64,000 bases of DNA from Candidatus Pelagibacter communis (lineage in GTDB: Bacteria; Pseudomonadota; Alphaproteobacteria; Pelagibacterales; Pelagibacteraceae): positions 1 to 64,000 of the forward strand of contig NZ_CVSB01000037.1 of NCBI RefSeq assembly GCF_001179845.1, in the 5' to 3' direction. Shown here piece after piece: positions 1-64,000 of this stretch. Numbering within the stretch: position 1 is the first letter of the stretch; the number at the start of each line of letters is the position of its first letter. The notes below the pieces were generated by a model. It worked only from the letters and a program-made list of their open reading frames with translations, was not told the DNA's origin and did not search any database. The position numbers were made by a program, and so were the translations under genes.

Positions 1-334
1 AATGGGTGTATCTCCATCTGGTTGGTTCAAAGTTAGCCATGTAAGAGGAGATATAATAAAAAAGTTCGTTTAAAAATTTTGATTGAAAGGCAGTTTTATG
101 ACCAGTCTCATGCCATAATGGATTAGAGAAAGAATAAATATTCCCGTAAACTAAAAACCAAAACACCGACCACCATGTACCCCAAGTTTGATAAGCTAGA
201 ATTCCAGTTACCAATAATAGTCCAAAGAAAACTGAAACATGTTGAAGTCCTTTTAGATCTGATTTCTTAGAAAGTTCTTTAAGGACTTCTTTATCTACTT
301 GGCATTTATGCCATTTTTCTAATTTAACATCCAT
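1..334 (-). CDS. Fatty acid desaturase family protein (5' part only)
   Basis: The gene is cut by the window edge, so only the first 111 residues are seen. The start is the ATG at 334-332. The visible part has a charged N-terminus, a hydrophobic segment at about residues 33-48, and a histidine box HETGHK at about residue 73, which fits the first iron-binding box (HxxxH) of membrane di-iron desaturases or hydroxylases. The box sits just after aromatic-rich membrane sequence, as in that superfamily. It lies downstream of proteorhodopsin on the same strand but behind a strong terminator, so it is probably transcribed separately. The substrate cannot be told; a carotenoid ketolase or hydroxylase, or an alkane hydroxylase relative, remains possible. 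Confidence 0.72.
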   Translation of the reverse strand, partial: MDVKLEKWHKCQVDKEVLKELSKKSDLKGLQHVSVFFGLLLVTGILAYQTWGTWWSVFWFLVYGNIYSFSNPLWHETGHKTAFQSKFLNELFYYISSYMANFEPTRWRYTH

Positions 335-381
335 AGCAAAAAAAATTATGTATAGTTATTATACATAATTTTATTAAAGGT

Positions 382-416
382 AAAAAAAAAGGGCAAGTAC
401 AAAAATGTACCTGCCC
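382..416 (-). terminator. Intrinsic terminator of the proteorhodopsin gene
   Basis: Read on the minus strand, a 10-bp stem GGGCAGGTAC / GTACTTGCCC (one G-U pair) with an ATTTTT loop is followed directly by nine T residues. It begins 22 bp after the proteorhodopsin stop codon. It is the strongest terminator-like hairpin I saw in this window. Confidence 0.9.
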
Positions 417-438
417 TTAATTTAAATTTTAAGTAAAA

Positions 439-1206
439 CTACTTAGCTCTACCAGGTTGTTGCATAGCTGCTGCCCAAATGATCAGACCGAAAGCGATCT
501 TGTTCAAGAAGTCAGCTGCGTTGTAAATCACGTTTAGTGAGTTAGCATCTACACCACCTGTTAGGTAACCAAAAATGTAACCTAATGGGTAGATCGCCCA
601 ACCTACAGTAACGATCATTCTCATTGCACCAAAAGCAGTTACAAGTGATTTGTTACCACTTTTCGCCGCTCTCTTACCTGCTTCACCAGAGAATACTTCA
701 TACAAGATGTATACCCAACCAGCCATACCGATTATGAAACCAAGTGTAGCGTTGATGTATCCAGCTTCTCCTAAGTATCCACCTACTAGCATTACTAATG
801 TACCAATCATCAATCTCCAGAAAATTCCTGAGTCTGATTTGTTTACTGCTGCTAAAACAAAATAGAATTCTAGCATCAATAATGGCACTGTAATTAGCCA
901 GTCAATATATCTGTAAACTGTTGGTGACTCACCAGTCATGATCCATACTTCTCTCATGTAAATGTAGTGTACGAATGCAATACCAGTAACTAGACCAGCA
1001 ACAGTCATTGAAACTCTCCATCCAGCTGGAACCGAACTTCTTTCTAAGAAAAAGAATACAGTAGCAGCTAAACAAGCCATTGAAACTAGCCAGAATGAAA
1101 TTCCAACAAAGTCATCAGAGGCTAAAAGCACAGTTTCTGCGTTTGCTGCACCAGTTACGCCCATAAGAGCAACAACTGTAAGAGCAAACAATTTAAGTTT
1201 TTTCAT
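439..1206 (-). CDS. Proteorhodopsin, green-tuned light-driven proton pump
   Basis: A 255-residue, seven-helix retinal protein of the inner membrane that pumps protons out on illumination. Residues 1-23 form a signal peptide ending in ANA. The helix C block has the counterion Asp102 in YIDWLITVP and the proton donor Glu113. The tuning position is Leu110, the residue linked to green absorption (blue variants carry Gln). His80 matches the His that pairs with the counterion, and Lys236 in FLNKIAFG is the retinal Schiff-base lysine. All pump residues are present, so activity is expected. A GAGGGAG ribosome site (1213-1219) supports the start. The gene stands alone between its own promoter region and terminator, and no retinal synthesis genes lie in this window. 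Confidence 0.97.
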   Translation of the reverse strand: MKKLKLFALTVVALMGVTGAANAETVLLASDDFVGISFWLVSMACLAATVFFFLERSSVPAGWRVSMTVAGLVTGIAFVHYIYMREVWIMTGESPTVYRYIDWLITVPLLMLEFYFVLAAVNKSDSGIFWRLMIGTLVMLVGGYLGEAGYINATLGFIIGMAGWVYILYEVFSGEAGKRAAKSGNKSLVTAFGAMRMIVTVGWAIYPLGYIFGYLTGGVDANSLNVIYNAADFLNKIAFGLIIWAAAMQQPGRAK

Positions 1207-1238
1207 AAAAAACTCCCTCTTCGTTAGTTTTTATTTTT

Positions 1239-1254
1239 TAGTTTATATAAACTA
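1239..1254. promoter_or_regulatory. Perfect 16-bp palindrome upstream of proteorhodopsin
   Basis: TAGTTTATATAAACTA is a perfect palindrome 33 bp ahead of the proteorhodopsin start codon. Its AT-rich centre could also serve as a -10 element, with TTGGCT upstream as a weak -35. A dimeric regulator could bind here, but in such AT-rich DNA chance is possible and no regulator is identified. The rest of the 1207-1418 gap holds only promoter-like AT-rich sequence. Confidence 0.35.
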
Positions 1255-1418
1255 GACTTGAGCTTCCCCAAGCCAAAGTTGTGGTTAAATAGCAAATTAA
1301 ATTAGTTTTATGAAGACTTAATTGTCACTAATAAGCATTGATTTTACTTAATTTTTAAAATTAAATACAATTTATAAGTTAAAAACCAAAAAAAATAAGG
1401 AATTCGAATCAAATTTTT

Positions 1419-3320
1419 ATGTCCTCTAAGTTTAATGAAATTTACGAAAATTCTATAAAAAATCCTGAAAAATTTTGGCAGGAAGCATCTAAAGATATCT
1501 TTTGGTTTAAAAAACCAACCAAAGTTTTGAATAAATCTAACCCACCTTTCTATAAATGGTTCGAGGACGGGGTCACAAACACATGTTATAACGCTTTGGA
1601 CATTCATATCGATCAAGGAAGAGGTCAGAAAACAGCTTTAATCTATGATAGTCCTATTACAGGTAACAAAAGTCAGTTCACTTATGAGGAATTAAGGTTA
1701 AAAGTTTCTAAATTTGCAGGGGCATTAAAAGCTCAAGGGGCTAATAAAGGTGATCGGGTAATCATTTACATGCCAATGATCCCTGAAGCAGTGGTTGCTA
1801 TGCTTGCTTGCGCAAGAATAGGCGCAATACACTCTGTCGTCTTTGGTGGTTTTGCCTCAAACGAGCTTGCAAGCAGAATAGATGATAGTAAAGCAAAAAT
1901 ATTGGTGACTGCTTCATGCGGTTTTGAGCCTGGAAGGACTGTTGAATACAAACCTCTTGTCGATGAAGCAATAAAAATAGCCAATCACAAAATTGAAAAG
2001 ATGATTTTGTTTCAAAGACCTGGTCATGAAGTTAAATTAAATGCTCCAACAGAGGTCAGCTGGGAGGAAGTAATTTCAAATGCTAAAGATGCTGACTGTG
2101 TAGAGATGAATTCAAATGAGTTTGCTTATATTTTGTATACATCAGGAACAACCGGAACCCCTAAAGGTATAGTGAGAGACACTGGAGGTCATATTGTTGC
2201 TCTCAAATGGACTATGAAAAATATTTACAACATAGATACCGATGATATTTGGTGGTCTGCAAGTGACATTGGTTGGATTGTTGGACACTCTTATATCGTT
2301 TATGCTCCATTATTTAAAGGATGCACCACAGTTTTGTTTGAAGGTAAGCCTGTAGGAACTCCAGATGCAGGGGCTTTCTGGAAAATCATTTCAGATTATA
2401 AAGTAAAATCACTTTTTACAGCTCCAACAGCTTTCAGAGCGATAAAGAAAGAAGACCCTGAAGGTAAATTTTTCTCAAAATATGATCTAAGTAGTTTTGA
2501 AAGCCTGTTCCTTGCTGGAGAAAGAGCTGATCCAGATACGATTAAATGGGCTGAGAATTTACTTAAAGTTCCTGTGATAGATCATTGGTGGCAAACAGAG
2601 ACTAGCTGGGCAATTAGCTCAAATTGCACTGGTATTGAAATGATGGAAACAAAATATGGCTCAGCCTGCAAAGCTGTTCCTGGGTATGATGTAAAAATCA
2701 TAAAGCCTGACCAGTCTTTAGCAAAACCAAATGAGATGGGAGACATAGTTGTGAAACTCCCTTTGCCTCCAGGTACATTTCCAACATTATGGAATGCAGA
2801 TCAAAGATACAAAGAAAACTATATGTCTAATTATGAAGGATACTACCAAACATATGATGCAGGTCACATTGATGATGATGGTTATATTTGGATTATGTCT
2901 AGAACTGATGACATTATAAACGTTGCAGGTCACAGGTTATCAACTGGAGCAATTGAAGAAGTATTATCTGAACATCAATCAGTTGCTGAATGTGCGGTAC
3001 TTGGAATTGCAGATAAATTAAAAGGTCAACTACCTATTGGATTAGTAGTTTTAAAGTCTGGTGTTGATAAAGATAATGATACTATATCAAAAGAATGTGT
3101 TCAGATGGTTAGAGATAAAATAGGCCCAGTTGCTGCATTTAAAGTAGTGATTGTTATAAAAAGATTGCCTAAAACAAGATCAGGAAAAATCTTACGGGGA
3201 ACAATAAGAAAAATTGCAGATAATGTTGAATATAAAATTCCTCCAACAATAGATGATCCAGCAATTTTAACAGAAATAAAAGAAGATTTGATTAATAACA
3301 AAATTTTAAGCAATGGTTAA
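1419..3320 (+). CDS. prpE: Propionate-CoA ligase (acetyl-CoA synthetase family)
   Basis: A 633-residue acyl-CoA synthetase of the ANL superfamily that makes propionyl-CoA (or a similar short acyl-CoA) from acid, ATP and CoA in the cytoplasm. The ATP loop reads YTSGTTGTPKG near residue 243. The blocks MPMIPEAV, ARIGAIHSVVFGGF and ASDIGWIVGHSYIVYAPL are shared by PrpE and Acs. The C-terminal LPKTRSGKILR holds the catalytic lysine, Lys590, which protein acetylases often target. The N-terminus (SNPPFYKWFEDG) resembles PrpE more than Acs. The SMR gene starts inside its last codons. A ribosome site AAGGA sits upstream. Substrate preference is inferred from similarity remembered, not measured. Confidence 0.85.
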   Translation: MSSKFNEIYENSIKNPEKFWQEASKDIFWFKKPTKVLNKSNPPFYKWFEDGVTNTCYNALDIHIDQGRGQKTALIYDSPITGNKSQFTYEELRLKVSKFAGALKAQGANKGDRVIIYMPMIPEAVVAMLACARIGAIHSVVFGGFASNELASRIDDSKAKILVTASCGFEPGRTVEYKPLVDEAIKIANHKIEKMILFQRPGHEVKLNAPTEVSWEEVISNAKDADCVEMNSNEFAYILYTSGTTGTPKGIVRDTGGHIVALKWTMKNIYNIDTDDIWWSASDIGWIVGHSYIVYAPLFKGCTTVLFEGKPVGTPDAGAFWKIISDYKVKSLFTAPTAFRAIKKEDPEGKFFSKYDLSSFESLFLAGERADPDTIKWAENLLKVPVIDHWWQTETSWAISSNCTGIEMMETKYGSACKAVPGYDVKIIKPDQSLAKPNEMGDIVVKLPLPPGTFPTLWNADQRYKENYMSNYEGYYQTYDAGHIDDDGYIWIMSRTDDIINVAGHRLSTGAIEEVLSEHQSVAECAVLGIADKLKGQLPIGLVVLKSGVDKDNDTISKECVQMVRDKIGPVAAFKVVIVIKRLPKTRSGKILRGTIRKIADNVEYKIPPTIDDPAILTEIKEDLINNKILSNG

Positions 3321-3645
3321 AACATATTTATTTCTCGCAGGTGCAGTATTTTTTGAAGTTGCTGGTACAATGTTATTACCTGTAACTCAAAATTTTACAA
3401 AACTAATTCCAACAGCTGCTCTTGCATTCTTTTATCTTTGTGCTTTCTATCTTTTAACTTTTGTAGCAGATAAGATTCCTATTGCTATTATGTATGCAAC
3501 ATGGAGCGGTCTTGGAATTTTTACTATAGCAATCCTTGGATATATATTTTTTAAACAAACTTTGGCTTGGCAAGCAATAATGGGACTATTCTTAATAGTG
3601 ATAGGTATAATTTTAGTAAACAGTTTTACAGGTAAGCTTAACTAA
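3313..3645 (+). CDS. Small multidrug resistance-like membrane protein
   Basis: A 110-residue protein with four predicted membrane helices and almost no loops, the size and shape of SMR transporters. Glu15 in the first helix (FFEVAGT) corresponds to the proton- and substrate-binding glutamate of EmrE. The segment YATWSGLGIF in the third helix matches the conserved SMR region (YAxWxGxG). Its start overlaps the end of prpE by 8 bp, so the two are co-transcribed. The substrate is unknown; guanidinium or quaternary amine export is known for the family. Confidence 0.85.
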   Translation: MVKTYLFLAGAVFFEVAGTMLLPVTQNFTKLIPTAALAFFYLCAFYLLTFVADKIPIAIMYATWSGLGIFTIAILGYIFFKQTLAWQAIMGLFLIVIGIILVNSFTGKLN

Positions 3646-4945
3646 ACTGTAAAGGGGTTCCATCCGGATCACCTAAAATTTTTCCATCCTGCATTTTAAT
3701 TTTTCCTGCAATAATTGTATGAGTAGGTGTTCCTTTGAATTTGAAACCATTAAATGGTGACCACTTACATTTGCTTTCAATATTTTCGTTTTTAATTTCA
3801 ATAGTTTTATTCATATCAACTATAGTAAAGTCTGCATCGTAACCTTCTTTAATAAATCCTTTGTTTTTTATTCCAAAAATTCTCACTGGATTTTCACAAA
3901 CAAAGTTCATCAATTGGTTAAGAGATAATTTTCCATCATTTATGTGATTTAACATTACAGGCATTAAAGTTTGAACTCCTGGCATCCCTGAAGGAGTATT
4001 TGGATAAACCTTGTCTTTATTTTCTTTTAAATGTGGAGCATGATCTGAACCGATCGTATCATTGAAATTATTTCGTACTCCATACCACAATCTATCATAA
4101 TGAGATTTATCTCTTAAGGGTGGGTTCATCTGAGCATACGTTCCAAGCTTGTCATAACAATCTGGCGCATAAAGAGTTAAATGCTGGGGAGTAATCTCAA
4201 ATGTAATATTTCCTTTGTGTTGAGATAAGAAATCTATTTCTTCTTTAGTAGTAATATGAAGTACATGAGCTTTTTTATTGTGCTTTTCTGCAATTCGAAC
4301 AATTCTTCTTGTAGATGCTATTGCACATTCCGCACTTCTCCATACAGGATGCGTATGAACATCACCCTCTTTTATTAATTTCTTGTTTACATTTAAAATT
4401 GCCTCATCTTCAGAATGGACTGCAACTACTTTTGAAGCATTTTGAAAAACCTTGTCTATGTCGTCCTCTTCAGCCACTAATAAATTTCCAGTTGATGATC
4501 CTGCAAACAGTTTAATTCCACAACAACCTTCCAAACCTTCTAGGCTTGCTAAATCATCCGAATTGTCTGCTGTTGCTCCAAAATAAAAAGCATAATTGCA
4601 ATACATTCTATTTTTAGCAAGATCTAATTTTTTTTGAAATTCTTTCATGTTTGAAGTTGGTGGATTTGTGTTAGGCATTTCAAATACACTAGTTATTCCA
4701 CCTGCTATTGCTGCTCTACTTCCTGAATGAAGATCCTCAGTATCTGTTGATCCTGGTTCTCTAAAATGTGTTTGGGTATCTATGCAACCAGGCAATACTG
4801 CATGGCCTTCTGCATTAATTGTCTCTTTTGCTTCTTCTGAAATTTGTCCAATCTGATGAATTTTTGCATCTTTTATAGCAACATCTACATCTTGTAATTC
4901 ACCATCGATGTAACATTGTCCGTTTTTAATTATAAGATCTAACAT
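3638..4945 (-). CDS. Dihydroorotase-like cyclic amidohydrolase
   Basis: A 435-residue TIM-barrel amidohydrolase of the class I dihydroorotase group, which would close or open a cyclic amide such as dihydroorotate. Metal-site residues visible are His60 and Arg62 in DTQTHFREPG, the carbamylated-lysine candidate Lys145 (GIKLFAGSST), His177, His230 and Asp301 (GSDHAPH). The first histidine of the usual HxH pair is Gln58. I recall alphaproteobacterial members with Gln at this spot, so the protein may be an active variant or a paralogue with another substrate. It converges on the SMR gene, overlapping it by 8 bp. No other pyrimidine gene is adjacent; carAB is about 42 kb away. Confidence 0.8.
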   Translation of the reverse strand: MLDLIIKNGQCYIDGELQDVDVAIKDAKIHQIGQISEEAKETINAEGHAVLPGCIDTQTHFREPGSTDTEDLHSGSRAAIAGGITSVFEMPNTNPPTSNMKEFQKKLDLAKNRMYCNYAFYFGATADNSDDLASLEGLEGCCGIKLFAGSSTGNLLVAEEDDIDKVFQNASKVVAVHSEDEAILNVNKKLIKEGDVHTHPVWRSAECAIASTRRIVRIAEKHNKKAHVLHITTKEEIDFLSQHKGNITFEITPQHLTLYAPDCYDKLGTYAQMNPPLRDKSHYDRLWYGVRNNFNDTIGSDHAPHLKENKDKVYPNTPSGMPGVQTLMPVMLNHINDGKLSLNQLMNFVCENPVRIFGIKNKGFIKEGYDADFTIVDMNKTIEIKNENIESKCKWSPFNGFKFKGTPTHTIIAGKIKMQDGKILGDPDGTPLQFS

Positions 4946-4988
4946 TTTGAGAAATTGTTATTATATTACAATCTATAATTAATCAATT

Positions 4989-5879
4989 ATGAATATAAAA
5001 AACGTTTATATTTTAGATGACAGAGCAATTCTTTATATTAATGGAGAAGATGCAAAAGAATTTCTTCAAAATCTCATCAGCAACGACATAAACAAAGTAA
5101 GCGATGTAAATAGTTGTTTTAGTTCATTACTTACACCTCAAGGTAAATTTTTATATGAATTTATAATCGTAAAACATAAGTCTGGATATCTTTTGGATTG
5201 TGAAAAACCTCAGGCAGAAGAGTTATTCAAACAATTATCACTATATAAGCTAAGATCAAAAGTTGAAATTCTAAATTTAAGCAATGAATTTGTTGTAGCA
5301 GCATTTTCTCATGAAAAATTCTTAACTTTTGATGAAGCAAAAGATCAACCTGGATACACAATTAAATATAGAGAAGATCCAATATTTTTAGATCCAAGAA
5401 ATAAGGATTTGGGTGCTAGATTAATTATTAATTTAGAAAAACTTTATTTATCTTTAAAAAAGCTAGATCTTCACGATGCAAACCTTAAAGAATATTATTC
5501 ATTAAGTCATAGCCTTGGAATAGTTCCAAAAGATTTAAATAAATTGAAAGACAAATTGTTTGGTATTGAATGTAATTTTGAGGAATTAAATGGAATTGAT
5601 TTCAAAAAAGGCTGTTATGTTGGCCAAGAAAATACAGCAAGAATTAAATTAAAGAACAAGCTTTCAAAAAGATTATTTCCAATAAATGTAGTTAATGGAA
5701 AACTGCACGAAGGTGAAAGTATTTATAATAATGAAATAGAAATAGGTAAGGTTTTAATTGATAGCGACTACCCTTTTGCATTAATTAAATACTTAAACGA
5801 AAACTTTGATGAAACAGCAAATTTTAAAACTAAAGAAGCTTCAATAAATATTAATAAACCGGATTGGATAAAAAACTAA
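4989..5879 (+). CDS. ygfZ: YgfZ/IBA57-type folate-binding protein
   Basis: A 296-residue protein of the GcvT-like tetrahydrofolate-binding fold that supports assembly or repair of iron-sulfur clusters. The family signature KGCYVGQE is at about residue 210, with the conserved cysteine. The N-terminal half carries the aminomethyltransferase-like core (VYILDDRAILYINGEDA, then FLQNLISND). NadA, an iron-sulfur enzyme, is encoded close downstream, but a tRNA and a minus-strand gene separate them, so no operon is implied. Confidence 0.88.
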   Translation: MNIKNVYILDDRAILYINGEDAKEFLQNLISNDINKVSDVNSCFSSLLTPQGKFLYEFIIVKHKSGYLLDCEKPQAEELFKQLSLYKLRSKVEILNLSNEFVVAAFSHEKFLTFDEAKDQPGYTIKYREDPIFLDPRNKDLGARLIINLEKLYLSLKKLDLHDANLKEYYSLSHSLGIVPKDLNKLKDKLFGIECNFEELNGIDFKKGCYVGQENTARIKLKNKLSKRLFPINVVNGKLHEGESIYNNEIEIGKVLIDSDYPFALIKYLNENFDETANFKTKEASININKPDWIKN

Positions 5880-5884
5880 TTTTC

Positions 5885-6046
5885 TTATTTAATTAAATAA
5901 ACAACCATTAAAATTATTAAAACTATAATAATCCAAATACTGAGATTTTTAAGAAATTGTTTGAATTGAGAATTTGATTGTAAAAAACTTGGTAATACTA
6001 AAAGCAAAACCCCAACCATAAATATTACTGAAATTAACTTATCCAT
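5885..6046 (-). CDS. Small membrane protein, 53 residues, unknown function
   Basis: An open frame from ATG at 6046-6044 to TAA at 5885-5887, preceded by a clear AGGAG ribosome site. Two hydrophobic segments (residues 4-18 and about 37-52) flank a short polar stretch (QSNSQFKQFLKNLS), giving a likely two-helix hairpin ending in Lys. The ribosome site and the membrane-like composition support it as real. I do not recognise a family. It lies between ygfZ and tRNA-Leu, and converges on ygfZ. Confidence 0.6.
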   Translation of the reverse strand: MDKLISVIFMVGVLLLVLPSFLQSNSQFKQFLKNLSIWIIIVLIILMVVYLIK

Positions 6047-6072
6047 CAAAAACTCCTATATAAAATTCATTT

Positions 6073-6158
6073 TGGTGCGGTCGGAGAGACTCGAACTCTC
6101 ATGGACTAGGTCCACACGGCCCTCAACCGTGCCTGTCTACCAATTTCAGCACGACCGC
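6073..6158 (-). tRNA. tRNA-Leu(GAG)
   Basis: An 86-nt class II tRNA on the minus strand with encoded CCA. The acceptor is GCGGTCG / CGACCGC. The anticodon arm CACGG-TTGAGGG-CCGTG reads GAG. A long variable arm (GGACCTAGTCC) and a canonical T arm GAGAG-TTCGAGT-CTCTC complete the cloverleaf. Confidence 0.96.
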
Positions 6159-6213
6159 GATATGTCCCATAATAAATGAATGACAATCATGATTCAAATT
6201 GGTAAAAATCCTC

Positions 6214-7203
6214 ATGGAATTTACACAAGAAGTGCGTAAAGCGACAGATCCTATTTATCAAAAAATTTCTAAGGTTATGCCTGAAATTGAATGGTCAGTT
6301 CATGCTCCGTATATTCATGAAATCAATAAATTAAAAAAAGAAAAGAATGCTGTAATTCTTGCTCATAACTATCAAACACCAGAAATTTATCATGGTGTAG
6401 CAGATTTTTCTGCAGACTCTTTAGCATTGGCAATTGAAGCTTCAAAAACTTCGGCTGATATTATTTTAATGGCTGGAGTTCATTTTATGGCAGAGACCGC
6501 AAAATTAATGAGTCCTAACAAAAAAGTTATTCTACCAGATATGGATGCTGGTTGTTCTTTATCATCATCAATTACTGGAAAAGATGTTAGGCTATTAAAA
6601 GAGAAATACCCAGGCGTTCCTGTTGTGTCTTATGTTAATACGTCAGCAGAAGTTAAGGCTGAAACAGATGTTTGTTGCACATCAGCAAATGCAGTTAAAA
6701 TAGTTAAATCACTTGGGGTAAAAAGAGTAATATTTTTACCTGATGATTACTTGGCTAAATATGTAGCTTCTCAAACTGATGTTGAAATTATTTCTTGGAA
6801 AGGAATTTGTATTGTCCATGATCAATTTAATAAAAAAGAAATAGAGTATATAAGAAAAAATAATCCAGGAATTAAAATTATTGCACATCCAGAATGTCCT
6901 CCTGATGTAATTGAAGCAAGTGATTTTGCAGGATCAACATCTGGAATGATCAAATATGTAAAAGATAATCAACCAAAAAAAGTAATGATGGTTACTGAGT
7001 GCTCAATGAGTGACAATATCCAGATAGAAAATCCAAATGTAGATTTTGTTAAGCCATGTAACATGTGTCCTCATATGAAAAAAATTACACTTCCAAAAAT
7101 ATTAGATTGTCTAGAGAAGGAAACTGGTGAAATAATTATGGACAAAGAAACAATTGATAAAGCCAGAATATCTGTAGAGAGAATGGCAGCTATTGGCAGA
7201 TAA
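6214..7203 (+). CDS. nadA: Quinolinate synthase A
   Basis: It condenses iminoaspartate with dihydroxyacetone phosphate to quinolinate, the [4Fe-4S] step of de novo NAD synthesis. The three cluster cysteines are visible in DAGCSLSSS, VCCTSANA and CNMCPHMK. Further marks are AHNYQTPEIY and ECPPDVIEASDFAGST. I take the ATG at 6214 (MEFTQEV, 329 residues) as the start; a TTG at 6199 is in frame but adds only five residues. NadC follows after 4 bp. The aspartate oxidase gene nadB is not in the window. Confidence 0.95.
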   Translation: MEFTQEVRKATDPIYQKISKVMPEIEWSVHAPYIHEINKLKKEKNAVILAHNYQTPEIYHGVADFSADSLALAIEASKTSADIILMAGVHFMAETAKLMSPNKKVILPDMDAGCSLSSSITGKDVRLLKEKYPGVPVVSYVNTSAEVKAETDVCCTSANAVKIVKSLGVKRVIFLPDDYLAKYVASQTDVEIISWKGICIVHDQFNKKEIEYIRKNNPGIKIIAHPECPPDVIEASDFAGSTSGMIKYVKDNQPKKVMMVTECSMSDNIQIENPNVDFVKPCNMCPHMKKITLPKILDCLEKETGEIIMDKETIDKARISVERMAAIGR

Positions 7204-7207
7204 ATAA

Positions 7208-8041
7208 GTGTCAAAAATAAAACTTAGCAAAGAATTTATCAAAAGCACTGTCAAGCTAGCATTAAACGAAGATCTTTACCCTTCAGGAGATATCACTTCA
7301 AGTTTAATTAAAGGTGATAAAATTGTAGCAGTTAAATTAATTGCAAATCAAAAAGCAATTGTTGGAGGATTATTATTTGCTAAACAAACTTTTGCATTAA
7401 TTGATGATAAAATAAAATTCATTATTAAGAAAAAAGATGGTTCTAAAGTTAATGAAAGAAATTTAGTAGCTTTAATTAAAGGTAATGCAAAAAATATTCT
7501 AATCGCTGAAAGGGTAGCTTTAAATTTTTTATCTCATATTTCTGGAATAGCAACTAAAACAAATGAGTTTGTTAAATTAGCAGGAAAAAAAACTAAAATT
7601 TGTTGCACAAGAAAAACAATTCCTAATTTAAGAGTAATCCAAAAATATGCTGTTAAATTAGGAGGTGGCACAAATCATAGATTCAATTTAAGTGATGAGT
7701 ATTTAATTAAAGATAATCATATTGCTAGTTCAGATTTAAAAACTTTAGTCTTAAAGGCAATAAAAAATAAAAAAGGAAAAAAAATTACGGTTGAGGTTGA
7801 CTCAATTAAACAACTTAAATCAATATTAGGTCTTAAATTTAATACTGTTCTGCTCGACAACATGAGTGTTAAAAATATAAAACATGGTGTTAAAATTGCT
7901 AGAAAGTTATATGAAACTGAAGCTTCAGGAAATGTTACATTAAAAACTGTCAAAGCCATTGCGTCTACTGGAGTTAACAGAATTTCTGTTGGCAGTATTA
8001 CACACAGCGCTCCTGCAATTGACTTTAAGTTAGAAATTTAA
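7208..8041 (+). CDS. nadC: Nicotinate-nucleotide pyrophosphorylase (quinolinate PRTase)
   Basis: A 277-residue enzyme that converts quinolinate and PRPP to nicotinate mononucleotide, directly after NadA in the pathway and on the map. Recognisable blocks are LNEDLYPSGDITS near the N-terminus, ERVALNFLSHISGIAT, CTRKTIPNLRVIQKYAVKLGGG with the Arg/Lys phosphate-binding set, LIKDNHI, and the C-terminal TGVNRISVGSITHS. The start is GTG at 7208, five bases after the nadA stop. Its end overlaps the convergent MazG-like gene by 4 bp. Confidence 0.95.
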   Translation: MSKIKLSKEFIKSTVKLALNEDLYPSGDITSSLIKGDKIVAVKLIANQKAIVGGLLFAKQTFALIDDKIKFIIKKKDGSKVNERNLVALIKGNAKNILIAERVALNFLSHISGIATKTNEFVKLAGKKTKICCTRKTIPNLRVIQKYAVKLGGGTNHRFNLSDEYLIKDNHIASSDLKTLVLKAIKNKKGKKITVEVDSIKQLKSILGLKFNTVLLDNMSVKNIKHGVKIARKLYETEASGNVTLKTVKAIASTGVNRISVGSITHSAPAIDFKLEI

Positions 8042-8409
8042 TTCACAAACTTTGATAGATCTGGCTTAAAATAGTTAGGACCTTTCATGACTTTTCCAGA
8101 CTCATTGTAAATTGGTTTTCCATTTTCATCTAACTTACTCATATTTGAATTTTGGACCTCATCAAAACATTTATCCAAATCAATTCCAAAGGCGTGCCCT
8201 GCTCCATAAGTTACATATAATATGTCTGTTAGCGCATCAGCTACTTCCAATAAGTCCTTATTATTCATAGCTTCTGTAAGTTCCTCTAATTCCTCTTTTA
8301 TTAGATCTATTCTTAATTTATTTATTTTATCATTGCTAAATGATGGTTTTGTTTTTACTTCCTGACCAAAAGTTTTCATGAAAGTACCAACTTTGCTAAA
8401 ATTCGACAT
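8038..8409 (-). CDS. MazG-like nucleotide pyrophosphohydrolase
   Basis: A 123-residue all-alpha NTP pyrophosphatase-like protein. The metal-binding pattern EELEELTEA followed by EVADALTDILYVTYGAGHAFGIDL is the ExxE...ExxD arrangement of the MazG/HisE superfamily. It could be a house-cleaning enzyme for unusual nucleotides or a phosphoribosyl-ATP pyrophosphohydrolase-like enzyme; no histidine genes are nearby, so the former is more likely. The C-terminal piece (KVMKGPNYFKPDL) looks like the tail seen in phosphoribosyl-ATP pyrophosphohydrolase-like proteins. Confidence 0.75.
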   Translation of the reverse strand: MSNFSKVGTFMKTFGQEVKTKPSFSNDKINKLRIDLIKEELEELTEAMNNKDLLEVADALTDILYVTYGAGHAFGIDLDKCFDEVQNSNMSKLDENGKPIYNESGKVMKGPNYFKPDLSKFVN

Positions 8410-8476
8410 AATGCTCCTGTATATTTTTAAAAGATTATTGTATGTTAATAATTATTTGTTACTTAAAAATTAATCA

Positions 8477-9865
8477 ATGAAATTAAGAAAAGAATTTGAC
8501 AGTATTGGAAGCATAGATGTCCCAAATGATAAATATTGGGGAGCATCTACTCAGAGATCCAATAAATTTTTTAATATTGGAAAAATTTTAGTAAATATTT
8601 CAATCATTAAATCGATAGCAATCATTAAAAGATCAGCTGCTATAGTACATGCTAGAGATAAATTAATTGATGGTAAAATTTCTAAAGCAATAATCAAAGC
8701 ATCAGATGAGGTAATCAAAGGCAAATTAGACGAAAATTTTCCTTTAAAAGTTTGGCAAACAGGTTCAGGTACACAAACAAATATGAATGTAAATGAAGTT
8801 ATTGCAAACAGAGCTATAGAAATTTTAAGTGGTAAAAAAGGTACTAAAAAACCTGTTCATCCAAATGATCATGTAAACAAATCTCAATCTACAAATGATG
8901 TTTTTCCAACTGCAATGCACATATCTGTAGCTAAAGAAACTATTTCTAAAATGCTACCAAGCTTAAAAATTTTAGAAAAGGAACTAAAAAGAAAATCTAA
9001 TGAATTTAAAAACATAGTTAAAATTGGGAGAACTCATTTACAAGATGCTACTCCACTATCTCTTGGACAAGAATTTTCAGGATATCACTTTCAGGTAAAA
9101 AAAAGTATTGAGAGAATAGAGTATGCGTTAAAAGAAATATTATTTCTTGCACAAGGTGGTACGGCAGTGGGTACTGGAATAAATTCAAAAAAAAATTTTG
9201 ATAAAAAAATTGTAAAAGAAATTGCTAAATTCTCTAAAATAAAATTTAAACCAGCACCAAATAAATTTGCAGAGCTTGCTGCTCATGATTCAATTGTTAA
9301 TTTTTCTGGTGCTCTTAATACCTGTGCTGTAGCTTTAATGAAAATTTCAAATGATATTAGGTTTTTAGGCTCAGGTCCTAGAGCTGGTTACGGAGAATTA
9401 GTTCTACCAGAAAACGAACCAGGGTCCTCAATAATGCCAGGGAAAGTAAACCCTACACAATGTGAGGCAGTGACCATGGTTTGTGTAAAAGTAATCGGAA
9501 ACCATAACGGAATAACTATGGCAGGATCACACGGGCATTTTGAATTAAATGTTTTTAAGCCTTTAATTGCTCATAACATTTTACAATCAATCGATTTAAT
9601 TGCCGACAGCACAAAAAATTTTGCTCTTTATTGCGTTAAAGGAATAAAAGCTAATAAAAAGAAAATTAAAGAACATTTAGATAATTCTCTGATGTTGGTA
9701 ACTGCACTAGCTCCTCATATTGGATATGATAACTCTGCTAGAATTGCGAAAACCGCATTAAAAAATAATACCACTCTCAAGCACGAAACTTTAAAAACAG
9801 GATTAATAAATGAAAAAGATTACAATAAGATAGTAGATCCTAAAAAAATGATCTATCCTGCATAA
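8477..9865 (+). CDS. fumC: Class II fumarate hydratase
   Basis: A 462-residue TCA cycle enzyme that hydrates fumarate to malate without an iron-sulfur cluster. Family blocks include WGASTQRS, GSGTQTNMNVNEV, HPNDHVNKSQSTND, the GRTHLQDATPLSLGQE region, and the signature GSSIMPGKVNPTQCE that contributes the catalytic loop. The length is typical. It is convergent with the AsmA-like gene, overlapping it by 13 bp. Confidence 0.96.
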   Translation: MKLRKEFDSIGSIDVPNDKYWGASTQRSNKFFNIGKILVNISIIKSIAIIKRSAAIVHARDKLIDGKISKAIIKASDEVIKGKLDENFPLKVWQTGSGTQTNMNVNEVIANRAIEILSGKKGTKKPVHPNDHVNKSQSTNDVFPTAMHISVAKETISKMLPSLKILEKELKRKSNEFKNIVKIGRTHLQDATPLSLGQEFSGYHFQVKKSIERIEYALKEILFLAQGGTAVGTGINSKKNFDKKIVKEIAKFSKIKFKPAPNKFAELAAHDSIVNFSGALNTCAVALMKISNDIRFLGSGPRAGYGELVLPENEPGSSIMPGKVNPTQCEAVTMVCVKVIGNHNGITMAGSHGHFELNVFKPLIAHNILQSIDLIADSTKNFALYCVKGIKANKKKIKEHLDNSLMLVTALAPHIGYDNSARIAKTALKNNTTLKHETLKTGLINEKDYNKIVDPKKMIYPA

Positions 9866-11343
9866 CTCTTAATTGCATCGTTTAGTAAGTTTTTAAAATA
9901 AATTTTATTTTGTAAATTATCTTTTTTTAAAATTACATTATTTAAAATCTTATTAATATTTAGATCAATTTTGTTATCAACTTTAATATCTTTTAATTCA
10001 GCTATTTTTTGATCAAAATTATAAGTAAAATTTAAATCAATTTTATTTATTTCATTTCTGTAATTTTTTGGTGTTAATAGAAACTTATAAATTTCATTAT
10101 AGTTATTAATATTTATCTTTAGTTTTCCATCTAAAACCAATTCTCCATCTCTTACAAAAATTAAGCTTTCTAATAATTCAAATGTTGCAAAGTCCCTCCA
10201 CTCAAATCTTGTCTTATCTGTATCAATCAGACCATCTTTAATTTTAGATTTTAAATTTATGTTTCTAAAATTTGAATTACCGTAAACACGATCTGCATTT
10301 ATATTTAATTTGAAATCTATATTTTTGTTATTGAATATTTCTGTTTTCAAAAGCTCTGAAATAATAGCATTATTACCAAAAATATAACTTAGGTTTATTT
10401 CAGCTGCTTCACCTTCTAAACTTGCATAAAAAGGTTTAAAATTAAATTTTCCATCATATTTTTTATTTGGTTGATCTGCTTTATCTGAGATTTGAAAATT
10501 TAAATAATTTTTTTCAATTTTATAATCTGCGAAATGTTTGATTTTATTTATGTTAAATTCAGATTTTCCTATTCTTACATCCTTATCAAGGTTTAACTCA
10601 TTTTTAATTTTAAGTTTCATTATATCAATATTTATTTCAGAAAAAATTTTACTTTTATCTTCATTAAAAAAAGTTTCTATTGAAAATGGAATATTAAAAA
10701 TTTCGTTATCTAAATAAAAAATATTTTTAAATTCCTTGGGCTCATAAAAATATTTCAATTTTAAGATTTTGTTAATTAACAAAACTTCATCCTCTGTATT
10801 TCGAAAAAAAACATTACTTTTCTTAATAATTAAATTTCCATCTTTGAAATTTTTATTTAAAAGATTTAGAAAAAAATTATAATTTTTTTTATTTAAATTA
10901 AAATTTGCATTTTCAATAACTAAATCTTTGATTTGAATATTTTTAAATGAAAAAAAGTTATCCAAGGAAACAAAAATTTTTAAATTTTTAATTTTGGAAA
11001 TTTCAGTTTGTTCGTCATTAATAATTTTGGCAGTTGTTGTAAAATGGGGTATTGGAAATAAATTATATTTTATTTTTTTTGAAAATATAAAATTAAGGTC
11101 TAATTTTTTCTGAAGCTCTGTGTTTAATACTTTTGAAACATCTGACTGTTTGTAAAAAGTAGGTAATAGTAAGTAAGATATGAATATAACAAAAAGTGCG
11201 ACAAAAGTTAAAATTATTTTATTGTTTTTAAATAAATAACTAAGATTTTTAAAATTTATCTTGTTTAAATTTTTTTCTAAAAGATTATTAATTAATTTAC
11301 TTATGTTATTTAAATATTTTACAAAAAAATTTGTTTTACGCAT
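9853..11343 (-). CDS. AsmA-like envelope protein
   Basis: A roughly 496-residue protein with a Lys/Asn-rich cytoplasmic N-terminus, one membrane helix at about residues 44-62, and a long periplasmic region of beta-rich, Asn/Lys/Ile-biased repeats. The organisation and the C-terminal region resemble AsmA and TamB relatives, which bridge the envelope and help lipid transport to the outer membrane. ATG at 11343 is taken as the start; an upstream TTG adds four residues. It is weakly conserved in motif terms, so the family call is moderate. It is divergent from the helicase gene with a 34-bp gap. Confidence 0.6.
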   Translation of the reverse strand: MRKTNFFVKYLNNISKLINNLLEKNLNKINFKNLSYLFKNNKIILTFVALFVIFISYLLLPTFYKQSDVSKVLNTELQKKLDLNFIFSKKIKYNLFPIPHFTTTAKIINDEQTEISKIKNLKIFVSLDNFFSFKNIQIKDLVIENANFNLNKKNYNFFLNLLNKNFKDGNLIIKKSNVFFRNTEDEVLLINKILKLKYFYEPKEFKNIFYLDNEIFNIPFSIETFFNEDKSKIFSEINIDIMKLKIKNELNLDKDVRIGKSEFNINKIKHFADYKIEKNYLNFQISDKADQPNKKYDGKFNFKPFYASLEGEAAEINLSYIFGNNAIISELLKTEIFNNKNIDFKLNINADRVYGNSNFRNINLKSKIKDGLIDTDKTRFEWRDFATFELLESLIFVRDGELVLDGKLKININNYNEIYKFLLTPKNYRNEINKIDLNFTYNFDQKIAELKDIKVDNKIDLNINKILNNVILKKDNLQNKIYFKNLLNDAIKSYAG

Positions 11344-11377
11344 AGCAACCAACAAAGCTTATAAAGTATTATTTTAA

Positions 11378-13414
11378 ATGATAAACAGAGATTATTTAAA
11401 TAATTTAAATGAAGCTCAAAAAGAAGCCGTATTATACCTTGAGGGACCACTCTTAATTGTTGCAGGAGCTGGATCTGGCAAAACTAAAGTTTTGACTTCC
11501 AGAATTGCAAATATAATAGAAAAAAAGAAGGCTTTTCCCAATCAGATTTTAGCTGTCACGTTTACAAACAAAGCTGCCAAAGAAATGCAAAATAGAGTGA
11601 GTAAGTTACTTGGCTCTTCTGCAGTCGGACTTTCATGGTTAGGCACATTTCATTCTATTTGTGCGAAAATATTGCGAAAACATGCATCTGCTGCAAATCT
11701 AAATTCCAATTTCACTATTATTGATACAGATGATCAGATTAGACTTATTAAAAATATTTGTAAGGCTGAAAATATTGACATCAAACAATTGTCTCCAAGG
11801 TATATATTGGCAATAATTGATCGTTGGAAAAATAAAGGATTTTATCCAAATGAAGTAATAATAAATAAAAAAGATCTTTATGAAAAAACAATTCTTCCAC
11901 TCTATAAAATTTATCAACAAAAATTAACAGACCTTAACTCTTGTGACTTTGGTGATCTTATATTGCATGCTGTAAAAATTTTGGAATTCAATTCAGACAT
12001 TAGAGAAATATATTTAAAAAATTTTAAATATATTCTTGTCGATGAATATCAAGATACAAATTTTATTCAAAGTAAATGGCTTAATCTCCTTTCAGAAAAA
12101 AATAAAAATATTTGCTGTGTAGGGGATGATGATCAATCGATTTATAGTTGGAGGGGTGCGGAAATAAAAAATTTTTTAGAATTTGATCAAGTTTATAAAA
12201 ATACAAAAGTAATAAGATTAGAGCAAAATTATAGATCTTCTCAGAATATTTTATCTGTGGCCTCAGACCTTATTTCTAATAATCAGAATAGAGTTGGAAA
12301 AACATTGATTACTACAATGGAAGAAGGTGATCCAGTACAATTAAACTGTTTTAAAAATGGTAAAGATGAAGCAATAGGGATTTCTGATGAAATTGAAAAA
12401 AAAATCAAAAAAAAGTTCTCATATAACAATATTGCAATTTTAGTTAGAGCTATTTTTCAAACACGTGAATTTGAGGAAAGATTTCTTAAAATTGGTATGC
12501 CTTATAGAATATTGGGTGGTACAAAATTTTACGAAAGAGCTGAAATTAAAGATTGTATTGCATACTTAAGATTAATTCATCAAGAAAAAGATGACTTAGC
12601 TTTTGAAAGAATAGTGAATAACCCTAAGAGATCGATAGGTGATAGTACTTTAAAAAATATTCATGAATTTGCTAAAGAAAATAATTTAAATTTAGAAAGA
12701 GCATCAATAAAAATGCTTGAACAAAATTTAATTAAACCAAAGGCTAAAATTGGTCTTAGTTTATTTATCAATTCTTTGATGAAGTGGAGAAAGGATTTAA
12801 TTGTAAAAAAATCAAGTCATATAAAATTATTACAAATTGTTTTGGATGAATCAGGATATTCAGCAATGCTCAAAAATAAAAAAGACTTGGATAATGAAAA
12901 TAGATTAGAGAATATTAAAGAGTTATTAAGTGCAATGAAAGAATTTGATAATCTAGAAAGTTTTTTAGAACACGTTTCTTTAGCAACGTCTGTAGATCAA
13001 GAATGGGATGGCGAAAAAATTAACATGATGACTATGCACGCCGCAAAAGGTTTAGAGTTTGATGTCGTCTTTTTACCTGGATGGGAGGAAGGGTTGTTTC
13101 CGCACCAAAAATCTATCGAAGAAAAGGGTCAAAATGGCCTTGAGGAAGAAAGACGGTTAGCATATGTAGGAATTACAAGAGCAAAGAAAAAAGCTATAAT
13201 TTCATTTTCAATGAATAGATTTTATCAAGGAGATTGGATTGATAGTATGGCTTCAAGATTTGTTGATGAACTTCCGGAAAAACATTTAGAAAAAAACTCC
13301 TTTTTTGATGAGGAAATTAATAATGATGATGATTTTGATTTTAACCAAGATTTTGAAATTGAGGAAGGTACAAGAAGTCCTGGCTGGATAAGATATCAAA
13401 AGAGAATTAAATGA
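11378..13414 (+). CDS. uvrD: UvrD/PcrA-type superfamily 1 DNA helicase
   Basis: A 678-residue 3'-5' helicase that unwinds DNA in nucleotide excision and mismatch repair. Motif I AGAGSGKT is at residues 29-36, motif Ia is TFTNKAAKEM, motif II is VDEYQDTN, motif III is GDDDQSIYSWRGA, motif IV has EQNYRSSQNIL, motif V is TMHAAKGLEFD, and motif VI is EERRLAYVGITRAKK. The C-terminal 50 residues are acidic (DDDFDFNQDFEIEEG). Its stop overlaps the peptidase start by 4 bp. UvrB and UvrC lie at the other end of the window. Confidence 0.93.
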   Translation: MINRDYLNNLNEAQKEAVLYLEGPLLIVAGAGSGKTKVLTSRIANIIEKKKAFPNQILAVTFTNKAAKEMQNRVSKLLGSSAVGLSWLGTFHSICAKILRKHASAANLNSNFTIIDTDDQIRLIKNICKAENIDIKQLSPRYILAIIDRWKNKGFYPNEVIINKKDLYEKTILPLYKIYQQKLTDLNSCDFGDLILHAVKILEFNSDIREIYLKNFKYILVDEYQDTNFIQSKWLNLLSEKNKNICCVGDDDQSIYSWRGAEIKNFLEFDQVYKNTKVIRLEQNYRSSQNILSVASDLISNNQNRVGKTLITTMEEGDPVQLNCFKNGKDEAIGISDEIEKKIKKKFSYNNIAILVRAIFQTREFEERFLKIGMPYRILGGTKFYERAEIKDCIAYLRLIHQEKDDLAFERIVNNPKRSIGDSTLKNIHEFAKENNLNLERASIKMLEQNLIKPKAKIGLSLFINSLMKWRKDLIVKKSSHIKLLQIVLDESGYSAMLKNKKDLDNENRLENIKELLSAMKEFDNLESFLEHVSLATSVDQEWDGEKINMMTMHAAKGLEFDVVFLPGWEEGLFPHQKSIEEKGQNGLEEERRLAYVGITRAKKKAIISFSMNRFYQGDWIDSMASRFVDELPEKHLEKNSFFDEEINNDDDFDFNQDFEIEEGTRSPGWIRYQKRIK

Positions 13415-15105
13415 GAAATTATATAAAAATTTTAAGAAGTAAATTTAAAAAATATGAAATTGATGGATATGTAATTCCAAAAAATGATGATTATTTTACT
13501 GAATATTCAAAATTAAATCGATTAGAGGTAATCTCAAAATTTAGCGGATCTGCTGGTTTAGCCATAATTTTTAAAAATAAAAATTATTTGTTTACCGATG
13601 GAAGATATACAATCCAAAGTCAAATTGAGAGTGGAAAAAATTTTAAAATTTATGGATTTGAAAAATTAATAAATTGTAGTTTGTTTAAAAATCTTACACT
13701 TGGTATAGATCCAAAGTTATTTACAAATTCTCAAATTAAAAATTATTTTTTAAAACACAATAAAGTCAAATTTATCGAAAAAAATTTAATTGATGAAATC
13801 AAACTACAAAGAGATAATTTAGTAATACCTTTTTTTTCATTAAATAAAACTATAGTTGGTGAAAATACAAGCTCTAAAATTAATAAAATATCAAAATATT
13901 TAAAAAAAAATAAATCAGACTATATTTTTATAAGTGCACCAGAAAATGTTGCTTGGATATTAAATATTAGAGGTGGAGATGGTCCAAATAGTCCAATTCC
14001 AAATTCAAGATTAATAATAAGTAAGTCAAAAAAAATATTACTAATAAGTAAACTAGTAAAATGTAAGAAATTAATAAATAGAAAAGTTATAAAAAGAAAT
14101 CAATTTTTGGATATAAACAAATTTTCAGAAAAAATAGCAAAACTTAAGGGAAAGAATTTTATAATTGATGATAAATCTTGTTCTATTTTTTATGAGAATT
14201 TAATTAAATCAAAATTTAAAATTGTTGATAGAGAAGATCCTACTTATTTTCTGAAAGCAGTTAAAAATAAAAATGAAATTAAAAATATGATGGAAGCGCA
14301 CATTTTAGATGGTGTAGCGCTAACAAAATTTATTTACTGGATAAAAAAAATTAATAAGAAAAGAATTACTGAAGTTCAAGCAGCAGAAAAACTAGAGAGT
14401 TTTAGAAAAATTCACAAAAGTTTTCTTTATCCTAGTTTTGATACAATTGCAGGGTCTGGAAAAAATGGTGCTATCGTTCATTACAGGGCAAATAAACACA
14501 ATTGTAAAATTATAAATAAAAGTGATATTTTTTTATGCGATTCTGGTGGACAATATAAATATGGTACAACCGATGTAACTAGGACAATTTGTTTTTCAGA
14601 TCAAAACCAAAATATAAAAAATATTTATACAAAAGTTCTAAAAGGTCATATTGCAGTTGCTACCACGAATATAAATAAAGATAATATTGGCAAAAAAATT
14701 GATAGCAGAGCAAGAAAATTTTTAAAAGCGAGTAATTTAGATTATGCACATGGAACAGGGCATGGTGTTGGTTTTTTTCTCAATGTTCATGAAGGTCCAC
14801 AATCAATAACAAAAATAAATAAAGTTAAAATAAAGCAAGGCATGATTCTTAGTAATGAGCCAGGTTATTATAAGGAAGGAAAATTTGGAATACGGATTGA
14901 AAATTTAGTTTATGTAAATAAAAAAAATGGAAAATTATTTTTTGAAAACTTAACAATGGTACCAATTGAGAAAGATTTGATTAACTTTAAATTGCTAACT
15001 TCATCTGAAAAAAATTATCTTTTTAAATATCATCTCAACGTTTATTCAAAAATATCAAAATACTTAAATAGAGATGAGAGAAAATGGTTAGCTGGTTTTC
15101 TTTAA
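13411..15105 (+). CDS. pepP: Xaa-Pro aminopeptidase, M24 family
   Basis: A 564-residue cytoplasmic di-metal peptidase that removes N-terminal residues ahead of proline. It has the two creatinase-like N-terminal domains (about residues 1-280) and a pita-bread catalytic domain. Metal ligands can be seen in LCDSGGQYKYGTTDVTRT (two Asp), HGTGHGVGFFLNVHEGP (His), and the Glu residues in NEPGYY and GIRIENL. The length and C-terminal extension match the large bacterial/eukaryotic APP1-like subgroup. It overlaps the helicase gene at its start and the convergent ligA at its end (18 bp). Confidence 0.9.
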   Translation: MRNYIKILRSKFKKYEIDGYVIPKNDDYFTEYSKLNRLEVISKFSGSAGLAIIFKNKNYLFTDGRYTIQSQIESGKNFKIYGFEKLINCSLFKNLTLGIDPKLFTNSQIKNYFLKHNKVKFIEKNLIDEIKLQRDNLVIPFFSLNKTIVGENTSSKINKISKYLKKNKSDYIFISAPENVAWILNIRGGDGPNSPIPNSRLIISKSKKILLISKLVKCKKLINRKVIKRNQFLDINKFSEKIAKLKGKNFIIDDKSCSIFYENLIKSKFKIVDREDPTYFLKAVKNKNEIKNMMEAHILDGVALTKFIYWIKKINKKRITEVQAAEKLESFRKIHKSFLYPSFDTIAGSGKNGAIVHYRANKHNCKIINKSDIFLCDSGGQYKYGTTDVTRTICFSDQNQNIKNIYTKVLKGHIAVATTNINKDNIGKKIDSRARKFLKASNLDYAHGTGHGVGFFLNVHEGPQSITKINKVKIKQGMILSNEPGYYKEGKFGIRIENLVYVNKKNGKLFFENLTMVPIEKDLINFKLLTSSEKNYLFKYHLNVYSKISKYLNRDERKWLAGFL

Positions 15106-17118
15106 CATCTTCAAAAATTGATCTTGATTTATAATTTTAATTTTCAGCTGTTTAGCACTTTCTACTTTTCTTTTAGTTGGTTTTTCTCCTGTAATTAAAT
15201 AATTTAATTTATTTGAAACACTACTAAGTGTAGATCCTGAATTTTCCTCTATTAATGATTTAATTTCGGCTCTACTGATACCACTTAGTTTGCCTGTGAC
15301 TAAAAAGGATTTATTTTTTAATAGTCCATTCTTTTGTTTTGCAGCAGAATTTGTTATTACTAAAATTTTTCCTAATTCATTTAATACCTTAATATTTAAT
15401 TCGTTTGAAAAAAAACTTCTGATAGAGCTTACTTGTGTTTCACCTATCCCATCAATATTTAATAAATCATCATAATTATATTTTTTAGATAAATTTTGAA
15501 AATTAGAGAAAGATACAAAATACTTTGAAAGTAATTTTGCATTCTCTAATCCAATATGTCTAATACCTAATGAAAATATAAATCTTTCTAGAGAGATGGT
15601 TTTTTTTTGATTTATAGAATACTTTAAATTTTCTACTGAAAGTTTCCCCCATCCTTCTAGTGTTTCAATTTTATTATAATCTAACCTAAATATATCTTGT
15701 GGAAAACTTATTAAGTTTAATTTCCAAAAACCTTCTATTATTTTTTTTCCAAGCCCGTCTATATTAAAAGCTTCTTTAGATACAAAATGTTTTAATTTTT
15801 CAATTGTAATTTTATCACAAAAATAGCCTTCACTTGAACATCTTCTTACTGCATCAATTTTTTTAGTAACCTCATTAAATTCTTTTATTGTTTTTGATCC
15901 ACAAGAAGGACATTTATTTGGAAAAACAAATTTGGAACTATTTTTTGGTCTTTTATTAGTATCAACAGATAAAATGTGTGGTATGACATCTCCCGCTCTT
16001 TCAACAGTTACTATATCTCCTATTCTAATGTCTTTTCTAATTATTTCATCTTCATTATGTAAAGTTGCATTTGATACCAAAACACCACCTATATTAATTG
16101 GTTGAATCTTAGCGACCGGTGTTAAAGCGCCTGTTCTCCCTATTTGAATATCGATATCTAAAATCTTAGAAGAACCTTTGTTTGATGAAAACTTATGAGC
16201 AATTGCCCACCTTGGTGCATTTGCAACATTTCCTAATCTCTTTTGAAGATTAAAATCATTTATTTTATAAACAATTCCATCTATATCAAAATCTAGATTT
16301 GCTCTTTGTTTTTCAATATCTTGATAGTTTAAAATTAAATTTTTTATACCTGATATTAATTTATTGAGTGGATTTGTTTTAAATCCCCATTCACTCAATT
16401 TTTCAAGATATTCAAATTGATTGCTTACATTTAACCCTTTTTCAAAACCAAATGTATATGCAATAAATTTAAGAGGTATTTTTTTTGTATCTTCGGGATT
16501 TTTTTGTCTTAAAGAACCTGAGGCTGCATTTCTTGGATTCGCAAAATTTTGCCTTATATCTTTAAAATCACTCTTTTGTATAAATACTTCTCCTCTAATA
16601 TCAATTTCTAGTGGAAAATCTTTTGAAAAAATCTCTTTTGGAATATCACCTATTGTTTTAAGATTTTCAGTTATATCTTCACCTTCTTTTCCATCTCCTC
16701 TAGACAAGCCTCTAATAAGTTTTCCACTTGAATATGTCAAAGAGGCTGAAATTCCATCAATTTTGGGTTCTGCACTGTAAAAAATTTCAAAGTTCTTTTT
16801 TTGAGATAGAAAATTTAATATTTTTTTTTCAAAATTTATCAAATCCTCCTCTGAAAATGCATTTGCGAGCGAAAGCATTGGTGCTCTATGTAACACTTTT
16901 TTAAAATTTTTTGATGGTTTATACCCTACAGTATTAGTTGGTGAGTTATTAGATTTAAGAAATTTATGGTTAGTTTCTAATAATAAAATCTCTTTTTTAA
17001 GAACGTCGTACTCTTGATCAGATGCTATCGGGTCACTTTTGTCGTAATAAAATTTATTTAATTTATTAAATAATTTAATTTTTTCTTTATACTTTTTCTG
17101 AATTTCTTTCTTATTCAT
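15088..17118 (-). CDS. ligA: NAD-dependent DNA ligase
   Basis: A 676-residue replicative ligase. The adenylated lysine is Lys119 in EPKIDG, followed by the nucleotidyltransferase core, an OB fold, and a zinc finger with cysteines in CPSCGSKT and RRCSSEGYFCD. Helix-hairpin-helix repeats follow, then a C-terminal BRCT domain (LLKNKSFLVTGKLSGISR, then LNYLITGEKPT). N-terminal domain Ia includes the NAD-binding YYDKSDPIASDQEYD. It is the last gene of the dcw-lpxC-bamD run, 1 bp after bamD. In many alphaproteobacteria recN stands between bamD and ligA; here it does not. Confidence 0.97.
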   Translation of the reverse strand: MNKKEIQKKYKEKIKLFNKLNKFYYDKSDPIASDQEYDVLKKEILLLETNHKFLKSNNSPTNTVGYKPSKNFKKVLHRAPMLSLANAFSEEDLINFEKKILNFLSQKKNFEIFYSAEPKIDGISASLTYSSGKLIRGLSRGDGKEGEDITENLKTIGDIPKEIFSKDFPLEIDIRGEVFIQKSDFKDIRQNFANPRNAASGSLRQKNPEDTKKIPLKFIAYTFGFEKGLNVSNQFEYLEKLSEWGFKTNPLNKLISGIKNLILNYQDIEKQRANLDFDIDGIVYKINDFNLQKRLGNVANAPRWAIAHKFSSNKGSSKILDIDIQIGRTGALTPVAKIQPINIGGVLVSNATLHNEDEIIRKDIRIGDIVTVERAGDVIPHILSVDTNKRPKNSSKFVFPNKCPSCGSKTIKEFNEVTKKIDAVRRCSSEGYFCDKITIEKLKHFVSKEAFNIDGLGKKIIEGFWKLNLISFPQDIFRLDYNKIETLEGWGKLSVENLKYSINQKKTISLERFIFSLGIRHIGLENAKLLSKYFVSFSNFQNLSKKYNYDDLLNIDGIGETQVSSIRSFFSNELNIKVLNELGKILVITNSAAKQKNGLLKNKSFLVTGKLSGISRAEIKSLIEENSGSTLSSVSNKLNYLITGEKPTKRKVESAKQLKIKIINQDQFLKMLKKTS

Positions 17119-17119
17119 C

Positions 17120-17956
17120 TCAATCTAATAGAGATTTTAATTTTTTTAACGTTGATTTTTTATTTTCATTTTTAATATCTTCAATTTTGTATTCCTTTTT
17201 ATGAACTTTATATGTATTTTTATACCATTCACCCTCTGGATAATTATAGCCCAGTAATACCGCATATTTTCTAGACTCATCTTCAAGACCAATTTTGTAA
17301 TAAATTTCTACTAATCTATGAAGTGCTTCTTCAATAAATACTGTATTATCATATTCTGTTACAATAAATTTTAATCTATTTATTGCCGGTATCCATTTTT
17401 CTTTTTGTATATAATGTCTTGCAATATACATTTCTTTTGAAGCGATCATTTCATTAATAAGATCTAATTTAAATTTTGAATCTAATGAAAATTCTGTATT
17501 AGGATAATTTTCAACAATATATTCAAATTGTTTTTTTGAATTTTTTAAGGGTTCTAAATCTTTTTTTTCATCAACGATTGTATTGTAATAAGACATTGCA
17601 AGTAAATAATTAGCATAAGGTGTGTTTGGGTGATCAGGGTATTTTTTAAAAAAATTTATAAGTTCTGAAATTGCTCTATTATTATAGTCATCATAATAAT
17701 ATGCATATGCTGCCATCAGCGCTGACCTTGGTGCCCACTCAGATTGGGGAAATAGAATTTCTGCTTCGTTAAATTTTTTTGCTGCATCAAAATATAGCCT
17801 ATTTTCAAAAGCAGTCATTCCTTCTTGGTAAGCTCTTATCATTTGATCTTCAATTTTATCTTCTTGAATTTTAATAATTTCAATTTTTTCATTTTTTGTG
17901 CAGTTGTTTAAGAATAAAGATCCAAATAATAAAAATATCAGTAATAGCTTTTTCAT
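17120..17956 (-). CDS. bamD: Outer membrane assembly lipoprotein BamD
   Basis: A 278-residue TPR lipoprotein of the BAM complex that inserts beta-barrel proteins. The signal peptide ends at Cys19 (LFLNNC); the lipobox is loose, with Asn at the two positions before Cys. TPR-like repeats run from about residue 40, with AYQEGMTAFENRLYFDAAKKF and HPNTPYANYLLAMSYYNTI typical of BamD. It sits between lpxC and ligA, the usual alphaproteobacterial order apart from the missing recN. Confidence 0.9.
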   Translation of the reverse strand: MKKLLLIFLLFGSLFLNNCTKNEKIEIIKIQEDKIEDQMIRAYQEGMTAFENRLYFDAAKKFNEAEILFPQSEWAPRSALMAAYAYYYDDYNNRAISELINFFKKYPDHPNTPYANYLLAMSYYNTIVDEKKDLEPLKNSKKQFEYIVENYPNTEFSLDSKFKLDLINEMIASKEMYIARHYIQKEKWIPAINRLKFIVTEYDNTVFIEEALHRLVEIYYKIGLEDESRKYAVLLGYNYPEGEWYKNTYKVHKKEYKIEDIKNENKKSTLKKLKSLLD

Positions 17957-17993
17957 ACTTTTACTTAACAGAAATTAATGATTTTCTAAAGTT

Positions 17994-18908
17994 TTATGCG
18001 ATTGATCTAAGAGATACTTTGTCTATTAAAGTATTTGACAGTGTTTTTTCCTTAATTTCATGTAATGAAAAATTACTCTTATCTTCATAAACTTTTCTCA
18101 AAAGATCATTTGTTAATTTATGGCCTCCTTGTGAGCAAACTATTTTTCCCACAACTTTATAACCTGATAAAAATAAATCACCAATACAGTCTAAAATTTT
18201 ATGATTAACAAATTCTTTTTCATTTCTTAATCCACTATTGTTAAGAACCTCGTTATCTTTTACTACAATTGCATTATCTAAACTTCCTCCAAGCGCAAAA
18301 CCCATGCTTTGTAGTTTTTTGACATCTTCATATAAACAAAAAGTTCTAGACTCATAAATATCAGATAAATTGGAATTATAAACATCTACTAGATTTCTTT
18401 GAGTTCCAATTAAGCTGTTTTTATATTTAATCTCAAAATCAATTAATAAATTTGTTTTGCTTGGTTCGATCGAAATAAACTTGTTATCATTTTCAATAGA
18501 AATTTTTTTATTAATTGAAATTATCTTTATTGGAATATTACTTTCTTTTATTCCCGAACTTTTTATTTTTTCAATAAATATCTTTGATGAACCATCTAAG
18601 ATTGGTATTTCGCTGTTATCAATTTCTATAAGTGCATTATCAATACCAAGACCAAACAGTGCTGCCATTAAATGTTCTATAGTAGAAATTTTAACTCCAT
18701 GCTCATTAGATATTGTTGTGCATAAAGTAGCATTTGTTACATTAAATACACTTGGAATTACTATATTGTTATTTGTTATGTCTATTCTTTTAAATTGAAT
18801 TCCTGAATTTGGTAAACCAGGTAAAATTCGCATTTGCACATTTTTACCACTATGCAAACCAACACCATCGATAATTACTTCTCTATTTACAGTTTTTTGG
18901 TATAGCAT
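17994..18908 (-). CDS. lpxC: UDP-3-O-acyl-GlcNAc deacetylase
   Basis: It catalyses the committed zinc-dependent step of lipid A synthesis. I take the ATG at 18908 (MLYQKTVNREVIIDGVGLHSG, 304 residues); an upstream start would add an unlikely hydrophobic leader of 13 residues. Zinc ligands fit the His in TIEHLMAAL and the His and Asp in NHKILDCIGDLFLSG, and SQGGHKLTN carries the catalytic His. Its presence means this organism makes lipid A. It follows the ftsA-like gene by 65 bp. Confidence 0.95.
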   Translation of the reverse strand: MLYQKTVNREVIIDGVGLHSGKNVQMRILPGLPNSGIQFKRIDITNNNIVIPSVFNVTNATLCTTISNEHGVKISTIEHLMAALFGLGIDNALIEIDNSEIPILDGSSKIFIEKIKSSGIKESNIPIKIISINKKISIENDNKFISIEPSKTNLLIDFEIKYKNSLIGTQRNLVDVYNSNLSDIYESRTFCLYEDVKKLQSMGFALGGSLDNAIVVKDNEVLNNSGLRNEKEFVNHKILDCIGDLFLSGYKVVGKIVCSQGGHKLTNDLLRKVYEDKSNFSLHEIKEKTLSNTLIDKVSLRSIA

Positions 18909-18973
18909 GATAATAATGTACCAAAAATTGAGAGCCTTAAAAAACAAGTTATATTACAACAAGCTACAAATAC

Positions 18974-19672
18974 TTACCCAAATAAGTTGAAAAATTTTTC
19001 AAAAAAACCCAATTTTTTTGTATTTTTTTGGACAAACATGACCTCATTTTCATTAGAACCATTCAAAATATCAAAAGTCATTTTTGATATTTCTATGTCA
19101 TTTTTAAAAAAATTTTTAACATAATTTCCATCCACACACTTGGTGATATTTATTTGATAATTTTTTAATACTTTATTTAAATTCTGTATAATTTCATTTG
19201 AGATAGATTTAAATTGAACCTCTAAATTAAAATGCTCACACTCTAAATTATCTTGCAAATAAGAATATTTTTTACCATCAATCAAATAACTTTTTATTAT
19301 AATATGCATTATTTTTTCATCTGGATAATTTTCTTTGAATAGGTCTTTAGCGTTAGTTATAGAACTTTGTAAGAAAGTCTTAGTTTTTGAAGGTTCATAA
19401 TTTTTTTGTTTAATTCCTATTTGGATATTTAAGATACTTGCATAATCAATGATAATAAAAATATTCTCAACAAATTTTCCTAATAATTTTTCTATTCTAA
19501 ATACATTGTCATCAAGAAATTTTTTAAGATCAGAATAGTTTATAAAATTTGTTTTTTCAAAATTTATTTCTTTACCATACAAGTTGTTCCTACTTTTAGT
19601 ATCAAATAAATAAATTCCAAATTTAGTTTGGGAAATACTTAAATAGGTTTCAAACTCAAAAATTTCATTCAT
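18974..19672 (-). CDS. ftsA: Truncated FtsA-like cell division protein
   Basis: A 232-residue protein in the ftsA slot between ftsQ and lpxC; normal FtsA is about 400-430 residues. Residues around 120-190 (IMHIIIKSYLIDGKKY, then a strand-rich block and NLNKVLKNYQINITKCV) align by eye with the 1C domain of FtsA, where other species have IHxLPxxYxxDG and a following xCVExAGL. The N-terminal 50 residues look like the first strands of subdomain 1A. Domains 2A and 2B, which complete the ATP site and bind the FtsZ tail, are absent. The end (LGFFEKFFNLFG) is an amphipathic helix like the FtsA membrane anchor. It overlaps ftsQ by 8 bp. Only 65 bp separate it from lpxC, so no room is left for a frameshifted remainder. 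The call rests on position and partial similarity. Confidence 0.65.
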   Translation of the reverse strand: MNEIFEFETYLSISQTKFGIYLFDTKSRNNLYGKEINFEKTNFINYSDLKKFLDDNVFRIEKLLGKFVENIFIIIDYASILNIQIGIKQKNYEPSKTKTFLQSSITNAKDLFKENYPDEKIMHIIIKSYLIDGKKYSYLQDNLECEHFNLEVQFKSISNEIIQNLNKVLKNYQINITKCVDGNYVKNFFKNDIEISKMTFDILNGSNENEVMFVQKNTKKLGFFEKFFNLFG

Positions 19673-20336
19673 TCAATATAATTTGATTATCTATTCTAAT
19701 ATCAATTATGGTAAATTTTCCAATATTATTATCTTCTAAAAATTCATAAGCATAATCTAAAGAAGCTATGGTTGAATGATGAGGTAATTTTAATAAAATA
19801 TTATTTTTTAGTTTAATGTCCCATCTTTTAGATGGAAAAAAAAACAAACTCTCGATTTCCTCAAATGAAAATTTAGATTTATCTACAATTTTTTTAAAAA
19901 TTAAAAATTCTTGAATCTGTGGTTTGCCAAAAATATAAGGTAAATCAGTTGCTTGCAAATTATTAGGTATTAATTTTCCATTTGAACCAATTACAAATGT
20001 TTCATTATTGAAATTTATTTTAGCTATAAAACTTGTTTTTTTAATCATAATCTTTATAGCAGATGGGTAACTTTTAAAAATTTGATATTTTTCAATCAGT
20101 GGATTTGAATTCATTAAATCATTGATTTCTTTTTTATTAATAAAAAAGATATTATTTAAGTTAAGATTTTTTATTTTTTCAATTATAAGACTATTTTCTA
20201 TTTCGCTTAATCCTGAAACTTCAATATTTTTAACTTTTTGAAATTCTAAATTGTTTAATGAAATATTATTAGTTGAACTTATTAATATTAATAAAAAAAA
20301 ATAAATTAATAACTTTTTACTTTTTCTTTGATGCAT
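19665..20336 (-). CDS. ftsQ: Cell division protein FtsQ
   Basis: A 223-residue single-pass membrane protein of the divisome. The membrane helix is at about residues 8-24, followed by a POTRA domain (VKNIEVSGLSEIENSLIIEKI) and a beta domain (FVIGSNGKLI, LPYIFGKPQ). The C-terminal DIRIDNQIIL matches the region that binds FtsL/FtsB in relatives. It overlaps ddl by 20 bp and the ftsA-like gene by 8 bp. Confidence 0.88.
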   Translation of the reverse strand: MHQRKSKKLLIYFFLLILISSTNNISLNNLEFQKVKNIEVSGLSEIENSLIIEKIKNLNLNNIFFINKKEINDLMNSNPLIEKYQIFKSYPSAIKIMIKKTSFIAKINFNNETFVIGSNGKLIPNNLQATDLPYIFGKPQIQEFLIFKKIVDKSKFSFEEIESLFFFPSKRWDIKLKNNILLKLPHHSTIASLDYAYEFLEDNNIGKFTIIDIRIDNQIILNE

Positions 20337-21231
20337 CCTGCATAATCCACTCGATTAAATCTAAAAAACTAATTCCTCTAAATGCTGCAATTTCTGGAAC
20401 AAGTGAAAGTTTAGTCATACCTGGTTGAGTATTTATTTCTAAAAGGTAAAATTTATCGTTAAAAAATTTAAAATCAGATCTTGTAACCCCCTGACAACCA
20501 ATTGCTCTATGAGCTTTGTATGCCATATTCATAACCGTATTCATTTTACCTTTAGGTAAATCAACTGGAATTATATGTTTAGTTTTTGCACTAGAATTAT
20601 ATTTTGCTTGATAATCATAAAATTTTCTTTTTGGTTTTAGTTCTATTGCTCCTAGTTTTTTATTTCCCATTATTGCAACTTGTATTTCCCTTCCACCAAT
20701 AAATTCCTCAATCATAACTTTTTTATATTGTTTTATTGAGTTAAGAATTTTAATTATATTTTTTTCATTACAAATATACACGTTAACACTAGAACCCTCA
20801 TTTATAGGCTTTACTACTACTGGAAATTTAAATTTTTTTTTTATTTTTTTTATTAAATCTTTATTTTTAATATCGTAAGAATATGTAAAAAATTTTGGTG
20901 TATTTATATTATTTTTAATAAATATTTTTTTTGAGATCTCTTTGTCCATAGCTATTGCTGATGAAATAACTCCTGAATGTGTATAGGGAATTTTAAACCT
21001 CTCTAGAATAGTTTGAATATAACCATCCTCACCAAATTGACCATGTAATGCATTAAAAATTACACTCGGTTTAAATATTTTAATATTTTTTTCTAAATTA
21101 TTATCTGGTTCAGAAATTTTTACTTTGTAACCATTGTTTTTTAATTCCTTAGCAACTTGACGTCCTGTATCAAGACTAATTAACCTCTCCTTCGAAATGC
21201 CGCCAGATAGTATAAGTATTTTTTTTTTCAA
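20317..21231 (-). CDS. ddl: D-alanine-D-alanine ligase
   Basis: A 304-residue ATP-grasp enzyme that makes the D-Ala-D-Ala end of the peptidoglycan stem. Signature pieces are LSGGISKERLISL at the N-terminus, NALHGQFGEDGYIQ, PVVVKPINEGSSVNVY, EEFIGGREIQVA, and the metal-binding EINTQPGMTKLSLVP. It lies in the normal place between murB and ftsQ. Confidence 0.96.
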   Translation of the reverse strand: MKKKILILSGGISKERLISLDTGRQVAKELKNNGYKVKISEPDNNLEKNIKIFKPSVIFNALHGQFGEDGYIQTILERFKIPYTHSGVISSAIAMDKEISKKIFIKNNINTPKFFTYSYDIKNKDLIKKIKKKFKFPVVVKPINEGSSVNVYICNEKNIIKILNSIKQYKKVMIEEFIGGREIQVAIMGNKKLGAIELKPKRKFYDYQAKYNSSAKTKHIIPVDLPKGKMNTVMNMAYKAHRAIGCQGVTRSDFKFFNDKFYLLEINTQPGMTKLSLVPEIAAFRGISFLDLIEWIMQDASKKK

Positions 21232-21232
21232 T

Positions 21233-22138
21233 TTATTCTAATATTTTTATTTCTGTTTCTAATTTAACCCCAGTTTTTTTAAATACACCCTCAGAAACAA
21301 ATTCTATTAATTTTTTCATATCTTCAAACTTAGCATTACCTTTATTTACAAAAAAATTACAGTGTTTTTCAGAAATTGATGCATCTCCAAAAGATGTTTC
21401 TAATGGCACTGACTCTTTTATTAGTTGCCAAACTTTTTTTTCAGATTGATCTATAGGATTTTTAAAAGTACTACCACTAGTCTTAATTTTTGTTGGTTGT
21501 GCTACATCTTTTTTTTGTTTAAGTAACTGTATTTCATTTTTGATAGCTTTTTTTTCTTTTTTAAAACCTTTAAATGATGCACTTAAAAAAATGAGATCTT
21601 CAGATAATCCACTGTCTCTATATTTAAAATTAATATCTTCTGCAGGTATAGTTATTACCTGACCTGATTTATTTACTGCTTGAACAGAAGTAAGAATATC
21701 CTTGAACTCTCTTTGAAAACAACCTGCATTCATTTTAATACCTCCACCTACTGTACCAGGTATGCAAGAGAGAAATTCAAAACCACCTAAACTATTTTCC
21801 ATTGCAAATTCAGATAATGTTTTATCTGTAACCGCACTACCAGCCACTATAATTTGTTCAGAATGTAAAGAAATATGATTAAAATTTTGAGTAAGTTTGA
21901 TTACAACTCCATCAAATTTGTTGTCAGATATGAGTGTATTAGAACCAGCTCCTAATATAAATATTTTTTCTTTATCTTGAATTTTTTTAAGAAATTTAAT
22001 TAATTCTTTTAAATTATCAGCCTTATAGAAAGCTTTAGTTTTGCCCCCTATGTTAAACCAGTTTTTTTTTTTTAGATCATAATCAAGCTTCAAATTAAAA
22101 TTAAATTCCGAAACCAACTCTTTTAAATCAATTTTCAT
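21233..22138 (-). CDS. murB: UDP-N-acetylenolpyruvoylglucosamine reductase
   Basis: A 301-residue FAD enzyme that reduces enolpyruvyl-UDP-GlcNAc to UDP-MurNAc. FAD-binding motifs are WFNIGGKTKAFY, ILGAGSNTLIS and FLSCIPGTVGGGIKMNAGCF. The Ser proton donor fits KTSGSTFKNP, and GDASISEKHCNFFVN with a C-terminal Glu-rich end completes the site. It shares one base with murC at the boundary. Confidence 0.96.
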   Translation of the reverse strand: MKIDLKELVSEFNFNLKLDYDLKKKNWFNIGGKTKAFYKADNLKELIKFLKKIQDKEKIFILGAGSNTLISDNKFDGVVIKLTQNFNHISLHSEQIIVAGSAVTDKTLSEFAMENSLGGFEFLSCIPGTVGGGIKMNAGCFQREFKDILTSVQAVNKSGQVITIPAEDINFKYRDSGLSEDLIFLSASFKGFKKEKKAIKNEIQLLKQKKDVAQPTKIKTSGSTFKNPIDQSEKKVWQLIKESVPLETSFGDASISEKHCNFFVNKGNAKFEDMKKLIEFVSEGVFKKTGVKLETEIKILE

Positions 22139-23532
22139 TATAATAATTTAGGCAATTCTCTCATCCAACTTGAAATAGTCCCAGCACCCATTCCTATAAC
22201 AATTTTTTTTCCATAAATGTTTGCTTTAATAAATTTTGCTAATTGGAATCTATCATCTACTAAAAATAGCTGCACTTTTGAGTTTTTAATTATTTCTTTA
22301 GCAAAATTTGTATAACTAAATCCAAGCTTTAATTTTTCTCCAGCGGTATAAATTGGAAACAAAATAACTTTATCTGCATTTTTAAAAGCAAAGGTAAATT
22401 CTTTTTTTAAATCTTTTAATCTTGATACTCTATGTGGTTGAAAAATACATATTTTTTCATAATCTTTATAAACATTTTTTACACCATCTAGCACTTCTGT
22501 GATTTCTGTAGGATGGTGAGCATAATCATCATAAAAATCTACATTATTAAAACTGAAAATTTTATTAAATCTCCTTTGAACCCCTTTAAAATTTGTAAGT
22601 CCTTTTTTAATATTTTTTATTGGTAAACCTAAAGTCAACGCTAATGCTGCTGCAGCTACGGAATTTTTAATGTTATGAGTTCCTAATAAAGGAATTTTGA
22701 ATTTTTTAATTAATTGATTTTTTTTATTAGGTAATTTTATATTTAAGTCAAACTCGGAGAATTCTTTAAATTGTTTTATATTTTTAATACAAAAATTTGA
22801 TTTGGGATCCAAACCATATGTATAGAAGTTTTTATTTTTGAGATTTTTAATTAAATTTTTATTATTTTTGTCATCTAAACAAATAAATGATTTTCCAAAT
22901 GAAGGAACCTTATTTACAAAATTTTCAAAATATTTATTTAATTTGTCCATAGTGCCATAATAATCCATGTGCTCTCGATCTATATTAGTGATGATTGAAT
23001 ATGTTGGGGGTATAAAGATAAAACTTCCATCTGACTCATCTGCCTCTAAAATAGACCATTCACTTTTCCCAAGCTTTGCGGAATTATTAATTGAATTTAT
23101 TACTCCACCATTGATTATTGTAGGATCAATATTTGTTTCTTGAAATATAGATGCTATCAAAGATGTTGTTGTGGTTTTACCGTGTGATCCAACTACTACA
23201 ATATTTTTCGTTAAAGAAACAATATTGGCTAGCATCTCTCCTCTTTTATAAATGGGTAATTGTTTTTTTTTTGCTGCAGCAACCTCAGGATTATTTTTTT
23301 TAATAGCTGAAGATATAACTAGTATAGTTCCCTTATTTATATTTTGTTTCTTATGTCCAATAAAAATTTTTATTTTTTCTTTTCTCAATCTTTCAATATT
23401 TTTATTATTTGAAATATCGCTACCTTGAACTTTAAAACCTTTACCCTTCATTATTAATGCTAAGCCACTCATACCTATTCCACCTATTCCAACGAAATGT
23501 ATCAGTTCTGATTTTGCTAATTTAATTTTCAT
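22138..23532 (-). CDS. murC: UDP-N-acetylmuramate-L-alanine ligase
   Basis: A 464-residue Mur ligase that adds the first amino acid of the peptide stem. The N-terminal VGIGGIGMSGLALIM binds UDP-MurNAc. The ATP loop is GSHGKTTTTSL, followed by EADESDGSF with the Glu/Asp metal residues, and DDYAHHPTEI in the C-terminal domain. It overlaps murG by 11 bp. Confidence 0.97.
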   Translation of the reverse strand: MKIKLAKSELIHFVGIGGIGMSGLALIMKGKGFKVQGSDISNNKNIERLRKEKIKIFIGHKKQNINKGTILVISSAIKKNNPEVAAAKKKQLPIYKRGEMLANIVSLTKNIVVVGSHGKTTTTSLIASIFQETNIDPTIINGGVINSINNSAKLGKSEWSILEADESDGSFIFIPPTYSIITNIDREHMDYYGTMDKLNKYFENFVNKVPSFGKSFICLDDKNNKNLIKNLKNKNFYTYGLDPKSNFCIKNIKQFKEFSEFDLNIKLPNKKNQLIKKFKIPLLGTHNIKNSVAAAALALTLGLPIKNIKKGLTNFKGVQRRFNKIFSFNNVDFYDDYAHHPTEITEVLDGVKNVYKDYEKICIFQPHRVSRLKDLKKEFTFAFKNADKVILFPIYTAGEKLKLGFSYTNFAKEIIKNSKVQLFLVDDRFQLAKFIKANIYGKKIVIGMGAGTISSWMRELPKLL

Positions 23533-24586
23533 TAATAATTTTCAGTATTTTTTGATTAACATTATTCCATGTATTTTGATAATTTAATTTCTGTAAATTA
23601 TTTTTTTTTGTCATGTAATCCTGACTTTTATTTGTCAATTTTAGTAAAAATTTCTCAAATTTTTGACTATCAAAACTTTTTTGATCAATTATCCAGCAAC
23701 AATCCTGTTCCTCATAATATTTTGCATTTTCATACTGATGATTATCTTTTGATGACGGAAGTGGTATTGCTATAAATGGAATATTTAAAAAGGATAGTTC
23801 AGCTAAACTAGATGCTCCAGCTCTTGTTATACATAAGTCTCCTTGTTTTAAAACCTCTTTAAGATTGTGATCAAAACTGAAAACTCTACTTTCAATATTA
23901 TTTTGAGAATAAAAATTTTTTAAAAAATTGATATTTTTCTCGCTTGTTTGATGGATAATTTTTATAGATGCTTGTTTTGATAAACTAACAAAAGATTTAT
24001 TTAAAAGTTCATCAAAAATTTTTGCACCCTGACTTCCTCCTATAATTATAATCGTAAATAAATTATCAGATTTTTGATGCGTGCTGATTTCGTAATATTC
24101 TTTTCGTATCAAAGGTTTTACAGTAGTTAATTTGTGATTAATTCCAGATGGTAAATTAATTAAATTCTTTGAATAACATATTAATTTTCTTGAAAAATTT
24201 AAAAAAAATTTATTTGCTCTTCCAAGAACCATATTTGGTTCAATTAAAAAAATATTAATTCCCAATATTTTTGCTGCTAAACATATTGGCAAAGACATAT
24301 AGCCACCTGTAGAAATTAAAATTGAAATATTATTTTTTTTTAAAATAAAAAAAGATTTAACAGTTAGAAAAAATATTTTTAAAAATGAAAAAGGAAGTAG
24401 AAAGTAATTATTTAATTTTGGGGTGTTGATTACAAATACTTTGTAATCCTTATCTAAATATGTAAGGCCTCTTATATCGGTAGAAATCAAGGTTTCATGT
24501 GTATGCTTTAAATGATTATAAATTGTAATTGCTGGTATCACATGACCTCCAGATCCACCTGTAGAAATTAAAACTTTTTTTGTCAT
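23522..24586 (-). CDS. murG: MurG glycosyltransferase (lipid II synthesis)
   Basis: A 354-residue GT28 enzyme that adds GlcNAc to lipid I on the inner face of the membrane. The glycine-rich ISTGGSGGHVIPAI at the N-terminus, the second loop IIIGGSQGAKIFD, and ITRAGASSLAELSFLNIPFIAIPLP in the UDP-GlcNAc-binding half are diagnostic. It starts 3 bp after ftsW. Confidence 0.96.
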   Translation of the reverse strand: MTKKVLISTGGSGGHVIPAITIYNHLKHTHETLISTDIRGLTYLDKDYKVFVINTPKLNNYFLLPFSFLKIFFLTVKSFFILKKNNISILISTGGYMSLPICLAAKILGINIFLIEPNMVLGRANKFFLNFSRKLICYSKNLINLPSGINHKLTTVKPLIRKEYYEISTHQKSDNLFTIIIIGGSQGAKIFDELLNKSFVSLSKQASIKIIHQTSEKNINFLKNFYSQNNIESRVFSFDHNLKEVLKQGDLCITRAGASSLAELSFLNIPFIAIPLPSSKDNHQYENAKYYEEQDCCWIIDQKSFDSQKFEKFLLKLTNKSQDYMTKKNNLQKLNYQNTWNNVNQKILKIINEN

Positions 24587-24589
24587 TTA

Positions 24590-25711
24590 TTAAGTTATTT
24601 TTCTTTTTGTTAAATTTAAAATTATCCCACCTAATACTGATGTGCTTATAATCGATGAACCACCATAACTTAAAAAAGGTAATGTCATTCCAGTAGTTGG
24701 AAATAATCTTATATTAACCCCAACATGAATTGTGGCCTGCATTAATATTAAACTAATTGATCCTATTAAAATAAGTTTAACTTTATCATTTGTCTCAAAA
24801 CTTATTTTTTTAAAAACCATATAAATTAAGATCAAAAACAATAATAATATTAACATTATGGCAACAACACCAAACTCTTCAGAAATTACTGAAATAATGT
24901 AGTCAGTATGTGCTTCGGGAACTCTATTTTTAAGAACTCCTTCACCTATACCTTTTCCAAAAAAGCCCCCACTTGTAATTGACTCTATTGCTTTATCAGA
25001 TTGGAAGTTATGAGTACCTATTTCTCTATTAAAAAATGAAAAAATACGTCCCTGGATATAATCAAACCTTGGAACATAAATAATAAGATAAGTAAGCAAA
25101 GACGCTCCAGCAATAAATATTGCTAAAAGAATATATATATTAATTCCTGATGTGAAGATTAGAACTGCCCAACAAAATACCACTAATAAAGTTTGGCCGA
25201 TATCTGGTTGAGCGATTAATAGTAAAGAAATGACAGATATCAAAAAAAAAGATATCAAATACTTAAATAAAATATTTGATTTAATATCACATAGAATAGT
25301 TGCTAAAATTATTATCAAAAATGGTTTTAGAACTTCTATGGGCTGAAATCTTGGTAAAAAAAATAAGTCTATCCATCTTTTAGAACCTTTAACTTCAACA
25401 CCAATGAGTGGAACTAAAAATAGAGAAATAAGTGAAATAAAAAAAAGAATAATAGAGTATTTATATAATTGACCTGAATTTAATAAGGAAAAAATAAAAA
25501 TAAGAGATATTCCAATTAACACATAAATCAAATGTTTAAAAAAGAAAAAATAACTATTGGTATCTAACTTATCAGAGGCTATTAGAGAAGTTGAAACTAA
25601 AGAAAAAAATAATCCAATAATAAATAATAAACTTATTAGTAAAAAAATAGATTTATCTATGTTTTTCCACCACTGATAATAAAATTTGTAAACAATACTA
25701 TCGTTTTGCAT
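24590..25711 (-). CDS. ftsW: SEDS peptidoglycan polymerase FtsW
   Basis: A 373-residue polytopic membrane protein that polymerises septal peptidoglycan from lipid II together with FtsI. About ten hydrophobic segments are visible. SEDS marks include WIDLFFLPRFQPIEVLKP, LIAQPDIGQTLL with the catalytic Asp region, AHTDYIISVISEEFG, and the C-terminal GMTLPFLSYGGSSII. It overlaps murD by 14 bp. Confidence 0.95.
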   Translation of the reverse strand: MQNDSIVYKFYYQWWKNIDKSIFLLISLLFIIGLFFSLVSTSLIASDKLDTNSYFFFFKHLIYVLIGISLIFIFSLLNSGQLYKYSIILFFISLISLFLVPLIGVEVKGSKRWIDLFFLPRFQPIEVLKPFLIIILATILCDIKSNILFKYLISFFLISVISLLLIAQPDIGQTLLVVFCWAVLIFTSGINIYILLAIFIAGASLLTYLIIYVPRFDYIQGRIFSFFNREIGTHNFQSDKAIESITSGGFFGKGIGEGVLKNRVPEAHTDYIISVISEEFGVVAIMLILLLFLILIYMVFKKISFETNDKVKLILIGSISLILMQATIHVGVNIRLFPTTGMTLPFLSYGGSSIISTSVLGGIILNLTKRKIT

Positions 25712-26996
25712 TTATATATTTTTTAATTATCTGATTAAAATAATACCCTCTATCTTCAAAATTTTTGAAACTATCAAATGAAGCTCCAGCTGGACTGAAA
25801 AAAATAATATTTTTTTTAGATTGTTGAATATTAATTTCTGAAAAAATAACTTTAAGAGTTTCTTGTAAATTTTTAAAATTTTTAATTTTTAATCTATTTT
25901 TTAAAATTTTTATAAATTTTCTATGATGTGATCCAAAAATATAAGCTTTGATATTTTTACACTTTATTTTTGATAGTTTAAATTTATCTCCTTTTTTTGG
26001 AATTCCTCCTAAGATCCAATATACATCATTTAAATTTTTTAATATATTTTCCGAGGAAGCAAAGCTTGTAGATTTAGAGTCGTTAATTATTGTGAGATTT
26101 TTTTTATCAAATATAATTTGTTGTCTGAAATCTAGACCTTTAAACTTATTAATTGTTTGAATTAATTTTTTGTAATTAAGTTTTAATCTTGGAGCAATTT
26201 TTAATATAAATGATAAATTTTCTTTATTACCATCAGATAAAAAATATTTATTAGTAATTTTATTAAACTTTTTATCTATATTTGAAGTCTGTACTCTGTA
26301 AATTTTTGAACTATATTTATTTTTATTTAATTTTTTAGTTATTAGTGCATCCTCTTTTTTCACGTATGCAAGAGATCCTCTTATTTGAGATTTTAATAAT
26401 TTAAATTTTGCATTTACATAATTTTTTAAACTTTTATGTCTCTCAATGTGGTCTGCGGTTATGTTTAAAATAGCAGCATATTTTGATCTAAATACGCTAC
26501 TGTAATCTAGCTGGTAAGAAGAAGCCTCTATTACAAAGATTGTTTTTTTTGTAATATTTTTTTCTGATAATGCTGGATTACCAATATTACCAATAAGTCT
26601 TGAGTCTCTTTTTTGATCGATTAAAGCATCATGTAAAATTTTAGCAGTTGTAGATTTGCCGTTTGTTCCAGTAATCGTAATACTTTCATTGTTATAAAAT
26701 GAAAACAAAACATCAAGATCCGTATGAATTTTTTTAAAATTTTTCTTTAAAAAATTCGATAATTTACAATTTGAAATATCAATTCCAGGACTAACAATAA
26801 TTCTATCAAAATTTATTTTTTGAATTTGCTTTAATTTAATTATTTTTTTTCTAAGTTTTAATTTAATTTTTTGATTGTCATCAAACAAATATACATCAGA
26901 CTTGTTTTTTAAAAACTTATAAGATGAAATGCCGCTCTTTCCTAAACCATAAATTAATATTTTTTTTCTGAAAAAAATATTATTAAATATTTTCAT
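25698..26996 (-). CDS. murD: UDP-MurNAc-L-alanine:D-glutamate ligase
   Basis: A Mur ligase that adds D-Glu. I take ATG at 26996 as the start (MKIFNNIFFRKKILIYGLGKSG, 432 residues), which shares one base with the mraY stop; a longer frame to 27053 would run deep into mraY. The ATP loop is TGTNGKSTTAKI, then IEASSYQLDY, NITADHIERH with the metal His, and NDSKSTSF in the C-terminal domain. Confidence 0.95.
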   Translation of the reverse strand: MKIFNNIFFRKKILIYGLGKSGISSYKFLKNKSDVYLFDDNQKIKLKLRKKIIKLKQIQKINFDRIIVSPGIDISNCKLSNFLKKNFKKIHTDLDVLFSFYNNESITITGTNGKSTTAKILHDALIDQKRDSRLIGNIGNPALSEKNITKKTIFVIEASSYQLDYSSVFRSKYAAILNITADHIERHKSLKNYVNAKFKLLKSQIRGSLAYVKKEDALITKKLNKNKYSSKIYRVQTSNIDKKFNKITNKYFLSDGNKENLSFILKIAPRLKLNYKKLIQTINKFKGLDFRQQIIFDKKNLTIINDSKSTSFASSENILKNLNDVYWILGGIPKKGDKFKLSKIKCKNIKAYIFGSHHRKFIKILKNRLKIKNFKNLQETLKVIFSEINIQQSKKNIIFFSPAGASFDSFKNFEDRGYYFNQIIKKYINAKR

Positions 26997-28081
26997 TATC
27001 TTAATTTTAAGGTAGCTAAACCAATCATTGCCAGGATGATAGAGATGATCCAAAACCTAATTACAACTGTAGACTCTGGCCATCCTTTTTTCTCAAAATG
27101 ATGATGAATAGGCGCCATTCTAAAAATTCTTTTTCCAGTAAGTTTAAATGAAATTACCTGAACCATTACTGAAACTGCCTCTAGTACAAAAAGTCCACCA
27201 GTAATAGCTAAAACAATTTCATGCTTTGTAATAATTCCTACTGCACCTAAAGATCCTCCAAGAGATAATGAGCCTGTGTCACCCATAAAAATTTTAGCAG
27301 GTGGAGCATTAAACCATAAGAAACCTAAACAAGAGCCGATAATTGCGCCACAAAAAATTGATACTTCACCGGTTCCTTCTATGTAGGGAATTTGTAAATA
27401 ATTTGAAAATACGATGTTCCCAGTAACATAACTTATAAAAGCAAAACATGCTGCAACTAATATTACAGGCACTGTTGCTAGACCATCTAATCCATCGGTA
27501 AGGTTAACCGCATTTGATGAACCAATAATTACGAATATTGCAAATGGTATAAAAAACCATCCAAGGTTTAAGATTAAATTTTTAAAGAATGGAAAATATA
27601 AATTATTTAAATCTTGATAATCATTTAAATAAACAAAAAAACTTACACCAATAATTGATAATATTATTTGTGAAGTTATTTTAAACTTTGAAGAAATTCC
27701 TGATGAGTTGCTGTATTTAATTTTTTTATAATCGTCATATGCTCCTAACAAACCAAAGGATATTGCAATGTATATACAAAATAAAATATTTACATTAGAA
27801 AGATCTGCCCAAAATATCACTGAGACTAATAGACCAAATAAGATTATAACACCTCCCATTGTTGGCGTACCAATTTTTTTAACTATATGATCCTCTGGTC
27901 CATCATCCCGTATGGGATTTAAAATTCTTTGTCTTGAAAAGAATTTAATAAACGGTCCTCCAATGATCAGCACAATCACTAATGAAGTAAAAAAAGATAA
28001 ACCAGTTCTAAAAGTTAAATATTTAAATACATTTAAAAAACTAAAAGTATCAACAAAATTTAATAAAAATTGATAAAGCAT
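26996..28081 (-). CDS. mraY: Phospho-MurNAc-pentapeptide transferase
   Basis: A 361-residue membrane enzyme that makes lipid I from UDP-MurNAc-pentapeptide and undecaprenyl phosphate. Conserved polar sites in cytoplasmic loops are GTPTMGGVII, the Asp pair in GAYDDYKKI, NAVNLTDGLDGLA, FMGDTGSLSLGG, and MAPIHHHFEKKGWPE. About ten membrane helices are visible. It stands 0 bp after the murEF fusion gene. Confidence 0.97.
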   Translation of the reverse strand: MLYQFLLNFVDTFSFLNVFKYLTFRTGLSFFTSLVIVLIIGGPFIKFFSRQRILNPIRDDGPEDHIVKKIGTPTMGGVIILFGLLVSVIFWADLSNVNILFCIYIAISFGLLGAYDDYKKIKYSNSSGISSKFKITSQIILSIIGVSFFVYLNDYQDLNNLYFPFFKNLILNLGWFFIPFAIFVIIGSSNAVNLTDGLDGLATVPVILVAACFAFISYVTGNIVFSNYLQIPYIEGTGEVSIFCGAIIGSCLGFLWFNAPPAKIFMGDTGSLSLGGSLGAVGIITKHEIVLAITGGLFVLEAVSVMVQVISFKLTGKRIFRMAPIHHHFEKKGWPESTVVIRFWIISIILAMIGLATLKLR

Positions 28082-30925
28082 TTAATGCAACCCTTTCAGA
28101 TCTTTTACTATTTCGTTGAATCCTGTCGCAAGTGAGGCCTTTATCATTAAATAATCATTATTATTTAAATCTTTTCTAATCAATTCAATAATTTGAGATT
28201 TGTTTGATAAAATCCTGCCCTTTTTGGCTTTTGAGATACCTGCAAATATTATAGATGCCATTTTTCCTTTGGCAAATACCTTGTCTATCTTGGTCTGATT
28301 TATTATTGGAGAAATAGATTTATGAAGTTTTTTAGAATGACTACCCAGCTCTAACATGTCACCAATTAGTAAATATTTATTTGATTTTTTTGAGTTTACT
28401 TTATCAAAATTTTTTATTGCTGATTTTAATGATAGAGGATTTGAATTATAACTTTGATCAATTAAATTAATTTTTTTATTATCAATTTTTATTACTGAAT
28501 GATCCCCTCTTCCTGCAGGAATTTTGAAATTGAGAAAAATATTTTTATTTAATTTAATTATATTTTTATAAATACTAATAACTGCTAAAGCAGCAAGTGT
28601 ATTGTATATGTTATTTTGAAAATTGTTTGATAAAGTAAAATATTTTTTTTTATTATTTAATCGAATATTAATTCTAAAATTTTTTCCAAAAGGCTGTATA
28701 TTAATTAATTTAATTTCTGATTTCTGACTTTTAATACCAAAAGAAACTACTTTAATTTTATTTTCAATGGCAATTTTTTTATGTAATTGAAAAAAGCTGT
28801 CATCTGCATTTAATACAATATAACCATTGGGTTTTATATTTTTTATAATTTCAGATTTTGCCAAAGCAATTTGTTTAATATTTTTAAAATTTTTAGCATG
28901 TGCATAATTTATGTTTGTTATCACACCAACATCTGGTTTTATAATTTTAGATAAATAGTCAATTTCTCCTTTTTTATCCATTCCAATTTCTAAAATTCCA
29001 AATTCATCATTTTGTTTTAAATTAAAAAGACTTAGAGGAACCCCAAATTTATTGTTATATGATTTTGGAGAAATACTTACTTTTGAAATTTTACTTAATA
29101 CATTACCCAACAATTCTTTAAGTGTGGTTTTACCACAGCTGCCTGTGATAGCTATAATATTTGTATCAATACTTTTTCTAAAATTTTTTGAAATACCAGT
29201 TAAGAAATTCAGAGTATTTTTTACTTTAATTTGTCGATTTAGATTAAATTTTTTTTGAATTTTATTCACTATAGCTAATGATGCTTTTTTTTTAAATGAT
29301 TGTGAAACAAATTTATTACCGTCATTTTTTTTTCCCTTAATAGCAAAAAAAATATCATTTTTAGTAACTTCTTTAGAATTAATTCTTGCTGTTTTTAAAG
29401 ATATGGAAGCAGACAATTTTTCAATTTTGGCTGCCTCTTTAACCACATTTAATTTTAAATTATCTGATAAATAATTATTTTTATGCTTAATAGCATTTAG
29501 AATTACCTTTCTATCTGAAAAGAAAATTTTCTTAATTCCAATATCTTGCGTTTTCTCATGACCTTTTCCAGCAATTAACAAGATATCCCCTGAGTTCAAA
29601 TTATGAATGGCTTGAGTAATTGCTATTTCTCTATTGGATATTTCAATAATTTTCTTTTTTTTAATTCCTTTTTTTATATCTCTTCTTATTTTTTGAGGAT
29701 TTTCAAATCTAGGATTATCATTTGTAAGAATGATACTATCTGCAAAATCACTAGCTATTTTACCCATTTTTGATCTTTTGTTTTGATCTCTATTTCCCCC
29801 ACAACCAAATAGAACTGTGATTTTTTTATTAGGAAATTGTTCTCTAAGACTTAAAAGACACGTTTTTAAAGCATCAGGCGTATGAGCATAATCAAGAATT
29901 ACTTTAGATTGATTTTTAATTTTACCAATTTTTTCAAACCTTCCCTCAACTGGTTTTAATTTTGGAATTGTATTTAAAACTTTATCTAAACTAATACCGC
30001 TATATTTTGCAGCAATTATTGCCATCAAAACATTTTTTAATTGTATTTTTCCAATTAAATTTAAATTTATATCCCTAATTAAGCTATTAAATCTAATTCT
30101 AAGAAATTGACCCTCTCCTTTAAAATTATGAGATAAGAGCTCTAGGTTATTTTTTTCATCATTAAGTGTATGTAATTTTAATTTGTTATTAATTGCAATT
30201 TTTTTTATGTTTTTGAACTCAGGTATTAATTGATCTGTAATTACAATTCCTCTTTTTAAGATTAGTTTTTCAAATAAATAAAGTTTTGCATTTAAATAGT
30301 TTTTTAAATTTTTATGATAATCAAGATGATCCTGCGATAGATTAGTAAAAATACCTGAATTAAACTTCAAACCATCTAATCTATTTTGCTTTAAACCATG
30401 GCTTGAGGCTTCCATAATTACATTTTCTATTTTTTGATTTTTTAACTTGCTTAATATTTTAGCCAATTTGATTGGATCTATTGTGGTATTAGATAAATTC
30501 AAATTAATACTTTTTGATTTAACACCTAATGTGCCAATTGAAGCAACTTTTTTATTATTTAATTTTAATATTTGATAATAAAAATCTGCAACTGATGATT
30601 TTCCGTTTGTACCAGTAACTGCAATTAAATTTTTTGGTTTTTTATTATAAATTTTAAAAGCAGTTTCAGCTAATAATTTTCTTACATTATTTGTATAAAT
30701 ATATAAAATTCCATTTTGAAATGGATTTGCTTTCTTTTCAGTTACAATAATTTTAGATCCTTTTTTAATTGCTTTAGGTATAAATTTGTTACCATCAATA
30801 CTATTTCCTTTAATCGCAAAAAAAATATTATCTTTTTTGATATTATTCGTATCAAACGAAATTCCTGAAAAAGAAAAATTTTTATAATTTTTATCTATGT
30901 TATTAAAGTAGTTTCCTAGAAGCAT
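28082..30925 (-). CDS. murE/murF: MurE-MurF fusion: two Mur ligases in one protein
   Basis: A 947-residue single open frame carrying two complete Mur ligases. Residues 1-475 are MurE, with ATP loop TGTNGKSS at 104-111, SQDHLDYH, and DNPR near residue 405, the mark of meso-diaminopimelate addition. From about residue 485 MurF begins, with its own GSCGKTTLKE loop near residue 593, GMDKKGEIDYLS, NINYAHAKNF and DQSYNSNPLSLKSA. Both N-terminal domains carry similar DIFFAIKG blocks, reflecting common ancestry. The protein would carry out the two successive additions of DAP and D-Ala-D-Ala. No stop or start separates the parts, and no linker longer than about 20 residues is obvious. MurE-MurF fusions are known in Bordetella. 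Confidence 0.95.
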   Translation of the reverse strand: MLLGNYFNNIDKNYKNFSFSGISFDTNNIKKDNIFFAIKGNSIDGNKFIPKAIKKGSKIIVTEKKANPFQNGILYIYTNNVRKLLAETAFKIYNKKPKNLIAVTGTNGKSSVADFYYQILKLNNKKVASIGTLGVKSKSINLNLSNTTIDPIKLAKILSKLKNQKIENVIMEASSHGLKQNRLDGLKFNSGIFTNLSQDHLDYHKNLKNYLNAKLYLFEKLILKRGIVITDQLIPEFKNIKKIAINNKLKLHTLNDEKNNLELLSHNFKGEGQFLRIRFNSLIRDINLNLIGKIQLKNVLMAIIAAKYSGISLDKVLNTIPKLKPVEGRFEKIGKIKNQSKVILDYAHTPDALKTCLLSLREQFPNKKITVLFGCGGNRDQNKRSKMGKIASDFADSIILTNDNPRFENPQKIRRDIKKGIKKKKIIEISNREIAITQAIHNLNSGDILLIAGKGHEKTQDIGIKKIFFSDRKVILNAIKHKNNYLSDNLKLNVVKEAAKIEKLSASISLKTARINSKEVTKNDIFFAIKGKKNDGNKFVSQSFKKKASLAIVNKIQKKFNLNRQIKVKNTLNFLTGISKNFRKSIDTNIIAITGSCGKTTLKELLGNVLSKISKVSISPKSYNNKFGVPLSLFNLKQNDEFGILEIGMDKKGEIDYLSKIIKPDVGVITNINYAHAKNFKNIKQIALAKSEIIKNIKPNGYIVLNADDSFFQLHKKIAIENKIKVVSFGIKSQKSEIKLINIQPFGKNFRINIRLNNKKKYFTLSNNFQNNIYNTLAALAVISIYKNIIKLNKNIFLNFKIPAGRGDHSVIKIDNKKINLIDQSYNSNPLSLKSAIKNFDKVNSKKSNKYLLIGDMLELGSHSKKLHKSISPIINQTKIDKVFAKGKMASIIFAGISKAKKGRILSNKSQIIELIRKDLNNNDYLMIKASLATGFNEIVKDLKGLH

Positions 30926-30927
30926 AA

Positions 30928-32616
30928 TTAATTAACCTCTATATATTTTGTGGCTAAAATAGGCCCAATTTTATCTATAACTTTTCCAGCTACCTCTACT
31001 GAGGTCCAGCCAGCAGTATTATAAAGTGTACCCTTCCACCCTCCTTTTCGATGTCTATATTTATAATAATAATCTTTAGATTTTTTTGGAGTATCTAGCA
31101 TTACAACAAAAACAAATTGTGGATTTGATGTAGGAAAAATCGAGGCAAAAGTATTTATTTTTGCCTCAGAATATGCTCCTCCCTCAGGTTGATCAGCAGT
31201 TCCTGTTTTTCCACCAATTTCATAATTTTGAACATCTGCAAATTTAGCTGTCCCTTCCTCAGTATTTACAATTTTTCTTAAAGCGCTAACAACTTGTTCT
31301 GAAATACCTCTGTTTAATATTCTTTTATTTTTTTTATTAAAATTATTTTCTTTATAAATTAATGTTGGCTTAATTTCATATCCACCATTTGATAAAACAG
31401 AATAACCTTTTGCTAATTGAAGAATTGTAGTTGCTATTCCATGTCCAAAAGAAGCTGTAGCCAATCTGCATTTTCCAAAATCATAATTTTTTTGTGGAGC
31501 AACTTCTTCTAAATCAAAAACTATATCACTTAACACGCCAACTTTTTCTAAAAATAATTTAAATTTTTCTGGGCCAATTTTTTGTGCAATTTTGACAGAT
31601 CCTATATTTCCAGATCTAACTAAAATTTGCTCTGCAGTTAAATTGGATGGTATTTCATTGTCGTACTCTCCTATTCTGTATTTGTCACATTTAATTGATT
31701 TGGGTAAATCTAAAAATTCAGTCTCAGGTTTAATTAGCTTTTCATTTAAGGCGCCAGCAAAAGTAAATGCTTTAAATACAGAGCCGAGTTCATATGTTCC
31801 TTTAGTTACCCTGTTAATATATTTTACATCTGTAATATTTTGTCTTTCATTTGGATTAAAATCTGGCAAAGAAACTAATGATAAAATATTGCCATTATTA
31901 ACATCCATTAAAATAGCTGCACTACCTTTGCTTTTAAAAATTTCCTGATATTTAATTAATTCTTTTCTTACTAAAAACTGAACATCCTTATCTAGAGTAA
32001 GTTTAATGGGTTTTTTTGATTGTCTAAGTTCCTCATTCAATGATTTTTCCAATCCAGAAATACCGTTATTGTCATCATCTATCTGACCCAAAACATGACT
32101 AAAAAGATTTTTTTGTGGATACATTCTTAAAACTCTTTCTTCTGGGACTAAAGATTTATCCCCTAGTTTCATAATTTTTTCATAATTTTCCTCTGAAATT
32201 TTCTTCTCTAAATAAAAAAATTTCTTAGTTTTTATTTTTTTTTTAATTTGATCAAAATTTTTATCAGGAAAAATAATATTTAAACTTAGAAGTAATTTTT
32301 TTTCATTGATTATATCTGAGGTTCTTAAACCAATATCAATCGATTTAACTGTCTTTGCTAAATAATTTCCATTAACATCCATGATGTCTGCACGATAAAG
32401 ATGATTTTTAAATGTAGGAATATTATTTGTTTTTTCAAATTTACTCTTTCTTGAACCTAAATGAACTAGGTGTATTGAATAAATCAAATAGATAATAAAA
32501 AAAACAAAGAAAATAAAAGCTACACGATTAAATCGAATATTTAATCCACTTTCTTTTTTCTTAAATATAAAATCACTTTTGTAGTCTTCTATGGTTAATT
32601 TTGATTTATCTGCCAT
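30928..32616 (-). CDS. ftsI: Septal transpeptidase FtsI (PBP3)
   Basis: A 562-residue class B penicillin-binding protein. The membrane helix is at about residues 31-49, followed by a dimerisation module, then the transpeptidase domain with the serine in ELGSVFKAFT (SxxK), SGN in VRSGNIGSVK, and KTG in IGGKTGTADQ. It cross-links septal peptidoglycan with FtsW. It shares a base with ftsL upstream and lies 2 bp before murEF. Confidence 0.95.
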   Translation of the reverse strand: MADKSKLTIEDYKSDFIFKKKESGLNIRFNRVAFIFFVFFIIYLIYSIHLVHLGSRKSKFEKTNNIPTFKNHLYRADIMDVNGNYLAKTVKSIDIGLRTSDIINEKKLLLSLNIIFPDKNFDQIKKKIKTKKFFYLEKKISEENYEKIMKLGDKSLVPEERVLRMYPQKNLFSHVLGQIDDDNNGISGLEKSLNEELRQSKKPIKLTLDKDVQFLVRKELIKYQEIFKSKGSAAILMDVNNGNILSLVSLPDFNPNERQNITDVKYINRVTKGTYELGSVFKAFTFAGALNEKLIKPETEFLDLPKSIKCDKYRIGEYDNEIPSNLTAEQILVRSGNIGSVKIAQKIGPEKFKLFLEKVGVLSDIVFDLEEVAPQKNYDFGKCRLATASFGHGIATTILQLAKGYSVLSNGGYEIKPTLIYKENNFNKKNKRILNRGISEQVVSALRKIVNTEEGTAKFADVQNYEIGGKTGTADQPEGGAYSEAKINTFASIFPTSNPQFVFVVMLDTPKKSKDYYYKYRHRKGGWKGTLYNTAGWTSVEVAGKVIDKIGPILATKYIEVN

Positions 32617-32921
32617 TACTCTTTAATAATTTTAAAACTTTGGATTTTATTTTTATCATCTGAAATATTGTATATTTTTATGTCGTTTATATTCTTTTGA
32701 ATTAAATCATTCTCAAAATACTGAGATTGATATTCAAGTAATCTTTCTGCAGAACTTAAATAATTATACTCCAAGAATACATTTTCAAATTCAGATTTTA
32801 AAACTCTAATATTCTCTCTTGCCGTAAATATTTCATCTTCAATCTGTTTGGTGGTATTTTTTATTATTGCAGTTGATAGAACTAAAAAAAAAATCACTAC
32901 TGCTAAAGCAAACTTTTTCAC
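32616..32921 (-). CDS. ftsL: Cell division protein FtsL
   Basis: A 101-residue bitopic protein with a membrane helix at residues 4-22 and a periplasmic coiled-coil-like stretch ([19 protein letters not shown]). Sequence conservation of FtsL is low; the call rests on size, topology and position between rsmH and ftsI. In the divisome it joins FtsQ and FtsB to activate FtsWI. It overlaps rsmH by 4 bp. Confidence 0.85.
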
Positions 32922-33928
32922 AGTTTGTCTCCGAAATTTTCAATTTCAATATAATTTCTGAATTGCTCTTCTATATCAGTATCGAAATTGTAAAAATCAT
33001 CCTTTTTTATTACATATCTAAATTTAGCAGATCTAGAAGGTGGATTTTCATTTACCTCTTCAACTGAAGGAGTTATTGGTTTTTTTTGAATTAAATTAAA
33101 TAATGTTTCTGCTTGTTTTACAATAGGGCTATATCGTGAAATACTTTTATTTTCGGAAAGACTTTTAAAGAAATATTTTACTATTTTATCCTCTAAAGAA
33201 TGAAATGTAACCACACCTAAAACACCTCCTTTTTTTAAAACTTTAGTCGCATTAATAAGTCCATAAATTAATTCGGTTATTTCTTTATTTACAAATATTC
33301 TAAGTGCCTGAAAAACCTTGGTTGCATTATGAACTTTAAAGTTTTTTCTTTTTTTTGATTTATCAATAATTTCAACTAAAATTTTTGTGTCAATTTTATT
33401 TTTTAATCTCTCTTTTATTATATTTCGTGCAATGTATTTTGCTTCTTTTTCATCTCCAAAAAATTTAAAAATCTTTTCTAATTCTTTTTCATCAAGTTTA
33501 TTAATTGAGTCTTCTGCTGAATAATTATTTAAACCTAGCTGCATATTTAATTTGCAATCTGCTTCAAATGATAGTCCTTTTTGTGGGTCTTTAATTTGAG
33601 TATAAGAATAACCAAGATCAAAAATTATTCCTCTTATGTTTTCGTTTTTGAGCTTTAAATTACTTAACTGACTAAATTTTATATTTTTAAAAATAAATCT
33701 ATCTTCAAAGCTTTCTTTTAATTGATTAGCAATTTTTTCACTTTCTATGTCTCTATCAATAGCTATTACTTTTGTATTTTTAAATTCTAAAATTTTTTTT
33801 GAATAACCACCTTGACCGAAAGTACAATCGATAAATGTGCCACCATGTTGAGGGGAAATAACGCTAATAATTTCTTCTAGCAGTACCGGATAATGTTTTT
33901 GCATTTTCGGTACTATGGTGGCGTCCAT
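32918..33928 (-). CDS. rsmH: 16S rRNA m4C1402 methyltransferase
   Basis: A 336-residue SAM-dependent methyltransferase (MraW). [10 protein letters not shown], then [16 protein letters not shown] form the SAM-binding motif, AIDRDIES follows, and [33 protein letters not shown] and [14 protein letters not shown] are typical. The first eight residues before MQKHYPVLL may or may not be translated. It lies 18 bp after ftsZ, which displaces it from its usual place directly after mraZ. Confidence 0.96.
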
Positions 33929-33946
33929 TTATCTCTTGGAAGACCA

Positions 33947-35428
33947 TTAATTTTTTTGTCTTCTTAAGAAAGCTGGTATCTCAAGATCATCTTCTTCCTC
34001 TTCATCTGAAGTCAATAAATCTTCAGGGCTTGAATTATCAGATTCTGAACTAAATAAATCTGGTGCATCTGAGTCAACTCCAAATTCTTTTAAATCATTC
34101 GAGGTTTCTTCTTTGTTGTTAATATCTTGATGATCCTCATTGGTAGTTTCCATAGCTTCTTGAGCAAAAGATTTCTCCATTTCATTAACTGAACTATCCA
34201 GAACTATACTCTCGCTTTCCATGTTAGTTTTTTGGGCAACTTCTTCACTCATCATCTGATTATGAGAACTCTCAGTTTGTTGTTCTTGGATAATCTCATT
34301 TTCAAGCTTTAAAGCATTAGCTCCGTGTGTAATTGGATTTGACGTATTAGTATTTGAAAAATTAAAAGATTGAGAGGATCCTAAATTTGAAAAATCGGAG
34401 TAACCAGGGTTACGGTTTTGAATTCGATGAACCATGTTTACAACAGATTTTGACTCTGGTTGCTGACCATCTAATGAAGTTGCAACAATTGAAACTCTCA
34501 TTTTTCCATCAAGTTCTGTGTCAGTAATTGCACCAATAATTAATTCTGCTTCAGGATCAACTTCAGCTCTAACTTTATTTACAGCCTCATCAACTTCAAA
34601 AAGTTTAAGATCTTTACCACCAGTAATATTTACTAATAAACCTTTTGCACCCTTTAATGTATAGTCATCTATTAATGGGTTGCTGATTGCCATCTCTGCT
34701 GCTTTAAGAGCTCTACCTTCTCCTTCAGCTTCACCTGTTCCCATCATAGCCTTACCCATCGCTGCCATTACAGTTTCAACGTCAGCAAAATCTAGGTTAA
34801 TTAAACCAGGTCTAACCATCAAATCGGTTATACTTTGAACACCATGCATCAAAACATTATTTGAAAGGTTAAAGGATTCTTCAAAAGTAGTCTGTTCGTT
34901 AGCTATTTTAAATAGGTTTTGGTTAGGTATAACAATTATTGTATCAACATGTTTTCTTAATTCTTCCAAACCTTGTTGTGCTCTTCTCATTCTAGAGGGG
35001 CCTTCATATAAAAATGGAAGAGTCACAACACCTACAGTTAAGATATTTAATTCTTTAGCAGCTCTTGCGATGACATGAGCAGCACCAGTGCCTGTTCCAC
35101 CACCCATACCAGCTGCAATAAAAACCATGTTTGCACCTTGAAGTGTATTTACAATTTCATTTAAAGATTCGTCAGCTGCAGCTTGTCCTATGTCAAGTTT
35201 TGCACCTGCTCCCAAACCTTTTGTTAAATTTAAACCAATTTGAATTCTTGTTTTTGCTTTACTAAGCTTCAAATCTTGAGCATCAGTATTTACTGCAATA
35301 AATTCTACTCCTTGTAGATTGTTTTCTATCATTTCGTTAATTGCATTTCCTCCAGCTCCACCAACTCCTAAAACTAGTAGTCGTGGCTGTAGCTCTTTTA
35401 TCTCTGGTGCTTTAAAGTTAATTGTCAT
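33947..35428 (-). CDS. ftsZ: Cell division GTPase FtsZ
   Basis: A 493-residue tubulin-like GTPase that forms the Z ring. The tubulin signature [11 protein letters not shown], the N-terminal [16 protein letters not shown], the [13 protein letters not shown] region and the synergy-loop region with [11 protein letters not shown] are all present. An acidic, Glu/Ser/Asn-rich linker covers about residues 330-478, and the conserved C-terminal peptide ([10 protein letters not shown]), the docking site for FtsA and other tethers, is intact. It lies between mraZ (10 bp) and rsmH, not after ftsA as in most bacteria. Confidence 0.97.
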
Positions 35429-35438
35429 CTTTTATCCC

Positions 35439-35897
35439 CTATTGTTTGTTATGTTGAAGCTCCCATTTAAGATTACTACGATTAATATTTGCTTTTTTTC
35501 TCGCTGTTATCTTAAATTTTTCAAATGCTGTTGGTTCCCATATTTGAAATGTTTGGCCTTGACCAACAAACAACATGCTATTTTTTATTTTTGCATGTTT
35601 TAATAATTTTGATGAAAGTAAAATTCTGCCCTCGCTGTCGAATTGTAAATTTATACTTTCTGCTAATATTGATGTTGCAAAGTAGTCTCTTTTTTCCTCA
35701 AAAGGATTTAAAGAGTCAATTGCTGAAGAAATTTTTTCAATTCTATCTTGAGAACATGCTTCTATTGAAGAGTTATTAAATGATGGATAACAAATAACAC
35801 CATTGTAACCTAAGTTGGATAAATGTGACCTAAAACTAGCAGGCACAGATACTCTCCCTTTTTTGTCTAATTTGTTTTCGTATGTTGATAAAAACAT
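35439..35897 (-). CDS. mraZ: Transcriptional regulator MraZ
   Basis: A 152-residue protein with two SpoVT-AbrB-like DNA-binding repeats. The N-terminus FLSTYENKLDKKGRVSVPASFR and the second-half FDSEGRILLSSKLLKHA are the paired motifs of the family. In E. coli MraZ binds repeats ahead of its own gene and controls the dcw operon; repeats of that type are present just upstream here. It is the first gene of the cluster. Confidence 0.95.
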   Translation of the reverse strand: MFLSTYENKLDKKGRVSVPASFRSHLSNLGYNGVICYPSFNNSSIEACSQDRIEKISSAIDSLNPFEEKRDYFATSILAESINLQFDSEGRILLSSKLLKHAKIKNSMLFVGQGQTFQIWEPTAFEKFKITARKKANINRSNLKWELQHNKQ

Positions 35898-35915
35898 AAA
35901 ACATAATTTCCGTTA

Positions 35916-35952
35916 TTCCCACATAAATGGGAATTTATGGGATATTATGGGT
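35916..35952 (-). promoter_or_regulatory. MraZ-type operator repeats
   Basis: Three TGGG(A/T) units start at 35928, 35938 and 35948 on the plus strand, exactly 10 bp apart, and a fourth unit in reverse orientation (35916-35921) forms the palindrome TTCCCA-CATAAA-TGGGAA. Repeated TGGGN with 5-bp spacers is the known E. coli MraZ box. The repeats lie 19-55 bp ahead of the mraZ start and would overlap its leader or promoter. Most units read opposite to mraZ transcription. Confidence 0.7.
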
Positions 35953-36076
35953 TTTACAACTAGACGTCAATACCTATTATTTTAGTAATATTATTGTTTT
36001 AGTAATAGAAAATAGTCACATGTACTTATAAAATGAGAACAAACTAAGAAACTTAAAGTGATTTTTTGATTAGATA

Positions 36077-36433
36077 TGCCAGATAAACTATAAGCCGGGT
36101 TCTGTCATTTAAACCTATCATTTGTCTAGGCTTAAGATCACTCTTAAGCTCAAGCAACTAACCCTGATGACTAGCCAAGGACGGCTTTTAGTTTCTCAAC
36201 AATGTCATCTCTACTTAGTCTTGCTCCCAGTGGGGTTTTCCAGCGTTCATTGTTACCAATAGAACCGGTGTGCTCTTACCACACCTTTTCACCCTTGCCA
36301 TGTTATGGCGGTTTATTTTCTGTGGCACTGTCCCTAGGGTCTCCCCTGCCAGGTATTACCTGGCACTGTGTCCTTGTAGAGCCCGGACTTTCCTCTTTAA
36401 ATTTAATTAAAGCGATAAGTCATTTATCTGGCA
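36077..36433 (-). ncRNA. rnpB: RNase P RNA
   Basis: A 357-nt class A type RNase P RNA on the minus strand. The 5' and 3' ends pair as P1 (TGCCAGATAAA / TTTATCTGGCA). The conserved 5' core GAGGAAAGTCCGGGCTC and the 3' core with ACAGAACCCGGCTTAT are both present, as is the internal GGTAAGAGCACACCGG block. It matures tRNA 5' ends. The ends are inferred from the P1 pairing. The 180-bp gap between it and mraZ otherwise holds only AT-rich promoter-like DNA. Confidence 0.96.
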
Positions 36434-36471
36434 GTTTCAATTTAATACTAATTTTTAAAACTTCAAGAAAT

Positions 36472-37215
36472 TTAATTAAATTTTTTAACTAAATTGTTGC
36501 TGATAATTAAACATTCTTTATCAAGCTTACCATTGACTAATTCTTGTCTAAATCTTCTTTGAAAAGCTTTAACAACATTATTATTAAATTTTCTATTTTT
36601 TAAGTTGATGGTTTTTTTTATCGTATATCCAATTTTAGATAAATTATCATAAAATAGTCTAACACTAATTTTGTCTAATTGAATTTTTCTATTTTTTTTA
36701 CATTTTCGAATAGAAATTGAGTGCCATAAACCTACACCTTTCTTAGCAAGTTCTTTCCATGGAAATTTTTCTCCTGGATCCTTTTTTCTTTCTGGTGAGA
36801 TATCTGAGTGTCCTAAAATATTTTTAGAATTAATATTATATTTTTTAATTAATATTTTACTTAATTTTATGATTGATTGAACTTGTTTTTTAGAAAACTT
36901 TTTATATTTATAATCATGTCCAGGATTACTTATTTCTAAGCCAATAGAATTTATATTTAAGGATTTATAATGTTTCCATCTAGACTTACCAGCGTGCCAT
37001 GCAATGTACAAATCAGGTACCAATAGTAGTGTTTCACCATTTTTTTTTATAAAATAATGGCAACTAACATCAGATCCTAAACTAGTCAATTTTTTTATAG
37101 CATTTGATTCTTTTTTCATTCCTGTATAATGAAAAATTAAAAATTTTATTTGAGTTGTTTTTCTTTTAATTGAATTAAAATTTGGTGAATAATTAGAAAA
37201 AATTTTTAATCTCAT
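36472..37215 (-). CDS. N-acetylmuramoyl-L-alanine amidase (AmpD/AmiD type)
   Basis: A 247-residue zinc amidase of the Amidase_2 family that cuts the MurNAc-L-Ala bond in wall turnover or recycling. Zinc ligands fit His29 in IFHYTGM, the His in NILGHSDISPERKKDPG and the Asp of the same segment. AWHAGKSRW and IGLEISNPGHDY are family blocks. A C-terminal part with AFQRRFRQ resembles the last helix of a peptidoglycan-binding domain. No clear signal peptide is seen, which favours a cytoplasmic AmpD-like role, though AmiD-like architecture is also possible. Confidence 0.85.
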   Translation of the reverse strand: MRLKIFSNYSPNFNSIKRKTTQIKFLIFHYTGMKKESNAIKKLTSLGSDVSCHYFIKKNGETLLLVPDLYIAWHAGKSRWKHYKSLNINSIGLEISNPGHDYKYKKFSKKQVQSIIKLSKILIKKYNINSKNILGHSDISPERKKDPGEKFPWKELAKKGVGLWHSISIRKCKKNRKIQLDKISVRLFYDNLSKIGYTIKKTINLKNRKFNNNVVKAFQRRFRQELVNGKLDKECLIISNNLVKKFN

Positions 37216-37277
37216 CTCAGTTGTATTATTAAATTATTTTAGGCCATATTTAAGTCATTTTTAGCACCAAATCTTGA

Positions 37278-37307
37278 TTTACTTTAGATAGATATTCAAT
37301 ATATAAT
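37278..37307 (+). promoter_or_regulatory. Candidate sigma-70 promoter of mlaA
   Basis: A consensus -10 TATAAT (37302-37307) with TTTACT 18 bp upstream as -35. The mlaA ATG is only 9 bp after the -10, so transcription would start within about 0-4 bases of the start codon and the mRNA would be leaderless or nearly so. No ribosome site is visible. Confidence 0.5.
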
Positions 37308-37316
37308 TCTTATTAA

Positions 37317-38108
37317 ATGATAAAGTTTTTAAAAATAACTTTTTTGTCTTTTTTTATTGCTACTAGTGCTGTAGCTGGATCAGATGGCGAAATAGAGTTA
37401 TCAAAAAAAGATAAAACTATCAAAGATTGCTTTGAACCTCTTAACAGAGCAACTTTTGCTCTTAACCAAGGTTTAGACAAAGTTATTTTTAAACCAGTTG
37501 CTAAAGGATATAGGGCCTTGCCAGCACCTATTAAAAAAGCAACAGGAAATGCTTTAAATAATCTCTCAACTTTAATTACCATCCCAAACAATGTTCTACA
37601 AGGTGATCTAAAATTAGCTGCAATTAATACCGGAAGGCTAGTTGTGAATTCAACAATTGGAATACTAGGAGTATTTGATGTTGCCACAGACATGGGTTTT
37701 CCAGGATATATTAAAGAGGATTACGGACAAACTCTTGGAACATGGGGGGTAGGATCAGGCTGCTATTTAGTTTTACCTGTTTTAGGTCCATCAAACATAA
37801 GAGATACTGCAGGGATGTTTATTAATGTTATGGGTGGTGATCCATATTATAATATTTCAGTAAATGGTAATAATGAATATTTAGATGGAAAATTCTATGC
37901 AGCAACAAAAGCATTATCTGCAGTAGAGTTTAGAGCATCAAATCTTGAGTCGTTTGATAATCTAGAAAAAAATTCTGTAGATTTCTATGCTTCAGTTAAA
38001 AGTTTATATACCCAAGATAGAGAAAACAAAATTAAAAATACTCAAAGAGGCAGTATAGAGGTTATTTACAAAGAGGATCAAGAATGGGAAGAAATAGATT
38101 CTAATTAG
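37317..38108 (+). CDS. mlaA: MlaA/VacJ-like phospholipid transport protein
   Basis: A 263-residue protein of the outer membrane lipid asymmetry system, which removes misplaced phospholipids from the outer leaflet. The family core DCFEPLNRATFALNQGLDK, the NNLSTLITIPNNVLQG segment, GRLVVNSTIGILGVFDVA and DYGQTLGTWGVGSGCYLVLPVLGPSNIRD is clear. The signal peptide ends in AVAG and has no lipobox cysteine, unlike E. coli MlaA. mlaC follows by 12 bp. Confidence 0.93.
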   Translation: MIKFLKITFLSFFIATSAVAGSDGEIELSKKDKTIKDCFEPLNRATFALNQGLDKVIFKPVAKGYRALPAPIKKATGNALNNLSTLITIPNNVLQGDLKLAAINTGRLVVNSTIGILGVFDVATDMGFPGYIKEDYGQTLGTWGVGSGCYLVLPVLGPSNIRDTAGMFINVMGGDPYYNISVNGNNEYLDGKFYAATKALSAVEFRASNLESFDNLEKNSVDFYASVKSLYTQDRENKIKNTQRGSIEVIYKEDQEWEEIDSN

Positions 38109-38120
38109 ATAAATAATAAG

Positions 38121-38714
38121 ATGGGGAGAATATTTACTTTATTTATATTTTTTGTAATTTCACAGACAAATTTAAACTTTGCATACTCTATTTCACCAGA
38201 TGTGTTTATTCAATCTACAGTCAATAGAGCCTCACAAATTTTATCTGAAAATATTTCTAAAGAAGAAAAAATAAATCAACTTAAAATTATCGCAAAAGAA
38301 ACAGTAGATATCAAAGGTGTTGGCTTTTACTCTTTAGGTACTATAAGAAATGATCTTAATAATGAACAAATAAATACTTACATCGATCTATTTGAAAGTT
38401 ATTTTCTAAAAAGTTTTTCAAGTAGATTGGCTGAATATACAAATCCAGAAATTGAAGTAAAAAATAAACAAACTTTAAATAATAATTACACTATAGTTAA
38501 CAGTATTTTAATTGCCACTGATAAAAGACCAGAAATAAAAATTGATTGGAGAGTTTATACTAAAAATCCAGAAAGTCCCTTGATTAGAGATTTAATTATT
38601 GAAGGGCTTAGTTTAGCAAGAACACAAAAAGAGGAATTTGCCTCTATATTAAATTCAAACGACGGTGACCTTAAAGTCCTTTTTAAAATTTTAGAAGATT
38701 TTTCTAAAAATTAA
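38121..38714 (+). CDS. mlaC: MlaC-like periplasmic phospholipid carrier
   Basis: A 197-residue secreted protein with a signal peptide at about residues 1-22. The pattern of short helices with IKGVGFYSLGTIRNDL, YIDLFESYFLKSFSSRLAEY and the strand IKIDWRVYT fits the MlaC/Ttg2D family, which shuttles phospholipid between MlaA and the inner-membrane MlaFEDB transporter. The MlaFED genes are not in this window. It is the second gene of a two-gene unit. Confidence 0.85.
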   Translation: MGRIFTLFIFFVISQTNLNFAYSISPDVFIQSTVNRASQILSENISKEEKINQLKIIAKETVDIKGVGFYSLGTIRNDLNNEQINTYIDLFESYFLKSFSSRLAEYTNPEIEVKNKQTLNNNYTIVNSILIATDKRPEIKIDWRVYTKNPESPLIRDLIIEGLSLARTQKEEFASILNSNDGDLKVLFKILEDFSKN

Positions 38715-38742
38715 GTTTGTTAATTAATTATTTTTCCGTATA

Positions 38743-38790
38743 TGGTGGGCCCGCCAGGACTCGAATCTGGGACCAATACATTATGAGCGT
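38743..38790 (-). repeat. Displaced copy of tRNA-CAT 3' half (att-like)
   Basis: Forty-eight bases match the 3' part of the intact tRNA at 40629-40676 with two differences, from the encoded CCA through the T arm, variable region and anticodon loop into the 5' strand of the anticodon stem. Identity stops there; no D arm or 5' acceptor strand follows. One change breaks the T stem (G to A before TTCGA), so it is not a working tRNA. The boundary at the anticodon stem-loop is a common integrase crossover point. Confidence 0.85.
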
Positions 38791-39138
38791 CCATAACGAA
38801 ACGAAATTAACCTAGTAATAGTTTAATAATTTTAACTTTAGAATTTTTGGTACACCTTATCGTCACTATAAGGAATAATTTTTGATTAAAATTGAGTGTA
38901 CGAATTAATAAAAATTATTTTTAAAATTCATAAATAAAACAAGTTTGAAGCAAACTTTGAACATACGCCAATGATTTACTTTTATAATGCATTGGATTTC
39001 AATCCTTTTCTATCGTATTCCGCTTTTTTTATTATCTCCCTTGTTGCGTAATTCGAACCAAACGAAAAGGATTGAGACCATTACCAATTACAAACTTTTA
39101 ACCCTCAAAAAATCAATCAACAATAGGAGTTCCAATAT
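38791..39138. other. Hairpin-rich gap without a gene
   Basis: No open frame of useful size is seen. Three inverted repeats occur: GTACA/TGTAC (38850-38901) enclosing CCTTAT/ATAAGG (38855-38873), AAGTTTG/CAAACTT with a 3-base loop (38941-38957), and a perfect 12-bp pair TCAATCCTTTTC/GAAAAGGATTGA (38999-39010 and 39064-39075). The last part carries the ribosome site AGGAG of the next gene. It could encode a structured RNA or be recombination debris. Confidence 0.45.
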
Positions 39139-39324
39139 ATGGAAATAGGCCGTGTCTGTAAGTACTGTCATGTGAGTGCTTACGTAGCGTATGATAACTG
39201 CGACCCCGTTTATAAACAAACTTTCAAATTTGAAATATTACCAGGTGAACACAACAGTTTAGTGTGGGATAAAATCATAAAAATATTTAAAAAAAATGGA
39301 TACAAAGTGGAGCTCAAATCATGA
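39139..39324 (+). CDS. Small cysteine-containing protein, unknown
   Basis: A 61-residue frame with a good ribosome site (AGGAG, 10 bases before ATG). The N-terminus carries CKYC and a third Cys at about residue 21, possibly a small metal site, followed by FKFEILPGEHNSLVWDKIIKIF and a basic end. It is probably cytoplasmic, with no signal peptide. It overlaps the next gene by 4 bp, so the pair is translated together. I do not recognise a family. Confidence 0.6.
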   Translation: MEIGRVCKYCHVSAYVAYDNCDPVYKQTFKFEILPGEHNSLVWDKIIKIFKKNGYKVELKS

Positions 39325-39902
39325 AAAGAGTTTTACTTATTATTTTATTACATCTATCTCTTTTTTTTCTTGTATTTGCATATCAAGCTCAAGCACAAGC
39401 AGAAGAGGAAAATGAATGGTATGTGAATGACTTTGGTACCTTTGTTGTTGCTGCAGTATCAGGTGAAGTTATTCACGGAGATAAACTTAGGTTTTTTATA
39501 AAAAAAGAGGATTGCTCTAAGGTTGCGATGATGTTTTCCTTTTCTACTAGTTTAAAAAGGGATGAGATTAAAGAACTCCAAGATAAAAAATTACCAATAC
39601 GTATTAATGATTGGGACACAATAAGAGGTGCTAGAGTAGTTTATGTTCACCCTTTTGGGTTTATGACTATTGTCATGATGCAAACACCAGGATTTCATGA
39701 AATTAAAGAGTTCATAGGTGCATTAAATTCAATGTATACATTTGAAAAAATGTTTAGCATTCAATTGGTTAAACAACCTCATTATGATCCTGAGGATCAC
39801 TTTGATATTTTACGTAATAATTGGAAATTAGATCGTCTTTTAGAGAATATAGAAAAAGCGCAAAGTATGTGTCTAGGACCAGATGAAATTCGAAGAACTT
39901 AA
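39321..39902 (+). CDS. Secreted or periplasmic protein, unknown
   Basis: A 193-residue protein with a clear signal peptide (hydrophobic residues 4-20, likely cut after AQAQA near residue 27). The mature part begins EEENEWYVNDFGTF and has two cysteines (KKEDCSK and QSMCLGP) that could form a disulfide. The middle is strand-rich (GDKLRFFIKK, GARVVYVHPFGFMTIV) and the end helical. I considered an IalB-like fold because of the NEWYV opening, but the Cys spacing does not fit. It is co-translated with the 61-residue gene. Confidence 0.65.
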   Translation: MKRVLLIILLHLSLFFLVFAYQAQAQAEEENEWYVNDFGTFVVAAVSGEVIHGDKLRFFIKKEDCSKVAMMFSFSTSLKRDEIKELQDKKLPIRINDWDTIRGARVVYVHPFGFMTIVMMQTPGFHEIKEFIGALNSMYTFEKMFSIQLVKQPHYDPEDHFDILRNNWKLDRLLENIEKAQSMCLGPDEIRRT

Positions 39903-39903
39903 A

Positions 39904-40119
39904 TCAAGACTTTAAATCATTCTTATTTTTATGTTTTCTTCTTTCTAATAATAGTTTTTCTCCTTTGCTTAAAGGTAAACTCCTTCCATCTGGTTTAATT
40001 GTTTTGTAGGGCCAAGTATTCTTTAATTTCAATATTGATCCTGTTGAAACTTTTGATTTATTCTTTTTTTTAATTGTTAAAAGTGTATGACCACCTAAAT
40101 AAGATCCTTTTTTACTCAT
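39904..40119 (-). CDS. Small basic protein, unknown
   Basis: A 71-residue, strongly Lys/Arg-rich frame starting MSKKGSYLGGHTLLTIKKK and ending RRKHKNKNDLKS. The composition suggests nucleic acid or ribosome contact, but no motif is recognised. It begins one base after the stop of the 119-residue gene upstream and ends 1 bp from the convergent secreted-protein gene. The tight packing supports it as real. Confidence 0.5.
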   Translation of the reverse strand: MSKKGSYLGGHTLLTIKKKNKSKVSTGSILKLKNTWPYKTIKPDGRSLPLSKGEKLLLERRKHKNKNDLKS

Positions 40120-40479
40120 CTAAAAACTTTGCCAATCGCCTTCTTCAAATTTTACATTTATTTTATTTAAATGCGCCTTAAGTTCTTTAAGTAAATCAAG
40201 TTCTTTTCTTTGAAAATCTTTTAAAAGTACATGAAAATAAGCAAGAAAATCACTAGCGGGAAGGTCTTTCAAATCTCTTTTATTTATAATTATCCATTTT
40301 TCATTTTCTTCCTCACCAAGAACTGAGATAGATTTATCAATATCATAAAAGAGTTGATGATACTTTATAATACCAGTTTCGTAGTCACCTTCCTCGCTTA
40401 AGGTAAAAAGTCGTTTAATGACTGTTTTGCCTCCTTCTATTTTTTGTTCACCTTGATCAATAGTTATAGAATTATTCAC
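40120..40479 (-). CDS. Hypothetical protein, 119 residues
   Basis: A soluble, acidic/helical protein with a strand-rich first half (KTVIKRLFTLSEEGDYETGIIKY) and a helical second half (DFLAYFHVLLKDFQRKELDLLKELKAHL). No known motif or signal peptide is seen. It heads a two-gene unit with the 71-residue gene, 149 bp downstream of the tRNA-CAT 3' end on the same strand; the gap holds only AT-rich sequence. Function unknown. Confidence 0.55.
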   Translation of the reverse strand: MNNSITIDQGEQKIEGGKTVIKRLFTLSEEGDYETGIIKYHQLFYDIDKSISVLGEEENEKWIIINKRDLKDLPASDFLAYFHVLLKDFQRKELDLLKELKAHLNKINVKFEEGDWQSF

Positions 40480-40628
40480 TGTTCAAGATTAGCAAACGTA
40501 AACTAAACTGACTAGTACATTCCTAAAAAATGTTTGACTCTCCCAGGACTCTCTGAATAATTAATTTTGAGCTTTTTTTTATTATTTAATAAAAATTTAA
40601 AGTTATTTATCTTTAATTTATTGAAATT

Positions 40629-40705
40629 TGGTGGGCCCGCCAGGACTCGAACCTGGGACCAATACATTATGAGTGTACTGCTCTAACCAACTGAGCTACA
40701 GGCCC
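40629..40705 (-). tRNA. tRNA-Met(CAT), possibly tRNA-Ile2
   Basis: A 77-nt cloverleaf with encoded CCA. The acceptor is GGGCCTG/CGGGCCC, and the anticodon arm GTACA-CTCATAA-TGTAT reads CAT. The D loop has GG and the T arm CCAGG-TTCGAGT-CCTGG is canonical. CAT tRNAs include elongator Met, initiator Met and lysidine-modified Ile2. The first acceptor pair is G-C, which argues against an initiator. I cannot fully separate elongator Met from Ile2 by eye. Its 3' half is duplicated 1.9 kb away. Confidence 0.93.
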
Positions 40706-40760
40706 AAAATTTATAATTAGTTACATCATATCTAAATATATATCAATTAAAGAAAATATA

Positions 40761-40835
40761 TGGTGGGCCGTGTTGGTTACGCTCCAACTACCCCTGCAAT
40801 GTCAATGCAGTACTCTACTATTGAGCTAACGGCCC
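40761..40835 (-). tRNA. tRNA-Val(GAC) with aberrant D and T loops
   Basis: A 75-nt sequence with all four stems paired: acceptor GGGCCGT/ACGGCCC, D stem GCTC/GAGT, anticodon arm CTGCA-TTGACAT-TGCAG, T stem GTTGG/CCAAC, and encoded CCA. The anticodon is GAC. The D loop is AATAGTA, without the usual G18-G19, and the T loop is AGCGTAA in place of TTCGANN. The stems argue that it is maintained; the loops lack the standard elbow contacts. It may be functional but divergent, or a decaying gene. Confidence 0.82.
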
Positions 40836-40854
40836 TAAAATCAAGTTACATTTC

Positions 40855-42054
40855 TTATTCAATTTTTCTAAATATATTTAATTGATTATCAGATGCATAA
40901 AAAATTGCTAAATTTATTGTAAAAAAAATTAATACATAGTCGCTAAAAAAAGCACCACTTGGGATAAAAGGCATAAAAACAAATATCAAATAAATTAACG
41001 ATCCTATTTTGATATAGTTATTATCTCGAATAGTGTTTAAAATCTTTGAAAAAATCAATTTATAAAAAATTGATAAAATAATCAGAGTACCAATTATGCC
41101 GTGCTCAGATAAAAATTCAAAATAAATTTGGTGTGGGTGTGTTGTGCAGATATATTTATTATTTTTTTTGGTTTCATTGCAAGTTGCTATTCTATAATTT
41201 TTATTTCCAACTCCAAATAATTTATTATTTTTAAAAACTTCAAATCCAGATTTGTAAAGATAAAGATATTGTTCTATTTTCTTATAACTAGTTTGATCAA
41301 AATATCTATAATTTAAATATGAAAATTTAAATACTAAAATTAGAATTAAAACTATCATTGATAAATATATAGTTAATTTTTTTTTTATATCCAAATTTTT
41401 ATAAAGCAGAAAAAAAATACTAATGCCTAGAATGGCTCTAATAGTATTAGATCTTTCTCCAGTTAATAATATTGAAATAATAAAAATTATTGAAAACAAA
41501 ATAGTTAAATAATTTTTGTTATCTTTTAATTCGTTAAGCAAAAAACCTATAATAATTAAATAAAATCCGTTTAAATATCCCCCAACTATAGGTTCGTCTT
41601 TAAAAAAGCTAACTATTCTTTTCCCATAAAGCTCACCAAAACCTAAAATATTTTTTCCTGTAAAACTCTCAATTAATACATCGATCAAAACTATAGAAAT
41701 AACTATTAACCAATATTTAAACACTTTTTTAAGAAAAGTTTCATCTTGAAAAAAATAATTAATAGCAGCAAATAAAATTATAATTCTTAAAAATCCTAAA
41801 TTTCTCAAAACGCCCTCTGAATAATCTATAGAGATAAAAGAATTAAAAATAAGGTAAATGTATAAAATCAAGAAATAAATTATTGTTTTATTTTTTAGAA
41901 ATTTAAAATTTTTTTTATAAATCATCAAAAAAATAAATGACAAATCAATTAGTATAATATTGACTAATGAAATTGCTGAACCAACAATTATTGTTATAGG
42001 TATTACAGAAAATAAGATTAAAAAATAATTATTTAAAGTTTTATTTAAATTCAT
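40855..42054 (-). CDS. O-antigen ligase/polymerase-like membrane protein
   Basis: A 399-residue protein with about ten to twelve membrane helices. It has a central periplasmic loop containing LFGVGNKNYR and HPHQIYFEFLSEHGIIG, the pattern of the Wzy_C/WaaL superfamily. GERSNTIRAILG is another shared site. Such proteins join or polymerise surface polysaccharide on the periplasmic side. The neighbours (tRNA genes and rpoD) give no further hint of which. Confidence 0.8.
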   Translation of the reverse strand: MNLNKTLNNYFLILFSVIPITIIVGSAISLVNIILIDLSFIFLMIYKKNFKFLKNKTIIYFLILYIYLIFNSFISIDYSEGVLRNLGFLRIIILFAAINYFFQDETFLKKVFKYWLIVISIVLIDVLIESFTGKNILGFGELYGKRIVSFFKDEPIVGGYLNGFYLIIIGFLLNELKDNKNYLTILFSIIFIISILLTGERSNTIRAILGISIFFLLYKNLDIKKKLTIYLSMIVLILILVFKFSYLNYRYFDQTSYKKIEQYLYLYKSGFEVFKNNKLFGVGNKNYRIATCNETKKNNKYICTTHPHQIYFEFLSEHGIIGTLIILSIFYKLIFSKILNTIRDNNYIKIGSLIYLIFVFMPFIPSGAFFSDYVLIFFTINLAIFYASDNQLNIFRKIE

Positions 42055-42135
42055 AATTTAATAAAATTAAATCATACTATTTTTTAAAAAAAATTTTGTA
42101 ATTTTATTATCAAAACCATTGAAGCTAATTGATTT

Positions 42136-43962
42136 TTAACTTTCAAGAAAACTTTTTAGTTGTTTTGATCTACTGGGGTGTTTTAATTTTCTAAGTGCTT
42201 TTGCCTCTATTTGTCTTATTCTCTCTCTAGTCACTGAAAACTGAAGACCTACTTCTTCTAACGTATGGTCTGTATTCATGCCTACGCCAAACCTCATTCT
42301 CAAAACTCTTTCTTCTCTTGGAGTTAAGGTTGATAAAATTTTAGTTGTTGCTTCACCTAGGTTAGATTTAATTGCTTGTTCTAACGGAGCCAAAGCTTTT
42401 GTATCTTCAATAAAATCTCCTAAACTGCTATCCTCTTCATCGCCAACTGGTTTTTCTAGTGACACCGGCTCTTTTGAAATTTTCAACACTTTTCTAACTT
42501 TGTCTAAAGGCATTCGAAGTTTTTGGGCTAACTCTTCAGGTGTTGCTTCTCTTCCAAACTCACTTAAGATTAGTCGTTGAGTTCTTACAATTTTATTGAT
42601 TGTCTCAATCATATGAACAGGAATTCTAATAGTTCTTGCCTGGTCAGCTATTGATCTTGTAATAGCTTGTCTAATCCACCAAGTGGCATAAGTAGAAAAT
42701 TTATAACCTCTTCTGTACTCAAATTTATCTACAGCTTTCATCAGACCTATATTTCCTTCTTGAATTAAATCTAAAAATTGAAGACCTCTGTTTGTATATT
42801 TCTTGGCTATAGAAATTACTAATCTTAAGTTAGCTTCAACCATTTCTTTTTTAGCAATTCTAGACTCTTTTTCTCCCTTTTGAATTCTGCTAACTAATTT
42901 TTTAAAATCAGTTACAGAAATTCCTAATTTATGACTAATTTCAATTAATCTTTCTCTTATGTTTTTAAATTCATCTTTATTTTTTGAAAAAAATTGTTTC
43001 CAAATTAAGTTAGTATCTAAAAATTTTTTAAAGTTAGGGTTAATTTCATTACCAACATAAAACTTAATAAATTCATTTCGAGCTATCTTGTGATCCATAG
43101 CTAATCTTAAAAGGTTACCCTCTAAAGATATAATTTTTTTATTTTCAACATAATGTTTTTGAACAAGCTCCTCTAAAACAGATGGAGATAATTGAAGAGA
43201 TTTTATATTTTCTAAAATATTATCTACAATCTTTTGATATCCTTTTTCTTTTGCTGTAGAAAGTTTTTGTGAATTTAAGACACAATCAAGTTTTTCTTTT
43301 TGATATTTTATTAATTTCCCATATTCCTTAGTTAACGTAACAACTGTTTTTAAAACTTTTGGTTTAATTTCACTTTCCATTGCTGCAAGTGTTGGATTAA
43401 AGTCATCATCATCTCCATCATTAGATCCTTCTTCTTTTTCTGTTTCACCTGCATTTTTTTGTTTTGCACTAGGACCTGTGGTCTCATCCTCCATATAGTT
43501 AGTATCAATATCAATAATTTCTCTAACTAGTATTTCATCTTTTTGTAATTGATCGTTCCATTCATAAAACTGTTGAGCTGTAATTGGACTTTGTGATAAT
43601 GCTATCAACATTACATCTTTTCCAGCTTCAATTCTTTTTGCAATTGCAATTTCACCCTCTCTTGAAAGTAACTCAACACCGCCCATTTCACGTAAATACA
43701 TTCTAATTGGATCATCACTTTTCTCTATAGTCTTGCCTTCTTCTTTAGACGACCCCTCTTTTTTTCTTAAAACTTTAAAGTCAGATTTTTTTTCTACTAA
43801 AGTTACACCTTCATCCAAAATATGAATAAATGCTTGAGATAAATTTTCATCAGATAGATTTCTTTTTCCAAGAGACTTGCTTAACTCATCATACGTAATA
43901 AATCCTCTATGGACTCCACGACCCATTAATCTGGCGAATGATTTTGTAATTATTCTTTCCAC
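42136..43962 (-). CDS. rpoD: Primary sigma factor RpoD (sigma-70)
   Basis: A 608-residue housekeeping sigma factor. Region 1.1 covers about residues 1-60, region 1.2 includes [21 protein letters not shown], and a long acidic non-conserved insert follows. Region 2 ([49 protein letters not shown]) reads the -10, region 3 follows, and region 4 ([33 protein letters not shown]) reads the -35. The only plausible first codon in this frame is GTG at 43962 (a stop lies three codons upstream), and no ribosome site is visible. dnaG is just upstream, as in the classic macromolecular synthesis operon. Confidence 0.96.
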
Positions 43963-44029
43963 AGCAATTTAAGTTTGAAAGACCTATATAATGTCAAATC
44001 AGCAAAAATCCATTGCTAATTTATTCTGA

Positions 44030-45805
44030 TTAGTTAATTTTTCTCTCATTTTTAAGGAGTTTTAGCTCATTAAATGTAGTTTCGCTCATATCTTCTGAAA
44101 ACCTCGATTCTAATTCTTGAATTCTGAACTCTAGATCATAATTAAATAAATCTTTTGAGATATCATCTAACAACTCTATTACTTGATTGTCATTATCAGC
44201 ATTGTTTTTGAGAATATGCTTAATTGGTGCAAATTTATTTATTTTATCCAATAATTGTTTATCCAGTTTCAATCCTTCAATACTCATTTGCTCACCTGAT
44301 TTTAATTTGCCTAAAATAGAATTAAAAATTTGCTTATTTATTTCTGAGAATAATTTAATATTTTCAACTAAGTGAATATTAGCCTGAAAAAAAGATAAAT
44401 TATTTAAAAGTAAATATATTAATGAAAATTCTTTCAACTCAACACCTGTTATAAATTGGCTTTCCTTAAAATATTTTTTTGTGCTTTCTAAAGATTTAGT
44501 TTTCTTTGAATACAATCTTTTATTATTTTTATTGGAATGAGGTGTTAACTCAGCTATTTTTTCTAAAAAATACTCAAGAACATACTTTTTAATAAAATCA
44601 TCTTTAATAGTATTGGCTATAAGTCTTAATTTTTTTTCAAAAATTGCCATTGAAGATGGATTATTTTTAGTTTGTTTTTTATAATGACTAAAAATAAATT
44701 GATGAATAGATAACTTGGTTTGTTTTGTAAAATCAATAAAATAGTCTTTACCATTTTTATTTACATAACTATCAGGGTCTTCTTTGTCAGGTAAAAACAA
44801 AAAAGATATTTGTTTTTCGGGTCTTAATTCTTTTATTGAATTTTCAGCAGCTCTTAGAGCAGCTTTATAACCACTTTCATCTCCATCAAAACAAATTATA
44901 ATATCATCAAAAAACTGATTTAAAGTTAAAATTTGCTTATCAGTTAATGAAGTACCGAGATTTGCTACTACATTGTCGATTCCATTTTTGCTCAAACCTA
45001 CTACATCCATGTATCCTTCAACTAGATAAATATGATCAATTTTATTTGAAAGTTTTCTTGCTAAATCTAAATTATATAAATTTGATCCTTTTTTAAAAAA
45101 ATTTGTCTCAGGTGAATTTATATATTTTGCTAAGTAATCTAAATTTTCTATAATTCTCCCTCCTAAAGCAATTGGTTGACCTGAAATATTATTGATTGGA
45201 AATATTAATCGACCTCTAAACCTTTCTAAATAAATTTTTTTTTTCTCATCTAAATAGAATAAACCAGTTTCTACTAAAGTTTGTTCACTATAATCTTTTT
45301 TTAATTTTTCAAAAAAATTTGGATTTTTTTCTATGAATCCTATCTTAAACTTTTTAACCTCATCTTTACCTAATGATCTATTTTTTAAATAATCTCTAGC
45401 AATAGAATAATTTTCATTTTTTAAAAGTTCATTATGATAAAATTCAACATAATGACTAAAAATAGATTTATACTCATTCCACTTTTTTTCTCTTTCTTCA
45501 TCTTGTTTAGAAAACATATATGGCTGTAAACCTGCTAGTTGAGCTAAATGTTTAACAGCTTCACCAAATTTTAAATTTTGAGTTTTCATAACAAAATCAA
45601 AAATATTGCCGTGCTCTGAAGTTGCAAAACAATGATAAAATCCTTTTTCGTCATTCACAGTAAACGAAGGTGTTTTTTCATTTTTAAATGGTGATAGACC
45701 AACAAACTCTTTACCTCTTTTTTTTAAGGAAACGGTTTTTGATACTATTGTTGAAACTTTCAACCTGTTTTTAATTTCATCGAGATACTCTTTTGGGTAT
45801 TTCAT
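44030..45805 (-). CDS. dnaG: DNA primase
   Basis: A 591-residue primase that makes RNA primers at the fork. The N-terminal zinc-domain scaffold is recognisable (GLSPFKNEKTPSFTV, then GFYHCFATSEHGNIFDF), but three of the four usual zinc ligands are replaced: Ser38, Lys41 and Thr62 stand where Cys, His and Cys are expected; only Cys59 remains. The TOPRIM core is intact, with VEGYMDVVGL and CFDGDESGYKAA. The C-terminal helicase-binding part is weakly conserved. It overlaps the YqeY gene by one base and lies upstream of rpoD. Confidence 0.94.
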   Translation of the reverse strand: MKYPKEYLDEIKNRLKVSTIVSKTVSLKKRGKEFVGLSPFKNEKTPSFTVNDEKGFYHCFATSEHGNIFDFVMKTQNLKFGEAVKHLAQLAGLQPYMFSKQDEEREKKWNEYKSIFSHYVEFYHNELLKNENYSIARDYLKNRSLGKDEVKKFKIGFIEKNPNFFEKLKKDYSEQTLVETGLFYLDEKKKIYLERFRGRLIFPINNISGQPIALGGRIIENLDYLAKYINSPETNFFKKGSNLYNLDLARKLSNKIDHIYLVEGYMDVVGLSKNGIDNVVANLGTSLTDKQILTLNQFFDDIIICFDGDESGYKAALRAAENSIKELRPEKQISFLFLPDKEDPDSYVNKNGKDYFIDFTKQTKLSIHQFIFSHYKKQTKNNPSSMAIFEKKLRLIANTIKDDFIKKYVLEYFLEKIAELTPHSNKNNKRLYSKKTKSLESTKKYFKESQFITGVELKEFSLIYLLLNNLSFFQANIHLVENIKLFSEINKQIFNSILGKLKSGEQMSIEGLKLDKQLLDKINKFAPIKHILKNNADNDNQVIELLDDISKDLFNYDLEFRIQELESRFSEDMSETTFNELKLLKNERKIN

Positions 45806-46266
45806 TATTTGTTCAATAATTCTTTGATCAAGGATCCTGCTTTTGAAAAATCAATTTCGTCTGCATGAGCTTTTTTAAGTTCACCCATAACTTTTCCCAT
45901 ATCTTTTAATGAATTTGCTCCAATTTTCGAAATAACATCCGTGCAAATTTTCTTAGTTTCTTCTTCACTAAGCTGCTTTGGTAGGAGACTTGTTAAAATA
46001 TCATACTCATTTTGCTCAACCTCTAAAAGATCTAATCTATTATTTTTTTTATAAATATCGATTGATTCGGCTCGTTGTTTAACCATTTTTTTTAAAAGTT
46101 TCTTAATGTCATCATCATCAGTTTCTTTTTTGTTAGGGCCTGATCTGTTAACAATATCCAAATCCTTAATCGAAGATAATATTAACCTATAGGTTGATAT
46201 TTTATTTTTATCTTTAGATTTTAAAGCATTTTTATATTCGTTTTCGATAGTCTGTTTTGATGACAT
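45805..46266 (-). CDS. GatB/YqeY domain protein
   Basis: A 153-residue YqeY-type protein with the helical domain also found at the end of GatB. Family blocks are NALKSKDKNKISTYRLILSSI, MVKQRAESIDIYKKNNR, EYDILTSLLPKQLSEEE and DMGKVMGELKK. Its role is unclear; tRNA-dependent amidation or RNA binding has been suggested for the family. It comes first in a yqeY-dnaG-rpoD unit, an arrangement seen in many bacteria. Confidence 0.92.
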   Translation of the reverse strand: MSSKQTIENEYKNALKSKDKNKISTYRLILSSIKDLDIVNRSGPNKKETDDDDIKKLLKKMVKQRAESIDIYKKNNRLDLLEVEQNEYDILTSLLPKQLSEEETKKICTDVISKIGANSLKDMGKVMGELKKAHADEIDFSKAGSLIKELLNK

Positions 46267-46342
46267 AATTTTTTAATCTACTTTAAAGAAAAAATTCTTC
46301 AAAAGAAAAATTGTTTTTTTACAATTTTATATTACATCTCTG

Positions 46343-46371
46343 TTGCGATAATAAAGCAATTATTGTATTAA
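46343..46371 (+). promoter_or_regulatory. Sigma-70 promoter of carAB
   Basis: TTGCGA (46343-46348) and TATTAA (46366-46371) are separated by exactly 17 bp and lie 21 bp ahead of the carA start codon. The initiation site would fall near 46378-46380, leaving a leader of roughly 13-15 bases, too short for an attenuator. An AT-only inverted repeat (AAAATTGT/ACAATTTT, about 46305-46328) precedes it. Confidence 0.55.
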
Positions 46372-46392
46372 CCTTTAACTCATGAGTTGTAA

Positions 46393-47589
46393 TTGAACAA
46401 AAAATCAAAAAAAACTAACTCAAAAATAAAATCTCAAATCAATACAGGCGTTTTAGTTCTCGAAAATAAAAAGGTATTCAAAGGAATTGGAATTGGTTAC
46501 CAGGGAGAAGCCACAGGCGAAGTTTGCTTTAATACATCATTAACAGGCTATCAAGAAATCATCTCTGATCCGTCATATGCAGGTCAAATTATTAACTTTA
46601 CCTTTCCCCATATTGGAAATGTTGGAACCAATAAAGAAGATCATGAATCTGATAAAATATGGGCAAGAGGAGTGATAATTAATTCTGAAATAACCTCGCC
46701 CTCAAACTATAGATCATTCCTGCATTTAGACACTTGGCTTAAGAAAAATAAAATTATTGGAATCACTGGATTAGACACTAGAAGCTTAACAAACTTTATA
46801 AGGGACAAAAGTGCTCCAAAAGGTACGATTAGTTTCTCAAAAAAAGGAAAATTTAATATTAATAAATTGACTAATACTACCATCAAATGGAGTGGATTAA
46901 AAAATCTTGATCTTGCAGAAGTAGTTTCAACCAAGAAAAATTATATTTGGAAAGGTCTTAAAACGTGGAAAAAAGATCTTGGATATAAAAAAAATAATAA
47001 GAACTCATTCCATGTTGTTGCAATTGATTATGGAATTAAAAAAAATATCCTAAGATATTTCTCTGACTTTAATTGTAAAGTTACTGTCGTTTCTTGCAAA
47101 ACTAGTGCCCAAAAAATATTAAGTTTGAAACCAAATGGGATATTTTTATCAAATGGTCCTGGAGATCCAGCTGCAACAGGCAAATATGCTATAGAAATTA
47201 TTAAAGAATTAATTAAAAAAAATTTACCTATATTTGGTATTTGTTTAGGTCATCAAATTTTAGCGTTAGCATTAGGGGGCAAGACAAAAAAAATGAAACT
47301 TGGTCATAGAGGAGCAAATCATCCCGTTAAAAATATAATTCATGACAATGTTGAGATAACGAGTCAAAACCATGGATTTGAAGTGGTTAAAGAAACATTA
47401 CCAAAAAGTATTGAAGTCACACATAAATCTTTATTTGATAATAGTATTGAAGGTATCAAACTAAAAAATAAACCCGTCTTTTCAGTTCAATATCATCCAG
47501 AATCTAATCCAGGACCTCAAGATAGTGTTTATTTATTTAAAGAATTTATTAACAACATGAAAAAAAATGCCAAAAAGAAAAGATCTTAA
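46393..47589 (+). CDS. carA: Carbamoyl phosphate synthase, small subunit
   Basis: A 398-residue glutaminase subunit that supplies ammonia to CarB for arginine and pyrimidine synthesis. The N-terminal domain has [25 protein letters not shown]. The class I amidotransferase part has SNGPGDPAA, the catalytic Cys in [16 protein letters not shown], and the His-Glu pair in [10 protein letters not shown]. The start is TTG at 46393; an ATG at 46382 is out of frame and stops after three codons. It overlaps carB by 23 bp. Confidence 0.96.
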
Positions 47590-50500
47590 AAAAATACTAG
47601 TTGTGGGAGCTGGTCCAATAATTATTGGACAAGCGTGTGAATTTGATTATTCAGGCACACAAGCATGTAAGGCTCTTAAGGATGAGGGTTATAAAGTAGT
47701 TTTAATAAACTCAAATCCTGCAACAATTATGACTGATCCAGATGTTGCGGATAAAACTTATATTGAACCAATTACAATAAATGTATTAGAAAAAATTCTC
47801 AAAAAAGAAAAACCAGATGCAATTCTTCCAACAATGGGAGGACAAACTGCACTTAATCTTGCAATGGAAGCAGAGAAAAAAGGAATTCTAAAAAAATACA
47901 AAATTGAGTTGATAGGAGCAAATTCTAAAGCAATTTCTAACGCCGAGGATAGAAAGAAATTTAGAAAAAATATGATAGATATTGGTTTAGATTTACCAAA
48001 ATCAGAAATCATAAATAATAATAATCAAGCATCAAAAGTATTAAAAAAAATTGGTTTACCTGCAATTATAAGACCTGCTTTTACACTTGGTGGGCTTGGT
48101 GGGGGAATAGCCAAAACTAGAAAAGATTATTTTAAGATCGTTAAAAATGGATTGCATGAGTCTCCCGTAAGCCAAGTTCTTGTAGAGGAATGTTTGGAAG
48201 GCTGGAAAGAATTTGAGATGGAGGTTGTAAGAGATAAGAAAGATAACTGCATCATCATTTGCTCAATTGAAAATATAGATCCAATGGGAATTCATACGGG
48301 TGACTCAGTAACAATTGCACCAGCTCTTACCCTAACGGACAAAGAATACCAGGTGATGAGAAATGCGTCTATTGCATGTTTGAGAAAAATTGGAGTTGAA
48401 ACTGGAGGATCAAATGTTCAGTTTGCTATCAATCCTAAAAATGGTCGAATGGTTGTCATTGAAATGAATCCACGTGTATCAAGATCATCAGCACTTGCAT
48501 CAAAAGCAACTGGATTTCCAATTGCAAAAGTGGCAGCAAAATTAGCGGTTGGTTATACTCTGGATGAATTAAAAAATGAAATTACTAAAGTTACTCCTGC
48601 ATCATTTGAACCAAGTATAGATTATGTGGTGACTAAAATTCCAAGATTTACATTTGAAAAATTTTCTACTTCTCCCGCAACCTTAGGAACATCAATGAAA
48701 TCAGTAGGTGAAGCAATGGCTATTGGAAGAAACTTTAAAGAATCTTTACAAAAGGCGCTGGTATCTCTTGAAACTGGTTTTTCAGGTTTAGACAGAATTT
48801 TTAATTTAAATAAAAAGCAAATTGAAAAGAAGCTTAAAGAAACTATTCCAAATAAGATATTACTAGTTGCTGAAGCAATTAGAAAAAAAATAAACTTAAA
48901 GAAAATATATAATTTATCCAAAATTGATCCTTGGTTTTTAGAACAAATTAAAGAGATAGTTGAGTTTGAAAAACAAATAAAAACTAAAGGACTTCCTAGA
49001 GATTTTGCAGAATTTAATAGAATAAAATCAATAGGATTTTCAGATAAAAAACTTTCAGAATTAACTAAAACGTCTGAAGAAATTGTTAGAAGAAAAAGAT
49101 CAGCGCTTAAAATACTTCCAGTTTATAAAAAAGTAGATACTTGTGCAGCTGAATTCAAATCGTTTACGCCTTATATGTATTCGACATATCAAAGAAACTT
49201 TTCAATTAACTCAGAATGTGAAGCAGATCCATCTAATAAGAAAAAAATAATTATTCTTGGAGGAGGACCAAATAGAATTGGTCAAGGAATTGAGTTTGAT
49301 TATTGCTGTTGTCAGGCAAGTTTTTCATTAAAAGACGCAGGTTTTGAGACTATAATGGTTAATTGTAACCCTGAAACAGTGTCAACAGACTATGATACGA
49401 GTGATCGATTATACTTTGAGCCTTTAAAAGAGGAATACGTTTTTAACATAATTAAAAAAGAACAAGAAAAAGGAAAACTAATTGGGGTAATAGCTCAGTT
49501 TGGTGGCCAAACTCCAATTAAACTTGCTAAATTTTTAAATGACAACAAACTTCCGATTTTAGGAACACAATATACATCTATCGATTTAGCGGAGGATAGA
49601 GACCGATTTAGAGATTTATTAAATAAATTAAAACTAAAACAAGCAGAAAGTGGAATTGCAAAAACATTTAATCAAGCAATAAAAATTGCTGATAAAATTG
49701 GATTACCATTAATGGTAAGACCTTCATATGTTTTAGGTGGAAGAGCAATGGAAATTGTTCATGAAAAAAATCAGCTTAAAAAATTTGTTGAAGAAGCGTT
49801 TAAAGCTGCAGAAGATAATCCAATTTTGATTGATAAGTTTATTGATCATGCAATGGAAGTAGATGTAGATGCTATATCAGATGGAAAACAAGTTCACGTT
49901 GCAGGTATTATGCAACATATCGAAGAAGCTGGAATTCATTCAGGAGACTCAGCATGTAGCCTACCCCCTGTATCAATTAAACCATACCTTTTAAAAGAAA
50001 TAGAAAATCAAACTAAAAAATTAGCGATAGCTTTAAATGTTAAAGGTTTCATGAACATACAGTTTGCAATTAAAAAAGATGAAATTTATGTGATTGAAGT
50101 TAATCCAAGAGCAAGTCGAACAGTACCTTTTGTATCAAAAGCAAAAGGATTGCCTCTAGCTAAAATTGCATCAAGAGTAATGGCTGGTGAAAAGTTATCT
50201 AAGTTTAATTTAAAAGATAAATCTAAAGGTATGTATGCAGTTAAAGAGGCTGTATTCCCATTTAATAAATTTCCAAACAGTGACTTATTGTTAGGACCTG
50301 AAATGAAATCAACTGGGGAAGTTATGGGATTTGATAAAAATTTTGGAATGGCTTTTGCCAAAAGTCAAATTGCAGCAGCTAACTCATTACCAAAACAAGG
50401 ATTAGCTTTTATATCTCTCAAAGATAGTCACAAAGATGAAGGAATAGATTTAGCTAAAGAACTTCTTAAACTTAAGTTTACATTATGTGCAACTAGAGGA

Positions 50501-50791
50501 ACTGCAGAATATATACGAAAGCATGGGATGAAATGTAAAATTATAAATAAAGTAAGCACAGGTTCACCACATATAGTAGATGTTTTAGACTCTAAAAAAA
50601 TTGCATTAGTAATAAATACTGGAGGTGGAAATAGTGAACATCGATTAAGTGACGCAATAGCTTTAAGAAGAGCAACACTAAAGAATAAAGTTCCTTATTG
50701 TACTAACATGTCTACTGCTCAAGCTTGTTTAGAGGCAATTAGATCACTAAAAACAAAAAAATTAGAAGTGACTTCTCTTCAGGACGTTTAA
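47567..50791 (+). CDS. carB: Carbamoyl phosphate synthase, large subunit
   Basis: A 1074-residue enzyme with two homologous ATP-grasp halves, each opening with a nucleotide-type loop ([19 protein letters not shown] at about residue 11 and [18 protein letters not shown] at about residue 563). Metal-binding [16 protein letters not shown] and [16 protein letters not shown] occur in the two halves. A C-terminal regulatory MGS-like domain ([30 protein letters not shown]) follows. The length and order are canonical. Confidence 0.97.
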
Positions 50792-51453
50792 GAATTTACT
50801 TCCCAATCAGTTTCAAAGGTAACATAATTTACTTGAATACATCGTCTTTCTTTAACGATCTTTTTCTTTTCCATACCATGCCAAGTGTTTGGTCCACTTG
50901 TAAAAAGATAGCCATAATTATGTTTGTAAGGAAGTGTCTTAACCTTTTCTAATTTTTCATTGTAAAAATCAGTTCCTAAATCTTCAGATTCATTTGTTTT
51001 ATTAACAAATATTAAGCCTGACATAAGTTTTTCTTTTATATCGCAATGAGGTTTTAACCAAAAACCCTCTCGGTCACATATAACCTCAACCCTAACATAG
51101 GAATTTGATAAATCTTTATTTATCATTCTAGAAATTGTTTCATATGTTTCTTTAGACTGAAGTTCATTTATAAATTTTACTAGATTTGGAAATTGAGATG
51201 AGTTTTCTTTATTAATAAAACATCTAAACTTAATAGCTTGTCCACCTGAAGCTATACCTTTTCTAAATTCTGCTGCTCCACCATCTATTGCTCTTGTTCC
51301 ATCATAATTAAGATTATGTTTACTGACATCAGGAATATCGGCTTTAACTATTTCATCAATTGCTCCTTCTGACAAAGCATCACTATACTCCCAGTGATCA
51401 AAAGGGAAATTATGTTGTTTTGAATTATTTTTAATTGAATTTAAAAATGACAT
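50788..51453 (-). CDS. 2OG-Fe(II) oxygenase-like protein
   Basis: A 221-residue protein with a jelly-roll iron site pattern: HxD in [20 protein letters not shown], a distal His in NTWHGMEKK, and Arg in [10 protein letters not shown], which would bind the 2-oxoglutarate carboxylate. Substrate unknown. It overlaps the ELM1-like gene by one base, so the two form a unit, and it converges on carB with a 4-bp overlap. Family membership is from the motif arrangement only. Confidence 0.65.
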
Positions 51454-52397
51454 TATGATTGTATTTTTTCTTTAATAATTTTTGCTACTCTATTCGTTTC
51501 ATCTAATTTTTGATAGTTCCAATTTTCAATTTTTTCACCTAAGTTTCTAGTAATATTTAATTCTCTAAATAAATTTCTAAAATTCTGAAATCTGACGTCT
51601 TTTCTTTTTGGCAAAATATTAGCAACATAAATTGGTTTTCCAGTCAAAGCAGCTTCAGATATCATTGAGCTAGAGTCACAAGTAACAACTATATTTTCAG
51701 AAATAGCTAGAGCTGAAAGATAAGCTTTTTTATCAACATTCATAATCACAGTGTGATTTTCTCCAAAAAACTCTTTTGCATAATGTATAGTATTTAACGG
51801 TGTTCTCATTGAAGGTATGACCACAAGTTGAAAATCATGTTTTTTCAATAATTTGTAAAAAATTGAGAAGATATGCTTCATATTTTTTGTTGAGTAGTCA
51901 TAATATTTTGTAGGACCGCCCATTATCAAACACCAAATTTTTCTATTATCCTGTTTGATATATGAATTTAAATAACTTCTATTTTCTTCAATTTCATTTT
52001 CTGTTAAATAGTGAATAGCACCTTTTGTTTTAATTACATTTGGGCCGCTTATCCCATCATGTTCGGGAGCAACAATAAAATCAAAATAATTAAAATCCAC
52101 CTTTGGATCTTGAATATGAATATTTAAAACTTTTTTTTTTGAAATACTTTTTAAGTGGATTGAGGGAATCACACTTTTTCTTCCACATGAAATAATTACA
52201 TCGAAATCAGACTCGTTTATTTTTTTATAAACATTTTGTGATATTGGCGTTAATTTTGGTGGGACAATTTTCCAAAAATTATTTAGTTCAACCTTATGGT
52301 GTGTAAAATCAATACCTAAGGCTTTTGCTAAACCTTCAACCTGGCTTATCATTCCATGCATTCCTTGGGTTAATAATAATCCTTTTAATTTAGACAT
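51453..52397 (-). CDS. ELM1-like glycosyltransferase-fold protein
   Basis: A 314-residue protein of the mitochondrial fission ELM1-like family common in alphaproteobacteria. Marks are LLLTQGMHGMISQVEGLAKALG at the N-terminus, VIISCGRKSVIPS, IHIQDPKVDFNYFDFIVAPEHD, LIMGGPTKYYDY and VTCDSSSMISEAALTGKPIYV. The second half looks like a GT-B fold nucleotide-sugar site. Its bacterial function is not known to me; an envelope role is plausible. It is paired with the oxygenase-like gene. Confidence 0.75.
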   Translation of the reverse strand: MSKLKGLLLTQGMHGMISQVEGLAKALGIDFTHHKVELNNFWKIVPPKLTPISQNVYKKINESDFDVIISCGRKSVIPSIHLKSISKKKVLNIHIQDPKVDFNYFDFIVAPEHDGISGPNVIKTKGAIHYLTENEIEENRSYLNSYIKQDNRKIWCLIMGGPTKYYDYSTKNMKHIFSIFYKLLKKHDFQLVVIPSMRTPLNTIHYAKEFFGENHTVIMNVDKKAYLSALAISENIVVTCDSSSMISEAALTGKPIYVANILPKRKDVRFQNFRNLFRELNITRNLGEKIENWNYQKLDETNRVAKIIKEKIQS

Positions 52398-52418
52398 TAA
52401 TCACTATATAGCTCTCAT

Positions 52419-53363
52419 ATGAGTCAAAATCCAACTAAACACACAAAAGTGTTAATAATTGGATCTGGTCCTGCCGGATACACAGCAGCAGTTTATGCGG
52501 CTCGAGCGATGTTAAATCCAATTTTAGTTTATGGTTCTGAACCTGGTGGTCAATTAACAACAACTACTGATGTTGAAAATTTTCCAGGATTTGCTGAAGT
52601 TATTCAAGGTCCGTGGTTGATGGATCAAATGAAAGAACAAGCAAAAGCAGTTGGAACTGAAATGATTGAAGATCATATTGGTTCAGTAAATTTAAAATCT
52701 ACTCCGTTTGAAGCTATAGGCGATAGTGGGCAAAAATATACTGCTGACAGCATAATTATTTCTACAGGGGCTCAAGCCAGATGGTTAAATCTAAAATCTG
52801 AACAAGAATTTAGAGGATTTGGTGTTTCTGCATGCGCTACGTGTGATGGTTTTTTCTTTAAAGATAAAGAGGTAGCAGTTGTTGGAGGAGGTAATGCAGC
52901 TGTTGAAGAAGCGATGTTCCTTACAAAGTTTGCATCCAAAGTTAAATTAATTCATCGAAGAGATAGTTTGAGAGCTGAAAAAATGCTTCAAAAAAAATTA
53001 ATGGAAAATAAAAAAATAGAAATTATTTGGGACTCTGTTGTTGAAGATGTACTGGGAGATCAAGAACCTAAAAATGTTAAAGGTATTAAAATTAAAAATT
53101 TAAAAACAGATAAAACTGAAGAATTAAAAATAGACGGATTATTTATCGCTATTGGACATGATCCAGCAACTTCACTATTTAAAGATCAACTTAAGATGGA
53201 TAATGAGGGATATTTAATTACTAAACCAGATTCTACTGAAACAAATATTCCTGGAGTTTATGCTGCAGGAGATGTAAAAGACAAGACATTTAGACAAGCC
53301 GTTACAGCTGCAGGAATGGGTTGTATGGCAGCATTAGAAGCCGAAAAATTCCTATCTCACTAA
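52419..53363 (+). CDS. trxB: Thioredoxin reductase
   Basis: A 314-residue NADPH flavoenzyme that reduces thioredoxin. The FAD loop is IIGSGPAGYTAAVYAAR, the redox-active disulfide is Cys139/Cys142 in ACATCDG, the NADPH loop is VVGGGNAAVEEA, and the C-terminal FAD site is GVYAAGDVKDKTFRQAVTAAGMGC. Divergent from the ELM1-like gene with a 21-bp gap. Confidence 0.96.
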   Translation: MSQNPTKHTKVLIIGSGPAGYTAAVYAARAMLNPILVYGSEPGGQLTTTTDVENFPGFAEVIQGPWLMDQMKEQAKAVGTEMIEDHIGSVNLKSTPFEAIGDSGQKYTADSIIISTGAQARWLNLKSEQEFRGFGVSACATCDGFFFKDKEVAVVGGGNAAVEEAMFLTKFASKVKLIHRRDSLRAEKMLQKKLMENKKIEIIWDSVVEDVLGDQEPKNVKGIKIKNLKTDKTEELKIDGLFIAIGHDPATSLFKDQLKMDNEGYLITKPDSTETNIPGVYAAGDVKDKTFRQAVTAAGMGCMAALEAEKFLSH

Positions 53364-53403
53364 TTCGAGATTAAAAATAATAACTGATAGAAAGGTAAAC
53401 GTA

Positions 53404-57809
<4,406 letters not shown>

Positions 57810-57828
<19 letters not shown>

Positions 57829-58562
57829 TTATTACTGGTGGAGCTACTCGAATGGGTGCTGCAATTGCAAGAAAGTTATCTGGTCCAAATATTGAAATCT
57901 TAATCCATTACAACAAGTCAAAATTAAAAGCAGAAAAATTAAAAAAAGAATTATCTAACAAAGGTACAAAAGTATACTTAGTCAAAGGTGATTTAAGTAA
58001 AGAAACTGATATAAAAAAAATAATTAAATTTGCAAAATCTAAATTAAAGTTTTTTGATTGTCTTGTTAATAACGCCTCTTTATTTGAAAATGATAAATTA
58101 AAAAATTTTTCATTGGATAGTTGGAGTAAGCATTTAAGAACCAATTTAAGAGCGCCCGCATTATTAACGAAAGAATTTGCTAAAAATGTTAAAGGTAAAA
58201 ATAATAATATCATAAATATTATTGATCAAAGAGTTTTCAAATTAACCCCTTACTTTTTTTCCTACACTCTTAGTAAAACTGGTTTGTATACTTTAACAAA
58301 AACTAGCGCTATGAGTTTGGCTCCAAATATAAGAGTAAACGCAATTGCACCTGGACCCACTATAAAAAATCAAAGACAATCTGAAAAACATTTCAAAAAG
58401 CAATATTTAGCAACACCTCTTAAAAGACAAGTTGATGTGGAACAAATATGTAATGCTGTTGACTTTTTTATTAAAAATATATCTATTACTGGTCAGGTTT
58501 TGGCTATTGATAGTGGTCAAAATCTTAACTGGCAAACCCCAGATGTAATGGGCAAAGAATGA
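57810..58562 (+). CDS. Short-chain reductase, FolM/pteridine reductase-like
   Basis: A 250-residue SDR with the nucleotide loop [24 protein letters not shown], and the catalytic [16 protein letters not shown] is also standard. [11 protein letters not shown] and the NNAS block resemble FolM and PTR1, which reduce dihydromonapterin or dihydrofolate. The following gene is folB, overlapping by 4 bp, which supports a pterin/folate role and possibly a substitute dihydrofolate reductase. Function is inferred from context and similarity. Confidence 0.78.
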
Positions 58563-58984
58563 AAAAAAATAATTTAAAAATTGTCAAAATAGATAAAAAT
58601 AAAAGCTTATTTAATTATGAGAAAAAAATCCTAATTAACGAATTAATCTTGGATTTAAAACTTGGTTATTACGATTTTGAAAAAGAAAAACCACAAAAAG
58701 TTAAATTTAGTCTTGAAATAGACTATGAAGACAAAAAACCTTCAAGCGATAAAGATATCAAATCCATTGTTAATTATGGAACTATAGTAAAATTAATTAC
58801 GAAACTTGTAAAAAAGAAACATTATAATTTCCTAGAAACTTTAGCAGAAGCTGTTTTTGACGAGTTATTTAAAGACAAAAGGATTGCTAAAATAATGTTG
58901 AAAATTGAAAAATTAGAAATTTTAAAACAGTGTTCATCTGTTGGTATTCAAATTACCAAAAAGAGAAGCCATGATAAGCTCTGA
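58559..58984 (+). CDS. folB: Dihydroneopterin aldolase
   Basis: A 141-residue enzyme that cleaves dihydroneopterin in folate synthesis. Family marks are [22 protein letters not shown], with Glu/Gln-like substrate contacts, the [10 protein letters not shown] motif, [13 protein letters not shown] with the conserved Glu, and a C-terminal [15 protein letters not shown] where homologs have the catalytic lysine region. A 25-residue N-terminal extension precedes the core. It overlaps the true start of uvrC by 14 bp. Confidence 0.85.
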
Positions 58985-60806
58985 AATAGGAAAAGAAGTA
59001 ATTAAAAAAGAGCTACCTCTAGTACCAAAACTTCCAGGCATATACAGAATGCTTAATGAAAAGAATGAAATTCTTTATGTAGGTAAAGCAAAAAATTTAC
59101 CAAATAGATTAAAGAGTTATGTTTCAGAAAAAAATCATATAATTAGAACTGAACGAATGTTGTCTCAAACAAGAAAATTAGAGATAACAACAACATCTAA
59201 TGAAAGTGAAGCTTTACTACTAGAAGCAAATTTAATTAAAAAACATAAACCAAAATTTAATATCCTTTTACGTGATGATAAGTCATTTCCATTTATATTT
59301 ATTGGTAATAAAGATAAATGGCCTCAAATAAAAAGACATAGAGGAAAAAAAACAAAAGAAGGTTTTTACTTTGGACCTTTTGCCTCTGCTGGTTCAGCTA
59401 ATTGGACAATTAAAATGATACAAAAAATTTTTCATTTAAGAGTTTGTGATGACACCGTTTTCAAAAACAGAGAAAGACCTTGTATTTTATATCAAATAAA
59501 AAGATGTTCTGGACCTTGTGTAGGATATGTAAAAAAAGAGGAATACAATCAAACAGTAGAAGATGCTATTGAATTTGTTTCAGGCAAATCTAGGAAAATT
59601 CAAAAAAATCTTTCTAACCAAATGGAAAAGGCAAGTGAGAATCTTGATTTTGAAAAAGCTGTAATTTTAAGAGATAGAATTAAATCATTAAACATCATTC
59701 AATCTTCACAGAGAATTAATGAAGCAAACTTAGTTGAGGCAGATGTTATTGCTGGATATAAAGAATCTGGAAAAACTTGTATTCAAGTATTTTTTTATAG
59801 ATCAAAACAAAATTGGGGCAATCAAGCTTTTTTCCCTAAACACGATCCAGATGAAAAGTTTAGTGAAATCCTTAATTCATTTGTTTCTCAATTTTATGAA
59901 AATAAAAGTGTTCCTTCATCGGTTATCCTTTCAGAAGAAATAAAGGAAAAAGCACTAATTGAAAAAACACTTACACAAAAAGAAGGTAAACAAATAAATA
60001 TTTCAGTTGCCAAAAAAGGATCAAAACTAAAAGTAATTAATCAAGCAATTAAAAACGCAAAGGATAGTCTAAATAGAAAACTTTATGAAAGTCAGAATAA
60101 TAAAGAATTGTTCGATGCAGTAGCTAAAAAATTTAATTTAGAAACCAATATAAATTTAATAGAGGTTTATGATAATAGTCATATTCAAGGCACAAATAGT
60201 GTTGGCGCTTTAATAGCCTACGGCGATGAAGGATTTATCAAAAAAAGATATAGAAAATTTAATATTAAGCATAAAAAAAATGAGCAAGACGACTATGGAA
60301 TGATGAGAGAGGTATTAAATAGAAGGTTCAAAAGAGCAGTTCAAGAAAAAGATAATTACCTTGCTTTTCCTGATTTGGTTCTAGTAGATGGGGGAAAAGG
60401 TCAATATTCAGTCGCTAGAGAGAGCCTTAATGAATTAGGACTTCACGACATTCCAATTATTGCAATAGCAAAAGGTAAATTTAGAAATAGTGGAAATGAA
60501 ACTTTTTTTCACAATGGTAAGGAATATAAATTCACTAGAAATGATCCTACCTTATTTTTTCTTCAAAGAATAAGAGATGAATCACATAGATTTGCTATAA
60601 GCGCTCACAGAGCAAAGAGAAAAAAAGGTATAAGCAAATCTCTGTTAGATCAAATAGAGGGGATTGGGGCTATAAGAAAAAGAGCTTTATTGAACCATTT
60701 TGGATCTGCAAGATCGGTTGAGTCTGCTAGCTTAGATGAAATAAAATCTGTAGAAGGTGTTGAGGAAAAAGTAGCAAAAAAGATATATAACTTTTTTCAC
60801 GAATAA
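58971..60806 (+). CDS. uvrC: UvrABC system protein C
   Basis: A roughly 611-residue dual-incision nuclease. The N-terminal GIY-YIG domain reads [20 protein letters not shown], with [17 protein letters not shown] as the cysteine block, a UVR motif ([16 protein letters not shown]) for UvrB contact, an RNase H-like nuclease with [16 protein letters not shown] and [10 protein letters not shown], and C-terminal HhH motifs. I choose ATG 58971, which has AGAGAAG upstream; an ATG at 58941 adds ten residues inside folB. Together with uvrB nearby, most of the excision system is here; uvrA is not. Confidence 0.95.
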
Positions 60807-60808
60807 TT

Positions 60809-61393
60809 ATGCTAAAAAAAATTCCAAACATATTAACGATAGGGCGAATAATAATTGTTCCTTTTTTTGTTTTGGCTTTTTATCTTCCAGGATTTTATGG
60901 TGATCTTACTGCTTTAATATTATTTATTATTGCATCATTTACAGACTTCTTGGATGGTATGTTGGCTAGAATGTTTGGAGTAGAGTCAAAACTGGGTGAA
61001 TTATTAGATCCTATAGCTGATAAAATTATTGTTGCAACAGCATTAATACTTCTGGTTATGGATGGAACAATCAGAAATTATGAGGTGATTGCAGCAATAA
61101 TAATTCTTACAAGAGAAATTTTAATTTCAGGTTTAAGAGAATTTTTAGCAAAGGGAAAAATAAAACTTCCTGTTTCAAACCTTGCTAAACTTAAAACAGT
61201 ATTACAAATGGTATCAATTGCTCTTTTATTGTCTGGAGATACTGGAAATAAAATAATTAATTTCCAAGATTATAATGCTCAAACTATAGGTATAATTCTT
61301 TTGTGGTTATCTGCTGCTTTAACACTTTTTACTGCATATGATTATATGCGAAAAGGTATTGATCACGCTATGTCTGAAGATAGTAAAGACTAG
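60809..61393 (+). CDS. pgsA: CDP-diacylglycerol-glycerol-3-P phosphatidyltransferase
   Basis: A 194-residue membrane enzyme that makes phosphatidylglycerol phosphate. The CDP-alcohol phosphotransferase signature runs through DFLDGMLARMFG and GELLDPIADKI, matching DGxxAR...G...D...D with both metal-binding Asp pairs. LPNILTIGRI-like N-terminus and TREILISGLREF are PgsA marks. About six membrane segments. It begins 2 bp after uvrC, an arrangement (uvrC-pgsA) common in proteobacteria. Confidence 0.94.
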   Translation: MLKKIPNILTIGRIIIVPFFVLAFYLPGFYGDLTALILFIIASFTDFLDGMLARMFGVESKLGELLDPIADKIIVATALILLVMDGTIRNYEVIAAIIILTREILISGLREFLAKGKIKLPVSNLAKLKTVLQMVSIALLLSGDTGNKIINFQDYNAQTIGIILLWLSAALTLFTAYDYMRKGIDHAMSEDSKD

Positions 61394-62271
61394 GCTGCTT
61401 TTTTCTTCCTTACTAATGCCTGATAACTTTCATTCAAATCAATAATAGTATCACAAACTTTAAATTGATTTTCAGCAATACAAGATACTGGTGTTACCTC
61501 TGCTGCTGTTCCTGTTAAAAAACATCCAACAAAATTAGGTAATTCAGTGGGACTAATTTTTCTTTCATGCACTTTTATATTTTTTGATTTTGCAATTCCA
61601 ATTACGGTTCTTCTTGTAATACCGTCTAAAAAAGAATCTGGTATTGGAGTGTGAATTTCTCCATTTTTATCTTTGAAAAAAATATTTGCACCCGTTGCTT
61701 CAGCAATATTTCCTTCGTGATCAAGCATTAAAGAATCTGTATATCCTTGCTTTTCTGCCTCATGTTTTGAGAGTGTACAAATCATGTAAAGACCTGATGC
61801 CTTTGTATCCCATGGTATTGTATTAGGCGCTGGTCTTCTCCAATTTGAAATATTTAATCTTATTCCTTCTACTTTAAGTTTAGGATCAAAATATGATCCC
61901 CATTCCCATGTTGCAATCGCAACATGTATTTTGGTTTGTTGCGCAGAAATAGCCATCATCTCACTACCTCTCCAAGCTACAGGTCTTACATAACCATTTT
62001 CTACTTTTTGGGTTGCTATAATTTTATTGGATGCATTATTTATTTCTTCTTCTGTGTATGGAATTTCAAAACCCATTCTTCTTGCAGAGTGAAAAAATCT
62101 AGCTGTATGCTCTTCTAATTTGAAAATTGAACCATCATAAACTCTCTCACCCTCAAATACACAACTGGCGTAGTGCATACCATGGCTTAAAACATGTAGT
62201 TTAACCTCAGCCCAATCAACTAATTCGTTGTTGTACCATATTTTTCCAGATCGCTTGTCGTAAGGTATCAT
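61390..62271 (-). CDS. ilvE: Branched-chain amino acid aminotransferase
   Basis: A 293-residue PLP fold type IV enzyme for leucine, isoleucine and valine. Marks are VHVLSHGMHYASCVFEGERVYDG-like N-terminal sequence, PVAWRGSEMM, the PLP lysine in WDTKASGLYM, EGNIAEATGANIFF, and DGITRRTVIGIAK with CFLTGTAAEVTPV. Convergent with pgsA (4-bp overlap) and divergent from the marR gene. Confidence 0.93.
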   Translation of the reverse strand: MIPYDKRSGKIWYNNELVDWAEVKLHVLSHGMHYASCVFEGERVYDGSIFKLEEHTARFFHSARRMGFEIPYTEEEINNASNKIIATQKVENGYVRPVAWRGSEMMAISAQQTKIHVAIATWEWGSYFDPKLKVEGIRLNISNWRRPAPNTIPWDTKASGLYMICTLSKHEAEKQGYTDSLMLDHEGNIAEATGANIFFKDKNGEIHTPIPDSFLDGITRRTVIGIAKSKNIKVHERKISPTELPNFVGCFLTGTAAEVTPVSCIAENQFKVCDTIIDLNESYQALVRKKKAA

Positions 62272-62295
62272 GTGTGAAAATTTTTTAATTTATAA

Positions 62296-62781
62296 ATGAA
62301 AAATATCTTTGTATCTTTAATATGTCAATATAACTTACCTATTATGAAAGAACTTTTATATTTAAAAGATGACCAGCTTAAAGATCTAATTGAAAAACTA
62401 TTTGTAAGCTATAGAGAAACCTTTTCTGACTCTAAAAAAATATTAGATAGATATTCAATTGGTTTAGCACACCATAAAGTAATTCATTTACTGTCAATGT
62501 ATGAGGGGATCTCAATTTCTGAGCTGCTTAAGAGATTAAAAGTAACAAAACAAAGTTTAAATCGTGTTCTCAAAGATTTGATTAAACTTGAAATCGTCAT
62601 TTTTAAAAAAGATGACCAAGATACTAGAGTAAAGCATGTTTTTCTGAATGATAAAGGTAAAAAAATTTTTAATGAAATTTTCAATTTACAAAAAAAGAGA
62701 ATTTATAATGCTTTATTAAGTTCAAGTTCTGAAGAAGTTATTAATTTTGATAATGTACTAAGTAAAATAATTAATGGATAA
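62296..62781 (+). CDS. MarR-family transcriptional regulator
   Basis: A winged-helix regulator of up to 161 residues. The recognition region SISELLKRLKVTKQSLNRVLKDL, followed by the wing KKDDQDTRVKHVFLNDKGKKIF, is typical of MarR (DxR-type wing). Start uncertain: ATG 62296 gives the long form, ATG 62344 a 145-residue form nearer the family's usual length; neither has a ribosome site. It overlaps the response regulator gene by 8 bp, so it is probably co-expressed with a two-component system. Confidence 0.85.
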   Translation: MKNIFVSLICQYNLPIMKELLYLKDDQLKDLIEKLFVSYRETFSDSKKILDRYSIGLAHHKVIHLLSMYEGISISELLKRLKVTKQSLNRVLKDLIKLEIVIFKKDDQDTRVKHVFLNDKGKKIFNEIFNLQKKRIYNALLSSSSEEVINFDNVLSKIING

Positions 62782-63451
62782 GTTTATCGCACATATACTA
62801 GTGGTTGATGATGATGATGGAATTAGATCTCTTGTAAAAAAATATTTAAATGAAAATAAATTTTTAGTCACTACTGCTGAAAATGCAGAAAATGCATCAG
62901 AGAAAATAAAAATAATTAAGTTTGATTTAATAGTTTTGGATATCATGATGCCTGGTAAAAGTGGTCTTGAATTTTTAAAAGAAAATAAAAAAAAAATAGA
63001 TACACCAGTTATACTTCTCACTGCTAAAGGTGAAGCAAGTGAAAGGGTTGAAGGGTTAGAGATTGGTGCTGATGATTATTTACCGAAACCATTTGAACCA
63101 AAAGAATTAATTCTAAGAATACAGAACATCTTAAATAAAACTATCAAAACAGATCAGAAAAGGGTTATAGAATTTGCAAATGTCAAAATTGATTTGAATA
63201 AACTTTTAATATTTAAAAGTAATAAAGAATTTAAGATTAATGCAACGGAAAAAACGATTTTAGAAAAAATGATTAATAACCCAGGCAAAACATTTTCTAG
63301 GGAAGATATTGGTCAATTAATCAATTTAGATAAAGAGAGATCAATAGATGTTATTATTACTCGGCTTAGAAAAAAAATTGAAATTGATCCAAAAAATCCA
63401 AAATTTTTGCAAACAATAAGAGGTGCAGGATATGTTCTCTGGATTGAGTAA
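62774..63451 (+). CDS. OmpR-family response regulator
   Basis: A 225-residue two-domain regulator. The receiver has VVDDDDGIRSL (acidic pocket), the phosphorylated Asp in LIVLDIMMPGKSGLEFL, the Thr/Ser position in VILLTAKGE, and Lys in DYLPKPFEPKEL. The winged-helix output domain ends with RSIDVIITRLRKKIE and TIRGAGYVLW. The overlapping downstream kinase is its likely partner. Targets are unknown; OmpR/EnvZ-like osmotic or nutrient response is possible. Confidence 0.92.
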   Translation: MDKFIAHILVVDDDDGIRSLVKKYLNENKFLVTTAENAENASEKIKIIKFDLIVLDIMMPGKSGLEFLKENKKKIDTPVILLTAKGEASERVEGLEIGADDYLPKPFEPKELILRIQNILNKTIKTDQKRVIEFANVKIDLNKLLIFKSNKEFKINATEKTILEKMINNPGKTFSREDIGQLINLDKERSIDVIITRLRKKIEIDPKNPKFLQTIRGAGYVLWIE

Positions 63452-64000
63452 TTACTTAAAAAAAATATTACCAAAAAGATTATTTTATAGAGCACTTCTT
63501 ATAGTTGCTATTCCAGTTTTGGTTTTGCAACTGGTAATTACAATTGTTTTTTTTGATAGCCTTTGGATCAAAACAAACAAGGGTATGACAAGAACCTTGG
63601 TAAATGAAATTAGTACATTTATTGAAGGCTATGAAAGTGAGCAAGAAAATAAACAAGAGTTGCTAGATCTTTTTTCCATATTTTTAGATTTAAATATTGA
63701 GTTTACCAATAACGAAAAATTACAAAATACAGATACTGAAAGATGGTTTAGTCCTATAGATAGAACTTTAAGAAGAGAACTAAAATCTAAATTTGGATTA
63801 GATGAATACTGGTTTGATACAACAAGTTATAAAGAATTAATTGATTTAAGAATTAAATACGAAAATGGTTATTTTAAATTTTTAGTGCCTAAAGATAGGG
63901 TTGCAAGTTCTTCAGCAAGAATATTTGCACTTTGGATCACAGTACCTGCAATTATAATGGTGATCATTTCTCTAATATTTTTAAAAAATCAAACTAGACC
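63432..64000 (+). CDS. EnvZ-like sensor histidine kinase (5' part)
   Basis: The frame opens with ATG at 63432, 20 bp inside the response regulator gene, and runs off the window after 189 residues. The visible part is the sensor region: a first membrane helix at about residues 21-38 (ALLIVAIPVLVLQLVITI), a periplasmic domain of about 130 residues rich in Glu and Lys, and a second helix (IFALWITVPAIIMVIISLIF). The histidine and ATP domains lie beyond the window. The pairing with an OmpR-type regulator supports the call. Confidence 0.85.
   Translation, partial: MFSGLSNYLKKILPKRLFYRALLIVAIPVLVLQLVITIVFFDSLWIKTNKGMTRTLVNEISTFIEGYESEQENKQELLDLFSIFLDLNIEFTNNEKLQNTDTERWFSPIDRTLRRELKSKFGLDEYWFDTTSYKELIDLRIKYENGYFKFLVPKDRVASSSARIFALWITVPAIIMVIISLIFLKNQTR

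Follow-up and report, generated by a model that had tools for sequence, protein, structure and literature searches.

A half-size FtsA without domain 2 in the division cluster of many SAR11 bacteria

A short gene in the ftsA slot

The stretch of DNA analysed here (the window, 64,000 nucleotides) carries a division cluster on its reverse strand, in which the ftsA slot, defined by ftsQ on one side and lpxC on the other, is occupied by a gene for a protein of 232 aa. The genes needed to follow the argument are these:

17994..18947, (-) strand: lpxC, slot-defining neighbour (Pfam LpxC, 9e-93)
18974..19672, (-) strand: half-size ftsA, read as a domain-1-only FtsA of 232 aa (ORF, FtsA fold, profile match to the full-length FtsA of the genus, slot shared with relatives)
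19665..20336, (-) strand: ftsQ, slot-defining neighbour (Pfam POTRA_1, 7e-9; FtsQ_DivIB_C, 1e-5)
33947..35428, (-) strand: ftsZ, complete and with its C-terminal peptide intact (Pfam and tail survey)

The half-size ftsA starts with ATG and overlaps the end of ftsQ. The next gene, lpxC, follows after 26 bp when its longest, TTG-started frame is taken, or after about 65 bp when counted from its likely ATG, in agreement with the 65 bp spacing given in the initial annotation. The complete ftsZ lies 14 kb from the half-size ftsA and adjoins mraZ: the cluster opens with mraZ-ftsZ-mraW (33947-35897 of the window, (-) strand), and ftsZ is found there rather than after ftsA. This gene order, from ftsZ to lpxC, is identical in all 38 other genomes of the genus that we compared. 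Two further ORFs of the window are worth recording: one of 947 aa (28082-30925, (-) strand) in which the Mur ligase middle and C-terminal domains each occur twice, apparently a MurE/MurF fusion, which is matched as a single unit throughout the genus as well as in the sister family, and one of 101 aa (32616-32921, (-) strand), which occupies the ftsL slot and has no Pfam match.

The short protein is FtsA by descent

Taken alone, the 232-aa protein of the window had no match in a Pfam scan and was only weakly recognized by the TIGR01174 ftsA profile (E 0.0086; 15.2 bits, short of the cut-off of 175.85 bits). The family it belongs to gives a clearer signal: TIGR01174 matches 36 of 45 aligned short forms (best 1.9e-13), and SHS2_FTSA (PF02491, the IC domain) matches 19 of the 45, the window sequence being unmatched by the latter when searched by itself. 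Among the full-length forms of the genus, PF14450 (FtsA) is matched in 29/30, and FtsA structures are matched at E 1e-16. When the 45 short and 30 full forms were compared profile to profile with hhalign, they aligned across columns 1-189 with an E-value of 8e-38.

The predicted fold leads to the same family. The initial annotation had proposed that the protein in the ftsA slot is a half-size FtsA, to be checked by a fold search; with the AlphaFold model (pLDDT 86.6) as a query, the best 19 Foldseek matches in the PDB are all FtsA (1E4G, E 2e-11; 7Q6I, TM 0.63), with nothing else ranking above them. The TM-scores are of moderate size (0.47-0.63), to which a shift of IC relative to IA in FtsA perhaps contributes, and the model of a full-length sister protein matches the entire FtsA. 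The entries that rank next are GspL, PilM, and EpsL. An identity as GspL or PilM does not agree with the slot, which lies in a division cluster and in no secretion or pilus operon, or with the better FtsA scores. A PHROGs search revealed no relationship, its single match having an E-value of 0.096.

Because slot, profile, and fold agree, we regard the half-size gene as orthologous to ftsA, and almost certainly as encoding an FtsA made of domain 1 only. By descent it is FtsA; by its defining features it is no longer the actin-like ATPase FtsA.

Domain 2 alone has been removed

Comparison of the short and full-length models and alignments divides the 232-aa protein as follows:

19445..19654, (-) strand: residues 7-76, N-terminal part of domain IA (beta strands and helix 46-64), phosphate-1 eroded (model and column frequencies)
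19163..19432, (-) strand: residues 81-170, domain IC (SHS2), with the H...Y.ID signature kept (H123) (model; SHS2_FTSA in 19/45 short forms)
19064..19150, (-) strand: residues 175-203, strand and helices going back to IA (short versus full-length model)
19091..19117, (-) strand: residues ~186-194, deletion junction, where full-length relatives have domain 2 (IIA and IIB, ~145 aa) (alignments)
19034..19060, (-) strand: residues 205-213, linker motif G-x-N-x-x-E-V (column frequencies)
18977..19009, (-) strand: C-terminal amphipathic helix GFFEKFFNLFG, putative membrane-targeting sequence (conservation and hydrophobic moment)

The model of the full-length sister protein places domain 2 inside a stretch from about residue 197 to 335 and returns to the IA helix at 338-349. 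The short model passes straight from helix 182-188 to helix 195-203, which corresponds to 338-349 of the full-length protein. Domain 2 (PF14450; IIA/IIB) is absent from both the short-form alignment and the model. What has been removed is domain 2 alone, and domain 1 (IA and IC), the linker, and the membrane helix are kept. The domain content first read from the DNA, a 1A-like start, a 1C core, and a terminal amphipathic helix, is borne out by the model and profiles; that reading named the domains correctly but overlooked the retained last IA helix (residues 195-203).

The retained parts have diverged to different degrees. The phosphate-1 motif D-x-G-S is well kept in full forms (D or E in 30/30, G in 29/30, S in 27/30), and column frequencies show that almost every short form has lost it, as would be expected once ATP binding is no longer selected. 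In the linker, E210 is present in 46/46 short forms versus 10/30 full forms; the G-x-N-x-x-E-V motif around it is near-invariant in short forms, is also found in the full-length forms that are sister to the window's clade, and is missing from most other full forms. The C-terminal helix (GFFEKFF.xF) is conserved in short and full forms alike, although its hydrophobic moment is by itself modest (shuffle fraction 0.027). A deep-branching member of the genus (G106, locus L092) encodes a 396-aa protein in the ftsA slot with unrecognizable ATP motifs, which could be a transitional form or else a full-length FtsA that has degenerated.

Set against known FtsA proteins (TIGR01174; PDB 1E4F/1E4G, 4A2A, 7Q6D-I), the short form shares the slot adjoining ftsQ, the IA and IC fold, the H...Y.ID signature of SHS2, and the C-terminal amphipathic helix. 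It is shorter (232 aa versus ~400) and lacks the phosphate-1 motif; because IIA and IIB are missing, so are the motifs for phosphate-2 and adenosine, the site for the FtsZ tail, and the interface for longitudinal filament contacts. The next-best folds, PilM and the cytoplasmic domain of GspL/EpsL (type II secretion), are actin-like, membrane-associated scaffolds that dock partners, and they set a precedent for reduced FtsA relatives that form no filaments; they belong, however, to other systems and operons, share 6-10% identity, and are not division proteins.

Distribution and history of the short form

Within the genus, complete homologs from the slot come in two sizes: 220-237 aa for the short form, of which there are 46 counting the window's own, and 369-399 aa for the full form, of which there are 30. 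Among contigs named Candidatus Pelagibacteraceae, a set found with lpxC as bait that overlaps the genus sample and whose counts are not to be added to it, 43 of 59 complete slots hold the short form and 16 the full one. The six full forms of the sister family measure 393-396 aa, and a different genus in the same family encodes an FtsA of 407 aa. Of 142 further alphaproteobacterial genomes searched, 130 yielded an FtsA, in frames of at least 398 aa except for two (204 and 340 aa), which may be cut by contig ends. The survey of the slot across SAR11 that the initial annotation called for thus finds the short form widespread, with full forms in sister species. Our search of the literature on FtsA in SAR11 or HIMB59 and on naturally truncated FtsA returned no prior report.

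The short state is scattered over a species tree of 13 genes (5357 columns; trees by FastTree and a quick method). The window's clade, d, has the full-length pair {G078, G073} as its sister, and clade a has the full-length G087; the short G100 and {G091, G050} stand apart. This tree rejects a single short clade (p-AU 9e-116), and three or more changes of state are required by its starred branches. The count of independent deletions that it suggests has to be tempered, because the domain-1 tree and tests on the flanking genes disagree: the domain-1 tree does not reject a single short clade (p-AU 0.48) and does reject placing clade a beside its species-tree sister G087 (p 0.002), while the adjacent ddl, ftsQ, and lpxC together do not reject a single short clade (p 0.32), and gene sets of the same size from more distant parts of the cluster do reject it (1e-9, 4e-4, and 4e-6). 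Either domain 2 was deleted repeatedly, or recombination carried a short allele along with the genes beside it.

A history in which the short form arose once, with exchange of a ddl-ftsQ-ftsA-lpxC block between lineages explaining the scatter, has in our view a little less than an even chance. It would account for the agreement between the domain-1 tree and the immediate neighbors, and for the loss of that signal in the more distant gene sets, but it must contend with the 13-gene tree. In addition, G100 keeps a near-intact phosphate-1 (DLSSTK), which suggests a younger, separate deletion, and the long branches that follow loss of the ATP site could attract short forms to one another. This alternative concerns the history of the gene only.

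Searches for a second FtsA and for known FtsZ tethers

Following the checks suggested in the initial annotation, we looked for a full FtsA elsewhere, for SepF, and for ZipA, and found none. In the window's genome (92% complete), the sole PF14450 match is a 344-aa mreB, and in the short-form genomes, including the closed G012 and G098, PF14450 matches at most one gene each, of MreB length; the same search does detect the full forms of sister species. SepF and ZipA are known to hold FtsZ at the membrane without or beside FtsA, and neither was detected in 61 genomes of the genus (SepF, PF04472, 0/61; ZipA_C, PF04354, 0/61; controls positive for both). FtsX_ECD was matched in 0/31 genomes, where the Caulobacter control was missed as well, making this weaker evidence of absence. 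A SPOR search for FtsN in the genus sample gave no clear candidate; the matches that were inspected are an RlpA-like lipoprotein and were rejected as FtsN. The only SPOR-domain gene found in the window's genome (L294, C29:115679-115861) is of this RlpA-like kind. With no SPOR protein of the FtsN kind seen in the genus sample, the late activation of division may likewise follow an unusual course in these bacteria.

FtsZ, for its part, has hardly changed. Its tail, EIPAFLRRQ, is almost the same in nearly every genome, short- or full-form, and with the complete ftsZ of the window this confirms that the C-terminal docking peptide noted at the outset is kept. The FtsZ-tail site of FtsA has been established in IIB for T. 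maritima (PDB 4A2A), and MinC and other proteins also bind the tail. Since the tail stays conserved, the suggestion that another protein tethers FtsZ is reasonable; where the initial annotation took such a tether to be implied, the short protein may instead have gained an FtsZ site of its own.

A putative ATP-independent membrane adaptor

The usual view gives ATP use by FtsA, its filaments, and its docking of FtsZ a central part in anchoring and activating the bacterial division ring. Published work on FtsA of the E. coli type places the FtsN tail in the IA-IC cleft and describes filament contacts that are longitudinal through IIA-IIB and lateral through IC (PMC7613929); FtsA binds the FtsZ tail (PMC5832921), and in one model monomeric FtsA with a freed 1C recruits the late division proteins (PMC5508204). 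Because domain 2 is absent and the phosphate-1 motif is lost, the short form lacks the standard ATP site and the FtsZ-docking subdomain, which supports the expectation that it should not bind ATP or FtsZ in the standard way.

We consider the best overall explanation (probability about 0.6) to be the in-frame loss of domain 2 from ftsA, leaving an ATP-independent membrane adaptor that forms no filaments. Removal of IIA and IIB would have left a complete domain 1, the linker, and the membrane-targeting helix, and the protein would be held on the inner membrane by that C-terminal helix. It would bind no ATP, could not make the longitudinal IIA-IIB filament contact, and would no longer hold the FtsZ tail in IIB. 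Such a protein would be a permanently monomer-like adaptor, its IA-IC cleft and IC surface docking the cytoplasmic tails of membrane division proteins, in the state that recruits late division proteins in the E. coli model, and the ATP-driven switch between polymer and monomer would be dispensed with. FtsZ would be tethered either by some other protein that binds its tail or by the short protein through a new site, for which the G-x-N-x-x-E-V linker motif is a candidate. For this mechanism the odds seem to us even; FtsN, the obvious partner for the cleft, appears to be missing or unrecognizable, which would count against cleft docking. The monomer-favoring mutants of E. coli FtsA of the R286W type, thought to be active once 1C is freed from filament contacts, offer an analogy, but they keep domain 2 and with it ATP and FtsZ binding, whereas the SAR11 short form has lost the whole domain.

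Rather than act solely as an adaptor, the short FtsA could itself still be the main membrane tether of FtsZ, working without ATP or filaments through a new tail site, for example in the G-x-N-x-x-E-V linker or in IC. The near-constancy of the FtsZ tail across short- and full-form genomes, the failure to find SepF, ZipA_C, or FtsX_ECD in the genomes searched, the retained membrane helix, and E210, invariant among short forms and common to their full-length sister group, all point this way. The known tail site, however, is in the missing IIB, and MinC and other tail binders could alone conserve the FtsZ tail, leaving us to regard this version as possible but rather unlikely.

Under the adaptor reading and its variants alike, FtsA in many SAR11 has lost the half concerned with ATP and the FtsZ ring and has kept the putative membrane anchor and partner-docking half, and holding or activation of the division ring must proceed by an undescribed route. 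The odds slightly favor a fuller picture in which many SAR11 have a nucleotide-free, non-filament FtsA and no SepF, ZipA, or recognizable FtsEX, with FtsZ held by an undescribed tether or by a new FtsZ-tail site on the half-size FtsA and activation proceeding without the FtsA ATP switch. The deletion is natural and widespread, affects ATP use, filaments, and FtsZ docking together, and occurs in very abundant ocean bacteria for which full-length relatives, one branch away, serve as a natural control. What domain 1 does (partner docking, membrane) is thereby set apart from what domain 2 does (ATP, FtsZ, polymer), making the question of what the ATPase of FtsA is for testable by comparison, and the deletion predicts an undescribed FtsZ tether or a new FtsZ site.

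The short gene is under purifying selection

The gene in the slot is a real one, as first annotated: it is an ATG-started ORF, its dN/dS is that of a gene under selection, and relatives carry it in the same slot. Eleven close pairs of short forms gave dN/dS values of 0.12-0.32, a range that overlaps that of three full-form pairs (0.14-0.20), and the half-size ftsA is under purifying selection. In the closed genome G012 (L052:690-1510), the half-size ftsA carries an apparent single frameshift at the T/A homopolymer TTTTTTTAAAAAAAA. The apparent stops had made this copy a candidate pseudogene, which we rejected on reading the DNA, where there is seemingly this one homopolymer frameshift. It is likely a sequencing error but may be slippage.

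That the half-size ftsA is a decaying remnant, its function already taken over by something else, is accordingly very improbable. Rapid drift (24-54% identity within the genus) and the G012 frameshift would fit decay, but the overlapping dN/dS ranges, 46 intact copies of nearly constant length, and the strict conservation of the tail helix and E210 speak against it, and in G012 the frame resumes after the run of T then A where the likely error lies. A split gene with domain 2 elsewhere, or a chimeric assembly, is scarcely credible even though most of the genomes are fragmented single-cell or metagenome assemblies, since PF14450 reveals no extra copy yet detects the full forms of sister species, and the short form recurs, with ftsQ and lpxC adjoining, in dozens of separately made assemblies as well as in two closed genomes.
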